64,000 nt of DNA, from positions 1 to 64,000 of the forward strand of contig CACWXP010000004.1 in the NCBI GenBank assembly GCA_902764875.1, read 5' to 3'. The notes under the pieces were generated by a model. It had not been told where the DNA came from. It did no database searches and was given only the letters and a program-made list of their open reading frames with translations. Made by a program: the position numbers and the translations under genes. This document shows positions 1 to 64,000 of this stretch, one piece after another (within the stretch, counting starts at the first letter, position 1; each line of letters begins with the position of its first letter). Source of the DNA: an uncultured Eubacteriales bacterium (lineage in GTDB: Bacteria > Bacillota > Clostridia > Christensenellales > Aristaeellaceae).

Positions 1-189
1 GTCTTCCTTGATCACGTTCGTGCTGATCCGGTACAGCTCCACCTTGATGCCCTTCCGGTCAAACTGGCTGCCCGCGCTCCCGATGGTCAGGGTCACCTTC
101 CCGGTTTCCTCCGAAAAGGCCGGTCCCCAGCTCAGGCACATTGCTGCCAGCAATGCCAGACAGATCAGCCGTTTCCAAATCCTTTTCAT
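1..189 (-). CDS. Secreted pilin-like protein, N-terminal fragment
   Basis: The first 63 residues of a protein whose remainder lies beyond the left edge. It begins MKRIWKRLICLALLAAMCLS, a typical signal peptide with a likely cleavage near the AFS-EE junction. The following strand-rich text (VTLTIGSAG, VELYRIS) resembles the opening of SpaA/Cna-B type pilin or surface domains, where a matrix such as 'VKVELYRI' is common. The start is supported by a GAGGAG motif about 9 bases upstream. It lies only 26 bases after the giant LPXTG protein on the same strand, so it is probably the next gene of that operon. Identity beyond 'secreted surface protein' is inference. Confidence 0.6.
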   Translation of the reverse strand, partial: MKRIWKRLICLALLAAMCLSWGPAFSEETGKVTLTIGSAGSQFDRKGIKVELYRISTNVIKED

Positions 190-215
190 CCCTTACTCCT
201 CATTTGTGAACGTTT

Positions 216-3200
216 TTACCTGTTTTCCCTGCTGCTTCTCCGTTTGCTGATAACCAGCAGCCCACCGGCAAGAAGGATCAGCATCAGGCCCAGGAAGGTG
301 TAGAGCGCGGTTCCCGTTCCGCCGGTAGCCGGAAGTTCGACGCCCGGAGTGTAGTCATTAGTAACTTCGATAACGACATTCTGGCCTGTTGCGACAGTAA
401 CCGTTCCGGTATTTCCATTTTGCGCGGCTGCCGTGCCAATTTCCACACTGGGATTCCAGATGTAACCATCCTTACCGGCATTCGTCTCAGTGATTGTATA
501 GGTTCCTAAAGGCAGTCCATTAATCACGGCATAGCCCTCATCGAAGGGCGTCAGAGCAGTCGCCATTCCCGCAGCAGCACTGGTATCCCTTATTGTAGCC
601 CCGGTCATTGCACCGCCTGCAACTGTTACAACAATCGTCTTGTCAACCCCTATCGCGGCCCCACTGGTTCCGACCAGCGTCATTTCATAAGTTCCGTCCA
701 AAGTCCCCCCTGCTGCTCCCCCGCTCAACTTAACCAGCTTTTTCAGTTTAAGAGCGCCGCTCGGAATAGTATTTGTTGCAATGACCAAGCCAGGGGTAAC
801 ATTAACGATTCCTTCTGAAATTGTTAATGCTTCTCCGTTCAGCGTATAACCCGCCAGGATAGACGATGAACCGCTCGGAACGAGTTCTGTCAGGGTATAG
901 GTGTTATGGGCACTATCCAGGCCCGACACTGTGGTATACCAGTCGTTGGCTTCGTTCAGCGTCAGGGTCATGGGGTATGTGTTGGTGTCGGCATTAACGT
1001 TGCCACCTTCAGAAAGAGTTGAATTCCTAATAATCCGCTCCTTCCAGCCATCATTCGAATTATCCCAATCAATATTTATACGAATACCATTAATATTTGT
1101 CGAATTGTCAGGAGTTACTATTGTTACAATAGTTATATCACCGGATTTTGTTTTTCTTACCCAAGAGTCAGTTGCCTCATTCCATGAATTTGGATTATAT
1201 TCATCGTTTCCCTTTTTATATACTCTGATCGTAGCATTCAGTTCTGTTTGATCAGTCCAATTTTCATGTACGGCATTTACATATGTTGTCTTTGTATAGG
1301 TAAAAGTTACAACACTACCTGGGTACGCCGTAAGCGTCAACCCAGTGTTTTCCCCATCCGTCGAGTTTCCAGTATATCCAATGTACACTTGATAGCTAAC
1401 TGGTGTTCCACTTTGCGGTGAGGTTCCAGCATTTTCTGTCCTATCCAACACAAACTGCACTTGCTCCGGCAAGTTGGAGGTAACACGATTCCCTGCGGTG
1501 TCCTGCCAAATCTTATACAGTTCAAGTGTGCCTGTCGGAGGCGTGGTTAAACGGCTGTTAGTAATAGTCACCTTGTCGTCGTTCGTATTCTTTCCATCCG
1601 TAACTGTATACACACCGTTTCCCGGGGTATATGACACACTGTAGCCAGCCACAGTCTTTTCCTGAGCCTTGTATGTGTACTGATCATCCAGATTTGTCCA
1701 TTTACCACACCAACCGTTACTTTCAGAGAGTATGAGATCCTTGCCGGAAATAGGGGTAGCGAAGTTGTCCTCGCTGCTGTACAACTGAACCGTGATGAAT
1801 GTCGGCCGAATGCTGCTGGCCCCTTCATCATCCCAGACTTTCTCTACATTCAGTTCTATGCCGTTTTCTTCCCATGTATTGATAAAAGCCACAGGATTAG
1901 GTGAATACACCGGTTCAGATGCTGTAAATGTCTTATTCTCAGCATCGTAGCTGACTGTCACCGTAGCGGTGAAAACATGCCCGGTTGTATTGGTGACACC
2001 GTTGCGCATCCTGGTTTCATCTTCGGTGATGGTGTATGTATGTGTCTGCGGATAATCATTCGGGTTTCCGCTGTAAACATACTCTATGGGCGTGAAGTTA
2101 ATGGCCACAGGTGTATTGTTCGTCCCGCCGGCAGCCTCGCCCGTCGCGACAACGATGTCTTCATTTTCACCGGTTTCAGTATTGTGAATTGCTTCAGTCA
2201 CTTTAAAGGCAAATTTCTCACCGGCTTCCATGTCACGGCCAATTAACGTCTTGGTTCCGTTCAAAACCGTCTGGGTTTTGATGCTGTTGACAATATTCTT
2301 CGCGGCAGGCAATGCAAAGGTCCATCCGGTCAGCTGATCCTGACCGTCATAAACTGTTATAAGGCTGTCATTCTGACTTTCCTGTACATAGTAGGCCGTC
2401 AGTCTGCCTGTTCCGTCATCCACAACTTTTACCTTCACTTCAACAGGCTCGGCGTAGACAATAGCAGGATCAGGATTTTCAGGTACGACTTCACATATAT
2501 AATAAGTAAAGATCTTCTCGCGGGTGCCGTCAGCCTTAATGGTTGCTCCCACCATGCAATCGTCAACACTCAGGCTTGACCTGTGTTGAATCGTATATTC
2601 GATATCATCGAAAGTCACCGTGCCATCCTGAGCATTCGTTTTGGTTTTGCCAATCACGTTGCCTGTTGGGCTGTCCTCACGCAGCTGGAAAGTAAACGCA
2701 CCTTCCGTCAAAGCACGCCCCTGCAGGATCTTGTGGGCAATAAGGCAAACTTTCGTCGCAGCGCTGTACTCGTTGACAAACACCACACGGTCACCCTGGG
2801 TATAGTGATTTGTAACAACGAGGGCACTGTTGGAGTATCCCTTTACCGGTTGGTTATCCTGCAGGATTTCATAACGTACATTGTTGACATAAACTGCAGT
2901 CTCAGTCACAGTGTAGCGAATGACACTGTTATCAACCGCCAAACCCTGAATTTCTGCTTTCTGTCCGGCTTTCAGTCTGAACGTGTAGCTTTCGTTTTGA
3001 CTGCCAATAACTTCTACATACTCGTCTCCGGCAACAGAGATTCTGTAGGTATCAGGATATGGATTCCAGTTTTCCTCTGTATCCTCTGCACCGGTTGTCT
3101 TATTCTCCAGTTTCAGAGTGAATTCGAACTCCTTGCCTTCGTCAGTGGTGCCGAGGACTTCTTTTTCAATGGTCAAATCCGCCTTGGCAATATTGTTCAA

Positions 3201-6200
3201 AACTTTTGCCTTTGAAGTATCGCCCCCGACTATCGTACCCGTATTGCCTCTTTGTCCATTCACCTCATAATGATCCAGAGTAAAATGCTGCGTTTCGGGC
3301 GTCTGGATTTCCTGAACGGTATAAGTTGTTCCGGCAGGCAGATTGCCGATGGTTACGCTATTGCCGGCACGAACCAAAACCCTGGCCTTTCCCGTTGCGT
3401 CAAAAGATACCTCGCTGCCTTTCTTCAGACCGGAGGCCGGGAATGACTGATTCACAACCTTTTTTGGATCGGCGTTGTTCAACGTCACTTCAAAAGTGAA
3501 GTAAGTTACCTTGTCCTTGATGGAAGCGTTCGCAAATACCTTGCGCAGCTCCAAAGAACCGGTCTGCGGCTCGCCTATGGTATTCTGAATGGTAGCGTTC
3601 AGCGTCTGAATCTGGTTTGGGTTGTTGGAATGCAATTCATTTCCCATTCTGTTGACCCGGTCAGTAATGATTGTACCGCCGAAGGGGCCTCCCAGCTCAT
3701 GCGCATTCGCGGCAGGTGCCAGGATGACGCCGGCGCCCAGCTTGGAAGTGTTGACATCCCCGTCATAATACGTGCCGTTACGGCGCAGGTTATAAAGCAC
3801 ATGCGAAGAATTCGATTTGCCGCTTTGGCCGTAATCGCAGTCCAACAGCTGTCCGCCAAGCGTCACCATAGGACAGAAAGTATCCTGGTCCATTTCGATG
3901 TTCAATACAATATATCGTCCGTCGTCATCCAGGAACAGACCATTCTGTGATATCTGGGATGCTTTCAGGTTGATAATTCGAACCGTGCTGCTGCTCTGTG
4001 CGTTTGCAAGGTCATCAGAAAGCTCTTTAAGCTTGAGCATGTCGGCCGGAATATCGTAGTGCTTGTAAGGGGAAGTTCCGTTCAAAACAACATCAATTTG
4101 CTTGCCCGTCGTTTGCTGTTCTTTTGCGGCATCAATTCTTTTCTTGTCTCCGGCTGTGTCTGTAATGATAACCACATCCACACGGGACGCCTTCTGAAGC
4201 ATAGTTTTAAGCTTATCAAGATTCTGATTCGGCCCTATGGTGCCAAAATAGTTTACATTAACATTATTCGCAAAGTGAGCTTTGTCTATGCTGAAATTGT
4301 AGTAGATCGTTTGGCCGGAAATCTCTGCATGGCCCTTGCCGGATACCACCTGACTTCCAATGACTTCTTCAATTTCGTATTCGCCGGAATTCAAACCGTC
4401 AAACTCCAGTTCCAGTCTGCCTTTGGGGTTTGTTCTGCCGCTTTTCGTGGCAACAGTTTGGCCATTCTGCTTCAGTCGGATTTCCACATCCCTCTCGACA
4501 GGATTGCCGTTGGAATCCGTATAGATCTTCAGCACCTTCAGCCGATTGACATTAATGTTTGCAGTGGAATAACCGAAATCCGATAGAAAATCAGTATCCA
4601 TGTAGTTCGCGCCAATGGTCGCCTCGATATCTCCGGAATGGCCAACATAATTCATTGTATAGTAGCCAAAGTCCGTGGCATCTTCCAGATAGCGATCAAT
4701 ATCGCCTTTTGAAATATCTCCGTTCGGTGCCCGAAGCGTCAAATTGTCATAGTACTTTGTGACATGATTGATATCATCGTCTTCGCTGGTCCTTGTGCCG
4801 CTGTAATACAGATTATAACTGTTGATGGAACTGCCCTCTTCCACGGATACCTTCACCTGACTGTCCCGTATAGCGGTAAAGCTATTGAAGCCCGCTTTCG
4901 TACCGTCAGATTGAGTGGTATTCGTATAAATCTGCACAGTAACCGCTTCATTGCCGGTAAATTTTTCGTTTGGCAGCTCATGGCCATTCCAATCATACCA
5001 TCGCGTAATCGGGATATCTGCTGTCGTTGTTCCCCTGGGTATCTCAATCTTTGTATAGCCATAGGTCGTCCCCGTTGTTGCGTGTTTAACTGTGACGAAA
5101 GCATAATATTCATCGGCATCGCTGATTTCCAGACCGGCCGGCTCTATATTGAATCGAAGATTATATTGTTTATCGTAACTGCGCTTGAGTTTCATTGTTA
5201 CGTCATTGCCGTTAACGATATTGCCGTATGGCTCCGGCAGGAACTCGAACCCTGTCATGGAGTCAGGCAGACTGGTTATGTTAGAGAAAGATTGATGCTG
5301 CCACTGGTCCGGCTCAATATTGCCTTCATACAAACGGAAATGAACGTTTTGAGTTTCCGAATCATAATTGTTGAGTGCATTATCTTCTATTACATTGTTA
5401 CCATCAACATGAACCTTTCGATACTTCTGTTCAATATTGACGACAATATCCGAACCGGTTCCTTCTTCAACCTTAAATCCACCTGCGATGTAGCCGGCAA
5501 GAGCACCTGTTGACTTATCCGTTATGATCGCGAGAATGCCGTATTTTTTATTACGGATCACGCTCATTTCTTCACTGCTGGCAGCGCTTGTTTCGTCGTA
5601 ATCGAGCAGATGGATGGTGACATTCCAAGTGCCAGTCTGGTCGTCCGTCACAGTCAGAATATGGGTCACACCGTCTACAACCACTGTAAGCCGGTAAACC
5701 TCATCAAACGGAGCATAGCTGCACAGGTACCAGGTTTCCTCCTCATCCTGTTCCAGATACAGCGCGTTTTCCACTTCTTCGCCCTCGATCAGCAGGAGCT
5801 CAACGCTGTCAATGTTCCCTTCAACGCCAATCTGAGACATAATGGAACTGACTGTATAACTTCCAAACCCGGGAAAACTCCACTGAACGCCTTTGTAATC
5901 AAAGTCGACGGTATACGAAGCAACCACATCGCTGAAGTTGGCAACCTCAAATACCAACGCATCGCCGGTCTCTTCCGTATTCAGTTCTTCCACTTCGTCG
6001 TCATGAATATGATACAGTTTCTCCAGCTTCATGCCGGCCGGAACCAAATTTTCCTTGGCAACAGTTACCCGGAACCTTCCTTCAGCGTTTATATCCTCTC
6101 CGCCGCGAACGATCTTCAAATCAGCGGCGCCGTAACCGGCTATCGTCTGTACTTTTTCTTCCTCAGATACTGCTTCCTCGATAGATTCATCCGCATCCTT

Positions 6201-7760
6201 GGAGAGATACTGGGTCACCAGTGCCTGCGTCTCCTCTTCCGTACGTGCCGTATACTGAATTTCAGATCCCAGCGGAACATTTCCTTCAACGATCTCAACA
6301 GACACGCCTTCGGCGTTCAGAATTTCTTCCTTTAACGCAGTCAGGTTTGTGATACGGATCGTGAGGAAGGATTTCCCGTCTGTCAGACGAATCGTTCCGT
6401 CCGAAGGAATCGTAAGCACTCCATCTGCATACCGAAGGCCGGTCTCAGTCCCGGTCGCTTCCGTTTCTTCAGTTTCTGCCGCGGTCTGAGCTTTCGTAAA
6501 GTCAAAGCGGAAGTTTTCACCGTTCTCCGTCTCAGCGGAAATACCATCTTCTGTGTTCTCCGCCGTCTGTAGCAAAGATGCCAGCCACTCAAAAGACACA
6601 TGAATATCGCACTCAGCAGTATCATAGACAACCGGACTTGCTTCCGCACCCAAGACATCGTATCCCGTGAAGTCAATATGAAGAAGTCCGTTCAAATCCT
6701 CATAGCTGAGATCCACGGTATAGGCGATGGCAAACACGGAGAAGCCGTCGGTTGAGAAGGAAACCGTGTCTCCCTCGACTTTGAAGTCTTCGATTTCGAC
6801 GGGCGTTTCGTTTTCTCCCTCAAAGTGGATCACCCGGAGATTCTCGTCCTCCGGGATAGCGCCTTCCTCCAGCAGCTTAACGGACACCTTCACGTCCGCG
6901 TCGGGATTGACCTTTTCGTCCCCGTTCCAGATGGAAATATCGTAAAGACCGGAAATCGCCACGTCCTGCGCGTCGCTGCCGATCGTGTCAACGATCTGCC
7001 GCCGGTATTCCTCGTAGGCGGCGGTGCCTTCCCGAATCTCCTGGGCCCGGATTTCAGAGGTTTCCTCAATGCCGGAATCCTGGCCGTATTCAATATTGAT
7101 CTGATAGGTTCTGCCGTTGGCCGCCGGCAGGTTCTTGGTGATGACCTCGCGCACCCGGACAACGCAGTACACGGAAAACGCGTCAGACGAAAAAGAGACA
7201 GCCTCGGCGTTTGCGTCACTGTTCTCCGAGATGTCAGAGCTTACCGTGTTGATGTTGTTTTCCGTGTCGAAGTGAAGCACCTGCAGGCTGGTCTCCTCGT
7301 CCAGGGCAATGGCGTTTACGAAGTCGATGGAAACCTGAATCTCGCTGGACGGCTCAATTTCTTCTCCGTCGCACACAAAGGTGATGTCGAAGAAGCGCAT
7401 AAAGTTGTCGATCTTGCTCCAGTCATCTTCGGCATATTCCGTCGTGATGCCGGTCAGATCCCTATATTCCTGCGTCCAGGGGTAGATTTCACGCACCTTC
7501 AGTTCCGTTCCCACAGGGAACAGCGCGTTTTCGTCATAGGCGACGCGAACCGTATAATCCCTTCCCTGATAACTGAACTCGCCGGCGGAAAGGTATTCCT
7601 TCACTTCTTCCGCCGGCTCCGTCTGTTTCAGTTCAACCGTCTGAGGATCGGATGAATAGGTATAATCGGTTTCCTCCGCCAGAGATGAAACAGGCGCGAT
7701 ATTGAACATCAACGCCAGCACCGTCAGTAACGACAGGATCTGTCTCTTTTTCATCCGCAT
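216..7760 (-). CDS. Giant LPXTG-anchored Cna-B/choice-of-anchor-A adhesin
   Basis: A 2514-residue cell-wall surface protein. Residues 1-29 are a signal peptide. Roughly residues 55-620 hold repeated modules that each end in a text like VSFSTDGFSVFAIAYTVD. Around 1165-1375 there is a stretch resembling the choice-of-anchor-A domain (VILAPAANA followed by GGTIITDRVNR). From about 1400 to 2470 come several Cna-B/SpaA-like beta domains, recognised by recurring texts such as TYTVQEI, YTITEDET and YTITETNAG. The C-terminus has LPATG near residue 2475, a hydrophobic helix and a SKRRSSRENR tail, the classical sortase signal. No sortase is in view. It follows an acidic secreted protein by 48 bases and precedes a pilin-like gene. 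Several stretches are much AT-richer than the neighbourhood. The ligand is unknown. Confidence 0.9.
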   Translation of the reverse strand: MRMKKRQILSLLTVLALMFNIAPVSSLAEETDYTYSSDPQTVELKQTEPAEEVKEYLSAGEFSYQGRDYTVRVAYDENALFPVGTELKVREIYPWTQEYRDLTGITTEYAEDDWSKIDNFMRFFDITFVCDGEEIEPSSEIQVSIDFVNAIALDEETSLQVLHFDTENNINTVSSDISENSDANAEAVSFSSDAFSVYCVVRVREVITKNLPAANGRTYQINIEYGQDSGIEETSEIRAQEIREGTAAYEEYRRQIVDTIGSDAQDVAISGLYDISIWNGDEKVNPDADVKVSVKLLEEGAIPEDENLRVIHFEGENETPVEIEDFKVEGDTVSFSTDGFSVFAIAYTVDLSYEDLNGLLHIDFTGYDVLGAEASPVVYDTAECDIHVSFEWLASLLQTAENTEDGISAETENGENFRFDFTKAQTAAETEETEATGTETGLRYADGVLTIPSDGTIRLTDGKSFLTIRITNLTALKEEILNAEGVSVEIVEGNVPLGSEIQYTARTEEETQALVTQYLSKDADESIEEAVSEEEKVQTIAGYGAADLKIVRGGEDINAEGRFRVTVAKENLVPAGMKLEKLYHIHDDEVEELNTEETGDALVFEVANFSDVVASYTVDFDYKGVQWSFPGFGSYTVSSIMSQIGVEGNIDSVELLLIEGEEVENALYLEQDEEETWYLCSYAPFDEVYRLTVVVDGVTHILTVTDDQTGTWNVTIHLLDYDETSAASSEEMSVIRNKKYGILAIITDKSTGALAGYIAGGFKVEEGTGSDIVVNIEQKYRKVHVDGNNVIEDNALNNYDSETQNVHFRLYEGNIEPDQWQHQSFSNITSLPDSMTGFEFLPEPYGNIVNGNDVTMKLKRSYDKQYNLRFNIEPAGLEISDADEYYAFVTVKHATTGTTYGYTKIEIPRGTTTADIPITRWYDWNGHELPNEKFTGNEAVTVQIYTNTTQSDGTKAGFNSFTAIRDSQVKVSVEEGSSINSYNLYYSGTRTSEDDDINHVTKYYDNLTLRAPNGDISKGDIDRYLEDATDFGYYTMNYVGHSGDIEATIGANYMDTDFLSDFGYSTANINVNRLKVLKIYTDSNGNPVERDVEIRLKQNGQTVATKSGRTNPKGRLELEFDGLNSGEYEIEEVIGSQVVSGKGHAEISGQTIYYNFSIDKAHFANNVNVNYFGTIGPNQNLDKLKTMLQKASRVDVVIITDTAGDKKRIDAAKEQQTTGKQIDVVLNGTSPYKHYDIPADMLKLKELSDDLANAQSSSTVRIINLKASQISQNGLFLDDDGRYIVLNIEMDQDTFCPMVTLGGQLLDCDYGQSGKSNSSHVLYNLRRNGTYYDGDVNTSKLGAGVILAPAANAHELGGPFGGTIITDRVNRMGNELHSNNPNQIQTLNATIQNTIGEPQTGSLELRKVFANASIKDKVTYFTFEVTLNNADPKKVVNQSFPASGLKKGSEVSFDATGKARVLVRAGNSVTIGNLPAGTTYTVQEIQTPETQHFTLDHYEVNGQRGNTGTIVGGDTSKAKVLNNIAKADLTIEKEVLGTTDEGKEFEFTLKLENKTTGAEDTEENWNPYPDTYRISVAGDEYVEVIGSQNESYTFRLKAGQKAEIQGLAVDNSVIRYTVTETAVYVNNVRYEILQDNQPVKGYSNSALVVTNHYTQGDRVVFVNEYSAATKVCLIAHKILQGRALTEGAFTFQLREDSPTGNVIGKTKTNAQDGTVTFDDIEYTIQHRSSLSVDDCMVGATIKADGTREKIFTYYICEVVPENPDPAIVYAEPVEVKVKVVDDGTGRLTAYYVQESQNDSLITVYDGQDQLTGWTFALPAAKNIVNSIKTQTVLNGTKTLIGRDMEAGEKFAFKVTEAIHNTETGENEDIVVATGEAAGGTNNTPVAINFTPIEYVYSGNPNDYPQTHTYTITEDETRMRNGVTNTTGHVFTATVTVSYDAENKTFTASEPVYSPNPVAFINTWEENGIELNVEKVWDDEGASSIRPTFITVQLYSSEDNFATPISGKDLILSESNGWCGKWTNLDDQYTYKAQEKTVAGYSVSYTPGNGVYTVTDGKNTNDDKVTITNSRLTTPPTGTLELYKIWQDTAGNRVTSNLPEQVQFVLDRTENAGTSPQSGTPVSYQVYIGYTGNSTDGENTGLTLTAYPGSVVTFTYTKTTYVNAVHENWTDQTELNATIRVYKKGNDEYNPNSWNEATDSWVRKTKSGDITIVTIVTPDNSTNINGIRINIDWDNSNDGWKERIIRNSTLSEGGNVNADTNTYPMTLTLNEANDWYTTVSGLDSAHNTYTLTELVPSGSSSILAGYTLNGEALTISEGIVNVTPGLVIATNTIPSGALKLKKLVKLSGGAAGGTLDGTYEMTLVGTSGAAIGVDKTIVVTVAGGAMTGATIRDTSAAAGMATALTPFDEGYAVINGLPLGTYTITETNAGKDGYIWNPSVEIGTAAAQNGNTGTVTVATGQNVVIEVTNDYTPGVELPATGGTGTALYTFLGLMLILLAGGLLVISKRRSSRENR

Positions 7761-7808
7761 ATGCTACCTCTTCTTTCAGGTTTCTTTAAAGGGATCCGGA
7801 ACAAAGGT

Positions 7809-9332
7809 TCACTTTGTTCCGGTTACTGTTACATTAATTCTCCAGAAATAGGCGCTGTTTTCCTCGGTGATGACCTGCAGCATCTGATCGCCGGTCTCGC
7901 CTTCCACGTCGTGCCAGTTTTCGCTGTCTTCGCTCCACTGCCACTGCATGGAATATTCATATCCCTCCAGACCGCTGACGTCGGCGGTGAACCGGGCGGT
8001 TCCGCCCAGCCTGGCTTCGTCTTCCCATCCGATGTGGAAGGAAACTTCCACGTTCTCGGGGCGGGCAAACGTTTCAGCCGGAGCAGCCAGAGCATACGCT
8101 TCGGAAACAAAGCCGTTCTGCATCGTAAACCGGTACAGGCTGCTGCCGGCTTCCTCTGGCTGCACAGTGACGGTGTCGCCGTAGGCGATGCGCTGCCACG
8201 CGTCTTCTTCTTCCTCTGCCCGGCGAGTCTCCCAGATGTTAACGCCTGTCATTTCCGGATCGGCATTGGCGGTCAGGATCACCGTGCCGTCCTCTGCGGT
8301 TTCCGCGGAGATCCACGCCCGGGTGATTTCCACGGTTTCCTCTTCGGTTTCCGCTGCGGATTCCTCGTCCGTTTCCTCTGCATCAGCGGATTCCGCAGTT
8401 TCTTCGCCATTCTGAACTTCGGTCTTTTCTTCAGTTTCTTCGGCCGTTTTCGCAGGTTTTTCTTCGCTCTGTTTTTCGGCGGTCTGCTCTTCAGTTTCCT
8501 GTGCCGGTTCTACCTGCTCTTCTGTCTCAGTCAGCAGGTAGATCTCGGATGCGCTGCCGTCTTCCAGCACGAAGCGGATCTGACGGTTCAGGATTTCTTC
8601 CGTAACGTCCAGCAGCAGCTGCCTGCCAAGGCCGATGGTTTCCCAGATGTCTTCTTCCGGCGTTTCATTCAGCATTTCCCAGGTGATGTCGCCGACGATC
8701 TCCGTTTCAGCCTCGGCATTCAGGACAGCCTGTTCTCCGACGCGGATCGCCCGGCCGCTTTCCGGAACGATCCGGAGTGCTGTCGCCCGCGGAGACGCGA
8801 TGTTTCCGGCTTCTTCAGTTCCTTCTGTCTGTTCCGTGCTTTCACCGGTTTCTGCCGTGGGCCCTCCGCCGTTCGGGAAATATATTTCTGTCAAATCAGC
8901 ATCTACCGATCCCTGGTCAAAATCGTCAAAGATGAAATCATAATCATCGTCTTCATCGTCAAACGTTTCGGTATCCCCGTCGTCATCCGCTTCTTCTTTT
9001 TCCGGTTTGCTTTCGGTAACCGGGCTGGTTTCTTTCGCGGTATCCGCTTCCTGCTTCACGGGCTCCGCTTCCTGGGGCACAGTTTCCGGTTCACTTTCAG
9101 GAGCCGGGCTTGCTTCTTCCGCTGCTTCCGGTTCCTGGTACACGGGTTCCGGAATCGTTTCACTGGTTTCGGTTATTTCAGAGGCCGTAACCTCGGGGGT
9201 CGTCATTTCTTCGGTTTCCGCCGGAAGGATGTCTCCTTCGGTGATTTCTTCCGCCAGAGAAGTAAACGCAGCAGAAACAAACAACAGACCGGCTGCCGTC
9301 AGGGCAACGAACCGCTTGACCATATTCGTCAT
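7809..9332 (-). CDS. Secreted acidic Thr/Glu-rich protein with Ig-like modules
   Basis: A 507-residue secreted protein with no family I can name. The chosen start (MTNMVKRFVALTAAGLLFVS) has GGAGGG upstream and begins a clean signal peptide; a longer reading frame exists upstream but lacks a ribosome site. Residues 30-170 and 290-370 are low-complexity and dominated by Glu, Thr, Ser and Ala. Between and after them are three beta-rich blocks; the last (YSMQWQWSEDSENWHDVEG) resembles Ig-like domains of bacterial surface proteins. There is no LPXTG or C-terminal helix, so it is probably released or bound non-covalently. It is the first gene of the surface operon and lies 48 bases before the giant adhesin, suggesting an accessory or partner role. 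Confidence 0.75.
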   Translation of the reverse strand: MTNMVKRFVALTAAGLLFVSAAFTSLAEEITEGDILPAETEEMTTPEVTASEITETSETIPEPVYQEPEAAEEASPAPESEPETVPQEAEPVKQEADTAKETSPVTESKPEKEEADDDGDTETFDDEDDDYDFIFDDFDQGSVDADLTEIYFPNGGGPTAETGESTEQTEGTEEAGNIASPRATALRIVPESGRAIRVGEQAVLNAEAETEIVGDITWEMLNETPEEDIWETIGLGRQLLLDVTEEILNRQIRFVLEDGSASEIYLLTETEEQVEPAQETEEQTAEKQSEEKPAKTAEETEEKTEVQNGEETAESADAEETDEESAAETEEETVEITRAWISAETAEDGTVILTANADPEMTGVNIWETRRAEEEEDAWQRIAYGDTVTVQPEEAGSSLYRFTMQNGFVSEAYALAAPAETFARPENVEVSFHIGWEDEARLGGTARFTADVSGLEGYEYSMQWQWSEDSENWHDVEGETGDQMLQVITEENSAYFWRINVTVTGTK

Positions 9333-9418
9333 TGCTGCATCCCTCCATCCGTCATTCGAAGATCTGTTTCCGCAGGATCTGTTTACCTGTTTCCACACTA
9401 CACATTTTACCACTGAAT

Positions 9419-9641
9419 GGTTACATGGACGGTTACGTTTTGGCTAAAGTGCTATCATTTTTAGAAAAAATGTGAATATTTTTTTAATGTTATCTTCCCC
9501 AAAATACAAATCAAAATGAACAGTTTTCGTAAATAATTTGTACCTTTTCCGGGTTTTCCCCAAATTCAGGAAAAAATTTCAGTTACATGATTTCTGCCGT
9601 TTTGCATGGTTTTGAAATGATTATTGTGTTTTGGTTACATC
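9419..9641. promoter_or_regulatory. AT-rich upstream region with four GTTAC boxes
   Basis: The 397-base gap between the surface operon and the next gene upstream holds no gene. It is markedly AT-rich. Four related copies lie on the plus strand: GGTTACAT at 9419, GGTTACGT at 9431, AGTTACAT at 9581 and GGTTACAT at 9634. The first two are 12 bases apart, about one helical turn, and lie just upstream of a possible minus-strand extended -10 (GGTAAAAT, about 9405-9412). They may be operator half-sites controlling the surface operon. Function is inferred only from repetition and position. Confidence 0.35.
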
Positions 9642-9660
9642 CAGGCGTTTTCATCCCCAA

Positions 9661-9702
9661 AAACAGCAAAAGGCAGGATGCGTCGTTACGGCGCATCCTG
9701 CC
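9661..9702 (-). terminator. Rho-independent terminator of the 9730-10257 gene
   Basis: An 11-bp perfect stem (GGCAGGATGCG at 9672-9682 with CGCATCCTGCC at 9692-9702) is followed on the minus strand by a T-rich tract. It lies 28 bases past the stop codon of the small secreted protein. Confidence 0.85.
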
Positions 9703-9729
9703 CGATGTTAAAGGTGATTCAGTCCCGGA

Positions 9730-10257
9730 TTATTCCGCGGTCACCGGCTGAATGGAGGCGATGATCACGCTGGCCGCCATGTTGGCTTCTTCAGAGTCGA
9801 TGGGAGCGATCGCGACTTCCAGAATATAGCCGGCTTCGGTAGCGAAAGCAACGCAGCCGGTTTTCTGCTCAGCCAGCGTATAGGTAATGCAGGGAAGACC
9901 GTTCACGGTTCCGTCTTCGATCTCGGTGCCGCCGGCCTTTTCAACCTCTTCCTTGTAAGCAGCCAGGTCCGCGCCCTTCATGTCCACATAGCACACGGCG
10001 ACAGCGCCTTCAGAGCCGTCCGTAGGCGTGAAGTATCCGATGTACTCTTCACCGGGCAGTTCAGCGGGAGCCAGACCTTCGGGAATCCAGATCGCCATGG
10101 CAATCTGATCAAAGGTGTAGAACTGGCCGGCCACGTTTCCGGCTTCCACCATGGGAGCAACCTGTTCCCAGGTGATTTCGTTCGTAGCGGTCTCAGCCAT
10201 GGCGGCGCAGCCGCACAGCAGGCACAAGGCCAGGACCAGAGCAAACAGTTTCTTCAT
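9730..10257 (-). CDS. Small secreted protein of unknown function
   Basis: A 175-residue protein starting MKKLFALVLALCLLCGC, a signal peptide. The Cys at 15 or 17 gives only a weak lipobox match, and cleavage after AMA by signal peptidase I is equally likely. The mature part is acidic and holds four Cys residues; I recognise no catalytic motif. The start is set by AGAGGAAG upstream; the longer open frame has no ribosome site. It is monocistronic, with a strong terminator behind it. The same leader style recurs in several secreted proteins of this window, which suggests a lineage-specific family of exported proteins. Confidence 0.65.
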   Translation of the reverse strand: MKKLFALVLALCLLCGCAAMAETATNEITWEQVAPMVEAGNVAGQFYTFDQIAMAIWIPEGLAPAELPGEEYIGYFTPTDGSEGAVAVCYVDMKGADLAAYKEEVEKAGGTEIEDGTVNGLPCITYTLAEQKTGCVAFATEAGYILEVAIAPIDSEEANMAASVIIASIQPVTAE

Positions 10258-10385
10258 ATTCTTCCTCTTTTCTTCTGGAGAATCTTCGTCTCTCCGGTTA
10301 TCAGTATCGGCCTGCTTTCGCAGAGCCTTCGAGATTATACCGAATGTGTCCCGCAAAGTCAACAAAATTCTGCGTCCGTTGTCCT

Positions 10386-10988
10386 TTATTCCGCGCTGCC
10401 TTTGGCGGCGGGGGATTCGGGTTCCGGGGCGGACGCGGGCTCTTCGCTCACGCGCAGAATCGGCACGGAACCGACGGAAGCGGCATAGGCGCTGTGGAAA
10501 GTGGTGGCGGCAGGATTGCTCTCCGGCATACTGTCCGCCTGTTCCTTCAGGTCGTTCAGAATCTCCTGGTTGGAAGGAGCAGCTTCCGGAGCCGCGGTCG
10601 CCTTCTCGACGATCTGGCGGGCCATCTGCTCGGCCTCCGCCTGAGTCTTCGGCGCGTTCTGCGCCCGGGCCTTGCTGATCTCGGTCTGGATGGACTTCAC
10701 CGCGCTGACAGCGCCGTTTTTCACGTTCTGGGCGGCCTTGCGGATCCGTTCCTCAAGTTCCTTGTCGTCCATGTCTTCGCTCTCAAAGCGGAACTGATAG
10801 CCCATCAGCAGGGCCGCGACGGTGCCGATAATCGTTACATGCGGCGAAAAGATCAGCGCGAAAAGGCCGAAAATGCTCGATACGTTGATGATCGGCTTTC
10901 CCTTCTTGTCCACTTTCACACGGAAATGGTACAGCTTCTGCAGGAAGCTCTTCGCCTTTTCGCCCGCGTTCGGATTGTTGTTCTCCAT
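10386..10988 (-). CDS. DUF4342-like domain protein
   Basis: A 200-residue protein. Residues 20-75 (FRVKVDKKGKPIINVSSIFG, then a hydrophobic stretch FALIFSPHVTIIGTVAALLM) resemble DUF4342, a family with a short beta segment and a hydrophobic hairpin, often in proteins with UBA/TS-N-like domains. Residues 80-200 are charged, helix-rich and Ala/Pro/Glu-rich, probably a partly disordered tail. The start is set by GAGGAGGAG eight bases upstream. Function is unknown. It sits alone between a small secreted protein and glycogen synthase, with no clear operon. Confidence 0.6.
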   Translation of the reverse strand: MENNNPNAGEKAKSFLQKLYHFRVKVDKKGKPIINVSSIFGLFALIFSPHVTIIGTVAALLMGYQFRFESEDMDDKELEERIRKAAQNVKNGAVSAVKSIQTEISKARAQNAPKTQAEAEQMARQIVEKATAAPEAAPSNQEILNDLKEQADSMPESNPAATTFHSAYAASVGSVPILRVSEEPASAPEPESPAAKGSAE

Positions 10989-11114
10989 CTTCTTCTCCTC
11001 CTCACTGTGGCGAATGATCGCCACTTGACGCTGATTGGCTGCCGCCCTGCGGGCGGCAGATTGGTTTCCCTTTAAAAAGGATGAAACCAGCATACACCCA
11101 ATTGCCGGAAAAAA

Positions 11115-11161
11115 GAAGAGCGAAACCGGAAAAAAACAGGGGGTTATTTCTCCGGTTTCGC
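11115..11161 (-). terminator. Rho-independent terminator after glycogen synthase
   Basis: GCGAAACCGGA (11120-11130) pairs perfectly with TCCGGTTTCGC (11151-11161) across a 20-base loop. On the minus strand the stem is followed by a T-rich tract. It lies 54 bases past the stop of the glycogen synthase gene. Confidence 0.75.
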
Positions 11162-11215
11162 CAATTTGGGGGGATTTATATCATTTTCGGGGAATTCTGC
11201 CTTTTCCGAAGGTCT

Positions 11216-12685
11216 TTATGCCATCAGTTCCTTATAGAACTCCAGATACTGCTTCGCGGACTGCTCCCAGGAAACGTCCTTCATCATATCCCGTTTCACC
11301 ATGGCGTCCCACTTCTGCCGGTCGCCGAAGAACAGATCCTTCGCGCTGTCGACAGCCTTCAGTAGCTGGTCGGGCTTATAGGTAACAAAGGTAAAGCCGT
11401 TTCCTTCCTGCGTTTCCTCGTCATAGGGCAGCACGGTGTCCTTCAGGCCGCCGGTCTCCCGGACGATCGGGATCGTGCCGTAGCGCATGGCGATCAGCTG
11501 GGTCAGGCCGCAGGGCTCAAACAGGCTGGGTACCAGGAAGGCGTCGGTGCCGGCGTAGATCCGGTGGGCCAGGCCCTCGTTGTAGGAAATATAGGCGCAG
11601 ACATCGCCCGGATACTTCTCTTCATAATAACGGAAGGCGTTTTCATACCGCGGGTCGCCTGTGCCCAGAACGATGACCTGGGTTCTGCCGTCCATGATCT
11701 CCGGCATGATGGCGTCCACAAGATCCAGCCCCTTCTGGTCCGTCAGGCGGGAAACAAGACCGATCATGATCTTGCTGCCGTCATCCCGGGACAGGCCCAG
11801 CTGTTCCCGCAACGCTTCCTTGTTCTCCCACTTCTTCTCCAGCACGTCGGTCACATCGTAGGGCGCCGCCAGGAGCTTGTCCGTGCTGCTGTTCCAGATG
11901 TCGGTATCAATGCCGTTCACGATGCCCTTCATCCGGGTGGAATGATACCGCAGATGGGCGTCGAGACGCTCGCCGTATTCGGGCGTCTGGATCTCTTTGG
12001 CATAGGTGGCGCTGACGGTGGTAATGGCGTCGGCATAGGCCAGGCCGCCCTTGAACATGTTCGCCTCGTCATCCGCCTGCTTCAGCACGGGATAATCGAA
12101 CAGGCCGTCAGACAGGCCGGACCAGTACTTCAGGTGCTGAATGCCGCAGATGCCCTGGAACCGCAGGTTGTGAATCGTCAGCATGCTCTTGCTCTTCTTC
12201 AGATCGCAGTTCCAGAACTTGGTCTTCAGGTACAGCGGAACCAGCGCCGCCTGCCAGTCGTGGCAGTGGATGACGTCCGGAATCCATTCCAGATAGTTCA
12301 GCGCCGCCAGCGAAGCCTTGGAGAAATAGCAGTACTTCGGAATATCCTCCCAGAGGCCCGTATAGGGATTGCCCCAGTCGAAGAATTCACGGTTGTCGAT
12401 GAAGTCGTAGATGACGCCGTCCATCTCCAGCTCCATGATGCCGACATAGAAGGTTCTCCCTTCCAGGGTCAGGTCCATCATGAAGGAACCCTTGTACTGC
12501 ATCTTCTGCTTGTACTGATCCTTGATGCAGGCATACAGCGGGAGAATCACCCGGCATTCACAGCCTTCACGGATCAGGGCCCGGGGCAGCGCGTACATTA
12601 CGTCCCCCAGTCCGCCGGTTTTCACAAACGGATAACATTCAGAACCTACAAAGGCGACCTTGCAAACCGTTTCCTGTTTTTTCAT
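11216..12685 (-). CDS. glgA: Glycogen synthase (ADP-glucose, GT5)
   Basis: A 489-residue GT5 glycosyltransferase that extends alpha-1,4-glucan chains from ADP-glucose. The N-terminal KTGGLGDV at residues 22-29 is the glucosyl-donor loop typical of GlgA. The C-terminal half holds GLVSRLTDQKGLDL and the FEPCGLTQLIAMRYG motif with the catalytic-pocket Glu. Length matches bacterial GlgA (about 480). The start has GGGAGG nine bases upstream. No glgB, glgC or glgP gene accompanies it here, so the rest of the pathway is elsewhere. A terminator follows and the gene seems transcribed alone. Confidence 0.95.
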   Translation of the reverse strand: MKKQETVCKVAFVGSECYPFVKTGGLGDVMYALPRALIREGCECRVILPLYACIKDQYKQKMQYKGSFMMDLTLEGRTFYVGIMELEMDGVIYDFIDNREFFDWGNPYTGLWEDIPKYCYFSKASLAALNYLEWIPDVIHCHDWQAALVPLYLKTKFWNCDLKKSKSMLTIHNLRFQGICGIQHLKYWSGLSDGLFDYPVLKQADDEANMFKGGLAYADAITTVSATYAKEIQTPEYGERLDAHLRYHSTRMKGIVNGIDTDIWNSSTDKLLAAPYDVTDVLEKKWENKEALREQLGLSRDDGSKIMIGLVSRLTDQKGLDLVDAIMPEIMDGRTQVIVLGTGDPRYENAFRYYEEKYPGDVCAYISYNEGLAHRIYAGTDAFLVPSLFEPCGLTQLIAMRYGTIPIVRETGGLKDTVLPYDEETQEGNGFTFVTYKPDQLLKAVDSAKDLFFGDRQKWDAMVKRDMMKDVSWEQSAKQYLEFYKELMA

Positions 12686-12798
12686 TCCGATTCCTCCCCG
12701 TATGACCGGCTTTCGCCGTTTTTGATGGCTTTTCAGAAAAGAACGTCCGTTGACACTTTTATCTTACCATATCTTCCGGCGGTTTTCCACCGGTTTTT

Positions 12799-13662
12799 TC
12801 AGGATTTTTGTTCCGGTTGTGGAGCAAAGAAACGCTGCTGGGCGTCGGCGAAATGTGCCTCGAACTTTGCCTTGGCTTCCTGGGAAACCTTTTTCAGGGG
12901 CATCAGCAGGTCGTAGGCATGGAACCACTCCTCCGGATAGGCGTCCATTTCCGCCTCAACCCCGGCGGCTTTCAGGTGCTCCACATAGTCCGCCGTTTCC
13001 TGATAGAAGGGTTCTCCCCGTCCCACATAGGTATAGCACGGCGGCAGGCCGGAATAATCCGTCCGCCGGGCCGGCGCCGCGTAGTAACTGACCAGGTCCG
13101 TACCCCAGGATTCCCGCAGGTAGCGCTTCCAGGCCTTATGATTCTTCTTTGTGTTCCAGTTCCGCTGGTGATTGTCCCGGGAGGATTCCGTGTCCCTGTC
13201 GTCCAGCATGGGATACAGCGGCATCTGGTAGGCGATATTCACTTCTTCCTGATCCTTCGCCAGCATGCACAGCGCCGCGCACATGCCGCCGCCGGCGCTC
13301 TCCCCGCCGACCATGATCTGGTCCTCCCGGATGCCGAGTTCATTAGCGTGGTTTTTCATATAAAGCAGCGCGGCATAGCAGTCCTGCAGACCCGCCGGAT
13401 AAGGATGATGTCTGCTGAGGCGGTAGTCCGGAGACACGACGATCGCGCCGAACTTCACCGTCAGCGACAGCGCCCGGGTCACATACACGTCCTTGGAGGA
13501 GCCGCTCTGGTATCCTCCGCCGTGCACCCACAGGACGCCTGTGGCTTTTCCGCCGGTTTCCCCGACAGGCCGCAGAATCCGAAGCTGGAGCATATGCTTC
13601 CCGACCCGGATCTTTCGCTTTTCCGTCAGGAAAAGATTGCGCTGGATTTTCTTTCTGCTCAT
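12799..13662 (-). CDS. Alpha/beta hydrolase, HSL-type carboxylesterase
   Basis: A 287-residue esterase/lipase of the hormone-sensitive-lipase group. The oxyanion motif HGGG follows VLWV around residue 47, and the nucleophile elbow is GESAGGG near residue 118. A His near the C-terminus (EWFHAYD) is the likely catalytic His, and an acidic residue lies about 30 positions before it. There is no signal peptide, so it acts in the cytoplasm. The substrate cannot be told; short acyl esters are usual for this group. It is 26 bases upstream of a GT4 glycosyltransferase and may share its transcript. Confidence 0.85.
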   Translation of the reverse strand: MSRKKIQRNLFLTEKRKIRVGKHMLQLRILRPVGETGGKATGVLWVHGGGYQSGSSKDVYVTRALSLTVKFGAIVVSPDYRLSRHHPYPAGLQDCYAALLYMKNHANELGIREDQIMVGGESAGGGMCAALCMLAKDQEEVNIAYQMPLYPMLDDRDTESSRDNHQRNWNTKKNHKAWKRYLRESWGTDLVSYYAAPARRTDYSGLPPCYTYVGRGEPFYQETADYVEHLKAAGVEAEMDAYPEEWFHAYDLLMPLKKVSQEAKAKFEAHFADAQQRFFAPQPEQKS

Positions 13663-13688
13663 GAACCGTGTTCCTTTTATCCAAAGAA

Positions 13689-14876
13689 TCAGACCAGCCG
13701 TCTGCGCTTGTTCTTCAGTTTTCCTTCTTTTCCGAGGGCCACCAGGCGCTCATACCGCTCCACAGCGGTCTCCAGCACCCTGCTCCAGGGCACGGGGATC
13801 GTCTCCTTCGCCGTTTCCCCGATGCGGTTCCGCTTTTCCGGATCCTCCAGAATGCCCCGGATCACCCGGGCCAGATCCTGCGGATCGTTTTCACAAAGGT
13901 AACCGTTCTCCCCGTCCCGGATGATCTCCGCGGCAGTGCTTCCCCGAACCATAACCGAGGGCGTACCCATCACCGCCGCCTCCCGGACGACCATCGGCGC
14001 GGCGTCGTACAGCGAGGGGAAGGCAAACACGGCAGCCCGGGTATAGAGCCCGTCAAGCAGGGAGCTGTCCGTAATATGCCCCAGCATCTGGGCCCGGTCC
14101 TGGATATTGAGCTCGTCCAGTTTTTGCTGGATTCCGTTCATGTCCATGCCCTGCCCTGCCAGCAGCAGACGGAAAACCTGCCCCTGCTTCTTCAGTTCGG
14201 CGCAGGCTTCCAGCACCGTCAGGATATTCTTTTTCCAATCCATCTGGCCCACGAACAGGATCACCGGATCGTCCCCCAGCGAGAACCGGCGGGTGACTTC
14301 CTCCACGTCCGACGGACGGACGGTGCGCATCGTTGCGCCGTTGGGCATCACCTGAACCTCGCCTTCATAGCCGTAGCTCTTCAGCACGTCCGCGGTGTTG
14401 CGCCCGACAGCCCACACCTCGTCGCAACGGTTGTAGAAATTCACGACGAATTTCGTCAGCATCCGGGCGACGGACTCGGATTTCGTGGTCTTCAGGAAAT
14501 CGTCGTAGTATTTGGAATGAAAAGTAGCCACCAGGGGAAGCTTCCGGACCGCGGCCAGGCGCAGGGCCTCGGAACCTGCGTGGAACGGACTGTGAGCATG
14601 CACGATATCCAGCTCCACCATGCGGATCCGCTTGCGGTAATGGGCATCGAGCATGGCCTCGCCGAAGCGGTACTGTTTCAGCCCGGGCACAGGGGAAGCC
14701 ATAAAGTCCAGCAGCTCATAAGGAAGCCCGCCCCGGGAGCCTGTGTCATACATCGGCGCGACCACTGTGACCTGGTGTCCCATGGCCGTCAGGGTTTCCG
14801 CATAAGCCTGTACCACACGGCCCACCCCGTCAACCACCGGCAGAAAGGTATCGCTAAACTGTCCGATCTTCAGCAT
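13689..14876 (-). CDS. GT4-family glycosyltransferase
   Basis: A 395-residue retaining glycosyltransferase. The N-terminal acceptor domain begins MLKIGQFSDTFLPVVDGVGR, as in diacylglycerol glucosyltransferases and mannosyltransferases of family GT4. The donor domain shows VILFVGQMDWKKN and the nucleotide-sugar motif around SLYDAAPMVVREAAVMGTP. The start used here has GGGGAG nine bases before it; the longer frame upstream has no ribosome site and crosses the divergent promoter. The gene before it on the other strand encodes a NusG-II protein. A role in glycolipid synthesis for membrane or lipoteichoic acid anchoring is plausible but not shown. Confidence 0.85.
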   Translation of the reverse strand: MLKIGQFSDTFLPVVDGVGRVVQAYAETLTAMGHQVTVVAPMYDTGSRGGLPYELLDFMASPVPGLKQYRFGEAMLDAHYRKRIRMVELDIVHAHSPFHAGSEALRLAAVRKLPLVATFHSKYYDDFLKTTKSESVARMLTKFVVNFYNRCDEVWAVGRNTADVLKSYGYEGEVQVMPNGATMRTVRPSDVEEVTRRFSLGDDPVILFVGQMDWKKNILTVLEACAELKKQGQVFRLLLAGQGMDMNGIQQKLDELNIQDRAQMLGHITDSSLLDGLYTRAAVFAFPSLYDAAPMVVREAAVMGTPSVMVRGSTAAEIIRDGENGYLCENDPQDLARVIRGILEDPEKRNRIGETAKETIPVPWSRVLETAVERYERLVALGKEGKLKNKRRRLV

Positions 14877-14964
14877 GACTGAACGCTCCCCTGATCCACT
14901 GTTTGATATACCTGATATTATCTCATGAAAGCCGGAAAAAAGCAAACGGGGCATATGGCTCCGG

Positions 14965-14993
14965 TTGCGTTTCATCCTGCTTTGTGCTACCAT
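14965..14993 (+). promoter_or_regulatory. Probable promoter of NusG-II/yitT pair
   Basis: TTGCGT (14965-14970), a 17-base spacer and TACCAT (14988-14993) form a moderate sigma-A type promoter 35 bases before the GTG start of the NusG-II gene. Confidence 0.4.
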
Positions 14994-15027
14994 TTCGGCA
15001 GCTGAGAATCCCGGAGGTGCAAAGAGT

Positions 15028-15447
15028 GTGAAGAAAAGGGTCTGGATCGCGGTCCTTCTTCTGGCTGCCGCCGCGGCGGTGCTTTGCTTTGTGCTGCTCC
15101 GGCCGGGAGCGAAGACTGCCGGAACGCAGATTCTGCTCGACGGGGAAGCCCTCTCTGATCCGGTGCTTTCCCCTGATTCAAAGGATTTGCGGGTAATCCT
15201 GACCCTGGACGGGAAGGAGATCGCGAATCTTCCTTTTGAGGAAGCGCATACGGTCAAAGTGATCCAGGAAAACGGCGACGAAAACTCCCTGGTGCTCACC
15301 GGGGACCGGGTCTATATGGAAAGCGCCAACTGCGAGGGGCAGGACTGTGTGAAGATGGAGGCGGTCACCCGGGACAACCTGGAAACCCGGGTGATGTTCG
15401 GAATGATCATCTGCCTGCCCCACAGGCTTTCGGTTGAAGTGCGATAA
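15028..15447 (+). CDS. NusG domain II-like membrane-anchored protein
   Basis: A 139-residue protein with one N-terminal transmembrane helix (residues 4-22) and an extracytoplasmic domain resembling NusG_II. Typical family marks are the Cys pair in CEGQDCVKM and the closing ICLPHRLSVEV. The GTG start at 15028 is chosen because GGAGG lies ten bases upstream. In Clostridia this family often sits beside RnfC-like or heptaprenyl synthase genes; here it precedes yitT by 15 bases, so the two are probably co-transcribed. The function of the family is not established. Confidence 0.85.
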   Translation: MKKRVWIAVLLLAAAAAVLCFVLLRPGAKTAGTQILLDGEALSDPVLSPDSKDLRVILTLDGKEIANLPFEEAHTVKVIQENGDENSLVLTGDRVYMESANCEGQDCVKMEAVTRDNLETRVMFGMIICLPHRLSVEVR

Positions 15448-15462
15448 AGAGGAGCAGATCCT

Positions 15463-16353
15463 ATGAAACTCCGTATTCGGGAATCCGTGACAGAGCATAT
15501 TCATACTGTCGGCGGGAAACAGATTGCAGTCGGCTATCTGCAGATTCTGCTGGGCTGCCTGATCGGGGCGGCGGCCTATCCGGCCTTTCTGATTTCGAAC
15601 AACATTGCCCCGGGCGGCCTGACCGGCGTTGCCACGATCCTGAATTACCTGTTCGGTCTCCCCGTCGGAACGGTGTCCCTGGCGCTGAACATTCCGCTGT
15701 TCATCATCGGCTACCGGTCCATGGGCAAGATCTTTGCCTTTCGAAGCCTGATTGCCACCGTGCTCTTTTCCCTGCTGATCGATCTTCTGCCGATCCGGCC
15801 CGTGAGCCGGGATCCGCTGCTCGGCACGCTCTTCGGCGGCGTCGTACTTGGCGCGGGCCTCGGCCTGATTCTCCGGGGCGGCGCTACCACCGGCGGAACG
15901 GACATGATCGCCCGAATGGTGCACAAGAAACTGTCCTTCATTTCCGTCGGGATGTTCCTGTTTGCCATCGACTGCCTGGTGGTGCTCGGCGCCGCGGCGT
16001 TCATCGGCGTGGAGCAGGCGCTTTACGCGTTCATCAGCATCTATGTCTGCTCGAAGGTGATTGATGCCGTGATGATGGGCTTCAGCGGGAACAAGGCCTG
16101 CTTCATTATGACGGAGAAATGGGAGAAAATCACGCAGCGGCTCATGGACGAGGTCGGACGCGGTGTGACCCATCTGGAGGCGAAAGGCGCCTACCGCGGA
16201 AAACCGCAGCCGGTGGTACTTTGCGTGGTGGCCCGGCAGGAGGTCATGTCCGTCAAGCGCATCGTGCAGGAAGAGGACGAGAAAGCTTTCATGTTCATTT
16301 CCGAGGCCCATGAGGCGCTGGGCGAAGGGTTCAACAGCCTCGGCGGGGATTAA
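15463..16353 (+). CDS. YitT-family membrane protein with DUF2179 domain
   Basis: A 296-residue polytopic membrane protein. About five or six transmembrane segments span residues 20-195, with the family marks NNIAPGGLTGVATILNYLFG and GGATTGGTDMIAR. The C-terminal 85 residues form the soluble DUF2179 domain. The start has GAGGAG upstream. Its stop overlaps the end of the convergent MocR-type gene by four bases. The transported substrate of YitT proteins is not established. Confidence 0.9.
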   Translation: MKLRIRESVTEHIHTVGGKQIAVGYLQILLGCLIGAAAYPAFLISNNIAPGGLTGVATILNYLFGLPVGTVSLALNIPLFIIGYRSMGKIFAFRSLIATVLFSLLIDLLPIRPVSRDPLLGTLFGGVVLGAGLGLILRGGATTGGTDMIARMVHKKLSFISVGMFLFAIDCLVVLGAAAFIGVEQALYAFISIYVCSKVIDAVMMGFSGNKACFIMTEKWEKITQRLMDEVGRGVTHLEAKGAYRGKPQPVVLCVVARQEVMSVKRIVQEEDEKAFMFISEAHEALGEGFNSLGGD

Positions 16354-17414
16354 GGCATTTTCCGTTCCTGCCGGCGTACCCGGTTGATATGTCGTTCGAA
16401 TTCCCCGTTTTTCAGCAGTTCGGCCAGCACATACTGTTCAAAGGCGGGTACCGAGCAGGAATAGAATCCGACTTTCTCGCGAAACACGGGAACCAGCCGC
16501 TCCGGCAGCACCATATAGCCCACGCGCATGGACGGAGAAACCGTGCGGGAGAAGGTGTTGAGGTAAATTACGTTCTGCATCCGCGTGGCGGCGAAAACCG
16601 TTTCCTCAGGCTTGCGCAGGAGGGAAAACTCTGATTCATAGTCGTCCTCCACAATAAACCGGTCCGGCACGGACACCCAGCGCAGGTATTCCTGCCGCTT
16701 GGAGGCCGAGGCGGTGATGCCGGTCGGAAAGGAGCGGAAGGGCGTGATATGCAGCACGGAAGCTTTGGTGGCCTGCAGCGCTTCGGAAACAATGCCGTCT
16801 GCACCCAGCGGAAGCAAATCGCACACAACCCCCCTCGAGCGGTATACCCGCTCGATTTTTTCATAGGAAGGAGATTCGAGCCCCCAGATCCGGTCCCGGC
16901 CCAGCATTTCCACCACCAGGCCGTAAAGATACTCCGCGCCGCTGCCGATCACGATCTGTTCCTTCGTCACCCGGATGCCCCGGTTGCGGGCCAGATAGCT
17001 GCACAGGGCTTCCCGCAGCGTTTCACAGCCGGTGTTCGGCGGCTTGATCAGCAATGCTTCGCCGTAGTCCGAAAGCACCCTGCGCATCACCTTTGCCAGT
17101 GTCGGAAAGGGAAAAGTGTCGCGTCCTTCTGCCCGGGGCAGGGAAACCGCCGCGGGAAATGTCCGGGCGGAGGAAACGGAAAAGCCGTCCCCGGCCCGGT
17201 AGGTGACCCAAACGCCGCTGCGGGGCCGGGCTTCGGCGTACCCTTCTTCGCAAAGCAGTTCAATCCCGTGATCCACGGTGACTTCGCTGAGGCCCCGGTC
17301 CCGCGCCAGGGACCGCCGGGAGGGCAGCCGCGTTCCGGCGGGGCGGATGTCCGTCAGGATTTCCTCCCGCAGGGATTCATACAGGGCCAGATAGGCCGGT
17401 TTGGTGGTTCTCAT
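16350..17414 (-). CDS. MocR-type regulator (GntR HTH + aminotransferase fold), short form
   Basis: A 354-residue protein. Residues 1-75 are a GntR winged helix (LPSRRSLARDRGLSEVTVDH). Residues 90-354 are a type I aminotransferase fold used by MocR regulators to sense pyridoxal phosphate. Two features are odd. The usual PLP-binding Lys in the text NTFSxT is Arg here (NTFSRTVSPSMRVGY, Arg about 290). The protein stops at HINRVRRQERKMP, where family members usually continue for about 90 residues. It overlaps the convergent yitT gene by four bases. The start ATG is 16 bases from an AAAGGAG, an unusually long spacing. It is divergent from an ECF S component, probably its target. Confidence 0.85.
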   Translation of the reverse strand: MRTTKPAYLALYESLREEILTDIRPAGTRLPSRRSLARDRGLSEVTVDHGIELLCEEGYAEARPRSGVWVTYRAGDGFSVSSARTFPAAVSLPRAEGRDTFPFPTLAKVMRRVLSDYGEALLIKPPNTGCETLREALCSYLARNRGIRVTKEQIVIGSGAEYLYGLVVEMLGRDRIWGLESPSYEKIERVYRSRGVVCDLLPLGADGIVSEALQATKASVLHITPFRSFPTGITASASKRQEYLRWVSVPDRFIVEDDYESEFSLLRKPEETVFAATRMQNVIYLNTFSRTVSPSMRVGYMVLPERLVPVFREKVGFYSCSVPAFEQYVLAELLKNGEFERHINRVRRQERKMP

Positions 17415-17508
17415 CTGGTATGATAAAAATCTCCTTTTCTGGTACTTTTAATATAACCAATCGAAGCATATACTCTTTTCCAACGAAAGTCAAGGGGAGA
17501 TGAGCTGT
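17415..17508. promoter_or_regulatory. Divergent control region with CTGGTA direct repeats
   Basis: This short region separates the MocR-type gene from the ECF S component. CTGGTA occurs at 17415-17420 and again at 17439-17444, 24 bases apart, and an opposite-facing half (AACCA) lies at 17455-17459. MocR/PdxR regulators commonly bind direct repeats of this sort between divergent genes. The first copy directly abuts the regulator's start codon, which would fit autoregulation. This is inference from spacing and context. Confidence 0.4.
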
Positions 17509-18099
17509 ATGAATTCCGGCAAGAACCAACTGACCCGAATTGTTTTCGGCGCCGTGATGGCCGCCATTATCTGCGTGATCACCCTGTTCCGGATCCCGCT
17601 GGGGCAGAGCAAGGTGCATTTTGCCAACGCCATGTGCCTGCTGGCGGGGCTTCTGCTTGGGCCGGTGACCGGCGGCCTTTCCGCGGGCCTGGGTTCCGCG
17701 CTGTACGATGTGCTTTTCGGCGGTTATGATTTTCTGAACGCCGCGATCACCTTTGTCAGCAAGTTCGCCATGGCCTGGGTGACGGCGATGATCTACGGCG
17801 CATGGAAAAAGAAGCACGGGGATCCGGAATGGAAGGAAACCGTGCTTCCGCTGGTGCTCAGCTGCGTCGCGGGCGCGCTGACCTATGTGGCGCTGTATAT
17901 GCTGAAAACCTGGATTTTCAAAATGTGGGTGGAGCCGATTCCGGCCGACACCATCCCCTCCGTGCTGGTTGCGAAGCTGGTGCCGTCCCTGATCAACGCC
18001 GCCTTTGCCATCGTGGTTGCGCCGATCTTCTACCACGCGGTGCTCCCGGCGCTGAAATCCACCGGCGTCTATAAACAGCTGGCAGGCGCGGCAAAGTAA
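17509..18099 (+). CDS. ECF transporter S component
   Basis: A 196-residue integral membrane protein with about six hydrophobic segments, of the substrate-binding S-component type of energy-coupling-factor transporters. Family-like features are the N-terminal MAAIICVITLFRIPLGQ and the loop text GPVTGGLSAGLGSALYD. The ATG at 17509 is chosen because GGGGAG lies nine bases upstream; the ATG nine bases earlier directly abuts that motif. No EcfA or EcfT genes are nearby, so it presumably uses a shared module. Its divergent partner is a PLP-fold regulator, which makes a vitamin B6 compound a plausible substrate; this is inference. Confidence 0.85.
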   Translation: MNSGKNQLTRIVFGAVMAAIICVITLFRIPLGQSKVHFANAMCLLAGLLLGPVTGGLSAGLGSALYDVLFGGYDFLNAAITFVSKFAMAWVTAMIYGAWKKKHGDPEWKETVLPLVLSCVAGALTYVALYMLKTWIFKMWVEPIPADTIPSVLVAKLVPSLINAAFAIVVAPIFYHAVLPALKSTGVYKQLAGAAK

Positions 18100-19035
18100 T
18101 TATTCCGGCTTCGAGGGCGGAAGAAGGAAGGAAACCGAGGTGTTCCTGGGATCGTCAACATCCAGCCCGCTGAGGTAGGAGCGGTTCCCGATCCGTTCGG
18201 CCAGTTTCTCTTCCGAAATTTCATTCAAAAACACATACCGATAAGCGGCCGTGATCATCTCCAGGGCATTTTGGAGGGCGGCCGCTTTCATTTCGCCGAA
18301 ATTCGCGGTGGATTTGACGGACGGATCGTGACTGTGAGTCCATTCGGCCTTTGCGTTGTTTTCCACGTCCGTATCGTTGAAGTGGCCCGTGGCATAGGCG
18401 AAGGATTTCAGGGCCGGATGGCCGGTGGTTCTCGCCAGATGCGTGAATGAACCCTTCGGATTTTCCAGCTGCCGGTAGCAAAGCCGGTACCGGGGCCAGG
18501 ATATGTTCAGCGCCTGCCAGCTGTTTTTCCAGCCGTACACCTTCTGATAAACCGCGTCGATATCCTCCCGGATGCACTCCGGCAGGCGGAGATTCGGGAA
18601 GTAATGCTCCGTGACCGGGTGCTTTTCACCCCAGACGCCTTCCCGTTCCATCTCGAGCTTGTCCAGACTGTGCTCAAAGCTCATATGTCCCCGGGGCAGC
18701 TTCATTTTTTCTTCCGTCATATAAATAATGTAGGGATGGGTTTCAGCATCCAGCGCGTAGTGGCACAGGAAACCCGCCAGATAGGAAAACATCTCCTCCG
18801 GATGACGGCTGACCTTTGCCTGCCGGGCCAGCTGCATCAGGAATGCACCCGTCTTTGTGGTGTGCATCCGGCGGCCGCGGCCCTCCCGTCGCTTCCACGG
18901 CTCATACATAAACCAGATATCCGGCCCGAAGAGTGCGAAGGTATACGGAACCTCCCGGATTTTTCCGGCGATTCCGCTGTCAAGATGTTCACGAACCTCG
19001 CGCCCGAACACGGCGTGTACGACGACTTCCGGCAT
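18100..19035 (-). CDS. Zinc-dependent phospholipase C-like protein
   Basis: A 311-residue protein resembling the Zn_dep_PLPC family. Likely metal ligands are visible as His/Asp clusters: HAVFG at the start, FGPDIWF, GFLCHYALDAETHPY near residue 102, and later FEHSLDKLE. No signal peptide is seen with the start used here (MPEVVVHAVFG), which has GGGAGG nine bases upstream. Its stop codon abuts that of the convergent S component with no gap. Homologues in Clostridia are usually annotated by domain only. The actual substrate is unknown. Confidence 0.75.
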   Translation of the reverse strand: MPEVVVHAVFGREVREHLDSGIAGKIREVPYTFALFGPDIWFMYEPWKRREGRGRRMHTTKTGAFLMQLARQAKVSRHPEEMFSYLAGFLCHYALDAETHPYIIYMTEEKMKLPRGHMSFEHSLDKLEMEREGVWGEKHPVTEHYFPNLRLPECIREDIDAVYQKVYGWKNSWQALNISWPRYRLCYRQLENPKGSFTHLARTTGHPALKSFAYATGHFNDTDVENNAKAEWTHSHDPSVKSTANFGEMKAAALQNALEMITAAYRYVFLNEISEEKLAERIGNRSYLSGLDVDDPRNTSVSFLLPPSKPE

Positions 19036-19113
19036 GCTGGATTTCCTCCCGTTTTCCTGCTTTCCGGCCCAGTATACCATTTTTCACCGGCCGCAACAAG
19101 CACGTGGCTGTTT

Positions 19114-19143
19114 TTGCACAGATCCGGCGTTCTGTGGTATAAT
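19114..19143 (+). promoter_or_regulatory. Promoter of the VanY-like gene
   Basis: TTGCAC (19114-19119), an 18-base spacer and a consensus TATAAT (19138-19143), preceded by TGTGG, lie 20 bases upstream of the ATG at 19164. Confidence 0.65.
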
Positions 19144-19163
19144 CGCGGAAAGAGGTGATCTCC

Positions 19164-19949
19164 ATGCGAAGAACAACGTCCTTCCCGCCGCGCGCGCTTT
19201 GCTGCGTGCTGTTGCTGGCTTTGGTGTTTTCCTCCCTTTTCGCCGCTGTGGCGGAAGAGGAAACCTACGACGTGCTCGGGGATGAGCTTCCGATGCTGGT
19301 CAACAAGGATCATCCCGTGGCGGAAGATTTCGTGCCTGCGGATCTGGTGCTCCTGAGCGAAGTGCTGGATACCTCCCTTGTGAAAATCAAATACAAAAAC
19401 ACCATGGCCGTGCGCGCCGCGGCGGAAGCGCTGGAAGTGATGCTGGAAGCCGCAAAGGAGGACGGGATCAAAAACTGGCAGATCAACACCGCCTACCGCA
19501 GCATTGCGGATCAGAAAAAAATCCTGGACAACAAGATCAAAGGATATATGAAAAACAGTGGCCTGTCCCGCGCGAAGGCAAAGGCCCGCGCTCTGCGCAC
19601 GGTGGCGGAACCCGGCTGCAGCGAGCATCATCTGGGTCTTGCCTTTGACATCACCGCCAAAGGCGCTTCCGCCTTCAAGGGAACGAAGCAATACAAATGG
19701 CTGAACGCCAACTGCTGGGATTACGGCTTTGTCATCCGCTATCAGGCGGACAAAACGGAAATCACCGGTTTTAACGCGGAGGAATGGCATATCCGCTATG
19801 TCGGTAAAGAGCACGCCCTTGCCATGAAGAAAGCCAATTACTGCCTGGAGGAATACCTCGAAAGCCTTCAGGCAAAGCCGCAGCCCGCCGGTTTCCTGGT
19901 GGACGATGACGAAGAGGATATTAACTTTGAGGATCTGATTCCCGAATAA
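19164..19949 (+). CDS. D-Ala-D-Ala carboxypeptidase, VanY/M15B type
   Basis: A 261-residue exported zinc peptidase that trims the terminal D-Ala of peptidoglycan stem peptides. A signal peptide spans residues 1-31. The zinc site is visible as SEHHLGLAFD (about 153-162) and EWHIRYVG (about 208), with the substrate-side Arg in TAYRSIADQ. This is the standard LAS-fold layout. The last 25 residues are acidic (DDDEEDINFEDL). The ATG at 19164 is chosen because GAGG lies eight bases before it. It is not evidence for vancomycin resistance, since no vanH/A/X genes are present. Confidence 0.92.
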   Translation: MRRTTSFPPRALCCVLLLALVFSSLFAAVAEEETYDVLGDELPMLVNKDHPVAEDFVPADLVLLSEVLDTSLVKIKYKNTMAVRAAAEALEVMLEAAKEDGIKNWQINTAYRSIADQKKILDNKIKGYMKNSGLSRAKAKARALRTVAEPGCSEHHLGLAFDITAKGASAFKGTKQYKWLNANCWDYGFVIRYQADKTEITGFNAEEWHIRYVGKEHALAMKKANYCLEEYLESLQAKPQPAGFLVDDDEEDINFEDLIPE

Positions 19950-20003
19950 GAAAGCTATACCCGCTCACGGATGATTCTGCCAAACGCAGGGAGAATGTGC
20001 TGC

Positions 20004-20045
20004 AAAAAACGGATTCCGGCGGTTGATTCGCTGGAATCCTGTTTT
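20004..20045. terminator. Bidirectional terminator between VanY and ABC exporter genes
   Basis: An 11-bp stem with one wobble pair (20011-20021 with 20029-20039) and a 7-base loop is flanked by six A residues on the left and TGTTTT on the right. It can end transcription of both convergent units. Confidence 0.85.
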
Positions 20046-20070
20046 ATACATGCTGTTTTTCTTTTTGAGT

Positions 20071-21993
20071 TTATTCCAGTTCGAAGGCGCCGGTATACAG
20101 CTGGTAATACTGTCCCTTTTCGGCAATCAGCTGATCGTGGCTGCCGCGCTCGATGATTCTTCCGTGGTCGAGCACCATGATCACGTCGCTGTTCTGCACT
20201 GTCGACAGCCGATGGGCAATGACGAACACTGTCCGGCCTTCCATCAGCTGGTCCATACCTTTCTGCACCAGAGCTTCCGTACGTGTATCAATGGAGGAAG
20301 TCGCCTCGTCGAGGATCATGACCGGCGGATCGGCCACCGCCGCCCGGGCAATGGAAATCAGCTGCCGCTGGCCCTGGCTGAGGCCGCTGCCGTCGCCTTT
20401 GAGCACTGTCTGGTACCCCTGCGGCAGGCGGGTGATAAAGTCGTCGGCGTTGGCCAGCTTCGCCGCGGCGATGCATTCCTCGTCGGTGGCGTCCAGCTTG
20501 CCGTAGCGGATGTTGTCCATCACCGTACCGGTGAACAGATTCACATCCTGCAGCACCACGCCCAGGGACCGGCGCAGGTCGCCCTTGCAGATCTTGTTGA
20601 TGTTGATCCCGTCGTAGCGGATCTTGCCGTCCGCGATGTCGTAGAAGCGGTTAATCAGGTTGGTGATGGTCGTTTTGCCCGCGCCGGTAGCGCCCACGAA
20701 GGCCACCTTTTCGCCGGGATGGGCGTAGAGGGAAATATCATGCAGCACGGGCTTTTCCGGCTCGTAGGCAAAGTCCACTTCCTCCATGACCACGTCGCCT
20801 TCCAGCTTTTTGTAGGTCACGGTACCGTCGGCGCTGTGCGGATGCTTCCAGGCCCACAGGCCGGTGTGCTCATCCGTTTCGGTGATTTCGCCGTTGACTT
20901 CCTTCGCGTTCACCAGATGCACATAGCCTTCGTCCTTCTCCGGCTCCTCATCCATCAGTTTGAAAATCCGCTCCGCGCCGGCCATGGCCATGGCGATGAA
21001 GCTGATCTGCTGCGCCATCTGGTTGATGGGCATCATGAAGTTCCGGCTGAGGGTGAGGAACGCGGCGATGCTGCCCAGGGTCAGCGGTCCGAGGCCGGTC
21101 AGGCTCAGGTTGGTCACATTGCCGATGGCCAGCGCGCCGCCCACGATCGCCAGGATAATGTAGATCAGGTGGCCCATGTTGTTGTTCACCGGGCCGAGAA
21201 TGTTGCCCAGCTTGTTGGCTTCGGTGGCGTTCTCGGTCAGGTCGTCGTTCCGGCGGTCGAATTCTTCCTTCGCCTGGGGCTCATGATTGAAGACCTTGAC
21301 GACCTTCTGGCCGTTCACCATTTCTTCAATATAACCGTTCAGGGCGGCCAGGGATGTCTGCTGTTTGCCGAAATATTTCGCGCTGCCGCCGCCGATTTTC
21401 ACGGTGGCTTTCAGCATCACGAAGGTTCCCGCGATCATCACCAGCGTCATCCACACGCTGCAGCGCAGCATGGAGATCAGCACGACGGTCAGCGTGATCA
21501 CGGAAGAGATCGTCTGCGGCAGCACCTGGCTGACCAGCTGACGCAGGGTGTCCGTGTCGTTGGTGTAATGGCTCATGACGTCGCCGTGGGTATGCGTGTC
21601 AAAATAGCGGATCGGCAGGGTCTGCATATGCGTGAACATCTCGTCCCGCACCTTCCGCAGCACGCTCTGGCTGATCACCGCCATGATCCGCGCCTGGAAG
21701 AAATTCGCGAGGATCGCCAGCACGTAAAGCACTGCCATCCGCAGCATCGCATGCACCAGGGGGGTGAAATCCGGCGTCGCCTGGGAAAGCATCGGCGTGA
21801 TATGATCGTCGATCACTTCGCCCAGGAAGTTGGCCGCGGCCGCCGTCGCCACCGCGTTCAGCACGATGAACACCATTACAAGCAGCAGTCGGGGCCAGTA
21901 AGGCTTCATGTATCCGAGGAGGCGTTTGACGGTGTTCTTATCCACCGGCTTATGGGGGCCCATGACGCCCGGGCCCATTCTTCTGTTACTCAT
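20071..21993 (-). CDS. ABC exporter subunit with canonical ATPase site
   Basis: A 640-residue half-transporter: six transmembrane helices (about 30-330) followed by a nucleotide-binding domain. Walker A is GATGAGKTT (near 434), the signature is LSQGQRQ (near 537), Walker B is MILDEATSSID (near 560) and the switch is IAHRLST, all intact. The start ATG overlaps the end of the upstream subunit by eight bases (ATGAGTAA), typical of a translationally coupled heterodimer. An extra insertion of about 45 residues, just before the NBD (around VNGEITETDEHTGLW), is longer than usual. The substrate of such pairs is usually a drug, peptide or lipid, and cannot be told here. Confidence 0.93.
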   Translation of the reverse strand: MSNRRMGPGVMGPHKPVDKNTVKRLLGYMKPYWPRLLLVMVFIVLNAVATAAAANFLGEVIDDHITPMLSQATPDFTPLVHAMLRMAVLYVLAILANFFQARIMAVISQSVLRKVRDEMFTHMQTLPIRYFDTHTHGDVMSHYTNDTDTLRQLVSQVLPQTISSVITLTVVLISMLRCSVWMTLVMIAGTFVMLKATVKIGGGSAKYFGKQQTSLAALNGYIEEMVNGQKVVKVFNHEPQAKEEFDRRNDDLTENATEANKLGNILGPVNNNMGHLIYIILAIVGGALAIGNVTNLSLTGLGPLTLGSIAAFLTLSRNFMMPINQMAQQISFIAMAMAGAERIFKLMDEEPEKDEGYVHLVNAKEVNGEITETDEHTGLWAWKHPHSADGTVTYKKLEGDVVMEEVDFAYEPEKPVLHDISLYAHPGEKVAFVGATGAGKTTITNLINRFYDIADGKIRYDGININKICKGDLRRSLGVVLQDVNLFTGTVMDNIRYGKLDATDEECIAAAKLANADDFITRLPQGYQTVLKGDGSGLSQGQRQLISIARAAVADPPVMILDEATSSIDTRTEALVQKGMDQLMEGRTVFVIAHRLSTVQNSDVIMVLDHGRIIERGSHDQLIAEKGQYYQLYTGAFELE

Positions 21994-23749
21994 CCGCGCC
22001 GCCCCCCTTCGTCTGGGATTCATAGACTTCGCGGTAGATTTCGCAGCGTTCCAGCAGCTCTTCGTGCTTGCCGGTATCCACAACCCGGCCGTTGTCCAGC
22101 ACGACGATGATGTCCGCGTCCTGCACGGAAGAAACGCGCTGGGCAATGATCAGCTTGGTCGTTTCAGGGATATAGCTGCGGAATCCGGCGCGGATCTGCG
22201 CGTCCGTCCGGGTATCCACAGCGCTGGTGCTGTCGTCAAGAATCAGGATCTTCGGCTTTTTCAGCAGAGCCCGCGCAATGCACAGGCGCTGCTTCTGTCC
22301 GCCGGAAACATTGGTTCCGCCCTGTTCGATCTTGGTTTCATACTTGTCCGGGAAGTCCTGGATAAAGGGATCCGCCTGGGCCAGGCGGCAGGCCTCTTCC
22401 ATTTCCTCGTCGGTGGCGTCCTCGTTGCCCCAGCGGAGGTTATCCTTAATCGTTCCGCTGAACAGTTCGTTCTTCTGCAGCACCATGGCCACACCGTCCC
22501 GCAGGGCCGTCAGGTCGTATTCCTTCGCGTCGACGCCGCCGATGCGGACCGTACCCTCTGTGGCGTCGTACAGCCGGGGAATCAGCTGCACCAGCGAGCT
22601 CTTGCCGCTGCCGGTGCCGCCCAGGATGCCGACCACCGCTCCGGAGGGAATATGCAGGTCGATGTCCTCCAGCGTCTCCCGTTCGCTGTCCTTCTTGTAC
22701 CGGAAGGAAACGTGGTCGAAGTCGATGGATCCGTCTTTTACGACCGTGACGGCGTTCTCCGGGCTCACGATGTCGGACTCTTCGTCCAGGATTTCCACAA
22801 TGCGCTGGGCGGAAGCCCGGCTCATGGTGATCATCAGGAAGGTGAAGGACACCATCATCAGGCTGCTCAGGATCTGGATCGTGTAGGTGATCAGGCTCAT
22901 CAGCTGGCCGGTGGTCATGCCGTTGGCGATGTCGTTGCCGGATTTGACGATTTCGTGCGCCCCGAGCCATGCGATAATCAGCGTGCAGGTGAAAATACAG
23001 GTCATCATCAGCGGGTTCATGAAGGCGATATTCTTTTCCGCCTTCACAAAGTCCGTATAGATGGTGTTTGAGATGTTTTTGAACTTCTTTTCCTCATAGT
23101 CTTCGCGCACAAAGCTCTTGACCACCCGGATGCCCCGCAGGTTCTCCTGCACAACATTGTTCAGCTTGTCATAGGTTTTGAACACGCGCTGGAAGATCGG
23201 ATGCGTGCGGGACATGATCAGATAGATACCCACGCCGAGGATCGGCAGGGCAATCAGGAACACCATGGAAATCCGGGCGTTGATCGTCATCGCCATAATC
23301 AGCGAGAACAGCAGCGTCAGCGGCGCGCGCACCGCCATCCGCAGGATCATCTGGAAGCTGTTCTGAACGTTCGTCACGTCCGTGGTCAGCCGGGTGATGA
23401 TGGAAGCGGTGCTGAATTTATCAATGTTGGCAAAGGAAAAATCCTGAATGCGGTAATACATGTCGTGCCGGAGGTTCCGAGCGAACCCGGCGGAGGACAC
23501 CGCCGCCATCCTTCCGGCAAGCACGCCCGAAATCAGGGAAACCACGGCAGCCGCCAGCAGCAGACCGCCGTAGAGAAAGATCAGCTCCATACTGCCGGGA
23601 TGCTCGTCCGTACCGATGCCCCGGTCGATCAGCCAGGCCATGATCATCGGAATCAGGGCTTCCATCGCCACTTCCCCGATCATAAACAGCGGGGTGGCAA
23701 TGGCCTGCTTTTTATACTCCCGCACTCGGGAGGCCAGTTTTTTGATCAT
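21986..23749 (-). CDS. ABC exporter subunit with degenerate ATPase site
   Basis: A 587-residue half-transporter, first gene of the pair. The membrane domain covers about residues 15-320. In the NBD Walker A (GGTGSGKSS, near 377) and the signature (VSGGQKQR) are intact. The residue after Walker B Asp is Asp instead of Glu (LILDDSTSAVD), and the switch His is Gln (IIAQRVSSV). This is the pattern of the non-catalytic site in heterodimeric exporters such as TM287/288 and BmrCD. The start at 23749 has AAAGGA ten bases before it; two earlier Met codons in frame lack a ribosome site. Confidence 0.93.
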   Translation of the reverse strand: MIKKLASRVREYKKQAIATPLFMIGEVAMEALIPMIMAWLIDRGIGTDEHPGSMELIFLYGGLLLAAAVVSLISGVLAGRMAAVSSAGFARNLRHDMYYRIQDFSFANIDKFSTASIITRLTTDVTNVQNSFQMILRMAVRAPLTLLFSLIMAMTINARISMVFLIALPILGVGIYLIMSRTHPIFQRVFKTYDKLNNVVQENLRGIRVVKSFVREDYEEKKFKNISNTIYTDFVKAEKNIAFMNPLMMTCIFTCTLIIAWLGAHEIVKSGNDIANGMTTGQLMSLITYTIQILSSLMMVSFTFLMITMSRASAQRIVEILDEESDIVSPENAVTVVKDGSIDFDHVSFRYKKDSERETLEDIDLHIPSGAVVGILGGTGSGKSSLVQLIPRLYDATEGTVRIGGVDAKEYDLTALRDGVAMVLQKNELFSGTIKDNLRWGNEDATDEEMEEACRLAQADPFIQDFPDKYETKIEQGGTNVSGGQKQRLCIARALLKKPKILILDDSTSAVDTRTDAQIRAGFRSYIPETTKLIIAQRVSSVQDADIIVVLDNGRVVDTGKHEELLERCEIYREVYESQTKGGGADE

Positions 23750-23932
23750 CCGTTTCCGATCCTTTCTCTTCATTAATATGTAACTGAAGTATTTTATCAC
23801 ACATATCCCAGAACTTCAATGATGTGGTGCCGTTGGTGTTTTTCATTCGTTTTTGCCCTTGTCCCTCCCCGTTCCGCATGGTAAAATACAGGAGTTTATG
23901 TAAACTGCCTGCGGGGAGAAAGGAGCTGCCGC

Positions 23933-24901
23933 ATGAGGAAAATCACCGCCCTGCTGCTGGTATGCCTGCTTCTGTGCGGGGTTGCCGCAGCCGAAGAGAC
24001 AAGCGATACCGTTGCCTTCGGCAATGTCTCCTTCAGCCGGGACGCGACATATATTGACATGGGGGAGGAAACCGTCTCCTCCATGGATGATTTCATTGCT
24101 TTCCTGAAAGAGTTCCCGAACCTGAAAAAAGTCGACATGTTCGCCACCCAGGTCACCGCCGCCCAGGTCGGCAAACTGACGGAGGCGCTGCCGGAGGTCG
24201 AATTCGGCTGGAAGCTGCAGCTCATGAAATACAAAACCCGGCACATCGTGCGCACCGACGCGGAAGCTTTTTCCACGCTTCACGGGAAATGCCCGAACCA
24301 CGCAAGCCGGGAATTCGAGCTCCTGAAATACTGCACGAACCTGCTGGCGCTGGATCTGGGGCACAACAATCTGACGGATATCACCTTCCTTCGGAACATG
24401 CCGCGCCTGCGGGTGCTGATCCTCGGCGAAAACCAGAAGCTGAAAAACATCGAAGTGCTGGCGGATCTGAAGGATCTGGAATACCTGGAGCTTTTTACCT
24501 GCGGCATCAAGGACATCACTCCCCTGACGAAACTTCCGAACCTGATTGATCTGAACCTGGCCAACAACAGCGTGGCCGACTGGCGTCCGCTGAAGGAGAT
24601 GAAGCAGCTGAAAAGGCTGTGGATTTCCGACATGGGCGTCCACGCGATGACCGCCGCGGAAAAGGCAGAGCTGCAGGAAGCCCTGCCGGACACGAAGATC
24701 ATGTACAAGGGCCAGCCCACGGATAACGGCTGGCGCACGGATCCGGAAACCAAAAAGAACGATCCCCACTACGATATTATTTATGAAATCTTCCACACGG
24801 GGAAATACATCCCCTTTGAGGAATCCTCGCCCCTGCCCGGGGAGTCCCCGTCCGACTGGATTGTGGAAAACGCGGATATAGAGGAACAGACGATGAACTG
24901 A
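23933..24901 (+). CDS. Secreted leucine-rich repeat protein
   Basis: A 322-residue secreted protein with a signal peptide (MRKITALLLVCLLLCGVAAA). Residues 60-225 contain internalin-like LRRs, for example LLALDLGHNNLTDITFL and LIDLNLANNSVADWRPL. The C-terminal 70 residues are polar and end without anchor or membrane helix. AAAGGAG precedes the start. The gene lies 74 bases upstream of the sulfhydrylase gene on the same strand, but the intervening direct repeats suggest separate control. The binding partner is unknown. Confidence 0.8.
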   Translation: MRKITALLLVCLLLCGVAAAEETSDTVAFGNVSFSRDATYIDMGEETVSSMDDFIAFLKEFPNLKKVDMFATQVTAAQVGKLTEALPEVEFGWKLQLMKYKTRHIVRTDAEAFSTLHGKCPNHASREFELLKYCTNLLALDLGHNNLTDITFLRNMPRLRVLILGENQKLKNIEVLADLKDLEYLELFTCGIKDITPLTKLPNLIDLNLANNSVADWRPLKEMKQLKRLWISDMGVHAMTAAEKAELQEALPDTKIMYKGQPTDNGWRTDPETKKNDPHYDIIYEIFHTGKYIPFEESSPLPGESPSDWIVENADIEEQTMN

Positions 24902-24925
24902 GGATGCGTCCGAGGGGTCGCCGTC

Positions 24926-24958
24926 ACATACACCATAAAGGTTACATACACAATAAAG
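24926..24958 (+). repeat. Tandem 15-base near-repeat upstream of the sulfhydrylase gene
   Basis: ACATACACCATAAAG (24926-24940) and ACATACACAATAAAG (24944-24958) differ at one base and start 18 bases apart. They lie 18 bases or more before the ATG at 24976. Their position suggests an operator or a duplicated promoter element. No SAM riboswitch could fit in the 74-base gap. Confidence 0.5.
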
Positions 24959-24975
24959 AAAGAAGGAAGCACATC

Positions 24976-26247
24976 ATGGCAGCCATCGAAACCGTATGCG
25001 TCCAGGGCGGCTACACGCCGAAAAACGGAGAACCCCGCCAGGTCCCCATCATCCAGTCCACCACCTTCAAGTACGACACCAGCGAGGACATGGGCAAGCT
25101 GTTTGACCTGGAAGCCTCCGGCTATTTCTATTCCCGCCTGCAGAATCCGACCTGTGACACCGTGGCCGCGAAGATCTGTGCGCTGGAAGGCGGCACCGCC
25201 GGAATGCTGACTTCCTCCGGCCAGGCGGCGAATTTCTATGCCGTGTTCAACATCGCCAACGCCGGAGATCATGTGGTGGCCTGCTCCGCCATCTACGGCG
25301 GCACCTATAACCTCTTTGCCGTCACGATGAAAAAGATGGGCATTGAGTTCACCTTCGTCTCTCCGGACTGCACGGCGGAAGAGCTGGACGCCGCTTTCCG
25401 GCCGAACACAAAGGCCGTCTTCGGTGAAACCATCGCAAATCCGGCCCTGTGCGTGCTCGATATTGAGATGTTCGCCTCTGCCGCCCACCGGCACGGCGTT
25501 CCCCTGATTGTGGATAACACCTTCGCCACCCCCGTGAACTGCCGGCCCATCGAATGGGGCGCGGACATCGTCACCCATTCCACCACCAAGTACATGGACG
25601 GCCACGGAAGCGCTGTGGGCGGCTGCATCGTCGACAGCGGAAAGTTCGACTGGACAAAGGATCCCGAAAAGTTCCCAGGGCTCACCACACCGGACGAAAG
25701 CTATCACGGCATCGTTTATACCGAGAAGTTCGGCCTCGCCGGCGCCTTTATCACCAAGGCCACCAGCCAGCTGATGCGGGACTTCGGTTCCGTCCAGAGC
25801 CCCCAGAGCGCCTTCCTGCTGAATCTGGGTCTGGAAAGCCTGCACGTCCGTATGAACCGTCATTGCGAAAATGCCCAGGCCGTGGCCGAATTCCTCGCTT
25901 CCAATGAAAAGGTTGCCTGGGTCAGCTACTGCGGCCTTCCCGGCGACAAATACCATGACCGTGCGAAAAAGTATCTGCCGAAGGGCTCCTGCGGCGTCGT
26001 TTCCTTCGGCGTGAAGGGCGGCCGCAAGGCAGCGGAAGCCTTCATGAAAAAGCTGAAGGTCTTCGCCATTGAAACCCACGTGGCGGACGCCCGTTCCTGC
26101 TGCCTCCATCCCGCCAGCGCCACCCACCGCCAGATGAACGATGAAGAGCTTCTGGCCGCCGGCGTCTCGCCGGATCTGGTGCGCCTGAGCGTCGGGCTGG
26201 AAAACAAAGAGGACCTGATCGCCGATCTGGCGCAGGCCCTTGCATAA
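24976..26247 (+). CDS. metY: O-acetylhomoserine sulfhydrylase (MetY-type)
   Basis: A 423-residue PLP enzyme of the Cys/Met metabolism family. It most likely makes homocysteine from O-acetylhomoserine and sulfide for methionine synthesis. The PLP Lys is in STTKYMDGHG (Lys about 205), and the phosphate-binding text TSSGQAANFY occurs near 75. Length fits the sulfhydrylase branch (about 425) better than cystathionine gamma-synthase (about 380). The start has AGAAGGAAG upstream. It is convergent with the antiporter operon 44 bases away, and no clear terminator separates them. Related gamma-synthases or lyases cannot be fully excluded. Confidence 0.9.
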   Translation: MAAIETVCVQGGYTPKNGEPRQVPIIQSTTFKYDTSEDMGKLFDLEASGYFYSRLQNPTCDTVAAKICALEGGTAGMLTSSGQAANFYAVFNIANAGDHVVACSAIYGGTYNLFAVTMKKMGIEFTFVSPDCTAEELDAAFRPNTKAVFGETIANPALCVLDIEMFASAAHRHGVPLIVDNTFATPVNCRPIEWGADIVTHSTTKYMDGHGSAVGGCIVDSGKFDWTKDPEKFPGLTTPDESYHGIVYTEKFGLAGAFITKATSQLMRDFGSVQSPQSAFLLNLGLESLHVRMNRHCENAQAVAEFLASNEKVAWVSYCGLPGDKYHDRAKKYLPKGSCGVVSFGVKGGRKAAEAFMKKLKVFAIETHVADARSCCLHPASATHRQMNDEELLAAGVSPDLVRLSVGLENKEDLIADLAQALA

Positions 26248-26291
26248 AACCCGGAGATGGTAAACAGCTGCGCCGCCGGGCGCACCGCCCG

Positions 26292-28466
26292 TCACGTTCT
26301 GTGGGCAAGCAGTACAACAACCACGATCACGATACCAATCAGCATCAGCAGGAATCCATAGGATACGCTGCTCATAATGCGCTCCTGTTCCTCCGCCGCT
26401 TCCTGCCGCCGCCTGGCCAGAACATATTCAAAGTCCTGCCGCAGCGGCCGTCCGCGCCAGACGGTGCGGTTCAGAAGACTCGTACACCGGTTCAGGAAGC
26501 ATCCCAGACGATAGGTAAAGGCGTTTCCGACCGGCACCTGCTTTTTGGGCTTTGCCTTGCGGAACAGGCTCCTGTGCATCAGCGACGCCAGCCGTTCCGG
26601 AATTTCGCAGACAAACCGGCTGACCGCGGTAATCCCCGCCGGAACAGCCCGGAGTACGGCAAAGGATTCCGGCAGGCGCATCACAAATACCGTTATCCGG
26701 CCGATACCGTGGGGAATCCACCGGGTCACGGCTTTCGAATCCGGAATACCCATCACAAAGGCGTCGGCTTTTCCCAGAAGGATCGGCAGCCATTTCAGCA
26801 CCGGCCGGTAAACAGCCTCCTCCAGATCCAGCCAGGCGGGCCAGCGGTTCACATAAACCTTCCTCCCGTTTTCCCTGCGCATCAGGAAGCAGCGAACCAC
26901 AACCAGATAAACCGCCGCGCCGATGCCGATGCTGATCAGCGCTCCTTTCAGATTCTCCCATGTAAAATAGAAAATCTCTTTTTCCTCCGGTCCGAAAAAG
27001 GACATGGACCGGGCAGCCAGCGGGCTCATCAGTTCCCGCCCGAAAAGGCCGAGCAGCGGCAGTGCGGCGCAGGAAAGGATCAGCGCCGCGGCGGAAAGGC
27101 GGGTCGCGTATTTCCGTCCGGAAGGTTTCCCGCTGGCCGGGCCTTCCTCCCGGAACAGGCAGATGTACAGTTTTGTCATGTAAGCCACCGTCAGCCCGCC
27201 GGAGATCAGGAACAGAATTTCAAAAGCCTTATACCAGCCCCAGGCGCCGCTTCCCGCTTCCTCCAGCACTTCCATGTACTCCAGAATGCCTTCGTGCAGC
27301 AATGATTTTGAATTGAAGCCCGCCCCCAGCGGCGGAATGCAGGCGATGGACAAAGCCCCCGCCAGGAAAACGATGTGCAGCAAAGGCTTCCCTTTCCCGA
27401 ATCCCCGGATTTTGTTCAGATCCAGTTCTTCCAGGTTCATGAACACCGTACCGGCGCAAAGGAAAAGACATAGCTTGCAAAGAGAATGGTTCACCATATG
27501 CAGCACCGTGCCATAGGCGGCAATGGTGCCGTGATGCCCAAGCAGCAGCGTCAGGGACAGCCCGCACACGATAAATCCGATCTGGCTGACGGAGGAGCAG
27601 GCAAGCGTTCGCTTCAGGTTGACGGAAAACAGTCCCAGAACCGCTCCCAGGAACATGGTGACCGCCCCGAGCACCAGCAGCGCGTTGGCGAAATCCACGT
27701 TTCCGTGATTGATGCGCAGCGCCACCACCGCCATTCCCAGCACGCCGGTCTTGGTCAGCATGCCGGACAGAATGGCCGACGCCGGTGCCGGCGCCACCGG
27801 GTGGGCTTTCGGAAGCCAGATGTGAATGGGGAAAAGCCCCGCCTTTGCGGCAAACCCGAACAGCGTCAGCCAGGAAGCCCAGGAAATTGTGCTCCGCGGG
27901 CCCGCAAAGGCGACGGCCGCCGCCTGCAGTTCGTCATACCGCAGCGTGCCCAGATTCTTCCACAGCAGAAACAGCCCCATCAGCGTCGTCAGGCCGCCGA
28001 TCACCGCTACCGCCAGATAGGTCTGCCCGGCCCGCATGGCCTGCGGTTCCTCTTCCTGAATCACCCAGACATAGCTGGCCAGGGACATCACCTCGAAACA
28101 TACCAGTGTGGAAAACAGATCGTCCGCGTAAAACACGCCCAGCGTCGCCGCCAGCGTCACCAGATTGAAAAACAGATACCGCGGCAGCTGCCGGTCATGC
28201 CGGAAGTATTCCGGTGTCAGAAGGCCCGTCACCAGCCACATAAAAGCGCAAAGCACGGCGTACAGCCCCCGGAAGCCGTCCGCGTGAAAGGAAAGCCCCA
28301 GGCCGCAGATGCCCGGAAGGGAAAGCGAAACCGGATGAAAGCAGATCGCCAGCGTTCCGGCAAATACGGTACACAGCGTTCCGATAAACCCCGGCAGCCG
28401 CCACCGGTCCGGCAGAGCCCGGACTACAAAAGCCGCCATCAAAGGAAGCAGCAGCAGATAAAGCAT
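26292..28466 (-). CDS. Antiporter-like subunit, NuoL/MbhH-like with long C-terminal extension
   Basis: A 724-residue polytopic membrane protein, last gene of the antiporter operon. The core of about 14 helices carries the proton-conducting family marks: AAKAGLFPIHIWLPKAHP with the conserved Lys, and SGMLTKTGVLGM. After residue 510 it has an extension of about 200 residues with amphipathic stretches and a final transmembrane helix (FLLMLIGIVIVVVVLLA). That recalls the lateral helix of NuoL-type subunits. The ATG at 28466 has GGAGGG eight bases upstream; a GTG two codons earlier lacks proper spacing. It is 12 bases behind the preceding D-like gene. Confidence 0.85.
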   Translation of the reverse strand: MLYLLLLPLMAAFVVRALPDRWRLPGFIGTLCTVFAGTLAICFHPVSLSLPGICGLGLSFHADGFRGLYAVLCAFMWLVTGLLTPEYFRHDRQLPRYLFFNLVTLAATLGVFYADDLFSTLVCFEVMSLASYVWVIQEEEPQAMRAGQTYLAVAVIGGLTTLMGLFLLWKNLGTLRYDELQAAAVAFAGPRSTISWASWLTLFGFAAKAGLFPIHIWLPKAHPVAPAPASAILSGMLTKTGVLGMAVVALRINHGNVDFANALLVLGAVTMFLGAVLGLFSVNLKRTLACSSVSQIGFIVCGLSLTLLLGHHGTIAAYGTVLHMVNHSLCKLCLFLCAGTVFMNLEELDLNKIRGFGKGKPLLHIVFLAGALSIACIPPLGAGFNSKSLLHEGILEYMEVLEEAGSGAWGWYKAFEILFLISGGLTVAYMTKLYICLFREEGPASGKPSGRKYATRLSAAALILSCAALPLLGLFGRELMSPLAARSMSFFGPEEKEIFYFTWENLKGALISIGIGAAVYLVVVRCFLMRRENGRKVYVNRWPAWLDLEEAVYRPVLKWLPILLGKADAFVMGIPDSKAVTRWIPHGIGRITVFVMRLPESFAVLRAVPAGITAVSRFVCEIPERLASLMHRSLFRKAKPKKQVPVGNAFTYRLGCFLNRCTSLLNRTVWRGRPLRQDFEYVLARRRQEAAEEQERIMSSVSYGFLLMLIGIVIVVVVLLAHRT

Positions 28467-28478
28467 TTCCACTCCCTC

Positions 28479-29948
28479 CTATCTCACGCCCAGCGCCGTC
28501 TGAAACACCTGCTCCAGACGCGGTCCGGCCAGTCCGGCCGCCAGAATCAGGACCGCCGAAAAAACAAGCAGTGCCACGATGCCCGGGGACCGGTCCCAGC
28601 GTTTTCCCTCCGGATCCCCGGTCTTCCCTTCCAGCGGCCTGAAATACATCAGAAACGCCGGGAACAGCACATAGGCCGCTGTCAGCACGGCGGCAATGAT
28701 CAGCGCGGCCATTCCCAGAATGCCCAGCCAGGAACCCTCCTGGTCTGCGGCCATCATCAGGTTCCATTTGCTCAGAAACCCGCACATCGGCGGAACGCCT
28801 GTCAGAGCAGCCGCCGCAAAGGTATAGGCGGCGCACACTGCCGGCATGCGTCTGCCGAGCCCGCGCAGTTCCTGAATCTCACTTCTTTTCGCGCGGATCA
28901 GAAACAGCCCCGCACACCAGAACAGCAGAATCTTCATCAGGCTGTGGCATACAAGGTGCAGAAAACTTCCTTCCAGTCCATAGGGCGTCATCAACACTGC
29001 GCCGAGCAGCATATAAGAAAGATTGGAAACCGTGGAAAAAGCCAGGCGCTTTTTCAGGTTTCCCTGCCGTATGGCCATGACGGCGGCAAACAGAATCGTG
29101 AAACAGCTCAGGCACACGGCAATGGCCTGCGGAACGGAACCCGCCAGGAACGCCGCACCGAAGGAATAATGGGTCATGCGGATCACCGCGAACGTCCCGG
29201 CATTCACAACGGCAACCGCGTGCAGCAATGCGGTCACCGGCGTGGGGGCAACGCTGACCGCCGGCAGCCAGGCGTACATCGGAAAGACAGCCGCCTTTGT
29301 GCCGAATCCGATAAAGGCCAGCAGGAAAACCCAGCGAAGCATTTCCTCATGCCCGGCCACCCGGGCCATATCCAGCACGCCGCCCGGAGAGAAACCCGCA
29401 GGGGTGTCGTAATGGCTCAGAAACAGCATCCCGACAAAGGCCATCGCCGCGCCGGTAATGGAAAAGTTCACATAAGTCTGTCCCGCCTTCCGGGCGGCCC
29501 GGTCCTTGTTGAAAGCCACCAGCGGAAGCGTCACCATCGTCAGGCATTCATAAAAGGCATACAGCGTGAAAAGATTTCCCGCGAAGGCAATCGCCAGCGC
29601 CACCCCGTAGGACATGGTGTAAAAGCAGAAGAAGCCTTCCGCGTTTCTGCCCTGCATATAAAGATAGGTGTACAGCATGGCCGGTGGCCAGAGCAGCGCC
29701 AGCAGACCCGCGAAGATTTTGCCCGCGCCGTCCAGCCGGAAAACCAGCGTCAGGTCGTCCATCACAGAAAACAGCACCGCGCTGTTTCCGTCTCCCCTGA
29801 AAATCTGAAGCGCGGTCAGCACAGAGGTCGCGGTGATCACCGCAAGCAGAAAGATCTGCTTCAGCCGGCGTGAAAACGGAATCAGCCGGGCGCCCATGCC
29901 TCCGGCAATGGGCAGAAATACCGTTGGAATCATCCACCAGGAAGGCAT
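28479..29948 (-). CDS. Antiporter-like subunit, NuoL/MrpA-like motif
   Basis: A 489-residue membrane protein of the proton-conducting (NuoL/M/N) family. The text GTKAAVFPMYAWLP is followed by SVAPTPVTALLHAVAVVNAG. The last part lacks the TKTG Lys found in the other three large subunits and looks more like NuoL/MrpA (LLHAxxxVxAG). The start is set at 29948 by GGAGGG seven bases upstream; an in-frame ATG 18 bases earlier overlaps the previous gene's stop. It lies in the operon between two other antiporter-like subunits. Confidence 0.85.
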   Translation of the reverse strand: MPSWWMIPTVFLPIAGGMGARLIPFSRRLKQIFLLAVITATSVLTALQIFRGDGNSAVLFSVMDDLTLVFRLDGAGKIFAGLLALLWPPAMLYTYLYMQGRNAEGFFCFYTMSYGVALAIAFAGNLFTLYAFYECLTMVTLPLVAFNKDRAARKAGQTYVNFSITGAAMAFVGMLFLSHYDTPAGFSPGGVLDMARVAGHEEMLRWVFLLAFIGFGTKAAVFPMYAWLPAVSVAPTPVTALLHAVAVVNAGTFAVIRMTHYSFGAAFLAGSVPQAIAVCLSCFTILFAAVMAIRQGNLKKRLAFSTVSNLSYMLLGAVLMTPYGLEGSFLHLVCHSLMKILLFWCAGLFLIRAKRSEIQELRGLGRRMPAVCAAYTFAAAALTGVPPMCGFLSKWNLMMAADQEGSWLGILGMAALIIAAVLTAAYVLFPAFLMYFRPLEGKTGDPEGKRWDRSPGIVALLVFSAVLILAAGLAGPRLEQVFQTALGVR

Positions 29949-29962
29949 GCACGTCCCTCCTT

Positions 29963-31441
29963 TCACAGGATCGCGGCGGCGATGTTACTGAACAGCCGGA
30001 TCAGTCCGCCGGGGAAAATGCCCAGCAAAACACTCAGCAGCATAAAGCATGCCATGGGAACAAGCATCACAGCGCCCGGTTCGCGTCTGGTCAGATCCTC
30101 CGCCGGAAGATCTTTGGGCGGAAAGAACCCATGAATAGCCGGAGACAGCAGATATCCCGCCGTCAGCAGTGCGGAAATGAGCAGCACCGCCGGGCCGAGC
30201 CACGTCAGCCACTGGGGAACGCCGGCCGCCGCCAGGGAACCCTGAGCCAGATACCATTTGGAAACGAAGCCCAGACACGGAGGAATACCGACCAGTCCGA
30301 GGGAAACCACCGTGAAGCAGATCATCACCTTCGGCATTTGTTTTCCGATTCCGTTCAGTTCCTCCACCCGGGTCTTGCCGGTCTGATGGATGATCGCACC
30401 GGCGGACATGAACAGCGTATCCTTAATCAGGCTGTGGGCGCAGACATGCAGCAGCGCGCCCACAACCCCCAGCGGGGTCAGGGTCGCCAGGCCGAACAGC
30501 ACATAGCTCACCTGGGAAACCGAGGAATAGGCCAGGCGTTTTTTCAGCAGTTTTTCCCGGTAGGCCAGCAGCGATCCGGAGAAAACGGTAAAGATCGTCA
30601 GTCCGAGAAAAGCCATCTGAACCCAGGTGCCCCGCAGCGTTTCCGCGCCGATCAGCTCATAAACCACCCGGAAAACACCCAGAACGCCCGTCTTGGTAAT
30701 GATACCGCTCAGCACAGCGGAAGCGGGAGCCGGTGCCACAGGGTGGGCGGTGGGCAGCCAGCCATGCAGCGGGAACATACCTGCTTTCGTCCCAAAGCCA
30801 ACGATCAGCATCATCGCGGCGATCAGCACCGTATTGCGTCCCTCTCCCGCGGTTTCCGGATTCAGCACGCCCTTCGGGGTGAAAGAGAAGGACGTCACAT
30901 AGCCGGACAGCAGAAAGATGCCCAGCAATGCCAGCGAAGCGCCCAGAATGGAATAGATCAGGTACTTGATGCCTGCCGCCACCGCGTCCTTTTCCATGGT
31001 ATGCACCACCAGCGGCACTGTCAGCAGGGCCATCATTTCATAAAACATATAGAAGGTGATGATCGATCCGGACAGGCACAGGGCGGTCAGCACGCCGCTG
31101 GTCATCAGATAGCAGGCATAGTACCGATCCAGATGCCGCTCATGCGCCATGTATTCAAAGGAATAAATACCCACCACAAACCAGACGAAGCTCATCAGCG
31201 CCGCAAAGAATTTGCCGGTATCGTCCGCCTTCAGAAAAACCGGCAGATCCCTGGAAAGGCTGAACAGGCGAAACTCCAGTTCTCCCGAAAGCAGCACGGG
31301 AATCAGCAGCAGGCAGTTGATCCCCAGGCTGCAGGAAACCAGCATTTTCCGCACCGCGGAGCTTGGCCGGCCCGCGGCCACGGCAATGCCGGCAGCCGCC
31401 GGAAACAGCACGGGAATGAGCATGTACCAGGATGAAACCAT
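29963..31441 (-). CDS. Antiporter-like subunit, MrpD-like
   Basis: A 492-residue membrane protein with about 14 helices. The conserved channel residues appear in FGTKAGMFPLHGWLPTAHPV and SGIITKTGVLGV. An acidic position in helix 5 is visible in TFYMFYEMMALL. The start has GGAGGG eight bases upstream, 15 bases after the preceding subunit. With its neighbours it probably forms the ion-translocating row of an Mrp/Mbh-like complex. It is nearly as long as the preceding subunit and shares its motifs, suggesting tandem duplication. Confidence 0.87.
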   Translation of the reverse strand: MVSSWYMLIPVLFPAAAGIAVAAGRPSSAVRKMLVSCSLGINCLLLIPVLLSGELEFRLFSLSRDLPVFLKADDTGKFFAALMSFVWFVVGIYSFEYMAHERHLDRYYACYLMTSGVLTALCLSGSIITFYMFYEMMALLTVPLVVHTMEKDAVAAGIKYLIYSILGASLALLGIFLLSGYVTSFSFTPKGVLNPETAGEGRNTVLIAAMMLIVGFGTKAGMFPLHGWLPTAHPVAPAPASAVLSGIITKTGVLGVFRVVYELIGAETLRGTWVQMAFLGLTIFTVFSGSLLAYREKLLKKRLAYSSVSQVSYVLFGLATLTPLGVVGALLHVCAHSLIKDTLFMSAGAIIHQTGKTRVEELNGIGKQMPKVMICFTVVSLGLVGIPPCLGFVSKWYLAQGSLAAAGVPQWLTWLGPAVLLISALLTAGYLLSPAIHGFFPPKDLPAEDLTRREPGAVMLVPMACFMLLSVLLGIFPGGLIRLFSNIAAAIL

Positions 31442-31456
31442 TGTCAGACCCTCCTA

Positions 31457-32956
31457 TCAGGAAAACATGGAAAGGCCGCTGAGCAGCCCGTTGATGATCC
31501 GCTGGGAAAACAGCCCCAGTCCGGCATTCAGGGCGATAAAACCCGCCAGCGACAGGGCGTAGGCGATGCCAGTCCGAACCCGTTCCTCCCTCCGGGGCTG
31601 ATCCTGCTTCCCCATGGTGTAAAGAGAGATCACCGCACGAAGGAAATACAGCGTATTCAGCCAGGTGGACAGTACCAGGAAGATCAGCACCGGAATCCGA
31701 TGGATCGGATCGATATCAATCACAGCGCGGACAAAATTCACTTTGCTTGGGAAACCTCCCAGGAACGGAAAGCCGACCATGGATATACTGCCGACCGCAA
31801 ACGCCGCGGCGGTCAGCCTCGCCCGGAATCCCGCACCGCGAAGATCCCGCAGGTCGGAAGAGCCCCCTGATGCGCGGATCAGCGCGTCTGTCGTAATGAA
31901 CAGCATGGATTTGCAGGCGGCATGGGCCAGCAGGTGAAACGCCGCGGCCAGCATTCCCGCTCGGCTCCCGAGTCCGATTCCCATGAAGATATAGCCCACC
32001 TGTGCCACCGAGGAATAAGCGATCATCCGCTTCAGATCCTGCTGCAGAATAGCGACGATGCTGCCGATCAGCATGCCGGCCAGTCCGAAAACAAACAGAA
32101 CGTTTTCGATGCCTGTAACCGCGAACAGCTCTGTTCCGAAAACCCTGTAAATGATTTTCATCAGCAGGAAAAGGTAGGCATGGGACACCAGCCCGGACAT
32201 AATCGCCGCGCTGGCCGGGGATGCGGTTCCGTAAGCGTCCGGCACCCAGGAATGGAAGGGAAAAAGCGCGCTTTTGATGCTCAGTCCGACGGTGATCAGT
32301 CCTACCACCACGATCAGCGCCAGCTTGTACTGACCCTCCGCCGCCAGCGCGGCCACCTGCTGCCGGATCGGGGACATCAGCAGGTGCCCCGTCAGATCGT
32401 AGAGCAGCACAATCCCCAGCAGAAACAGTGAGGAAGCCACCATGTTCATGACCATGTACCGGGCCGAAGCCAGAATCGCCCGGCCCTTTCCGTGGGCAGC
32501 GATCAGTCCCGCCGCTGCCAGCGTCATGATCTCCACAAACACATAGGAAGTAAAAAGGTCATTGGTAAAAATCTGTGCCGACAGGGAGGCTGTCATCAGC
32601 AGAATCATGGCGTAATACAGCGGCATCCGTTCCTTCCTCACGTGCTCTTCCAACTTGTGCAGTCCCCCCGCAAGGGAAAGAAGCAGAATCAGCATAAAGA
32701 AGAACAGCGCGATGGCTTCGAACAGCCCTGCCCGGATTTCATTTCCGAACGGTGCCGGATAGTGGCCCATGGGATACGTATAGGATTGGCCGAACGCCCG
32801 GATCTTTATAAGGAAGAAACCCGAAAGCAGCGTTTCGCCTCCAAGCACGGCAAAGCAGAAGGCCCGGGCCCCTTTTCCGCGCAGAACGATCATCACCGCC
32901 GCGGAGAAGAGCGGCAGGATGATGCTGACCAGCGGCAGGGACTGCCACAGTTCCAT
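31457..32956 (-). CDS. mnhD: Na+/H+ antiporter subunit D
   Basis: A 499-residue MrpD/MnhD-type membrane subunit. It directly follows subunit C, the canonical order. Motifs include SIKSALFPFHSWVPDAYGTA with the conserved Lys, and a helix-5 Glu in YVFVEIMTL. The start ATG lies one base after the stop of subunit C, so translation is coupled. It is the D subunit that best fits canonical Mrp operons. Confidence 0.9.
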   Translation of the reverse strand: MELWQSLPLVSIILPLFSAAVMIVLRGKGARAFCFAVLGGETLLSGFFLIKIRAFGQSYTYPMGHYPAPFGNEIRAGLFEAIALFFFMLILLLSLAGGLHKLEEHVRKERMPLYYAMILLMTASLSAQIFTNDLFTSYVFVEIMTLAAAGLIAAHGKGRAILASARYMVMNMVASSLFLLGIVLLYDLTGHLLMSPIRQQVAALAAEGQYKLALIVVVGLITVGLSIKSALFPFHSWVPDAYGTASPASAAIMSGLVSHAYLFLLMKIIYRVFGTELFAVTGIENVLFVFGLAGMLIGSIVAILQQDLKRMIAYSSVAQVGYIFMGIGLGSRAGMLAAAFHLLAHAACKSMLFITTDALIRASGGSSDLRDLRGAGFRARLTAAAFAVGSISMVGFPFLGGFPSKVNFVRAVIDIDPIHRIPVLIFLVLSTWLNTLYFLRAVISLYTMGKQDQPRREERVRTGIAYALSLAGFIALNAGLGLFSQRIINGLLSGLSMFS

Positions 32957-32957
32957 T

Positions 32958-33323
32958 TCACTCTTCCCCCTTCCGTGCCCTGTCGGTAATTTCGTCCAGA
33001 TTCAGCGTGTGATACTTCCTGTAAAGGCGGACCGTCAGTGCCAGCAGCACGGCACTGCTGGCAACGGACACAACAATGCCCGTCAGCACAAGCCCTGCCG
33101 GAATCGGATTGATATAAGCCTCCGCGGATGTCACGCCGTCGGTAACGATCGGAGCTTTTCTGCCGGAAATGTAGCCCTTGGCTGCAAGATACAGAAAAAT
33201 CGCGCTGTCCGTCATCGAAAACCCGATGATCTTTTTAATCATATTCTTGTTCAGCAGGAGCAGCATCAGCCCAATTCCGAAAAGAATCATCGCCGCGATT
33301 TCCGCGTAATTCGTCAGAATCAC
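32958..33323 (-). CDS. mnhC: Na+/H+ antiporter subunit C (NuoK-like)
   Basis: A 121-residue protein with three transmembrane helices, of the MnhC/NuoK family. The text FGIGLMLLLLNKNMIKKIIGF matches the first two helices of MrpC. It starts with GTG immediately after the TGA of the previous gene (TGAGTG), with GGGGGA seven bases upstream. Length is normal for the family. It directly precedes subunit D. Confidence 0.9.
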   Translation of the reverse strand: MILTNYAEIAAMILFGIGLMLLLLNKNMIKKIIGFSMTDSAIFLYLAAKGYISGRKAPIVTDGVTSAEAYINPIPAGLVLTGIVVSVASSAVLLALTVRLYRKYHTLNLDEITDRARKGEE

Positions 33324-34268
33324 TCAGATATCCCCCTTCCGGAACAGCGCGAAAAACGCATACATCGTAAAGCAGACCACCAGGCCCACCGCGATATTCA
33401 GGTATGGAATCAGGCCGGCGGAGAACAGGTTGCCGATCACGCCCGTTGTAAACACGGACGGCAGGTGGTTCGCTCCTGTAAAGAAGGAGTAGGCTTTGGA
33501 CAGAGAATAGAAGGACAACGCCAGCACGCTGACAAAGCGGAACGTCCGGATGGTCAGGAAACGTCCGGAAGCCCCGGAGCCGAAAGCGTTCAGATACAGG
33601 ATCATCGCCGCGCCGATCACGGCGCCGCCGGAGAAACCGCCGCCCGGTGACAGATGTCCGTTCAGAATCACATAGCAGCCGAACATCATGATCATCGGGA
33701 TCAGAACCCGCGCCGCGGTCTGCAGGATTTCGTCCCGGTTCCGGTCTTCCATCCGCTCGTCCGCCTCGATCTCAATCCGTTCCTCCCTGCTTCCTGACCG
33801 CAGCAGCATCAGCACCACGCAGGCTGCCGTAAAAAGCACGTTGCTTTCCCCAAGCGTATCAAAGGCACGGTAGTCCAGAATCATGCCGGTCACCAGGTTA
33901 ACGGAGCCGGTTTCATCCATTCCGTTTTCCACGTATCTCCGCGCCACCTCGTTATGGGCGGGATTCTGTGCGTCCCCGAAGGACGGAAGCTTCGCTGTTG
34001 TCCAGATCAGCAGCATGCTGATCGCCGCTGTCAGCAGCATCGCGATCAGCTGATAAGCGACCGTGGCCACCCGGGTATGCCGTGTTTTCACCCCTTCCGC
34101 CACCGGGGGAAAGGGCGCTGAAGGCGGAACCGGTTCCGGGTCGTGAACAGCCGGCGGCGCGTCCACCTCCCGGATCATGTCCTGATCCAGCCGGTCGTCC
34201 CCCTCCGACAGATACCGGGAAAAGCGGGCATACAGGCTCTGGCCGTTCGGATCAAGTTGTCTGGCCAT
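33324..34268 (-). CDS. MbhE-MnhB fusion subunit
   Basis: A 314-residue membrane protein with two parts. Residues 65-165 resemble MbhE/the end of MrpA (NLVTGMILDYRAFDTLGE). Residues 180-310 resemble MnhB (ILNGHLSPGGGFSGGAVIGA). A cytoplasmic tail of about 60 residues, rich in Asp and Pro, precedes both. In canonical Mrp the first part belongs to MrpA, so here the C-terminal region of MrpA has been moved to the B subunit. The start has AAGGAGGAAG upstream and overlaps the DUF4040 gene by 17 bases. Confidence 0.85.
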   Translation of the reverse strand: MARQLDPNGQSLYARFSRYLSEGDDRLDQDMIREVDAPPAVHDPEPVPPSAPFPPVAEGVKTRHTRVATVAYQLIAMLLTAAISMLLIWTTAKLPSFGDAQNPAHNEVARRYVENGMDETGSVNLVTGMILDYRAFDTLGESNVLFTAACVVLMLLRSGSREERIEIEADERMEDRNRDEILQTAARVLIPMIMMFGCYVILNGHLSPGGGFSGGAVIGAAMILYLNAFGSGASGRFLTIRTFRFVSVLALSFYSLSKAYSFFTGANHLPSVFTTGVIGNLFSAGLIPYLNIAVGLVVCFTMYAFFALFRKGDI

Positions 34269-34542
34269 GCCGCGCTTCCTCCTTCTCCTTTTCGGACTGG
34301 ATCACATGATCCACCTCCCGGATCTTTTTCAGCGTCACAAACAGCAGCAGGCTGTCAATACCGGTTCCCACAGCGGCTTCCGTCACGGAAAGGTCGGGGG
34401 ATTCCAGCAGAATCCAGATCACGCTCAGTGCCAGGCTTTGGGCCATGAAGACAACCGCTGCCGTCAGCAGGTTTCTGGTCAGTGCGACGGACACAGCGCC
34501 GGCCAGGACGAAAATCAGCAGAATCATCATGAGAATCTGCAC
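34252..34542 (-). CDS. DUF4040 (MbhD-like) antiporter subunit
   Basis: A 96-residue protein with three hydrophobic helices, matching the MbhD/DUF4040 segment that is normally part of MrpA (NLLTAAVVFMAQSLALSVIW, then DLSVTEAAVGTGIDSLLLF). A GTG start two bases after the subunit G stop is chosen because GGGGGAG lies five bases upstream. Its 3' end overlaps the next gene by 17 bases. This split arrangement is that of Mbh/Mbs-type complexes. Confidence 0.88.
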   Translation of the reverse strand: MQILMMILLIFVLAGAVSVALTRNLLTAAVVFMAQSLALSVIWILLESPDLSVTEAAVGTGIDSLLLFVTLKKIREVDHVIQSEKEKEEARHGQTT

Positions 34543-34544
34543 AC

Positions 34545-34898
34545 TTACTCCCCCTCTTTCTCCCGGTCAACCATGTGGTCATCTTCCAGCTTCATGTGGC
34601 GTTCCGCGTGTTCTCCTGAGGTAATTTCCAGCTTTGCAATCAGATGCGATGCCACCGGGCTGGTCAGCCACAGCATGATAATCAGCAGCAGCATCTTCAG
34701 GGATACCGCAGCAAATCCCCTGGCCGCCAGGATGCCCAGCAGCATCAGCAGAACGCCCAGCGTATCCATCAGGGCTGCGGCGTGCATCCGGTTCATCACA
34801 TATTTAAACCGGAATAGGCCCAGCACCGCGCTCAGCACCACAAACAGCCCGGCCAGAATCAGTCCGGAAGCCAGAACGCAGCGAATCCAGTCAGCCAT
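34545..34898 (-). CDS. mnhG: Na+/H+ antiporter subunit G
   Basis: A 117-residue MnhG/MbhC-type protein with three transmembrane helices. The typical text RFKYVMNRMHAAALMDTLG is present, as is LTSPVASHLIAK. GGAGGG precedes the ATG, which overlaps the stop of subunit F by eight bases. The charged C-terminal tail (about 30 residues) is cytoplasmic. Confidence 0.92.
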   Translation of the reverse strand: MADWIRCVLASGLILAGLFVVLSAVLGLFRFKYVMNRMHAAALMDTLGVLLMLLGILAARGFAAVSLKMLLLIIMLWLTSPVASHLIAKLEITSGEHAERHMKLEDDHMVDREKEGE

Positions 34899-35259
34899 GC
34901 GTTCCCTCCTCTCCGTCTCCCGCGGAAACAGCCTTACGTTCCCGGGCGTGTCTTTCCTTCCATACTCCCAGATAGATCCTTGTCAGCACGATCACGGCCA
35001 GGAAGGACAGCATCGTATAAATCAGCGCCACGTCCACCAGATAGTCTTCTTTCATCAGCAGGGTCAGGAGGCAGATCATCAGCACCACCGCGGTGCCCAT
35101 CATGTTGATCGCCACCACCCGGTCCGCCAGCGAAGGGCCCCGGACCGCCCGGACCAGGCAGGCCGCCATCACAAGTCCGAGGATCACGAGGGCTCCCTGG
35201 CACACCGCTCCAAGAAAAGGTCCGCAGGCGGAACCGTTCTCAAGCAGGGAATGTGTCAT
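34891..35259 (-). CDS. mnhF: Na+/H+ antiporter subunit F
   Basis: A 122-residue MnhF/MbhB-type protein with three helices. The family text RGPSLADRVVAINMMG is clear and is followed by YLVDVALIYTMLSFLAVIVL. The start used here has GGAGGGGAGGAG upstream and overlaps the end of subunit E by 20 bases. Confidence 0.92.
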   Translation of the reverse strand: MTHSLLENGSACGPFLGAVCQGALVILGLVMAACLVRAVRGPSLADRVVAINMMGTAVVLMICLLTLLMKEDYLVDVALIYTMLSFLAVIVLTRIYLGVWKERHARERKAVSAGDGEEGTHG

Positions 35260-35725
35260 GCTCCTCCCCTCCTTCCATCTCCCGGATTCTTTCCTCCATC
35301 CGGCTGCCGTCCAGCCCCTCGGCAAATTCCGTGTCCAGACAGTGAACCAGAAATACCGAGCCCATATAATCCACCGTAATGGTTCCTGGCGTCAGAGTGA
35401 TAGACTGGGACAGCATCACCTTGCCGGTCCGGGTTTTCAGTTTGGAGGGAAAAGCTTTCAGCACCGGCTCGGTCTCCAGGTCAGGCCTCCAGATCAGCCG
35501 CATGGTCCGCGTCGCTGCCTTCACGATTTCGCCCAACAGGAAAAAAAGATACGAAATAAACCGCGGAACCCGCCGGGCCATCTGCCATTCCTTTTTCATG
35601 GAAAAGCCCAGAAACGCACAGGAGAAGAGATAAATACCCGCCGACAGCACCGCTCCGGTCACCGCGATTTCCGTCGTCCATCGTCCGTTCAGCAACAGCC
35701 ACAGCGCAAACAGAATCAGAAGCAC
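35240..35725 (-). CDS. mnhE: Na+/H+ antiporter subunit E
   Basis: A 161-residue MnhE/MbhA-type protein, first gene of the operon. It has an N-terminal hydrophobic region and the text SITLTPGTITVDYMGSVFLVHCLD typical of the family's soluble half. The GTG at 35725 is chosen: GGGAGGGG sits six bases upstream, and the protein then opens VLLILFALWLLLNG as MrpE does. In-frame ATGs at 35740 and 35755 fall on or inside the terminator of the preceding gene and have no ribosome site. Confidence 0.88.
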   Translation of the reverse strand: MLLILFALWLLLNGRWTTEIAVTGAVLSAGIYLFSCAFLGFSMKKEWQMARRVPRFISYLFFLLGEIVKAATRTMRLIWRPDLETEPVLKAFPSKLKTRTGKVMLSQSITLTPGTITVDYMGSVFLVHCLDTEFAEGLDGSRMEERIREMEGGEEHDTFPA

Positions 35726-35740
35726 GGAACCCCTCCCCAT

Positions 35741-35764
35741 GAAAACGGGCGGCAATGCCGCCCG
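35741..35764 (-). terminator. Terminator after the LRR gene, abutting the antiporter operon
   Basis: An 8-bp GC stem (CGGGCGGC at 35746-35753 with GCCGCCCG at 35757-35764) and a 3-base loop are followed on the minus strand by TTTTC. It lies ten bases after the LRR gene stop and 16 bases before the antiporter GTG start. The antiporter operon therefore depends on read-through or on a promoter at or inside the LRR gene's 3' end. Confidence 0.75.
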
Positions 35765-35773
35765 GCTTTTCTG

Positions 35774-37816
35774 TTATTCATCCATCCCGAAATCTTCGTC
35801 CCCGGTTTCGTCATCCCCGAAATCATCATCGTCATGTCCGTAGTCCGGAACCGAACCGTCCATGTACTTCGTGCTTTCGATATATCCGTTCTGGCGGCAC
35901 CAGTCTTCCGCGTAGCTGCCCTTCTCCACCCAGCAGTTCAGGTCCAGGTCGCAGTGGTAGAATACGCCCTCGCCCATTCGGATCACTGTTTCCGGAATCA
36001 CCACGCTCTTCAGCCCCGTGCATTCCATAAAAGCCCAGTCCGCAATCGTCATGGTTCCGTTCGGAATCGAAATCCCGGACAGTGCCTCGCATCCGGAGAA
36101 AGCATATTTGCCGATCGTCCGCAGGCTGGCCGGCATCACCAGCTCCTTCAGCATGCTGCATCCTTCAAAGGCCGCGTTGCTGATCCGGTTGACCTTCGGC
36201 GGAATCTCGACCTTTTCCAGCACCTTGCATCCGCTGAAAGCCTTGTCGGAAATCGCCAGCAGGTCTTCCGGAAGCGTCAGGGTCCGCAGCGAGCGGCAGT
36301 AGCGGAACGTATCGCTCGGAAGCACCTTCAGCCCGGCCGGCAGATGGATTTCTTCCAGCACCAGACATCCGGAGAACACCCCGCTGCCCATCTCCGCCAC
36401 GGAATCCGGAATCCATACGCTCTTCAGGGTTTCACAGTTGCTGAAAGCACTGCTGCCGATGGTCGTCAGCGTCTCCGGCAGTTTGATTTCCTTCAGTCTG
36501 CGGCAGTCCGCAAAGGCGTCGTCCCCGATCAGGGTCAGCGTATCCGGAATCCGGACCTCCGACAGCATGTCGCAGAACCAGAAGGTCGCGGCCCGGATTT
36601 CCGTCACTTTGTCCGGAATCGAAATCGATGTCAGGAAATAGCAATTTTCAAAGGCCCACATGCCGATCTCTTCAATGCTGTCCGGCAGATTGATGCTCTC
36701 CAGCTGACAGTCGCTGAAGGCATAGTCTCCGATTTTGGTCACCGATTCCGGCAGCACGATCCGCAGTTTCGCCATTTTTTCTTCCCGTTTTCCGGTGGAT
36801 TCAAAAGCGCTGGGGCCGATCTCCAGCGTGCCTTCGGGAACGGTGAACTCCTCGTCCTGCCGCACATAGGGATAGCACAGCAGCGCCAGCGTCCGCTTGT
36901 CCATCAATGTGCCGTCCCGCAGCATCAGCGTCGGATGGTTCTCGCTCAGGTGAATTTCCTGCAGGTTCTTACATCCCACAAAGGGGTTCCCCGTCACATC
37001 AATCAGGCTGTCCGGAATCGTGAACTCCGTCAGGCTCGTGCATTCCGCAAAGGAGCGGTTTTCAATCAGGTGAACACTTGCCGGAAGGCTGATCGACTGA
37101 ATGCCGGTGCAGGATTTGAAGGCGCTTTCCTGAATGGTCTCCAGTCCCTCCGGCAGAATCACTTCCTGCAGTTCCTTGCATTCCCAGAAGGCAATCCGCC
37201 CGATGATTTTGATATCTTCCGGCAGGGAGAAGGATTCTCCGTGCGAATTCTGCAGGTAGGTAATCAGCTTGTTTTCCTCTTTTTCGATCAGCATCCCGTC
37301 CCGAACCTCGAAAATTTCCGAATCCCCGTCCAGGATGATCTCCGCCAGGTTATCGCACAGGGCAAAGGGATTATCCCCGATTTCCTGAATCGTTCCGGGC
37401 AGTTTTGCCTTTTTCAGCTGTTTGCAGTTGGAGAACGCCTTGTTCCCGACGGATACCAGCGAATCCGGGAATTTGAAGGCCTTGATCCCGTCACATCCGC
37501 TGAAGGCCTGGGATCCGATGGTTGTCACACCTTCGGGGATCACGACCGTGCGGAGGCGCTGCTGGTTGATAAACGCGCCCGGGCCGATTTCCGTCACAAC
37601 GTATTCGCCCATCTCCGACGGAATCTCCAGGTCGATTTCGGTCTTTCCGGCGTCTTTTTTCGGCAGCGTATATTTCACAATGCGGACTGTATTGTCATCC
37701 TCATTGAGAATTTCCACTTCATAAGGGCCCCAGTTTTTTGTCTCCGCGGAGGAAAAGGACACCGCCGCCAGCAGCGTCAGCACCATTGCCAGTGCGGCAA
37801 ACAGGTATTTTTTCAT
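35774..37816 (-). CDS. Secreted BspA-like leucine-rich repeat protein (large)
   Basis: A 680-residue exported protein with a signal peptide (MKKYLFAALAMVLTLLAAVS). About residues 60-640 consist of some twenty LRR_5 (BspA/Treponema type) repeats of about 23 residues, with the pattern 'I...AF.gC..L..i.lP.sl..IG'. The tail is strongly acidic (DDDDFGDDETGDEDFG). There is no LPXTG or membrane anchor. BspA-like proteins bind host or matrix components or other bacteria, but this member's target is unknown. It is the second gene of a minus-strand pair and is followed by a terminator. Confidence 0.9.
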   Translation of the reverse strand: MKKYLFAALAMVLTLLAAVSFSSAETKNWGPYEVEILNEDDNTVRIVKYTLPKKDAGKTEIDLEIPSEMGEYVVTEIGPGAFINQQRLRTVVIPEGVTTIGSQAFSGCDGIKAFKFPDSLVSVGNKAFSNCKQLKKAKLPGTIQEIGDNPFALCDNLAEIILDGDSEIFEVRDGMLIEKEENKLITYLQNSHGESFSLPEDIKIIGRIAFWECKELQEVILPEGLETIQESAFKSCTGIQSISLPASVHLIENRSFAECTSLTEFTIPDSLIDVTGNPFVGCKNLQEIHLSENHPTLMLRDGTLMDKRTLALLCYPYVRQDEEFTVPEGTLEIGPSAFESTGKREEKMAKLRIVLPESVTKIGDYAFSDCQLESINLPDSIEEIGMWAFENCYFLTSISIPDKVTEIRAATFWFCDMLSEVRIPDTLTLIGDDAFADCRRLKEIKLPETLTTIGSSAFSNCETLKSVWIPDSVAEMGSGVFSGCLVLEEIHLPAGLKVLPSDTFRYCRSLRTLTLPEDLLAISDKAFSGCKVLEKVEIPPKVNRISNAAFEGCSMLKELVMPASLRTIGKYAFSGCEALSGISIPNGTMTIADWAFMECTGLKSVVIPETVIRMGEGVFYHCDLDLNCWVEKGSYAEDWCRQNGYIESTKYMDGSVPDYGHDDDDFGDDETGDEDFGMDE

Positions 37817-37859
37817 CGTCCAAGCCACATCCTTCAGGTTTTCTGCAACCGGTTGCGGG

Positions 37860-38684
37860 TCAGTAGGTCAGTTTCAGGTCAGCCTCCCGGAAATAAACGA
37901 CGTCCGCCTCAACCGCACCCGTTCCATTCTGAACGAACACGATTCCCTGAACGGGAAGCAGGTCCTTATCCGGGCTTTCCCCGTCGCAGGCGCCTTCGTA
38001 AGGAAGCAGCACCCTGGTCCCGTCCCGCAGAGTGTATACTTTCCCGGTTTCGTCCTTCGGCGCAACGCCCGGGCTTTCCCGGTAAACGGCGAGGCTGTAT
38101 CCGCAGGCGGAAACTTCTTTGATGGAAAGTTCCCAGTACGGCCGGGTTTCAAAGCTGCCCGCCGACAGATAGCACTGTTTCCGGGTATCCAGCCGGATGA
38201 TCTCCAGCCAGCCCTTGTATGTCCCGTCCTCATTCTTTTTAAGGCTTTGCCGTGTCACGAGCACAGGCGTTTTGTGGGCGATGCTGCCGCCCTTCACCAT
38301 GGTGTTGCCGTCCTTCGACCTGCGATATACGGGCACCTGCCAGCCCGGCTTGCTGAAAGCGGAGGATCTGGCGACGTCCGGGTTGTTGGGCAGCACCGCA
38401 TATCCGAGCATGCCGATATAGTCCGGCGCTTCCCCGTCCGTGCCCGCGTTTCCCCGCCCGGGAACCGAAAGACCGCAGCGAACCTTCATCCGGCTGCCGT
38501 CTGCCATCCGAAGTTCAAGCCGATCCGCCGTGTCCTGCGCCAGAATCATGTCCGGATTGATCAGCAATCCGGCGTCTTCCGCCGCAGCCGCGCCGACAAA
38601 CGCACCGGTCAGCAGCAGCGCAGCCAGCAGCGCATAAAGAAGCCTCCCCGGCTTCCTTCTCCGATCCGCTCCGTCCTTTCTCAT
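37860..38684 (-). CDS. Secreted protein of unknown function upstream of BspA-like gene
   Basis: A 274-residue protein with a basic N-terminus and signal peptide (LLYALLAALLLTGAFVGAAA). The remainder is beta-rich, with the texts VPVYRRSKDGNTMVKGGSIA and TPVLVTRQSLKKNEDGTYKG that recall SH3-like or GW-type wall modules, though I cannot assign a family. GGAGATC precedes the start. It lies 43 bases upstream of the large LRR gene and is probably co-transcribed, so it may help export or attach it. Confidence 0.6.
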   Translation of the reverse strand: MRKDGADRRRKPGRLLYALLAALLLTGAFVGAAAAEDAGLLINPDMILAQDTADRLELRMADGSRMKVRCGLSVPGRGNAGTDGEAPDYIGMLGYAVLPNNPDVARSSAFSKPGWQVPVYRRSKDGNTMVKGGSIAHKTPVLVTRQSLKKNEDGTYKGWLEIIRLDTRKQCYLSAGSFETRPYWELSIKEVSACGYSLAVYRESPGVAPKDETGKVYTLRDGTRVLLPYEGACDGESPDKDLLPVQGIVFVQNGTGAVEADVVYFREADLKLTY

Positions 38685-38819
38685 TCGGATGATCTCCTCT
38701 CCGGCATCCCTTCCGCCCTTTCCGGAAATCGGAAGCAGGACGCCGTGTATACTGAATTGTCCTTAAACAGAAGAAGTATATCACATTTTCTGCCGGATGA
38801 CCAGTCTTTCAAAAATCAT

Positions 38820-38848
38820 TTGACGCAAAGCGAAAAAGGCGATAATAT
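38820..38848 (+). promoter_or_regulatory. Promoter of the plus-strand LRR gene
   Basis: TTGACG (38820-38825), a 17-base spacer and TAATAT (38843-38848) lie 32 bases before the ATG at 38881. An overlapping TATAAT (38846-38851) gives a 20-base spacer. The 196-base divergent region also serves the minus-strand pair; a possible minus -10 (TATACA) lies near 38747-38752. Confidence 0.6.
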
Positions 38849-38880
38849 AATATGACATTAATTGCGAGGTGACACAGAGA

Positions 38881-40317
38881 ATGAAAAAGATTCCGGCGGT
38901 ACTATTGGCGGCGGTCCTGCTCCTTCTCTGTCTTTTATCATCCGCTTCCGCTGTTACGGTTGAATCGGCCGGCGAGCTGACTTCCGGTGAGTTCCGCTAC
39001 CGCTACCGCAGCGACGGGACAGCCGTCATCACCGGATACGACGGAAAAAGCGAGGAGCTCATCATCCCGGCCAGTCTGGGCGAAGTGCCGGTAACCGCCA
39101 TCGGTTCCGAGGCCTTCAAAAGCAATAACGCACTTCTGTATGTAACCCTCCCGACCGCCGTTGAGGAAATCGGCGACTATGCCTTTTTCTATTGCCGCAA
39201 CCTCTCCATGATCAACCTTCCCGACAGTGTCCGTACTGTGGGTCGGAATCCTTTTGCCGCCTGCGAAAATCTTTCCGTGATTGAAATTTCGGATCATCAT
39301 CCGTATCTCTCCCTCCAGGACGGCGTGCTCTACAGTCTGCCGGATCAGCGGCTCATCGCCTATTCCATGCTGCGGCCGAAGGGGCCCTACGAGGTGGCGG
39401 AGGGGACAAAGATCATCGGTGCTTCCGCCTTCTACATCTGCGAAACGCTGACCGGCCTGACCCTGCCGGAAACCGTCACCTCCATCGGCAAAAAAGCCTT
39501 CTATGAATGCAGCCGCCTCCGTAGCATCAACCTGCCGGACAGTATCTCCTACCTGGGCGAAGGCGCCTTCAACGGCTGCCGCAACCTGCGTTCGCTGAAG
39601 TGCCCCGAAAGCATTACCGAGATCGGCACCAGCGCCTTTGAAAACTGCACCAGCCTGGAAGAACTGATTCTTCCCGAAGGCGCCACCAGCATCGGCGACC
39701 GGGCCTTCTTCAACTGTTCCAGCCTCACCTCCGTGGAGCTGCCGGAAGGCATCTCGTCCATCGGCCAGAACACCTTTGCCGAATGCAAGAACCTGAAAGC
39801 GATCGAGCTGCCCGAGGATGTAACCTACATCGGCGGCGGCGCCTTCCTGAACTGCATGGAGCTCGAAGAAATCAACATTCCTGAAGACGTCAGCTATATC
39901 GGCAACAGCGCCTTCTATTTCTGCCAGAAACTCCAGTCCGTGGAGCTGCCAGATTCCTGTTTCTACATCGGTTCCTCCGCTTTCTACGCCTGCTCCTCTC
40001 TCACGGAGATCGAGCTGCCCATGATGCTGAACACCATCAATTCGGGTCTCTTTGCCGGCTGCGGGTTCGAGGAAATTGATATTCCCTCCAGGGTCACAGC
40101 CATCGGCGACCAGGCCTTCATGGCCTGCGCCAATCTCACCTCCGTCGAGATTCCCTCCAAGGTTACAACCATCGGAGAGCAGGCCTTTCTCGGCTGCGTT
40201 TCCCTGGAGGAAGTGGATCTCCCCGATTCCCTGACCTATGTGGCGGCAAACGCTTTCGACAGCTGTCCGAATCTGACGGATCTGCCTGATCTGTCCGACC
40301 TTTCCGTTCCGGACTGA
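38881..40317 (+). CDS. Secreted BspA-like leucine-rich repeat protein (small)
   Basis: A 478-residue exported protein. The signal peptide is MKKIPAVLLAAVLLLLCLLS and the mature protein begins near residue 28. About fourteen LRR_5 repeats cover residues 60-465, for example GAFNGCRNLRSLKCPESITE. A short Asp/Leu-rich end follows, with no anchor. It is divergent from another LRR_5 gene, so the two probably arose by duplication or form a pair. The ATG at 38881 has GAGGTG upstream. A strong terminator follows. Confidence 0.9.
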   Translation: MKKIPAVLLAAVLLLLCLLSSASAVTVESAGELTSGEFRYRYRSDGTAVITGYDGKSEELIIPASLGEVPVTAIGSEAFKSNNALLYVTLPTAVEEIGDYAFFYCRNLSMINLPDSVRTVGRNPFAACENLSVIEISDHHPYLSLQDGVLYSLPDQRLIAYSMLRPKGPYEVAEGTKIIGASAFYICETLTGLTLPETVTSIGKKAFYECSRLRSINLPDSISYLGEGAFNGCRNLRSLKCPESITEIGTSAFENCTSLEELILPEGATSIGDRAFFNCSSLTSVELPEGISSIGQNTFAECKNLKAIELPEDVTYIGGGAFLNCMELEEINIPEDVSYIGNSAFYFCQKLQSVELPDSCFYIGSSAFYACSSLTEIELPMMLNTINSGLFAGCGFEEIDIPSRVTAIGDQAFMACANLTSVEIPSKVTTIGEQAFLGCVSLEEVDLPDSLTYVAANAFDSCPNLTDLPDLSDLSVPD

Positions 40318-40338
40318 CCGGTCCGTACGCAAATCCCG

Positions 40339-40368
40339 CCGCACGCCCACCCCGCGCGTGCGGTTTTT
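40339..40368 (+). terminator. Terminator of the plus-strand LRR gene
   Basis: An 8-bp stem (CCGCACGC at 40339-40346 with GCGTGCGG at 40356-40363) is followed by TTTTT. It lies 22 bases after the LRR stop codon. Confidence 0.85.
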
Positions 40369-40403
40369 CTGTGCTCGAATTCATGCGCCCCTCCCTTCGC
40401 CCC

Positions 40404-40477
40404 GCGCCCCGCGCGGGGCATTCATTCTTCCCTTGAATTCGCGCCCCGCGCGGGGCATTCATTCTTCCCTTGAATTC
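40404..40477 (+). repeat. Perfect 37-base tandem duplication with GC palindrome
   Basis: Positions 40404-40440 and 40441-40477 are identical. Each unit contains the 14-base palindrome GCCCCGCGCGGGGC and ends CCCTTGAATTC. A third, diverged start (GCGTCCCGC) follows. The TTGAAT of the second unit serves as the likely -35 of the L,D-transpeptidase promoter. The arrangement suggests a duplicated operator; there are only two copies and no spacers. Confidence 0.85.
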
Positions 40478-40498
40478 GCGTCCCGCAAGCGATATAAT
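40470..40498 (+). promoter_or_regulatory. Promoter of the L,D-transpeptidase gene
   Basis: TTGAAT (40470-40475), a 17-base spacer and consensus TATAAT (40493-40498) lie 50 bases before the ATG. The -35 is part of the 37-base repeat unit. Confidence 0.65.
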
Positions 40499-40548
40499 GA
40501 AGGTTGCTGCGGCTTGCGCAGCCATTCCCCGGTTAAAGGAGTTCATTC

Positions 40549-41865
40549 ATGACACGGTTTCGTTCTTTCGCGGCGTTTCTGGCCGCTTTCGTCCTTCTCT
40601 TTTCCGCCGCCCTTGCGGAGGAATCCGTTCTCGACGGTCTGGAAGTGGAGGAAATCTCCTTTGTAGATCTGACGGCTTCCGGTGTTTCCGATGATCCGGC
40701 CGAAACCGCGGAAGCCGGCGATGTTTTCACGCCTTCCTACGGCAGTGCCTATGATCACGATCTCGGTTCCTCCTACTGGACGACGCCCATGGATATCACC
40801 GACACGGAAACCGTCTGGAAAATGCTGATGGAGCCGATTACCGTTGTGGACATCGGCCCGAAGGGCAAGCTGAATCATTCCCAGCTGACCAAGCAGAATC
40901 TGTATATGTACAAAGAGCCCGACACTTCCTCCAAAATCATCGGAGAAATTACCAACCTGTCCCAGGGGCTCCGCGTCATCGAAAAGCTGGATAACGGCTG
41001 GTCCCTGGTGGAGTGCTATTCCAGTTCCTTTATTTCCAAGCCGGCCACGAAGATCCAGGCCTGGAATATCCTGGTCAGCGGCTATGTAGAAAGCAAGTAT
41101 CTCAAGCAGGTCACGCCCACGGACAAGCTGGCCCTGGTTGTCGACAAGCTGACCCAGCGGGTTTATGTCTTCACCGAAGGCGAAATGATCGCCGAGCTCC
41201 TGTGTTCCACCGGTCTGGTCCAGTGGAACGGCAAGAAGTACCAGCCCTATAACGAAACCCGTTCCGGCGAGTTCCTGCTGATTAACATGACCGGCAGTCT
41301 GGACAGTGACAAGCTCAAGTGTTCCTATGCCATCCGCTTCAACGCAGGGGACGAGATTCACGAGGTTCCCCACCAGGTTCGGGCCGACGGTACCTTCGAC
41401 TACCGGACAACGGAGCCGAAGCTCGGCACCAAGCGCAGCCACGGCTGCATCCGGGTCCAGCGCTATCCCACTCCCGACGGTATCAATATGGCCTGGATTT
41501 ACAAGCGGGTCCGGGATCTGGATCTGTGCGGAAAGGTGAAGATCATTATCTGGGAGGACTGGCAGGGCCGCCAGATCCCGACCCCTTCCCCGGATCTGCA
41601 GCTGTACTACAACCCGAATAAGGGCCAGTATTACCACAGCCAGGACCACTGCAAAAACGGAAAAGGGATCACCTTCACCCCCTTCTCCTATTCCCAGCTG
41701 GACGAGGACGGCTTCGCAAAGCTCACCGCCTGCCCCTACTGTGTTCCGGCCATGCGTGAGTCCGAAATCAAAGCCATCAACGAAACCTACGCTCCCGGCG
41801 GGGACCACGAGGAGCTCCTCAATTCCCTCCGGAAAAACTATTATGAATATCTCGCGCAGGAGTAA
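40549..41865 (+). CDS. L,D-transpeptidase (YkuD) with SH3-like and Cys-rich domains
   Basis: A 438-residue exported enzyme that makes 3-3 cross-links or attaches proteins to peptidoglycan. A signal peptide covers residues 1-23. An SH3b-like module lies around residues 105-185. The YkuD domain runs from about 195 to 345, with the catalytic motif KRSHGCIRV (Cys about 300). The last 75 residues hold YYHSQDHCKNG and ACPYC, a possible zinc-binding pair like those in Ada-type metal-binding domains. AAAGGAG precedes the start. Confidence 0.9.
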   Translation: MTRFRSFAAFLAAFVLLFSAALAEESVLDGLEVEEISFVDLTASGVSDDPAETAEAGDVFTPSYGSAYDHDLGSSYWTTPMDITDTETVWKMLMEPITVVDIGPKGKLNHSQLTKQNLYMYKEPDTSSKIIGEITNLSQGLRVIEKLDNGWSLVECYSSSFISKPATKIQAWNILVSGYVESKYLKQVTPTDKLALVVDKLTQRVYVFTEGEMIAELLCSTGLVQWNGKKYQPYNETRSGEFLLINMTGSLDSDKLKCSYAIRFNAGDEIHEVPHQVRADGTFDYRTTEPKLGTKRSHGCIRVQRYPTPDGINMAWIYKRVRDLDLCGKVKIIIWEDWQGRQIPTPSPDLQLYYNPNKGQYYHSQDHCKNGKGITFTPFSYSQLDEDGFAKLTACPYCVPAMRESEIKAINETYAPGGDHEELLNSLRKNYYEYLAQE

Positions 41866-41883
41866 CGGGAACCGAATTTTTCC

Positions 41884-41912
41884 TTGCTCTTCCCCCGCGT
41901 GTTTGATATAAT
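41884..41912 (+). promoter_or_regulatory. Promoter of the PrsA-like gene
   Basis: TTGCTC (41884-41889), a 17-base spacer and consensus TATAAT (41907-41912) lie 42 bases before the ATG at 41955. Confidence 0.65.
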
Positions 41913-41954
41913 GGCAAAAGTGTTCCGAATTACTTAATGAACGGAGAGATTCCC

Positions 41955-43310
41955 ATGAAAAAGAAAGCTTTGCTGGCCGTTCTGCTGGCCATGACCCTGC
42001 TGCTGTCCTCCTGTGCCCTCATCGTGAAGGACAAGGAAGTGGACGCGAAAACCGTGATCCTGAAGATGGGTGACAAGGAGATCACGAAGGCCGAGGTGCA
42101 GAAAGCTGTCGATGACAAGCTCTATGAAATGTACCAGACCTATAAATCGTACTACGGTACCGAGATTGATACCACATCCCCTGAAGTCATCGCCGAGGCG
42201 CAGTCCCAGGCGATCAAGGCTCTGAAGCAGGATATGGTGCTCCGCGCCAAGGCGGCCGAGCTGGGCTTCGACCAGCTGACAGAAGAAGAAATCGCCAAGG
42301 CGAAGGAAGAAGCCCAGAGCGATCTGGAATTTGCGAAGAGCATGATTCAGAGCTCCTACCTCACCGAGGAGCAGAAAGCCCTCGAGGGCGAAGAACTGGA
42401 AAAAGCCATCCAGGAAAAGCTTGATGAGTTCGGCGTAAAGATTGAAGATTACGAAAAGGCCGCCGTGGACACCATCGTGGACGACAAGCTGCGGGAATAC
42501 GCCATCAAGGATGTCACCGTCTCCGACGATCAGGTCAAGGCCGACTATGACAGCAAAGTTGCCGCCGATGAAGAGCAGTACAAGGAGAATGCCTCCTCCT
42601 GGGCCTCTTCCGCCAACAACGGAACCACCCTGTACTACACCCCCGCCGGCATCCGCCGCGTGAAGCAGATCCTGATCAAGTTCAAGGCCGACGATCAGAC
42701 CGCCGTCAGCGACGCCAGCAGCCAGGTCACCGCGGCCACCAATAAAGTGAACGCCGCCCAGCAGATCATCGATGATGAAGCTGCCTCTGAAGAAGACAAA
42801 ACCAAGGCGCAGGAAGACCTGACCGCCGCCCAGACCGAGCTCGAAGCTGCCAATAAAGCCCTCACTGACGCCACCGACGCCGCCTACGCCAACATCGAAG
42901 CGGATGCCGACGCCGTGCTGGAGCAGCTGAAGGCCGATCCCGACAGCTGGGACAAACTGGTAGAAGAAAAGAACGAGGATCCCGGCATGAAGGCCGGCGC
43001 AACCAACGCTGAAAAGGGCTATGCCGTCTGCGAAGGCATGACAAGCTTTGATTCCGCCTTTGTGGAAGCTGCCATGGCCCTGAAGAACGTCGGCGACGTT
43101 TCCGACAAGACCCGCGGCGCCTCCGGCGGCTACTACATCATCAAATACGTCGGCGACGATACCGAAGGACCCGTGGATTATGACTCTGTCAAGGAAAAGA
43201 TCCACAGCACGTTGCTCACCTCCCTGCAGAACGAGACCTACACCGCCACCGTTGAACAGTGGGTCGAAGCAGCCGGCATCAAGGAAGATCTGAACGCGCT
43301 GAAGGATTAA
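41955..43310 (+). CDS. PrsA-like foldase lipoprotein (peptidyl-prolyl isomerase)
   Basis: A 451-residue lipoprotein with lipobox LLSSC (Cys 20). A SurA/PrsA N-terminal chaperone domain covers about residues 35-215. The PPIC-type parvulin domain begins near RVKQILIKFKAD (about 235). It is interrupted by a helical insert of about 60 residues (NKVNAAQQIIDDEAASEEDK and following), likely a coiled coil, and resumes at DPDSWDKLVEEKNEDPG. It ends near 425. Such proteins help exported proteins fold outside the membrane, and this window encodes many. A DUF975 membrane protein follows closely on the same transcript. Confidence 0.88.
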   Translation: MKKKALLAVLLAMTLLLSSCALIVKDKEVDAKTVILKMGDKEITKAEVQKAVDDKLYEMYQTYKSYYGTEIDTTSPEVIAEAQSQAIKALKQDMVLRAKAAELGFDQLTEEEIAKAKEEAQSDLEFAKSMIQSSYLTEEQKALEGEELEKAIQEKLDEFGVKIEDYEKAAVDTIVDDKLREYAIKDVTVSDDQVKADYDSKVAADEEQYKENASSWASSANNGTTLYYTPAGIRRVKQILIKFKADDQTAVSDASSQVTAATNKVNAAQQIIDDEAASEEDKTKAQEDLTAAQTELEAANKALTDATDAAYANIEADADAVLEQLKADPDSWDKLVEEKNEDPGMKAGATNAEKGYAVCEGMTSFDSAFVEAAMALKNVGDVSDKTRGASGGYYIIKYVGDDTEGPVDYDSVKEKIHSTLLTSLQNETYTATVEQWVEAAGIKEDLNALKD

Positions 43311-43315
43311 TGAAC

Positions 43316-44254
43316 ATGTTCTTTTCCGCCGCTTTCAAGGCTAAAGCCCGTGCAGCGCTGTCCCAACACTGGCAGACAGCGCTGCTGATCGCGCTGATCG
43401 TCAATCTTCCGACCCTCCTGATGCAGGGAATCGCCGCCTTCACCCATAACGACGTGATCGCCCGTCTGGAAGAGCTCGCTCTGCGTGCCTACGGAAACAC
43501 TGCCGCCATGAACGCGCTTCCGGATTCCGTCCGCGCCATGCTCTCGGAGCCGGGTATCATCGTCATGACCGCCCTGACCGTCCTTGCCTGGCTGATCACC
43601 CCGGTTTTCGAAGCGGGCTTGAACCACTGGACGCTGGAACGTCTCCGCGGGCAGGAGCTTCCTGTTTCCGCCGTTTTCAGCCGTCTGCGGATTTTCCTGA
43701 AGAGCATCGGGCTCCGGCTCATGGTCGTCCTGAAAGTGCTTCTGTGGATGCTGCCGGGCATTGCGGCCCTGCTGCTGTCCATGATTCCTCTCTTTCGGGC
43801 GGATCCGGGCAGTACGGAAGCCGTTTATTCCGCCGCCAACACCAGCATCCATCTGGTTTACATCAGCATGATCGTCATGACAGTTCTCGGCGTGATGGGA
43901 TATCTCTTCTACGCCATGGCAGATCTGATCCTGGCGGACGAGCCGGAGGAGCGGGTTCTTTCCTGTCTCCGCCGCAGCAAAGCCATGATGAAGGGCCGAC
44001 GCAGCGTGCTCATGTCCCTGCTGCTCAGCTTCCTGCTCTGGTATCTGCTGGTCATCCTGATTTCCTCTTTCATCGAGGGCATCGGCGGTTCCGTTGTCGC
44101 GCTCATGGTCCAGATGCTGGGCAGCCTGTTCATCAGTGTCTATATGCTCGCTTCCGAAGGCGCCTTCTATGAGGCCCTCCGAAAAGCCCCGCTGCAGCAG
44201 GAAGTCCCAGCGGATGTTCCGTCCCCGGATCCGGATGAACAAAACCTCGATTAA
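43316..44254 (+). CDS. DUF975-family membrane protein
   Basis: A 312-residue integral membrane protein with about six helices, resembling the DUF975/YciC-like family of Gram-positive bacteria. It opens MFFSAAFKAKARAALSQHWQ, the family's amphipathic start, and carries a DxxxRSKxMMKGR-like text (CLRRSKAMMKGRR). The ATG at 43316 is favoured because AAGGA lies nine bases before it; another ATG at 43310 overlaps the previous stop. The tail is cytoplasmic and Pro/Asp-rich. Function is unknown. It probably shares the transcript of the PrsA-like gene. Confidence 0.8.
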   Translation: MFFSAAFKAKARAALSQHWQTALLIALIVNLPTLLMQGIAAFTHNDVIARLEELALRAYGNTAAMNALPDSVRAMLSEPGIIVMTALTVLAWLITPVFEAGLNHWTLERLRGQELPVSAVFSRLRIFLKSIGLRLMVVLKVLLWMLPGIAALLLSMIPLFRADPGSTEAVYSAANTSIHLVYISMIVMTVLGVMGYLFYAMADLILADEPEERVLSCLRRSKAMMKGRRSVLMSLLLSFLLWYLLVILISSFIEGIGGSVVALMVQMLGSLFISVYMLASEGAFYEALRKAPLQQEVPADVPSPDPDEQNLD

Positions 44255-44272
44255 GCCGCATCGTTTTTTCTG

Positions 44273-44315
44273 CAGTGCATGATCGTCTTGCCGGTCATGC
44301 ACTGTTTTCGTTTTT
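44273..44315 (+). terminator. Terminator after the DUF975 gene
   Basis: A perfect 10-bp stem (CAGTGCATGA at 44273-44282 with TCATGCACTG at 44295-44304) is followed by TTTTCGTTTTTT. Confidence 0.9.
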
Positions 44316-44329
44316 TCCTTGGCTTTTCC

Positions 44330-44359
44330 TTGCCTTTTCATGCTTAAATCCGCTATAAT
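44330..44359 (+). promoter_or_regulatory. Promoter of the aspartate aminotransferase gene
   Basis: TTGCCT (44330-44335), an 18-base spacer and consensus TATAAT (44354-44359) lie 34 bases before the ATG at 44394. Confidence 0.6.
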
Positions 44360-44393
44360 TTGTGCATTCGCATGATGATTGGAGGCTTTCCCC

Positions 44394-45593
<1,200 letters not shown>

Positions 45594-45630
45594 CCCCATC
45601 GTACCGACTGAACAAAGGAGTTCATTCTGA

Positions 45631-47025
45631 ATGCTGAATTTTGACAAAACCAATAACCTGCTCATGCAGGGAAAATACAAATATTCTCTCCAGGACGTCG
45701 CCGAGCCGAATCTTTACCGGGAAATCTACGATTATTCCCACGTGCCGAAGGTTGCCTTCAACATGCGCCATGTGCCCATGCAGATGCCGGACGAGATCTG
45801 GATGACCGACACCACCTTCCGCGACGGCCAGCAGTCCGTCAGTCCCTTCACCCCGGAGCAGATCCTGCATCTCTTCAAACTCATGTCCCGCCTTGGCGGC
45901 CCCAACGGCATGGTGCGCCAGAGTGAATTTTTCCTCTATACGGCCAACGACCAGAAGGCGCTCCAGCTCTGCCAGGATGCGGGGCTCCCCTTCCCGGAAA
46001 TCACCACCTGGATCCGGGCGAATGAAAAGGATTTTGAGCTGGTCAAGCAGGCCGGGGTTACAGAAACCGGCATCCTCGTTTCCTGCAGCGACTATCATAT
46101 TTTCAACAAAATGCATCTCACCCGCGCCCAGGCCATGGACAAGTATCTCGGTATCGTGAAGTCCGCCCTGGAATACGGCATCCGGCCCCGCTGTCATTTT
46201 GAGGACATCACGCGCGCGGATTTCTACGGTTTTGTCGTTCCCTTTGCCACCGAGCTCATGAAGCTTTCCAAGAAGAGCGGCATCCCTATCAAAATCCGTG
46301 CCTGCGACACCATGGGCTACGGCGTCAGCTATCCCGGCGCCGCCCTACCCCGCAGCGTCCCTGGTATCATCTACGGCCTCCGCCACTATGCGGACGTTCC
46401 CTCCTCCCAGCTGGAATGGCACGGGCATAACGATTTCTACAAGGTCGTTTCCAACGCCGCCACCGCCTGGCTCTACGGCTGCTCCAGCATCAACTGCAGC
46501 CTCCTGGGCATCGGCGAGCGCACGGGCAACTGTCCCCTGGAGGCTATGGCCATCGAGTTCGAATCCCTCCGGGGCGAAAGCAACGGTATGGATCTCACCG
46601 CCATCACCGAAATTGCTGACTTCATGGAACGGGAAATCGGCATCGAGATCAGCCCCCGCCAGCCCTTTGTCGGCCGCCACTTCAACGTCACCCGTGCCGG
46701 CATCCATGCCGACGGCATGCTGAAGGACGAGGAGATTTACAACATCTTTGATACCGCGAAGATCCTGAACCGTCCCGCCTCCGTGGCGGTGGACAGCCGG
46801 GGAGGCACCGCCTCCGTCGCCCACTGGATCAATACCTACTTCCGCCTCACCGGTGACAACGTCATCGACAAGAGCGATCCCCTGGTGCTGGAAGTGCGCG
46901 CCAAAGTTGACGAGCTCTATGCCGAAGGCCGCAACACTGTTATGGGCGACGAAGAGCTGGAAGTCATGGTCCGCCGTGCCGACAAGCACCGCTACGAGCA
47001 ACTGCTCTTCCACCGCAGCAAGTAA
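45631..47025 (+). CDS. LeuA-family acyltransferase, probably Re-citrate synthase
   Basis: A 464-residue enzyme of the 2-isopropylmalate/homocitrate/citramalate synthase family. The metal- and oxo-acid-binding text TDTTFRDGQQS opens the TIM barrel near residue 60, and HGHNDF (near 271) supplies the metal His pair. It lacks the long C-terminal LeuA regulatory domain. The texts QSEFFLYT, CHFEDITRADFYGFVVPF and TMGYGVSYPGAALPRSVP resemble my recollection of the Re-citrate synthase branch of anaerobes such as Clostridium kluyveri and Dehalococcoides. That enzyme condenses acetyl-CoA with oxaloacetate towards glutamate. A citramalate or isopropylmalate role remains possible. AAAGGAG precedes the start. 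Confidence 0.75.
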   Translation: MLNFDKTNNLLMQGKYKYSLQDVAEPNLYREIYDYSHVPKVAFNMRHVPMQMPDEIWMTDTTFRDGQQSVSPFTPEQILHLFKLMSRLGGPNGMVRQSEFFLYTANDQKALQLCQDAGLPFPEITTWIRANEKDFELVKQAGVTETGILVSCSDYHIFNKMHLTRAQAMDKYLGIVKSALEYGIRPRCHFEDITRADFYGFVVPFATELMKLSKKSGIPIKIRACDTMGYGVSYPGAALPRSVPGIIYGLRHYADVPSSQLEWHGHNDFYKVVSNAATAWLYGCSSINCSLLGIGERTGNCPLEAMAIEFESLRGESNGMDLTAITEIADFMEREIGIEISPRQPFVGRHFNVTRAGIHADGMLKDEEIYNIFDTAKILNRPASVAVDSRGGTASVAHWINTYFRLTGDNVIDKSDPLVLEVRAKVDELYAEGRNTVMGDEELEVMVRRADKHRYEQLLFHRSK

Positions 47026-47045
47026 TCAGCCCGGAAACACCGATC

Positions 47046-47076
47046 AAAAAACCTGCAGATCACTCTGCAGGCTTTT
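47046..47076. terminator. Bidirectional terminator overlapping the end of murG
   Basis: CCTGCAGA (47052-47059) pairs with TCTGCAGG (47064-47071) across four bases. Six A residues precede it and CTTTTTC follows, so it works both ways. It overlaps the last four codons and stop of murG. Confidence 0.9.
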
Positions 47077-48136
47077 TCTGTATTTCTTCAATCATTTCCA
47101 TCACCCGTTCGCATCCGTCCGCGGGCGGTGCGTTCCGCAGGGCTTCGGTCAGCTGTTCCCTGTCGGCCCAGGTCTGCCGGATGGCCTCCGTCAGGGATTC
47201 TTCCGTCATGTTTTCCTGCAGCAGCACCCGGCACAGACCCCGTTTTTCCAGGCTTTGCGCGTTCAGAATCTGGTCTCCCCGGCTGGCCCCCTTCGGATAA
47301 GGAATCAGCAGCATGGGTCGCCCCAGTGCCTGGAATTCGCACAGTGCATTGGCCCCGGCCCGGCTCAGCACCAGATCCGTACAGGCCAGCACATCCGGCA
47401 GTTCCTCGTCCAGGAACTCAATCTGCCGGTAGCCGGCCGTTCCTTCCAGCGAAGGATCCAGGTTGCCTTTGCCGCAGATATGCGCCACGTCGAAGTCTTT
47501 CGTCAGCTCCGGCAGTGACTTGCGCAGGCAGGCGTTGACGCTCTGAGCCCCGGAGGATCCGCCCATCATCAGCAGCACGGGTTTTGTCCCGTCAAACCCC
47601 AGCACCGCCAGTCCCTTTTCCCTCGTGCCGGCAAACAGTTCCGGCCGCAGCGGTGTACCGGTCATTTCAGCCTTTGGGCCCAGGGCCTCGGCACATTCCG
47701 GAAAGGTCGTCGCAAACCGCTTCGCAAAGGGTTTGCAAAGCTTGTTGGCCAGTCCCGGCGTCAGATCGCTTTCGTGGCACAGCACGGGGATGCGATGCAG
47801 CCAGGCGCCGAATACCACAGGGACCGCCACAAACCCGCCCTTGGAAAAAACCACGTCCGGCTTGATTTTCCCCATCAGCCGGGCAGACTGGAAAGCCCCG
47901 GCCACAACCCGGAAGGGATCGGTAAAATTCTGCCAGGAAAAATACCGGCGCAGCTTTCCGCTCTTGACCGCGTGATAGGTAATCCCGGAAACAGAACGCA
48001 TTTTCGGCGCTTCCATGCCGTTTTCCGTCCCGATGTAGTGGATCTCGTATCCTTTTTCCTGAAGCCGCGGAATCAGCGCCAGGTGCGGTGTCACGTGGCC
48101 CAGGGTCCCCCCGCCGGTCAGTACGATCTTCTTCAA
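47060..48136 (-). CDS. murG: UDP-GlcNAc:lipid I N-acetylglucosaminyltransferase
   Basis: A 358-residue GT28 enzyme that converts lipid I to lipid II at the inner face of the membrane. The N-terminal GGGTLGHVTPHLAL and the donor-side RAGANALCEFQALGRPMLLIPYP are the characteristic motifs, and SKGGFVAVP is also present. The start codon is TTG, with GGGAG ten bases upstream. The gene stands alone and is not in a dcw cluster. Its transcription starts near the tRNA-Leu promoter, which faces the other way. Confidence 0.95.
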   Translation of the reverse strand: MKKIVLTGGGTLGHVTPHLALIPRLQEKGYEIHYIGTENGMEAPKMRSVSGITYHAVKSGKLRRYFSWQNFTDPFRVVAGAFQSARLMGKIKPDVVFSKGGFVAVPVVFGAWLHRIPVLCHESDLTPGLANKLCKPFAKRFATTFPECAEALGPKAEMTGTPLRPELFAGTREKGLAVLGFDGTKPVLLMMGGSSGAQSVNACLRKSLPELTKDFDVAHICGKGNLDPSLEGTAGYRQIEFLDEELPDVLACTDLVLSRAGANALCEFQALGRPMLLIPYPKGASRGDQILNAQSLEKRGLCRVLLQENMTEESLTEAIRQTWADREQLTEALRNAPPADGCERVMEMIEEIQKKPAE

Positions 48137-48187
48137 ATTAACTCAACTCCCTGCCTGGTAAATTTCTTCGGAATCCGGCAAGATTCC

Positions 48188-48216
48188 TTGTCAATCGCCC
48201 CTGCTTATGGTATAAT
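48188..48216 (+). promoter_or_regulatory. Promoter of tRNA-Leu
   Basis: TTGTCA (48188-48193), a 17-base spacer and consensus TATAAT (48211-48216), with TGG just before it, lie 11 bases upstream of the tRNA. Confidence 0.85.
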
Positions 48217-48227
48217 CGTTTCTGCGT

Positions 48228-48310
<83 letters not shown>

Positions 48311-48320
48311 CTTTCTGAAG

Positions 48321-48355
48321 CCCTTGTGAATCAATGTTCGCAGGGGTTTTCTTTT
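48321..48355 (+). terminator. Terminator of tRNA-Leu
   Basis: A 10-bp stem with wobble pairs (CCCTTGTGAA at 48321-48330 with TTCGCAGGGG at 48337-48346) is followed by TTTTCTTTT. Confidence 0.85.
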
Positions 48356-48393
48356 GCCGAAATCGTAATGTTTTACCACAACCGTACCCCCTG

Positions 48394-50136
48394 TCACGGA
48401 TTATACTCAATCGTTTCCTGATACGCCTTATACGTCGTCTTGAACAGAACTTCCCGCTTGATCTCCCGTTCTCCCTGATACCAGATCTTCCACGTCGTCA
48501 CCTCATAGCCTTCCCGGGCGTTCACGGTTTTCTTCTGCTCGCCCTTGGCCAGGCGCTCGTTCACCACATAGTTGACGCCTTCCGGCTTGGGGATCGTCCT
48601 TGTTACTTCGCTTTCCAGGTCAATTTTCACCCCGGTCCCCAGCGTCATCCCGTAGATATTCACGGTCACCTTCTGCTTGCTGTATCCCGCCACGATGAAA
48701 ATCGGCCAGCCCGTATTGTTTTTGAATTTGAAATCCAGCCCCGGCCAGTTCACTGTCGCGTCAAATCCCTTTTCCACATAGTTGGAAGGCCACGCGTGCG
48801 GATTCCGTTCAATGATCTCCAGGTCCGCCCGGGCCACCGCGTTGAACAGCGTGGAACTGGTCTGGCAGACGCCGCCGCCGATCTCGTCCCGGCTCTGTCC
48901 GCCGGCAATGGCCGCCGCTTCCTTGTATCCTTTTTCCGCGGTCCGCTCTCCCGTGGCGGCATTGAAGGAAAAGATTTCCCCGGGCAGCACCGTGATCCCG
49001 CTGATGGCCGCGGCGCTCAGCTGGATGTTGGTGTTCCGGTTTTTGTTGTTTGTCGTGTTGGTCGTGTAGGCGGAAATCAGCCCGAACCGGTTCATCAGTT
49101 CTGCCTTGGTCATTTCCGCCTCAATCCGCTGCGGAACCACCCGCACCGTGGTGCTGGTCACCCCGTTGTCCAGCAACGTGGTCATCCTGCTGTAAAGATC
49201 TTCCGGATCGATCACCGCCCCCGGCGTGTCCTCCGTGAACGTGAAGGCTTTCGTGGAAAAGTTAAAGCTTTGCACCGTGCTGTTCACCGGGTCCCGGTTC
49301 ACGTAGTTTACAATGCCGTCCGTCAGCGTCCGCAGCGCCTGGTGATCATAGTCCTGCTTTGTCACATAGGTCTGCGGATAGGACCGCAGCTCCGACGCCT
49401 GCTGCACTCTTGCCTCAAAAGGCGTCTTTCCGCTGCCGATGTTCCCGGCCGCATTGCTCCGGCCATAGGCCCAGGCTTTGTCCACCGTCTCCCGGATGTT
49501 CCGGGAAAAGGGAACGCGCTCGTTGTTCACGTGCCAGTTTTCGTTCCCGACGGAAACCACCAGGTCAAACTTCGCATCCACCGCCTCGTTCACGGCTTCA
49601 ACCGCCGCCACGGCCTGCTCCCGGGTCATCCCGCCCACGTGCACGTTGTCGATGTAGATTCCCTGGTAAATCCGTTCTGTATAGATTTCGTCCCTGCAGG
49701 CCTCGTGGTTCTGTTCCTTTTCGCTGTCCAGCACAATCACGGATCCGTTCATAAATCCGACGTTCGGAAGAAAACGGTAACGAACACCCGTCAGCTGCGG
49801 GATCACCAGAATGCCCAGTCCGAGCAGAATCACCACGCAGCAGACGATCGTCGCGATCCACCCGCCGTTGTAGTGTTTCGGCGGTTTGTTCCGGGGATCC
49901 CGGTCTCTTTCCGGCCGTGGGTTGAAGCGGTCAAAGTCGTCGAACAGCGGTGAAACCGTGCCCAGCCCGTCGTCCTCTTCCCGGTGGGCGAAGTACCGGT
50001 TCCTCGGTTCCCGGGCCGGATTCCCGGCCGGTTTCTTCGCCTCCTTTTTTCCCCCGCGCTCCTGCAAAGGAACATACTCCTCCGGGATCATTTCCCCGTC
50101 CCCGTCATAGAGCTCGTATCTTCTCAGTCTGGCCAT
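48394..50136 (-). CDS. VanW-family membrane protein with G5-like domain
   Basis: A 580-residue protein with a cytoplasmic N-terminal tail of about 95 charged residues, one transmembrane helix (about 96-118) and a large outer part. Residues 185-310 resemble the peptidoglycan-binding domain often found before VanW. The VanW domain covers about 365-500, with IAGGQSRDEIGGGVCQTSSTL. A C-terminal G5-like segment contains ERLAKGEQKKTVNA. The start is fixed by GAGGAAAG six bases upstream. VanW proteins are common cell-wall proteins, and this is not evidence of glycopeptide resistance. A U32 peptidase gene lies 25 bases upstream. Confidence 0.9.
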   Translation of the reverse strand: MARLRRYELYDGDGEMIPEEYVPLQERGGKKEAKKPAGNPAREPRNRYFAHREEDDGLGTVSPLFDDFDRFNPRPERDRDPRNKPPKHYNGGWIATIVCCVVILLGLGILVIPQLTGVRYRFLPNVGFMNGSVIVLDSEKEQNHEACRDEIYTERIYQGIYIDNVHVGGMTREQAVAAVEAVNEAVDAKFDLVVSVGNENWHVNNERVPFSRNIRETVDKAWAYGRSNAAGNIGSGKTPFEARVQQASELRSYPQTYVTKQDYDHQALRTLTDGIVNYVNRDPVNSTVQSFNFSTKAFTFTEDTPGAVIDPEDLYSRMTTLLDNGVTSTTVRVVPQRIEAEMTKAELMNRFGLISAYTTNTTNNKNRNTNIQLSAAAISGITVLPGEIFSFNAATGERTAEKGYKEAAAIAGGQSRDEIGGGVCQTSSTLFNAVARADLEIIERNPHAWPSNYVEKGFDATVNWPGLDFKFKNNTGWPIFIVAGYSKQKVTVNIYGMTLGTGVKIDLESEVTRTIPKPEGVNYVVNERLAKGEQKKTVNAREGYEVTTWKIWYQGEREIKREVLFKTTYKAYQETIEYNP

Positions 50137-50161
50137 GTCTTTCCTCTGATTTCTCTTCGCC

Positions 50162-51391
50162 TTATTTTCTGTGGTTCCGCACCGGCCCACGCAGGATATC
50201 TCCCGCCTCGCAGTCCCCAAGATCCATCAGGATCGTTTCCCCGGCAATGCCCAGCGTGTCCAGCTCTTCGCCCGTCTTTTCACGGATCAGCCTGGACGCG
50301 GTTACCTTCCGTATGCCGTTCCGGGTCATCAGCTCCAGCTCTTCCCCGGCGAAAAAGCGGTTCTTCAGCAGCAGCCGGGTTCTCCCCGTTCCTTCATCCC
50401 GACCCAGCACCCGGGCGGTATACTCCCGTTCCTGGTGAAATCCCTCCGCCTCGCCGGGCGTCTCCGGTTTCCCCAGCATAAAGCCTGTGTCGCTGTCCCG
50501 GTGGCTGGCGCAGGCAAGCTCCGTCATCAGCTCCGGCAGCGCTTCGTCGAACGCCTCCCGGCTTTCTGACAGCAGATCCAACGCCCGGCGGTACGCGCCT
50601 GTCACCACCGCCACGTAGTATTCCGTCTTCATCCGCCCTTCGATTTTCAGGCTGGATACCCCCGCCTCACAAAGCGCTGGCAGAATCGGCATCAGACAAA
50701 GATCCCGGGCTGAAAACAGATACGTCCCCCGTTCATCCTCCGTCACCGGAAAGTATTCTCCCGGGCGTTTCTCTTCCGTAACGGCATACTGCCACCGGCA
50801 GGGCTGAGCGCATTCGCCCCGGTTTCCGCTCCGTCCCGTCAGATAGGCCGAAAGCAGGCACCGTCCCGAATAGGCCATGCAGCTGGCGCCGTGAACAAAG
50901 GTCTCCAGCTGGATGCTTTCCCCCAGTCTGCGTTTCATTTCCCGGATCCGTTCCAGGCTCATCTCCCGGGCCAGAATCACCCGTTCGCAGCCCATCTCCC
51001 GGTAAAGCTCCGCCGCCGGGGTGTTCACGGTGTTGGCCTGTGTGCTCACGTGCACAGCCAGTCCGGGAACCTCTTTGCGCAGCAAAGAGATCGCTCCCGG
51101 GTCGCTGACGATCGCCGCATCCGCGCCCGCCGTCTCCGCCTCCCGGGCCGCCGCCAGAAATCCCTCCAGCTCGTCGTCGAAGGGATAGATATTCATTGTC
51201 ACGTAAAATCGCGCGCCCGCCTCGTGGGTGATCCGTATGGCCTCCCGCAGTTCCGCTCCGTCAAAGGTTCCCGCATACGCCCGAAGCCCGTAGTGTTTCA
51301 TGCCGCCGTAAACGGCGTCCGCGCCGAAATGCAGCGCCGCCTCCAGCGATTCCCGGCTTCCCGCCGGGCACAGCAGTTCCGGTTTTCTCAT
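50162..51391 (-). CDS. U32 family peptidase-like protein
   Basis: A 409-residue protein of family U32. Its signature is present: ETFVHGASCMAYSGRCLLSA followed by RSGNRGECAQPCRW, which holds the conserved Cys residues that may bind iron-sulfur. The N-terminal TIM barrel begins ELLCPAGSRESLEAALHFGA. Members described in recent years act in tRNA or ubiquinone hydroxylation (TrhP, UbiU/V), so 'peptidase' may be misleading. The ATG overlaps the stop of mltG by four bases, so the two are coupled. Confidence 0.9.
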   Translation of the reverse strand: MRKPELLCPAGSRESLEAALHFGADAVYGGMKHYGLRAYAGTFDGAELREAIRITHEAGARFYVTMNIYPFDDELEGFLAAAREAETAGADAAIVSDPGAISLLRKEVPGLAVHVSTQANTVNTPAAELYREMGCERVILAREMSLERIREMKRRLGESIQLETFVHGASCMAYSGRCLLSAYLTGRSGNRGECAQPCRWQYAVTEEKRPGEYFPVTEDERGTYLFSARDLCLMPILPALCEAGVSSLKIEGRMKTEYYVAVVTGAYRRALDLLSESREAFDEALPELMTELACASHRDSDTGFMLGKPETPGEAEGFHQEREYTARVLGRDEGTGRTRLLLKNRFFAGEELELMTRNGIRKVTASRLIREKTGEELDTLGIAGETILMDLGDCEAGDILRGPVRNHRK

Positions 51392-52572
51392 TTGTCCAGT
51401 CCCCTGTTTTTGTCGTACTGCTGCCAGAGCGGCGCGTAAACCGCCACGGCCCGCTCGTGCTCCTCCAGCGTTCTGGAGAAGTATAGCTCCCCGCTCTCCG
51501 GCTCCTTGGCGCAGAAATACAGGTATTTTTCCGCGACCATCGCCGAATCCGGATACAGCGCCGCCCGGATCGCGGCGGGAGACGGGTTGCAGATCGGTCC
51601 CGGCGGCAGTCCCCGGTACAGATAGGTGTTGTAGGGATTCGTCGCCCCCAGATCCGCCTCGCTCAGCGACATCCGGCGCACTCCCGTAATGTAGTGGATC
51701 GTCACGTCGCTCTCCAGTTTCATGCCCGCCCGCAGCCGGTTGTGGAAAACGGCGCTGACCCGTGTGAAGTCCGATTCCTTCGCTTCCTTTTCAATCATGC
51801 TGGCCATCGTCAGAATCTGATCCATCGACATGCCCAGCGTTTCCGCCTGTTCCTGATATTCCTCCGGGAATACCGCCTCCGTCTGGCTCAGCAGCTTCCG
51901 GATGATTTCCTCCTCGGTGGCGCTGGTGTAAACCTCATAGGTGTTCGGCGCCAGATACCCCTCCAGCACGTATTTTCGCGAAGCCGCGTTCCCGCTGCCC
52001 AGCACGTCCGCAATGTAGTAGTAGTCTTTGAAAGCTTCTCCCGTCCGGCACAGCTCCAGGAATGTGTCCGCCTTTTCCAGCGCGCCGTTCTTCACCAGTT
52101 TCGCGGCAAACTCCTCAACGGTTTCGCCGGGAATCAGCGTAATGTTCCGCACCATCGGATTGCCGTCGCCGGCCGTCAGCTGTTCCGCAATCTCGTTGAT
52201 GGTCATATTTTTGCGAAGCATATAACTGCCGACCTGTATTTTCTGGCCCATGCCCGCAAAGTCGCAGTAATACTTGAAAATGGTTTTGTTGCGAATCAGC
52301 CCGGCCTCCTCCAGGTTGGCGGCCACGCGGTTCAGGCTTTGCCCGGAAGTGATTTCAAAGGCAACTTCGGAAGCATCCGCCGTGTCCACGGGCGCGGCAA
52401 ACTCACCGTACAGTTTGTTCCATACGGTCATGCAGATCCCCGTCACCAGTACCAGCACCGCAGCGCCCACCATCACCGGCCGCAGAACCGTCCACAGTGC
52501 GCTGTACCAGGTAACCCCGTACCGGCGTTCGTCCCGTATGCTCCGGTACGTGTAGTCCTTTTCATCCTTCAA
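51388..52572 (-). CDS. mltG: Endolytic murein transglycosylase MltG
   Basis: A 394-residue YceG-like lytic transglycosylase that cuts nascent glycan strands at the membrane. It has a cytoplasmic tail, one helix (about 33-53), a LysM-like segment and the catalytic domain. The catalytic Glu is in TMASMIEKEAKESD (about 262), and the closing motif YNTYLYRGLPPGPICNPS is clear. The start codon appears to be TTG, directly after ylbF, with GGAG 11 bases upstream. It lies in an operon ylbF-mltG-U32-vanW. Confidence 0.95.
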   Translation of the reverse strand: MKDEKDYTYRSIRDERRYGVTWYSALWTVLRPVMVGAAVLVLVTGICMTVWNKLYGEFAAPVDTADASEVAFEITSGQSLNRVAANLEEAGLIRNKTIFKYYCDFAGMGQKIQVGSYMLRKNMTINEIAEQLTAGDGNPMVRNITLIPGETVEEFAAKLVKNGALEKADTFLELCRTGEAFKDYYYIADVLGSGNAASRKYVLEGYLAPNTYEVYTSATEEEIIRKLLSQTEAVFPEEYQEQAETLGMSMDQILTMASMIEKEAKESDFTRVSAVFHNRLRAGMKLESDVTIHYITGVRRMSLSEADLGATNPYNTYLYRGLPPGPICNPSPAAIRAALYPDSAMVAEKYLYFCAKEPESGELYFSRTLEEHERAVAVYAPLWQQYDKNRGLDK

Positions 52573-52576
52573 TGGT

Positions 52577-52927
52577 TCATTTCTCCAGTCCCGGAATGCT
52601 GATGTCGATATCGGCCGCCTCCGTTACAATCTTGAAGATATCCGCCAGCGCCTGCTGCAGCCGCATTTCCGACAGCAGGAAATTGCTCACCTCCGGCTTC
52701 GCGAACAGCAGGGTGGAGATTCCCGAAAAGCGCTGCATGTCCTCCGTATCCGGCGTTGCGCCGGCGGCTGCCGCCATCTGCAGGGTCATCTGCAGCTTCC
52801 GGTATTCCGTGATCAGTGCGGCCGTCGTCTCGTCTTTCATCACGGAGTCCTTCAGTTCATGGTAGGTTCTGTATTCCTCGCTGTCGCGAATATCCTGCGC
52901 CAGTTTGTACGTCGATGAATAATCCAC
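52577..52927 (-). CDS. YlbF-family regulator
   Basis: A 116-residue, mostly helical protein of the YlbF/YmcA family. In Bacillus, homologues join YaaT and influence RNase Y and developmental control. The text LKDSVMKDETTAALITEYRK matches the family core. It starts with GTG, and GGAGG lies seven bases upstream. It leads the ylbF-mltG operon and follows the RNase J terminator. Confidence 0.88.
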   Translation of the reverse strand: MDYSSTYKLAQDIRDSEEYRTYHELKDSVMKDETTAALITEYRKLQMTLQMAAAAGATPDTEDMQRFSGISTLLFAKPEVSNFLLSEMRLQQALADIFKIVTEAADIDISIPGLEK

Positions 52928-52948
52928 GTTCCGCCCTCCTCACAACAT

Positions 52949-52987
52949 AAAAAACGGTCAGAAAGGGATTTGCCTTCCCTTTCCGAC
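52949..52987 (-). terminator. Terminator of RNase J
   Basis: A 12-bp stem with one wobble (52957-52968 with 52976-52987) is followed on the minus strand by TTTTTT. It lies 42 bases after the RNase J stop codon. Confidence 0.9.
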
Positions 52988-53028
52988 GCGTATTATAGCA
53001 TCTTTCTGTCTCTTTTCGCAATCTGCCT

Positions 53029-54705
53029 TTATACGTCCAGGATAATCGGAAGAATCATCGGGTTCCGCTTGATCCGGTCGAAGATGAACTGGTGCACGTC
53101 GTCCTTGATAGTGTTCTTCAGGTCCGGCCAGTTTTCCCCGGCCAGGCTGTTCACGCTCAGAATCTCGCGGACCAGGTTCTGGGTCTCGTCGATAATGTCT
53201 TCGTTTTCTTTTACATACACAAATCCGCGGCTCACAATGTCCGGCCCGCTCACCAGCTTCTGCTCGTCCCGGTTGATGGCCATCGCCACAATCAGCAGGC
53301 CGTCCTGGCTCAGGTGCTTCCGGTCGCGCAGCACCACGTTCCCGACGTCGCCCACGCCCAAACCGTCCACCAGCACTCCGCCCACGGGCACCTGTTCGCC
53401 CAGGGCCAGCGTGTCCTCGTTCATTTCGATCACCTGACCCAGCTCCGGAATCACGATGTTCTGGCTCGGAATCCCCATGGACTCCGCCAGAACCGCGTGC
53501 TGCCACATCATCCGGTATTCGCCGTGAACGGGAATGAAGTACTTCGGCCGGATCAGCGAATGCAGCAGTTTCAGTTCCTCCTGGCAGGCGTGGCCAGAAA
53601 CGTGCACCTCCGCCATCGCGCTGTAAACCACCTGCGCCCCCAGCCGGTACAGCTGGTTGATCACGCGGCTGATGAATTTCTCGTTTCCGGGAATCGGCGT
53701 CGCGGAAATGATGACCATATCACTCTGACGGATCTGCAGCTTTCGGTGCTCCGCATAGGCCATGCGGGTCAGGCCCGCCATGGGCTCGCCCTGACTGCCG
53801 GTGGTCATCACCAGGATCTCGTTGTCCGGATACTGATCCAGCACATCCATGTCAATCAGGTATTCCTCCGGAATCTGAAGCTCCCCGATCGACATCGCCA
53901 CCCGGCTCACGTTCACCATGCTCCGCCCGATGAAGCAAACCCGCCGTCCGTAGCGAATCGCCCCGTCGATGATCATCTGCATGCGGTGGATGTTGCTGGC
54001 GAACATGGCGACGATCACCCGGCCTTCCGCCTGGGCGAACATTTTTTCAAAGGTCTCCCCGACCTTCAGTTCGCTCATCGTGTATCCCGGGCGTTCCACG
54101 TTGGTGGATTCGCAAAGCAGCGCCAGCACGCCCTGTTCGCCGTAGTGCGCAAAGGTCTGCAGGTCGGTCACCTGTCCGTCTATCGGCGTGTAGTCCACCT
54201 TGAAGTCGCCGCTGCAGATCACCGTACCCGCCGGGCAGGTAATGGCGATGGCGCAGGCCCCCGCGATGGAGTGGCTCACATGGATAAACTGACAGCTGAA
54301 TTTCCCAAGCTGAACCGTATCCCGCGGCTGCACCACGTGCATGGGAATCCCGTCCACCCGGTATTCCTTCAGTTTCAGGTCAACCAGGGCCAGCGTCAGT
54401 TTCGTTCCGTAGATGTGCGAAGGCGCCTGTTTCAGGATATAGGGCGTCGCGCCGATGTGGTCCTCATGTCCGTGAGTAAAAAGATACCCCCGGATATGAT
54501 CCCGCTTGCCCATCAGGTAGGTAATATCCGGAATCACCAGATCCACGCCCAGCATGTCTTCCTTCGGGAAAACGCTGCCGCAGTCCACGACGATGATATC
54601 GTCCTCGTATTCGAACACATACATGTTCTTTCCGATTTCGTCCACACCGCCGAGGGATACGATCCGGAGCCGACTGATTTCGTTCTTCTGTGCTCTCGTG
54701 CTCAC
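53029..54705 (-). CDS. rnj: Ribonuclease J
   Basis: A 558-residue metallo-beta-lactamase/beta-CASP RNase that degrades and matures RNA from the 5' end or internally. The zinc motif is THGHEDHIG (near 78-86). Further ligands are in SHSIAGACAI and CSGDFKVD, and the beta-CASP motifs in TTGSQGEP and VHVSGHACQEE. Length matches RNase J1/J2. It starts with GTG, with AAAGG eight bases upstream. Only one copy is in the window, so J1 versus J2 cannot be decided. Confidence 0.95.
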   Translation of the reverse strand: MSTRAQKNEISRLRIVSLGGVDEIGKNMYVFEYEDDIIVVDCGSVFPKEDMLGVDLVIPDITYLMGKRDHIRGYLFTHGHEDHIGATPYILKQAPSHIYGTKLTLALVDLKLKEYRVDGIPMHVVQPRDTVQLGKFSCQFIHVSHSIAGACAIAITCPAGTVICSGDFKVDYTPIDGQVTDLQTFAHYGEQGVLALLCESTNVERPGYTMSELKVGETFEKMFAQAEGRVIVAMFASNIHRMQMIIDGAIRYGRRVCFIGRSMVNVSRVAMSIGELQIPEEYLIDMDVLDQYPDNEILVMTTGSQGEPMAGLTRMAYAEHRKLQIRQSDMVIISATPIPGNEKFISRVINQLYRLGAQVVYSAMAEVHVSGHACQEELKLLHSLIRPKYFIPVHGEYRMMWQHAVLAESMGIPSQNIVIPELGQVIEMNEDTLALGEQVPVGGVLVDGLGVGDVGNVVLRDRKHLSQDGLLIVAMAINRDEQKLVSGPDIVSRGFVYVKENEDIIDETQNLVREILSVNSLAGENWPDLKNTIKDDVHQFIFDRIKRNPMILPIILDV

Positions 54706-54879
54706 TTTTGCCGCCTTTCATTCTGTGCTTTTTGCACGGCCGTACAAAGGGAAAAAGGTCAGGCACATCCGTGTCCGTCTCTTCCCCCTTAGCTATAAAG
54801 CTCATACTTGAACATATCATAGCACAGAATTTCCGATCGCGCCACCCCGTTTTGCCGAAAAAAGGCAGAAAATCCGAAA

Positions 54880-54919
54880 TTTTTCATAAAATAATGAACG
54901 ATTTCCTTCGAAACCGTTC
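54880..54919 (-). terminator. Terminator of the secreted SH3 protein gene
   Basis: A 10-bp stem with one wobble (54896-54905 with 54910-54919) and a tetraloop is followed on the minus strand by ATTATTTTAT. It lies 16 bases after the stop codon. Confidence 0.75.
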
Positions 54920-54935
54920 ATCACCGTGACTCATT

Positions 54936-56126
54936 TCAGCCCACCGCGTCGTCTTCCTCCAGTGCGTTTTCCGGAACCCAAACCCGGCGAAGCTGACCGC
55001 TGCCGTCCCTGTATTCAAACTGCGCATACAGGTTTTCCCGCTGCCATACCGTCCCGGCGGTTCCCGCGGGAATCTTCTCGCCGTACATGGTGTAGCCGTA
55101 TCCCGGTCCCCAGTAGGGATAAACGGACCGGGTCACCACCGCGCTGCCTTCTTCCGTTTCCTCGATCGGAACCTGGTCCGCAGCCATCTGCAGCCGTTTC
55201 ACCCCAGTGTAAACCCTGCGAAGCTCCCCGTTGTATGAAAGCTCCACCTGAACCCACCAGATGCCGTTCCCCCGGTCATACGCGGAAGTGATGGCCCGCA
55301 CCCACGTGCCGCTCTGGAAATAGGATCCCGCCTCCGTATAGTCCGTTCCGGGGCCGGACCGGGTGGAAAGCCGTTCCTTGGTAATCACCTGCAGCCCGCT
55401 GAAAGGCGCTTCGGTGATCAGCGGCACGGGCGTCAGTGTCGGCACCAGCGTGGGTACAGCCGTCGGATAGTAGTACGGATCGTATCCCGGATTATATCCG
55501 CCCGATCCCGGCCAGTCTGCCAGGAAAGCCAGGTCGGAAATCTGCATGATGTATTTGGTTCTGTATTCCTCCTCGCCCTTGTGCCATCCCTTGATGAACA
55601 GGCCGATCCGCGTCACATTCGAGAAGGTGTGAGGCAGGGAAAGACAGCGGTATCCGTCGATGTACTCGCCGTTGTTCACTGACGCGTCCCAGCTGTCCGG
55701 CAGTTTGTTGAACACGTATTGTCCCCGGGGTTCCTCCTCGTTGCCCACCCACACCGCGATCTCGATCCGGTAGGGCCGCGCGTACTGCAGGTACAGCTCG
55801 TCGTTGTTGTCGTATCCGTTCCGGATCCAGATGTCCCGGATCGTCGCGCCGCCGAAGTAGAAGGTAATCTCCGGAATGTCGTCCAGCGATTCGTTGTTCC
55901 AGCAAACATGTTCCATCCGGGTCTCCCGGTAGCCGTCAAACAGATTGCTGATGTACCAGGTCATTTCGTCCCCGTTGTCCCGGGGCTGGGCTTCCCAGGT
56001 AAACGGCCGCACGCTGTACTGCATGATGTTCACCGGCGTGCTGTAGCCGTCGGCCGCCGCCATGGGGCACAGGGCGCAAAGGATGCTGATCGCCGCCGCG
56101 ATGCAGATTGCCTTTCTCAGCTTCAT
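54936..56126 (-). CDS. Secreted protein with discoidin-like and SH3 domains
   Basis: A 396-residue exported protein with a signal peptide (MKLRKAICIAAAISILCALC). Residues 35-210 form a beta-rich domain with texts such as SNLFDGYRETRMEHVCWNN and IRDIWIRNGYDNNDELY. These resemble the 'NADase-type glycan-binding' or discoidin-like folds. A Pro/Thr/Tyr-rich linker (about 215-245) follows. An SH3b-like module (RLSTRSGPGTDYTEAGSYF) spans 255-320, and a possible second one covers the end. It probably binds wall glycans. GGTGAGAGA precedes the ATG. The N-terminal assignment is tentative. Confidence 0.65.
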   Translation of the reverse strand: MKLRKAICIAAAISILCALCPMAAADGYSTPVNIMQYSVRPFTWEAQPRDNGDEMTWYISNLFDGYRETRMEHVCWNNESLDDIPEITFYFGGATIRDIWIRNGYDNNDELYLQYARPYRIEIAVWVGNEEEPRGQYVFNKLPDSWDASVNNGEYIDGYRCLSLPHTFSNVTRIGLFIKGWHKGEEEYRTKYIMQISDLAFLADWPGSGGYNPGYDPYYYPTAVPTLVPTLTPVPLITEAPFSGLQVITKERLSTRSGPGTDYTEAGSYFQSGTWVRAITSAYDRGNGIWWVQVELSYNGELRRVYTGVKRLQMAADQVPIEETEEGSAVVTRSVYPYWGPGYGYTMYGEKIPAGTAGTVWQRENLYAQFEYRDGSGQLRRVWVPENALEEDDAVG

Positions 56127-56152
56127 GGATGTCTCTCACCTTTCGTTCCATT

Positions 56153-56189
56153 AAACGCGGAAAGCAGGGTTTTCCTTCCCGCTTTCCGC
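56153..56189 (-). terminator. Terminator after the XRE-cupin-acyl-CoA synthetase gene
   Basis: A 12-bp stem with one wobble (56157-56168 with 56178-56189) lies 20 bases past the stop codon. The T tract behind it on the minus strand is short (GTTTAA), so termination may be partial. Confidence 0.6.
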
Positions 56190-56208
56190 TGTCTTTGCGT
56201 ATGATTTT

Positions 56209-58506
56209 TTACAGCAGGGACCGCTGGATCTTCCCGCTCACGGTCTTGGGCAGTTCGTCCCGGAAAACAACAATTCGGGGATACTTGTAAGGCGCCGTGT
56301 GCTGCTTCACGTAATTCTGAATTTCCTTCTTCAGTTCCTCCGTGCCAACCGTGCCTTTGGTCAGCACAATGCTGGCCTTCACAACCTGTCCGCGCACCTC
56401 GTCCGGCGCCGCACTCACGCCGCATTCCAGCACGTACGGCAGTTCCATGATCACGCTTTCAATCTCGAACGGTCCGATCCGGTACCCGCTGCTCTTGATC
56501 ACGTCATCCGCCCGGCCCACGTACCAGTAGAATCCGTCCTCGTCGCACCAGGCAACGTCCCCCGTGTGATACCAGCCGTCGTGCATCACTTCCAGGGTCT
56601 TTTCCTCGTCCCGGTAGTACTGCTGGAACAGGCCGATCGGGATGCCCTTTGAAATGTCCACACAGATTTCGCCCGGCGTGCCGGCAGGAACGGGCTTGCC
56701 CTCCGCGTCCAGCAGCGCCACCCGGTAAATCGGCGCCACCTTGCCCATGGAGCCGAGCTTGTGGTCCGCCCCCGCCAGGTTGCCGATGATCATCGTACTT
56801 TCCGTCTGGCCGAAGCCTTCCATCACCTGCAGTCCCGTCTGCTTTTCGATCTGCCGGAAAACCTCCGGGTTCAGCGCTTCACCGGCGCTGGAAGCATGCG
56901 TCACCGAGCTCAGGTCGTATTTGCCCAGATCTTCCTTGATCAGCATCCGGTACATCGTGGGCGGCGCGCAGAAGGTCGTAATATGATACTTCGCGAACAG
57001 CGGCAGAATGTCCGCCGCGTCAAACCGGTCAAAGTCGTACACGAAGATGGCCGCCTCACACAGCCACTGGCCGTAAATTTTTCCCCATCCGGCTTTCGCC
57101 CATCCCGTGTCCGAAATGGTCAGATGCAGACCGTTCGGGTTCACGCAATGCCAGTATTTGGCCGTGTGCAGATGTCCCAGGGGGTGCTTGTAGCTGTGGG
57201 CTGCGATTTTGGGATAGCCCGTCGTGCCGCTGGTGAAGTACATCAGCATCAGGTCATCGCCGCAGGGCGTATCCTCCGTCCGCTTGTAGTGGGTGGAGTA
57301 CATCTGGTATTCCTCATCAAAGTTGTGCCAGCCTTCCCGCGTTCCGTTCACAATCAGCTTCAGCTCAAGCCCCGGCGCGTCCTTCGCCGCCAGATCCGCC
57401 TGGTGTGCCGTGTCGCCGTCCGCCGTGCAGATGATGGCCTTCACGCCCGCAGCGTTGAACCGGTATTCGAAGTCGTGCTCCTGCAGCTGGGCCACCGCCG
57501 GAATCGCGATGGCGCCGATCTTCTCCAGGCCCAGAATCGCAAACCAGAACTGATAGTGCCGCTTCAGCACCAGCATCACCCGGTCACCCTTTTTGATGCC
57601 CAGCGCCTTGAAATAGTTGGCGCAGCGGTTGGACGCGCGCTTCATGTCGTTGAAGGTAAACCGGTGTTCGTTCTTCTCCCGGTCCAGGTGCAGCATCGCC
57701 AGCTTGTTCGGCACTTCCTCCGCAATCGCGTCGATCACGTCGAAGGCAAAATTGAACTTCTCCGTGTTCTTGAAGTCGATCTTCACCGGGGTCCCGTTCT
57801 CGTCCTTCTCCACGTCCGCAAACCGGTGCCACACGCGGGTGCGTCCGTTCTCCGCCGGGAATTCCTGCAGGGCCGTGCCGGGCATGGCCTTTTCGGGGCT
57901 CAGCTCCGGAATCGGCGCCCCCGTCGGGTTCAGGACAATCGCGTAGAACAGGCAGTCTTTCCCGCCCACGGCGATCATGCCGTGAGGCGTGCCGGAATCG
58001 TAGTAGATGCTGTCCCCGGGGTTCAGCACGCTCACATGCTCGCCCACCTGCACCTTCAGCTGGCCCTCAATCACGATGTCGCATTCCTGTCCTTCGTGAG
58101 TGGTCAGCTTGATGTCTTCTTTTTCCGCCTCGGCGCTGTAGGCCGCCTGCACGTACAGGGGCTCCGCAATCCGGTTCCGGAAGGAAAACGCCATGTTGTA
58201 GTACACCATGTCGTGGGCTTCCTCAATCCGTTGTCCTTCGCCCTTGCGGGTCACCGTGAAGGAATTCAGGTTCGGGCTGGAACCTTCGATAATGTCCCCG
58301 ACGTCCACGCCGAACGCCAGCGCGCAGCGGTAAAGGAAAGCGAAGTTCAGATCGCTCCGCCCCATCTCGCAGTCAATATACTCCTGCTCGGTCACGCCGG
58401 TCTTGTTCGCCATCTCCGCGATGGTGAAGTTCTCAATCTCGCGAAGCTCGCGGATCCGGTGCGCCATCTCCTGAATCTTGTAATTCAATCCCGTCATCTG
58501 TGCCAT
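56209..58506 (-). CDS. XRE-cupin-acyl-CoA synthetase fusion
   Basis: A 765-residue three-part protein. Residues 10-68 are an XRE-type helix-turn-helix. Residues 110-190 are a cupin sensor (THEGQECDIVIEG, SIYYDSGTPHG). Residues 230-765 are an AMP-forming acyl-CoA ligase: MYFTSGTTGYPK is the ATP loop, YHTGDVAW and GRADDVIKSSGYRIGPFEIE are hinge motifs, and the catalytic Lys is in PKTVSGKIQRS. The enzyme should activate a carboxylic acid to its CoA ester, and may sense its substrate through the cupin. The ATG at 58506 has GGAGGAG 11 bases upstream; a GTG four codons earlier abuts it. A T-box leader precedes it, so expression should respond to an uncharged tRNA, apparently tRNA-Val. Confidence 0.9.
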   Translation of the reverse strand: MAQMTGLNYKIQEMAHRIRELREIENFTIAEMANKTGVTEQEYIDCEMGRSDLNFAFLYRCALAFGVDVGDIIEGSSPNLNSFTVTRKGEGQRIEEAHDMVYYNMAFSFRNRIAEPLYVQAAYSAEAEKEDIKLTTHEGQECDIVIEGQLKVQVGEHVSVLNPGDSIYYDSGTPHGMIAVGGKDCLFYAIVLNPTGAPIPELSPEKAMPGTALQEFPAENGRTRVWHRFADVEKDENGTPVKIDFKNTEKFNFAFDVIDAIAEEVPNKLAMLHLDREKNEHRFTFNDMKRASNRCANYFKALGIKKGDRVMLVLKRHYQFWFAILGLEKIGAIAIPAVAQLQEHDFEYRFNAAGVKAIICTADGDTAHQADLAAKDAPGLELKLIVNGTREGWHNFDEEYQMYSTHYKRTEDTPCGDDLMLMYFTSGTTGYPKIAAHSYKHPLGHLHTAKYWHCVNPNGLHLTISDTGWAKAGWGKIYGQWLCEAAIFVYDFDRFDAADILPLFAKYHITTFCAPPTMYRMLIKEDLGKYDLSSVTHASSAGEALNPEVFRQIEKQTGLQVMEGFGQTESTMIIGNLAGADHKLGSMGKVAPIYRVALLDAEGKPVPAGTPGEICVDISKGIPIGLFQQYYRDEEKTLEVMHDGWYHTGDVAWCDEDGFYWYVGRADDVIKSSGYRIGPFEIESVIMELPYVLECGVSAAPDEVRGQVVKASIVLTKGTVGTEELKKEIQNYVKQHTAPYKYPRIVVFRDELPKTVSGKIQRSLL

Positions 58507-58568
58507 GGTTTTTTGCACTCCTCCGAAGGGGTTTCATGGGGCGATCGGAATGCCCCCTGATTCTCCCG

Positions 58569-58832
58569 AAATAAAATGCCCGTCTCAAAATATAACTTTG
58601 AGACGAGCATGATCTCACACCCGCGGTACCACTCAAATTGCGGCGCGCACGCCGCCCCTTCAGGCTCTCTCTGAAGCCCTTTGCCCTCACGCGGCAGGAT
58701 CGGGAAGGTTCTACTTGCTTTGGCTTTCTTCCTTCCGGCTCCGGAGTGACAGCGAACGGATTCTTCCCGCGGCTCGCACCACCCGCCGCGTCTCTGTCAG
58801 CTGAATTCCGCTGCTCTCTCCTTCTCAGCCTT
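58569..58832 (-). ncRNA. T-box leader, specifier read as GUC (Val)
   Basis: A tRNA-sensing leader on the minus strand. Stem I base GGCT (58827-58830) pairs with AGCC just after the specifier loop. Its upper part shows CAGAGAC and GGGTGGTGCGAGCC, as in other T-boxes. The conserved box TGGTACCGCGG is at 58621-58631. The terminator (ATGCTCGTCTCAAA with TTTGAGACGGGCAT, then TTTATTT) is at 58569-58610. By alignment with the Geobacillus glyQ leader, where GGC precedes AUUCUUGAGC, the triplet before ACTCCGGAGC is GTC (58748-58750). UGGU fits a tRNA ending ACCA. The controlled gene begins 63 bases later. Confidence 0.93.
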
Positions 58833-58839
58833 TACCGGG

Positions 58840-58868
58840 AGTTTACGCTTTTCCCCGTTGCTTGTCAA
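58840..58868 (-). promoter_or_regulatory. Promoter of the T-box leader
   Basis: On the minus strand TTGACA (58868-58863), a 17-base spacer and TAAACT (58845-58840) place the transcript start near 58832, at the foot of Stem I. The rest of the gap to the esterase gene at 58904 is AT-rich with nothing else visible. Confidence 0.8.
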
Positions 58869-58903
58869 CTCCCCGTATTGTTTTTTCTTGTTTTTTTGCG
58901 TCT

Positions 58904-60403
58904 TCAAATCCAGAAAGGCTCCGCCGGCAGTCCGTTTTCGCCTGTCAGGTTTGCCTCTTCCGACCAGTCGGTCCATGCGTACCGGGCGGAAACGGGCCTC
59001 GGAATCTTCTCTGAATAAATCCGCAGCATTCCGTCCGAAATCTCGCCTTCCGCCGGAACAAACCTTCCGTCCTGCCCTGCGATTTCCAGCAGCTTCGGCG
59101 CCGCCCCGTCGCGCGTGCAAAGCGGCGCCGTCATCCGCACGGTCATCACCGGCCCGACAATCCATCTTTCCGCTGTCCGGGGAGATTCCTCCCCTTCGCC
59201 GTAAAGCATTTTTCCCGCCAGCTCCGCCAGTCGCTCCCCGACCGGCCGCTTGTTCAGCGGATGAATATTCCCGTATTCTCCTTCATCCAGCAGGCAGATC
59301 ATCCCCGTGTTCCGCACGCTGTCCCGAACCGCCGCCTGCGCCAGCCGTGTCCGCGCCCAGGTGAAGGTGTCCTCCCCGTCGTACTGAATCCACATCGGCA
59401 GCTGTACAAACAGGAAAGGCAGCTCCGGATTCCGGAAGATTTCCCGCCACCACCGGATCATCGCGGTCATCAGCCGGTCATATTTTTCCGTTTTCCAGGT
59501 GTCTTCTTCCCCCTGATAGTAAATCACGGCCGTCAGTGTGACCGGTGATATTTCCTTCAGCATGGTTTCTGCCAGCCCCGCCGGCCGGAAGGGCGATCCG
59601 GGTCCTGCCGGCGGGTTCCAGGGATAAAGCCCGCAGGCCCTGGTAATCTCCCGGTCGTCCGCTCCCGGATGCGCCGCTCTGTATGCATCCGCCCTCCGTT
59701 CCCAGTCGTCCATCGCCCGCTGGGCGGCGGCTTCCTCTTCCAGATAGGTTTCCATGCTTTTCCCGCCGCAGGTCTCCGCGTAATCCGCCAGATAGCGAAC
59801 CCCTTCCGTCAGGCTGCGCAGCGTTTCCTCGTCCATCCAGCAGGTCACCGACGTCCCGCCCCAGTAGCATCCGATGATCCCAACCGGGATTTCCGGATGC
59901 TTCTGCCGCATCCGCATGCCGAAAATCGTCGCCACGGCGCTGTTAAATCCGGCTGTCTCCCGGTTTACCGGCCGCCACCGTGTTTCCCGCAAGGCCGCCC
60001 GCTGCTCCTCACCGGCAACAGCTTTCTTCGGTACGTTGAAAAACCGCAGCAGCGGGTCGTCCTCCGCCTGTTCAATGCCCCCGGCGGCGTTCCGCAGCTC
60101 CATCTCCATGTTGCTCTGCCCACCGGCCAGGTAAACGTCCCCGATGGCAATGTTCTCCGCTGTCTGCCGTTCCTCTCCGCTGCTCAGTACCAGGGTGCAT
60201 CCCGTCTGCGCCTTCACCGGCGGCAGGCAGATCACAAACCGCCCGTTCCACGCGTCCGCCGCGCCCCGGGCGAGTACCGCGCCGTCCGCCCCGGTCAGCA
60301 GCGCCTCCACTGTCCGGCCGTCCTCCGCTTTTCCGAAGATCCGGATTTCCTTTTCCCGGCAAAGAACCGCCCCGTCCGTAAACAGCGATGCCGCTTCCAG
60401 CAT
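58904..60403 (-). CDS. Sialate O-acetylesterase-like SGNH esterase
   Basis: A 499-residue esterase with the family marks GGQSNME (Ser nucleophile near 96), GCYWGGTSVTCW, YYQGEEDT and a C-terminal NIHPLNK containing the catalytic His. It has no signal peptide, so it acts in the cytoplasm. Members are annotated as sialate 9-O-acetylesterases, but many work on acetylated plant polysaccharides. The neighbours are two mannan GH130 phosphorylases, so removal of acetyl groups from imported mannan oligosaccharides is the likely role (inference). It follows GH130_1 by five bases in the same operon. Confidence 0.88.
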   Translation of the reverse strand: MLEAASLFTDGAVLCREKEIRIFGKAEDGRTVEALLTGADGAVLARGAADAWNGRFVICLPPVKAQTGCTLVLSSGEERQTAENIAIGDVYLAGGQSNMEMELRNAAGGIEQAEDDPLLRFFNVPKKAVAGEEQRAALRETRWRPVNRETAGFNSAVATIFGMRMRQKHPEIPVGIIGCYWGGTSVTCWMDEETLRSLTEGVRYLADYAETCGGKSMETYLEEEAAAQRAMDDWERRADAYRAAHPGADDREITRACGLYPWNPPAGPGSPFRPAGLAETMLKEISPVTLTAVIYYQGEEDTWKTEKYDRLMTAMIRWWREIFRNPELPFLFVQLPMWIQYDGEDTFTWARTRLAQAAVRDSVRNTGMICLLDEGEYGNIHPLNKRPVGERLAELAGKMLYGEGEESPRTAERWIVGPVMTVRMTAPLCTRDGAAPKLLEIAGQDGRFVPAEGEISDGMLRIYSEKIPRPVSARYAWTDWSEEANLTGENGLPAEPFWI

Positions 60404-60408
60404 AGGTC

Positions 60409-61584
60409 TTACCTTCTCTCTTTCAGATACGCAAGATTCTTCCGGATCAGCTCCGCCCGCTGCCGCACGCAGTCCGGACTCCGCAGCGGATCCTCCGGCG
60501 TGTTGAAAACGTAGTCCTTCAGTCGTTCAATGTCCGTTTCCGCAACGTGCATCCGCGTATCCGAGGACGCGTAATACAGGTAGACCTTTCCGTCCCCGTC
60601 CGCAATGGCGCCGTTTGTAAACACAACGTTGCTCACGTCGCCCGTCCGCTCCAGTCCCAGGGGCCCCAGCAGCATGCCGGAGGGCTCGGCGATCAGTTTC
60701 GACGGATCCTCCAGGTCCGTGGCAAAGGCATACAGCACATACCGCAGCCCCGCCGCCGTGTTCCGGACACCGTGGGCCAGGTGAATCCATCCCCGGTCGG
60801 TTTTGATCGGCACGGCCCCGGCGCCGTTCTTGGCTTCCGTAATCGTGTGATACTTCCGGCGGGAAATGATCTTTTCCTCGCCGATTACCGGATGCATCAT
60901 GTCCTCGCAAAGTCCGAACCCGATGCCCCCGCCGCTGCCGGTCTCGATGAAGTCGTCCATCGGCCGGGTGTAGAAGGCATATTTCCCGTCCACAAATTCC
61001 GGATGAAGCACCACGTTCCGCTGCTGCGGTGAATTCAGCGTCACCAGGTTCGGCAGCCTCTCCCAGTTATCAAGATCCTTCGTCCGCACGATCCCCGCCG
61101 CGGCCACCGCCGCGGACAGATCCGGATTCTCCGGGTCCTTGCTTTCCGAACAGAAAACGCCGTAAATCCATCCGTCCTCGTGATGCGTCAGTCGCATGTC
61201 GTACACGTTGGTTTCCTGCTTCTCCGTGTCCGGCAGAATTACCGGCAGATCCCGGAAACGGAATCCTTCTGTCGGCCGGTCGCTCTCCGCCACGGCAAAG
61301 AAGCTTTTCCGGTCCATGCCTTCCACCCGCACCACCAGGCAGTATTTCCCGCCGACCTTGATCGCGCCGCTGTTCAGCGTGGCGTTCACACCCAGCCGCT
61401 GCATCATGAAGGGGTTCGTCTCCGGATTCGCGTCGTACATCCAGAAGGGCGGAATATGTTCCCGGGTCAGCACCGGATTCCGGTACCGCGTAAACAGCCC
61501 GTTGTAAAAATGCTCATCCGCCGGATTCGGCCGCCGCAAAAGCGTCTCATAAGCTTCCATCAAAGAATCAAAACTCTTAATCAT
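60409..61584 (-). CDS. GH130 phosphorylase, 4-O-beta-mannosyl-glucose type
   Basis: A 391-residue inverting phosphorylase of family GH130, subfamily 1 by length and motif. It should cleave beta-1,4-mannosyl-glucose with phosphate to mannose-1-phosphate and glucose. The general acid Asp is in [19 protein letters not shown]. Phosphate-binding basic residues are expected around [10 protein letters not shown] and ISRRKYHTI. Length matches Ruminococcus albus RaMP1 and Bacteroides fragilis MGP (about 390). It lies between a GH130_2 gene and an esterase, with a short intergenic spacer to each. A strict substrate test is lacking. Confidence 0.92.
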
Positions 61585-61615
61585 CCGTTAACACACCTTT
61601 CACCGAATCATCGCC

Positions 61616-62647
61616 TTAATAATTATGAACAGCTTCGCTGTCCCCGTCGTGCAACACGCTGTGCTCCTTGATATACGTCACCACCGAGTCCACCGTCGTA
61701 AACGCCAGCCCGACGTGCGTGTCCGCCGCGCCGTAATAAATCGCAATGCGTCCGGTTTCCCCGTCCTGCAGTGTCGCGCAGGGGAAGATCACGTTCGGCA
61801 CAAACCCGGTCACCTCATAGGTCTCTTCCGGCGTCAGCAGGTGGTTTGCGCACCGGTAAAGCACCTTGCTCGGCTCATCGATGTCCAGAATCGCTCCGCC
61901 CATGGAGTAAACAAACCCGTTGCAGGTCGTGGCCACCCCATGATAGAACATCAGCCATCCTTCGCTGGTTTCAATCGGAGCTGCCCCGGCGCCGATCTTT
62001 ACGCTCTCCCACCATTCACCGCCGCTGCCCATCACGTGCCGGTGCTTTCCCCAGAAGGTCATGTCCGGGCTTTCGCTGATGAAGATGTCGCCGAAGGGCG
62101 TGTGTCCGCTGTCCGAGGGCCGGCTCAGCAGCCGGTAGGTCCCGCCGATCTTCCGCGGAAACAGCACCGCGTTCCGGTTGAAGGGAATGAAAGGATTCTC
62201 GATCCGCGTAAAGGTCCTGAAGTCCTTCGTCTTCGCCATGCCGATGGAAGCGCCGTAAAAATCCCCGCACCAGATGATGTAGTACGTATCCTCCACCTTC
62301 ACCAGCCGGGGGTCGTAAGCATAGTGCGGCATCTTCGGCTGCCCGTTTTCGTCCGTAAAGGGCACCTTCTGCCGCTCCACATCCCAATGGATGCCGTCTT
62401 TGGAATGTCCGAGGTAAACGTAGGGAATCCCGTTGATCTGTTCGCCCCGCAGCACCGCGATGTACCCGTTCTCCCACGGCACCACCGCACTGTTGAAAAT
62501 CCGCGCGATTTCCGGTGTGGGATTCCGGCCCATCACCGGATTTCCGCTGTAGCGCCAAACAGGCGATTCGGTCTTCATCTCCGCCGGCCTGTCCTGCCAG
62601 GGAATGTTGGGCAGCGCGTTCACATTGATCATCTTCACTTCAGCCAT
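61616..62647 (-). CDS. GH130 phosphorylase, beta-1,4-mannooligosaccharide type
   Basis: A 343-residue GH130 enzyme of subfamily 2 type. It should shorten beta-1,4-mannooligosaccharides with phosphate, releasing mannose-1-phosphate. The acid Asp is in HYAYDPRLVKVEDTYY. Further family marks are NRNAVLFPRKIGGTYRLLSR and IGAGAAPIETSEGWLMFYHG. It is shorter than the next gene's product, as expected for RaMP2-like enzymes. The start has GGGAGGAAG upstream; a longer frame has no ribosome site. It directly follows the LacI regulator gene, 34 bases away. Confidence 0.92.
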   Translation of the reverse strand: MAEVKMINVNALPNIPWQDRPAEMKTESPVWRYSGNPVMGRNPTPEIARIFNSAVVPWENGYIAVLRGEQINGIPYVYLGHSKDGIHWDVERQKVPFTDENGQPKMPHYAYDPRLVKVEDTYYIIWCGDFYGASIGMAKTKDFRTFTRIENPFIPFNRNAVLFPRKIGGTYRLLSRPSDSGHTPFGDIFISESPDMTFWGKHRHVMGSGGEWWESVKIGAGAAPIETSEGWLMFYHGVATTCNGFVYSMGGAILDIDEPSKVLYRCANHLLTPEETYEVTGFVPNVIFPCATLQDGETGRIAIYYGAADTHVGLAFTTVDSVVTYIKEHSVLHDGDSEAVHNY

Positions 62648-62681
62648 GGGTTTTCTTCCTCCCGTTTTTCTGCAAATTTGT

Positions 62682-63695
62682 TTATGTTTCCTCTCCGTAG
62701 GGGATTTCCGATTCGCGGTAAACCGGCTGCCCGCCCACGACCAGCCGCCCGAAGGGCTTCTGTTCTCCCGCACATCTTTCCAGCAGCGTTTTCACCGCCA
62801 GTTCGATCATTCCGTTCGTGTCGATCCGGAAGGTGCTCAGCGAAATCTCGTTCTCCCCGCCCTGCGGATAGTCGTCAAATCCGGTCACCGAAACATCTTC
62901 CGGCACCCGGTATCCCTTCTCCTGCAGCAGTTCAATCATCATCCGTGCCGTCATGTCGCAGTTGCACACAAAAGCCGTCGGCAGCGTTCCCGGCAGTTCC
63001 GGTTTCCGCAGCCCGCCTGTCATCTCCCGGTCCGAAAGGATCCATTCCTCCCGAACCTGAAGGTCGTTCACCAGCATGGCCCGGTAATAGCCCAGAAACC
63101 GGTCTATAATACTGCTGGTCGCCCGGATGTTGCCCACGAAGCCGATCTCCCGGTGTCCGCGGCGGATCAGGTGGCTGGTCAGCCGGTAAGTGCCGTAGCT
63201 GTTGTCTCCCGCCACGGCGTCCGCGTTGGCCTGCTCGTCGTAAAAGTCGAGAAAAACAATCGGCGGTCCCGCCTGGGCAATCTTCCGGTAGTAGGCCTTC
63301 GCCGGTTCGCCCAGCAGGATCAGACCGTCCACGTGCCCCGATGTCAACAGCTTCGGCAGCACCAGATCCTTTTCGCTCTCCGTGCTCAGGATCTCCAGCA
63401 GCCCGAAATGCCCCAGATCCGACAGTCTTTTAATCAGCCGTTTATAGATTTCGGCATAGAAGGAATCCGCCTCAAAATATTTGTCCGGAATCAGAATCCC
63501 GATGTCCAGGTGTTCCCGCAGAATCAGCTGATTCCCCCGGGGATATTCATAGCCCATCTCCCCGGCCTTTTTCAGAATCTTCGACCGCAGTTTGTCGCTC
63601 ATTCCCGGTTTTCCCGCCATGGCTTTGGAAACCGTCACCGCGCTGGTTCCCACCGCTTTGGCGATATCCCGCATCGTAGGCTTCTTTGCCGACAT
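62682..63695 (-). CDS. LacI-family transcriptional regulator
   Basis: A 337-residue repressor with an N-terminal LacI helix-turn-helix (TMRDIAKAVGTSAVTVSKAM, residues 7-26) and a hinge helix. A periplasmic-binding-protein-like sensor (about 62-330) shows IGFVGNIRATSSIIDRF and VSVTGFDDYPQGGE. It lies inside the mannan operon, between the epimerase and phosphorylase genes, and very likely controls it in response to a mannan oligosaccharide. The ATG at 63695 has GGAGG ten bases upstream; a GTG two codons earlier is too close to that motif. Confidence 0.93.
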   Translation of the reverse strand: MSAKKPTMRDIAKAVGTSAVTVSKAMAGKPGMSDKLRSKILKKAGEMGYEYPRGNQLILREHLDIGILIPDKYFEADSFYAEIYKRLIKRLSDLGHFGLLEILSTESEKDLVLPKLLTSGHVDGLILLGEPAKAYYRKIAQAGPPIVFLDFYDEQANADAVAGDNSYGTYRLTSHLIRRGHREIGFVGNIRATSSIIDRFLGYYRAMLVNDLQVREEWILSDREMTGGLRKPELPGTLPTAFVCNCDMTARMMIELLQEKGYRVPEDVSVTGFDDYPQGGENEISLSTFRIDTNGMIELAVKTLLERCAGEQKPFGRLVVGGQPVYRESEIPYGEET

Positions 63696-63713
63696 CTTCA
63701 CCCGTCCTCCGCG

Positions 63714-64000
63714 TCACATGTTCTCCGGCAGATCCGCCTGCAGCAGCCGCAGGCACATTCTTCCGTTGTGATAGGGACATTTCCATTCCTCCACCACCGG
63801 TTTCCCGACGGAGGTTCCGTCTTCTCTGATTTCGTTGAACCATTCACCGCCGTCCCGCGGATCCACAATCACTTCCCGGATGTATTTCCATTGCACAAGC
63901 ATCTGTTCCAGTCTTTTGGGATTCTTCGTCTCCTGCCACCCGAAGGCAAGCCCCAGCAACGCCTCCGCCTGGGTCCACCAGGCCCGGATGGTGTTCATCT
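63714..64000 (-). CDS. Cellobiose/mannobiose 2-epimerase-like protein, C-terminal part
   Basis: The last 95 residues of an N-acylglucosamine 2-epimerase-superfamily protein, cut at the right edge of the window. The texts WWTQAEALLGLAFGW and EEWKCPYHNGRMCLRL match the C-terminus of cellobiose 2-epimerases, whose catalytic His residues include the one in CPYHNGR. In mannan clusters this enzyme turns beta-1,4-mannobiose into mannosyl-glucose, the substrate of the GH130_1 phosphorylase four genes later. It lies 18 bases before the LacI gene on the same strand. Its start is outside the window. Confidence 0.85.
   Translation of the reverse strand, partial: MNTIRAWWTQAEALLGLAFGWQETKNPKRLEQMLVQWKYIREVIVDPRDGGEWFNEIREDGTSVGKPVVEEWKCPYHNGRMCLRLLQADLPENM

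Follow-up and report, generated by a model that had tools for sequence, protein, structure and literature searches.

A T-box leader and a fused acyl-CoA ligase

The window, i.e., the whole 64,000-nucleotide stretch of DNA that was analysed, carries on its minus strand a single open reading frame for an HTH-cupin-acyl-CoA ligase fusion, preceded by a promoter and a T-box leader. The following features were assigned:

58863..58868, minus strand: -35 box TTGACA of the leader promoter (sequence; conserved in close Val copies)
58840..58845, minus strand: -10 box TAAACT, after a spacer of 17 nt (sequence)
58596..58835, minus strand: T-box leader RNA, RF00230 (covariance-model match)
58748..58750, minus strand: specifier codon GUC (Val), with A and CUCC after it (RF00230 alignment and sequence)
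58621..58633, minus strand: T-box sequence AGUGGUACCGCGG (RF00230 alignment and sequence)
about 58568..58610, minus strand: terminator hairpin and T-run (hairpin in the predicted fold, T-run in the sequence)
56209..58518, minus strand: HTH-cupin-acyl-CoA ligase fusion, 769 aa counted from GTG (single ORF, Pfam domains)
58288..58458, minus strand: XRE-type HTH domain, residues 21-77 (Pfam HTH_19/HTH_3, PF12844/PF01381)
57937..58116, minus strand: cupin domain, residues 135-194 (Pfam Cupin_2, PF07883)
56656..57726, minus strand: AMP-binding domain, residues 265-621 (Pfam PF00501; best solved relative 3etc, E 1.7e-179)
57097..57099, minus strand: Ala474 codon; this residue follows the specifier (sequence and homologue comparison)
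56230..56466, minus strand: AMP-binding_C domain, residues 685-763 (Pfam PF13193)

The preliminary description of this locus had reported a complete T-box leader with its own promoter, TTGACA-17-TAAACT, in front of a ligase with N-terminal HTH and cupin domains, and each of these elements was recovered. RF00230 matched the leader over the full model (1-219) with 78.4 bits and E 1.9e-17, and both the T-box sequence and the terminator are present. This score lies below 93, the gathering score of Rfam, which is a threshold used in curation and was not taken here as defining T-box RNA itself; being under it, the window T-box was passed over by the default Rfam scan, and a scan in E-value mode recovered it. 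All seven T-boxes of the window genome score below 93 (range 57.6-85.8 bits); among ten leaders in the loci of six relatives, seven reach at least 93, with a maximum of 114.3 bits. TTGACA is found in all 14 close Val copies (identity 88% or more, with the window copy among them and the T-box-less L101 excluded), together with TAAACT or a close variant. Some of these close copies also have a palindrome across the promoter spacer, which is absent at the five Ile promoters compared.

The specifier, which had been left unread, is the key addition to the earlier account: GUC encodes valine. The window genome carries a tRNA-Val(GAC) with A73, which fits both the specifier and, through its discriminator, the UGGU of the T-box sequence, and the UGGU could pair with the ACCA end of this tRNA. 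In T-box systems transcription proceeds with uncharged tRNA, according to the part of PMC7778990 that was available.

The likely start codon is an ATG at 58506, preceded by GGAGG. The AMP-binding domains place the ligase among ANL enzymes, and its Trp456 aligns with the pocket Trp of MacS (Trp259-type) in the alignment to 3etc and is kept in 222/222 homologues. The best NCBIfam model for the window protein is MbcS (NF047394), with 438.7 bits against a curated cut-off of 850, and the N-terminal part has the HTH and cupin pair of XRE-cupin proteins. From homology and context, we infer that the ligase acts on short branched acids, with isobutyrate as its putative substrate.

Specifier codons and residue 474 among homologous fusions

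We compared 222 homologues, consisting of 190 fusion ORFs, 23 unfused ligases and nine genes at contig edges; matches below 300 bits were dropped, and proteins with identical last 200 residues were counted once. When genes with less than 350 nt of upstream sequence were excluded, 186 fusion ORFs remained for the T-box counts, and 160 of them have a T-box core upstream. Neither of the two outcomes that the preliminary description named as refuting it was obtained: the covariance model does match the leader, although below the gathering score, and T-boxes do precede homologous fusions. The specifiers of these 160 cores read Val in 92 and Ile in 65 cases, three leaders (L059, L168, L189) are unreadable, and none reads any other amino acid. 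Val is specified by GUA (75), GUC (14) or GUG (3), and Ile always by AUC. Seven of the 157 specifiers were read by eye, the pattern having missed five and misread two. UGGU is present in 159/160 cores, and 28 of the 60 pattern-read Ile specifiers precede C instead of the usual purine. A frame test, partly circular given that its input was limited to rows already called Val or Ile (150/157), gave mixed readings for Val leaders in frame -1 (C 76, G 7, S 5, R 2) and frame +1 (stop 74, S 13, W 2, C 1), and for Ile leaders in frame -1 (H 35, Y 22, N 3); frame +1 of Ile leaders is Ser in 60/60 because AUC forces Ser.

The 26 fusions without a T-box core fall into three contexts. Thirteen are second genes, 11-57 nt after another fusion; five (L032, L045, L070, L081, L134) are first fusions whose preceding 600 nt hold no T-box; and eight of the 186 (L101, L105, L164, L165, L170, L171, L172, L173) have neither a T-box nor visible cover, L101 being a same-genus copy that is 91% identical. 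A ligase-type ORF ends just upstream of L032. Elsewhere, the window genome holds a 61% identical paralogue whose T-box reads AUC (Ile). A Leu-read T-box precedes a LeuA-like gene and another ligase fusion.

Residue 474, near the acyl pocket, is Ala in 92/92 Val-read and Gly in 65/65 Ile-read fusions. Ala474 also occurs in L160, a Val-read fusion outside the Val clade, and in L175, an unfused Val-read ligase; the counter-case is L183, an unfused gene with a poor T-box that was read by eye as Val, yet with Gly474. MacS, which prefers 2-methylbutyrate according to the available part of PMC10455477, has Gly at the aligned position. Within the catalytic domain only 474 and 489 separate the Val and Ile clades at the 85% level, with 489 tracking the specifier loosely, and 12 of the 14 clade-separating positions lie within the first 200 residues. 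On the full-protein tree the specifier changes twice, against a mean of 49.3 and a minimum of 39 in 200 shuffles. On a tree of the ligase domain alone it changes eight times, and for residue 474 there are seven changes if labelled tips are counted and 13 if all tips are; since the tree count depends on the alignment, it is uncertain how many independent codon-residue switches took place. Gene conversion between tandem copies was considered as a cause of the few separating residues and was dropped as weak: in tandem pairs the own-locus Ile copy is the closest in 10/49, with median ligase identities of 0.741 vs 0.722. These loci offer a one-residue specificity hypothesis (Ala/Gly474) and a prediction of substrate from the leader codon.

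A proposed route from branched acids to valine and isoleucine

Rumen anaerobes are known to build valine, isoleucine and leucine from isobutyrate, 2-methylbutyrate and isovalerate, and isobutyrate is a waste acid of the gut. The genes that would complete such a route include those of the ferredoxin-dependent 2-oxoisovalerate oxidoreductase (2-oxoisovalerate:ferredoxin oxidoreductase, VOR). Among 66 Val-type (Ala474) loci outside the window's genus, each with at least 3.9 kb of downstream sequence, VOR genes lie within 6.5 kb downstream of the fusion in 48 and the branched-chain aminotransferase gene ilvE lies downstream in 44. Ligase, VOR and aminotransferase thus occur in one operon in relatives, and the one operon IlvE that was checked passes NF009897. 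Within the window's genus, VOR stands beside the fusion in none of ten close copies, and the window genome has its VOR on another contig than the fusion. Its alpha subunit passes the VorB subfamily model (567 vs 399 bits); the beta and gamma subunits fall below the curated cut-offs of their models. No match to IlvC or IlvD was found in the window genome (93% complete) or in five genus mates. Across 297 genomes of the order, IlvC is present in six of at least 63 genomes with an intact fusion among the matches listed, where weaker fusions may be missing and G100 is a partial match, vs 87 of 234 without, in counts that ignore phylogeny.

Based on the T-box, its specifier, the tRNA match, the paralogue, the codon-residue match, the operons of relatives, the lack of IlvC/IlvD matches and the VOR, we read these genes as starvation-switched ligases for reductive carboxylation. 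It is highly probable that the window holds a transcriptional T-box riboswitch specific for valine, followed by a ligase that activates isobutyrate and feeds valine synthesis, and that the Ile paralogue works likewise. Uncharged tRNA-Val(GAC) would pair with the specifier GUC and with the T-box UGGU and would favour the antiterminator, so that read-through would occur and the ligase would be made under valine shortage. The AMP-forming, MacS-like ligase would convert isobutyrate to isobutyryl-CoA, VOR, in a direction that we infer to be reductive, would carboxylate this to 2-oxoisovalerate, and a branched-chain aminotransferase, presumed in the window genome, would yield valine. The Ile T-box paralogue would serve the same route from 2-methylbutyrate to isoleucine, and this gut-type bacterium would rely on a supply of branched volatile fatty acids in place of the IlvC/IlvD route. 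The earlier proposal of a ligase whose acyl-CoA product serves amino-acid synthesis agrees with the specifier, the relatives' operons, the missing IlvC/IlvD hits and the pocket residue.

The other half of that proposal, i.e., two-layer control in which the T-box is joined by an HTH-cupin part that binds DNA and regulates these genes when its cupin binds the acid, appears unlikely and has found no support so far. In the available part of PMC7901475, XRE-cupin proteins that occur on their own are presented as highly specialised repressors acting locally, separate HTH-cupin matches adjoin unfused ligases (L186, L187, L193, L194), and the clustering of clade-separating positions in the first 200 residues would suit such a role. 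The HTH fold residues are conserved; against DNA binding, the recognition-helix face is acidic (helix 3 mean net charge -3.5 in Val and -3.0 in Ile fusions) and variable at its exposed positions, values that stand without a comparison set of proven DNA binders, and inspection by eye revealed no operator common to Val and Ile promoters. The four separate HTH-cupin proteins are also acidic in helix 3 (-2.75). On the enzyme, the N-terminal HTH-cupin part probably serves for assembly or for sensing a ligand.

In staphylococci, MbcS is thought to supply primers for branched-chain fatty acids, and it is reportedly the short-chain acyl-CoA synthetase of that synthesis in S. aureus. S. aureus has a short-chain acyl-CoA synthetase that supports its branched-chain fatty acid synthesis, according to the available part of PMC10026030. 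With MbcS as its best model, the window ligase could likewise supply an isobutyryl-CoA primer, the valine T-box merely reporting a short primer precursor. We consider this very unlikely as the main function, since the MbcS score is far under the cut-off, VOR and aminotransferase genes lie downstream in many relatives, and the presence of distinct Val and Ile copies, both behind a switch for the cognate tRNA, suits amino-acid supply better; primer supply may be a side role of the ligase. A catabolic direction, in which VOR oxidises valine and isoleucine and the ligase handles the acids, is barely credible even though VOR enzymes can run oxidatively, because T-box expression at amino-acid shortage is the opposite of what a catabolic operon would show, the AMP-forming ligase costs ATP, and the window genome has no IlvC/IlvD match.

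Beyond the valine-controlled ligase reading itself, we tentatively suggest a joint arrangement in which each branched acid has its own ligase, a cognate T-box and an HTH-cupin part that senses the acid, the acyl-CoA or the amino acid, with the enzyme (or DNA) as its target. Codon and pocket residue would have changed together, and there would be two layers of control, tRNA charging acting on synthesis and the ligand on activity. If so, the substrate of each enzyme would be legible from its leader codon.

For a nutrient route that earlier rumen biochemistry had already described, these loci would supply candidate genes together with their control. They suggest that branched acids feed some of the anaerobes that are called branched-chain amino acid auxotrophs because IlvC/IlvD are missing, a point that bears on metabolic models and on isoacid feed supplements. 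A literature search of an incomplete collection found no paper describing a T-box-controlled ligase fusion, and nothing naming the genes of the isoacid route and their regulation in these Clostridia.

Comparison with known systems

The leader shares its RNA family, tRNA-dependent transcription antitermination and branched-chain specifiers with the T-boxes of branched-chain amino acid genes (ilv-leu, leuA). Those control IlvBCD/LeuABCD, synthetases and transporters, whereas the window T-box precedes what would be the acid-activating ligase of a carboxylation route; a word search of the main text of the T-box survey PMC2494555 found no word starting with CoA or oxidoreductase.

The closest solved structure by sequence is MacS, the medium-chain acyl-CoA synthetase of Methanosarcina acetivorans (PDB 3etc, E 1.7e-179), whose pocket Trp259, numbered as in the available part of PMC10455477, corresponds to Trp456 in the fusion family. 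Its substrate is a branched short acid, like that proposed for the window ligase. The match covers residues 252-766, the ligase part alone, and MacS is archaeal with Gly where the window protein has Ala at 474. The MbcS model likewise covers the ligase part alone, at a score below its curated cut-off, and we take its substrate class to be the one proposed here. XRE-cupin regulators, e.g., of Pseudomonas, have the same HTH and cupin pair, but in the window protein the pair is fused to an enzyme and its recognition helix is acidic and variable.

Rumen anaerobes make valine from isobutyrate and isoleucine from 2-methylbutyrate, as given in the available part of PMC7356843, which cites Allison and Peel 1971 and Robinson and Allison. 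The pathway would be shared as proposed, and the present loci add candidate genes and regulation to it.

T-box leaders and their specifiers

The T-box leader proposed in the preliminary description was matched by the Rfam model RF00230, and a terminator also lies upstream of the fusion ORF.

58868 to 58840, minus strand: promoter TTGACA-17-TAAACT, read from the sequence
58835-58596, minus strand: T-box leader, RF00230, 78.4 bits, E 1.9e-17
58518-56209, minus strand: fusion ORF of 769 codons with HTH, cupin, AMP-binding and AMP-binding_C domains

The leader stays below the Rfam gathering score, which none of the six other T-boxes in the genome reaches either; 7 of 10 leaders of relatives (six loci) were at or above it. 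In the RF00230 alignment the specifier is GUC, taken as the codon that stands one base ahead of the specifier loop's end. The same columns, read by eye in the other six T-boxes, gave UGG three times and ACC, AUC and CUG once each, so the rule used to read the specifier is not biased to valine. The genome encodes a tRNA-Val(GAC) whose discriminator base is A; this tRNA fits GUC and UGGU. A paralogous fusion on another contig, 61% identical, has its own T-box with specifier AUC (Ile). Three Trp-read T-boxes (L001, L002 and L003; UGG, UGGC) were also observed in this genome.

At least 80 loci of relatives were retrieved, the record titles of which are mostly metagenome assemblies from ruminant and other gut samples. 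Matches at E 1e-100 or better occur in 139 of 297 genomes of the order Christensenellales, often in two copies and often in tandem. Among the matches listed, 186 fusion ORFs at 138 loci were counted after deduplication and ORF classification, each with at least 350 nt upstream, and 160 of these were preceded by a T-box core: 92 read Val (GUA 75, GUC 14, GUG 3), 65 read Ile (AUC) and 3 were unreadable. None of the 157 readable fusion leaders among these matches specified another amino acid; seven of the specifiers were read by eye. The third base of the Val codon varies while the amino acid is constant, as selection on tRNA identity predicts. In a comparison of 150 of the 157 rows, the frames adjoining the specifier were mostly mixed; this comparison is partly circular because the rows were already labelled Val or Ile. 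Among pattern-read leaders, 88 of 90 of the Val type have a purine directly after the specifier, but C takes its place in 28 of 60 of the Ile type, which departs from the usual T-box.

A search of titles and abstract openings found no description of a T-box upstream of an acid-activating ligase of this route; since few subscription papers were covered, this is weak evidence of novelty. A word search of the main text of PMC2494555 found no word starting with CoA or oxidoreductase. The searched text of the TBDB article (PMC7778990) holds none of CoA, ligase or oxidoreductase, and the TBDB database itself may list such leaders.

Pathway genes and a likely leucine arm

In rumen fermentation, isobutyrate is described in a passage of PMC7356843 as the precursor of Val and 2-methylbutyrate as that of Ile. 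Outside the genus, 66 fusions of the Val type (Ala474) had at least 3.9 kb of downstream sequence, and same-strand genes were counted within 6.5 kb downstream of each. Subunits of the ferredoxin-dependent 2-oxoisovalerate oxidoreductase (VOR) were found at 48 of these loci, a P-loop ATPase at 49 and a branched-chain aminotransferase at 44. In many operons the ATPase gene (e.g., L131:7855-8523 and homologues) lies between the ligase and VOR; the single protein scanned gave no hit to NCBIfam at E 1e-15, and the ATPase is possibly a cluster or cofactor loader of VOR. No VOR lies beside the fusion in 10 close copies; in the genome of the window, matches to the VOR ferredoxin, alpha, beta and gamma components are grouped together on another contig, the alpha subunit over the cut-off of the VorB model and beta and gamma under those of their models. 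IlvC and IlvD, of the classical route, had no match in this genome and five genus mates, with control searches positive in 14/14 both times. Across the order, 6 of the 63 genomes with an intact fusion (among the matches listed) have IlvC, as against 87 of the other 234 (Fisher p 1.2e-5, a statistic that ignores phylogeny).

A Leu-read leader with a LeuA-like/ligase pair is likely the leucine arm of the same system. In the genome of the window it has two handles, L196 for the locus and L005 for its T-box:

L196, contig 11, 6685-10883, minus strand: Leu T-box and gene pair, specifier CUG
L005: the T-box, upstream of a LeuA-like gene and a TIM-barrel-ligase fusion of 840 aa, "TIM-barrel" being a reading of the sequence

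The L005 leader reads CUG (Leu) at its specifier, although the 3' half of the leader is degenerate and a frame shifted by one would give Thr. Near 10650-10750 of L196, the antiterminator part of the Leu leader is degenerate and without the normal T-box core, with UGGA versus UGGU elsewhere; the close relatives L248 and L249 have the Leu leader in normal form. Across 29 loci, a CUC or CUG specifier was read at 15 separate other places in leaders upstream of the LeuA-like/ligase pair or of just the ligase fusion (L198, L199, which is the same place as L250, L201, L202, L248, L249, L251, L253, L257, L259, L260, L262, L263, L264 and L265), with L198, L201, L202, L263 and L265 read by eye. At L128/L254, L143, L255, L256 and L258 the pair comes after the genes for VOR and the aminotransferase, and no T-box lies immediately upstream of it. 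No readable leader was found at L252, L261 and L266, and the pair is absent from L204, L205 and L215.

The HTH-cupin part

The residues of the HTH fold are kept, e.g., Arg21, Glu51, Gly53, Asp56, Phe59 and Phe61 in all of the 25 proteins aligned. The mean net charge of helix 3, however, is about -3, and the residues exposed on this helix are variable; in four separate HTH-cupin proteins adjoining unfused ligases it is acidic too (-2.75). Because the comparison covered only these ligase-linked proteins, and the separate ones are acidic as well, the acidic helix is weak evidence against the DNA binding suggested in the preliminary description. No operator common to the Val and Ile promoters was seen by eye. 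The HTH-cupin is a separate neighbouring gene in unfused relatives, and a Parabacteroides distasonis record (H1, NZ_OY725757.1 223406-225556) carries cupin and AMP-binding genes within one match, 43.8% identical over residues 25-766; no other of the 137 plasmid records covers 80% of the query. The association of cupin/HTH with AMP-binding is therefore probably old. We lean towards predicting that the HTH-cupin is a sensing or assembly module.

Residue 474 and the acyl pocket

In the full-length tree, 14 positions distinguish the Val clade from the Ile clade at ≥85%; 12 of them lie within the first 200 residues, and the catalytic domain contributes only 474 and 489. Among the matches listed, residue 474 is Ala in 92/92 Val-read and Gly in 65/65 Ile-read fusions. 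It fits the codon in 8 of 9 unfused ligases with a readable T-box, the sole misfit being L183, whose leader is poor and was read by eye. The Val-read fusion L160 has Ala474 although it falls outside the Val clade in the full-length tree and, in the ligase tree, beside an Ile gene; Ala474 is also present in the unfused Val-read ligase L175, and the covariance model recognized both leaders as T-boxes. At L175, in another genome of the order, one VOR-aminotransferase operon was observed between the unfused Val ligase (GUC, Ala474) and a divergent Ile-read fusion.

In the alignment with MacS, residue 474 follows the DxGW motif. In acetyl-CoA synthetases we take the residue that comes next to this GW (Val310 in Salmonella, Ile312 in the numbering of Methanothermobacter) to line the acyl pocket. 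A passage of PMC3477478 refers to the hypothesis that changing one of four residues in the acetate pocket, Ile312 among them, extends the range to longer acids. Ala474 would give a smaller pocket than Gly, which would fit isobutyrate (four carbons) as opposed to 2-methylbutyrate (five). The Methanosarcina acetivorans acyl-CoA synthetase MacS (PDB 3etc) has Gly at this position in the alignment, and 2-methylbutyrate is named as its preferred substrate in a passage of PMC10455477.
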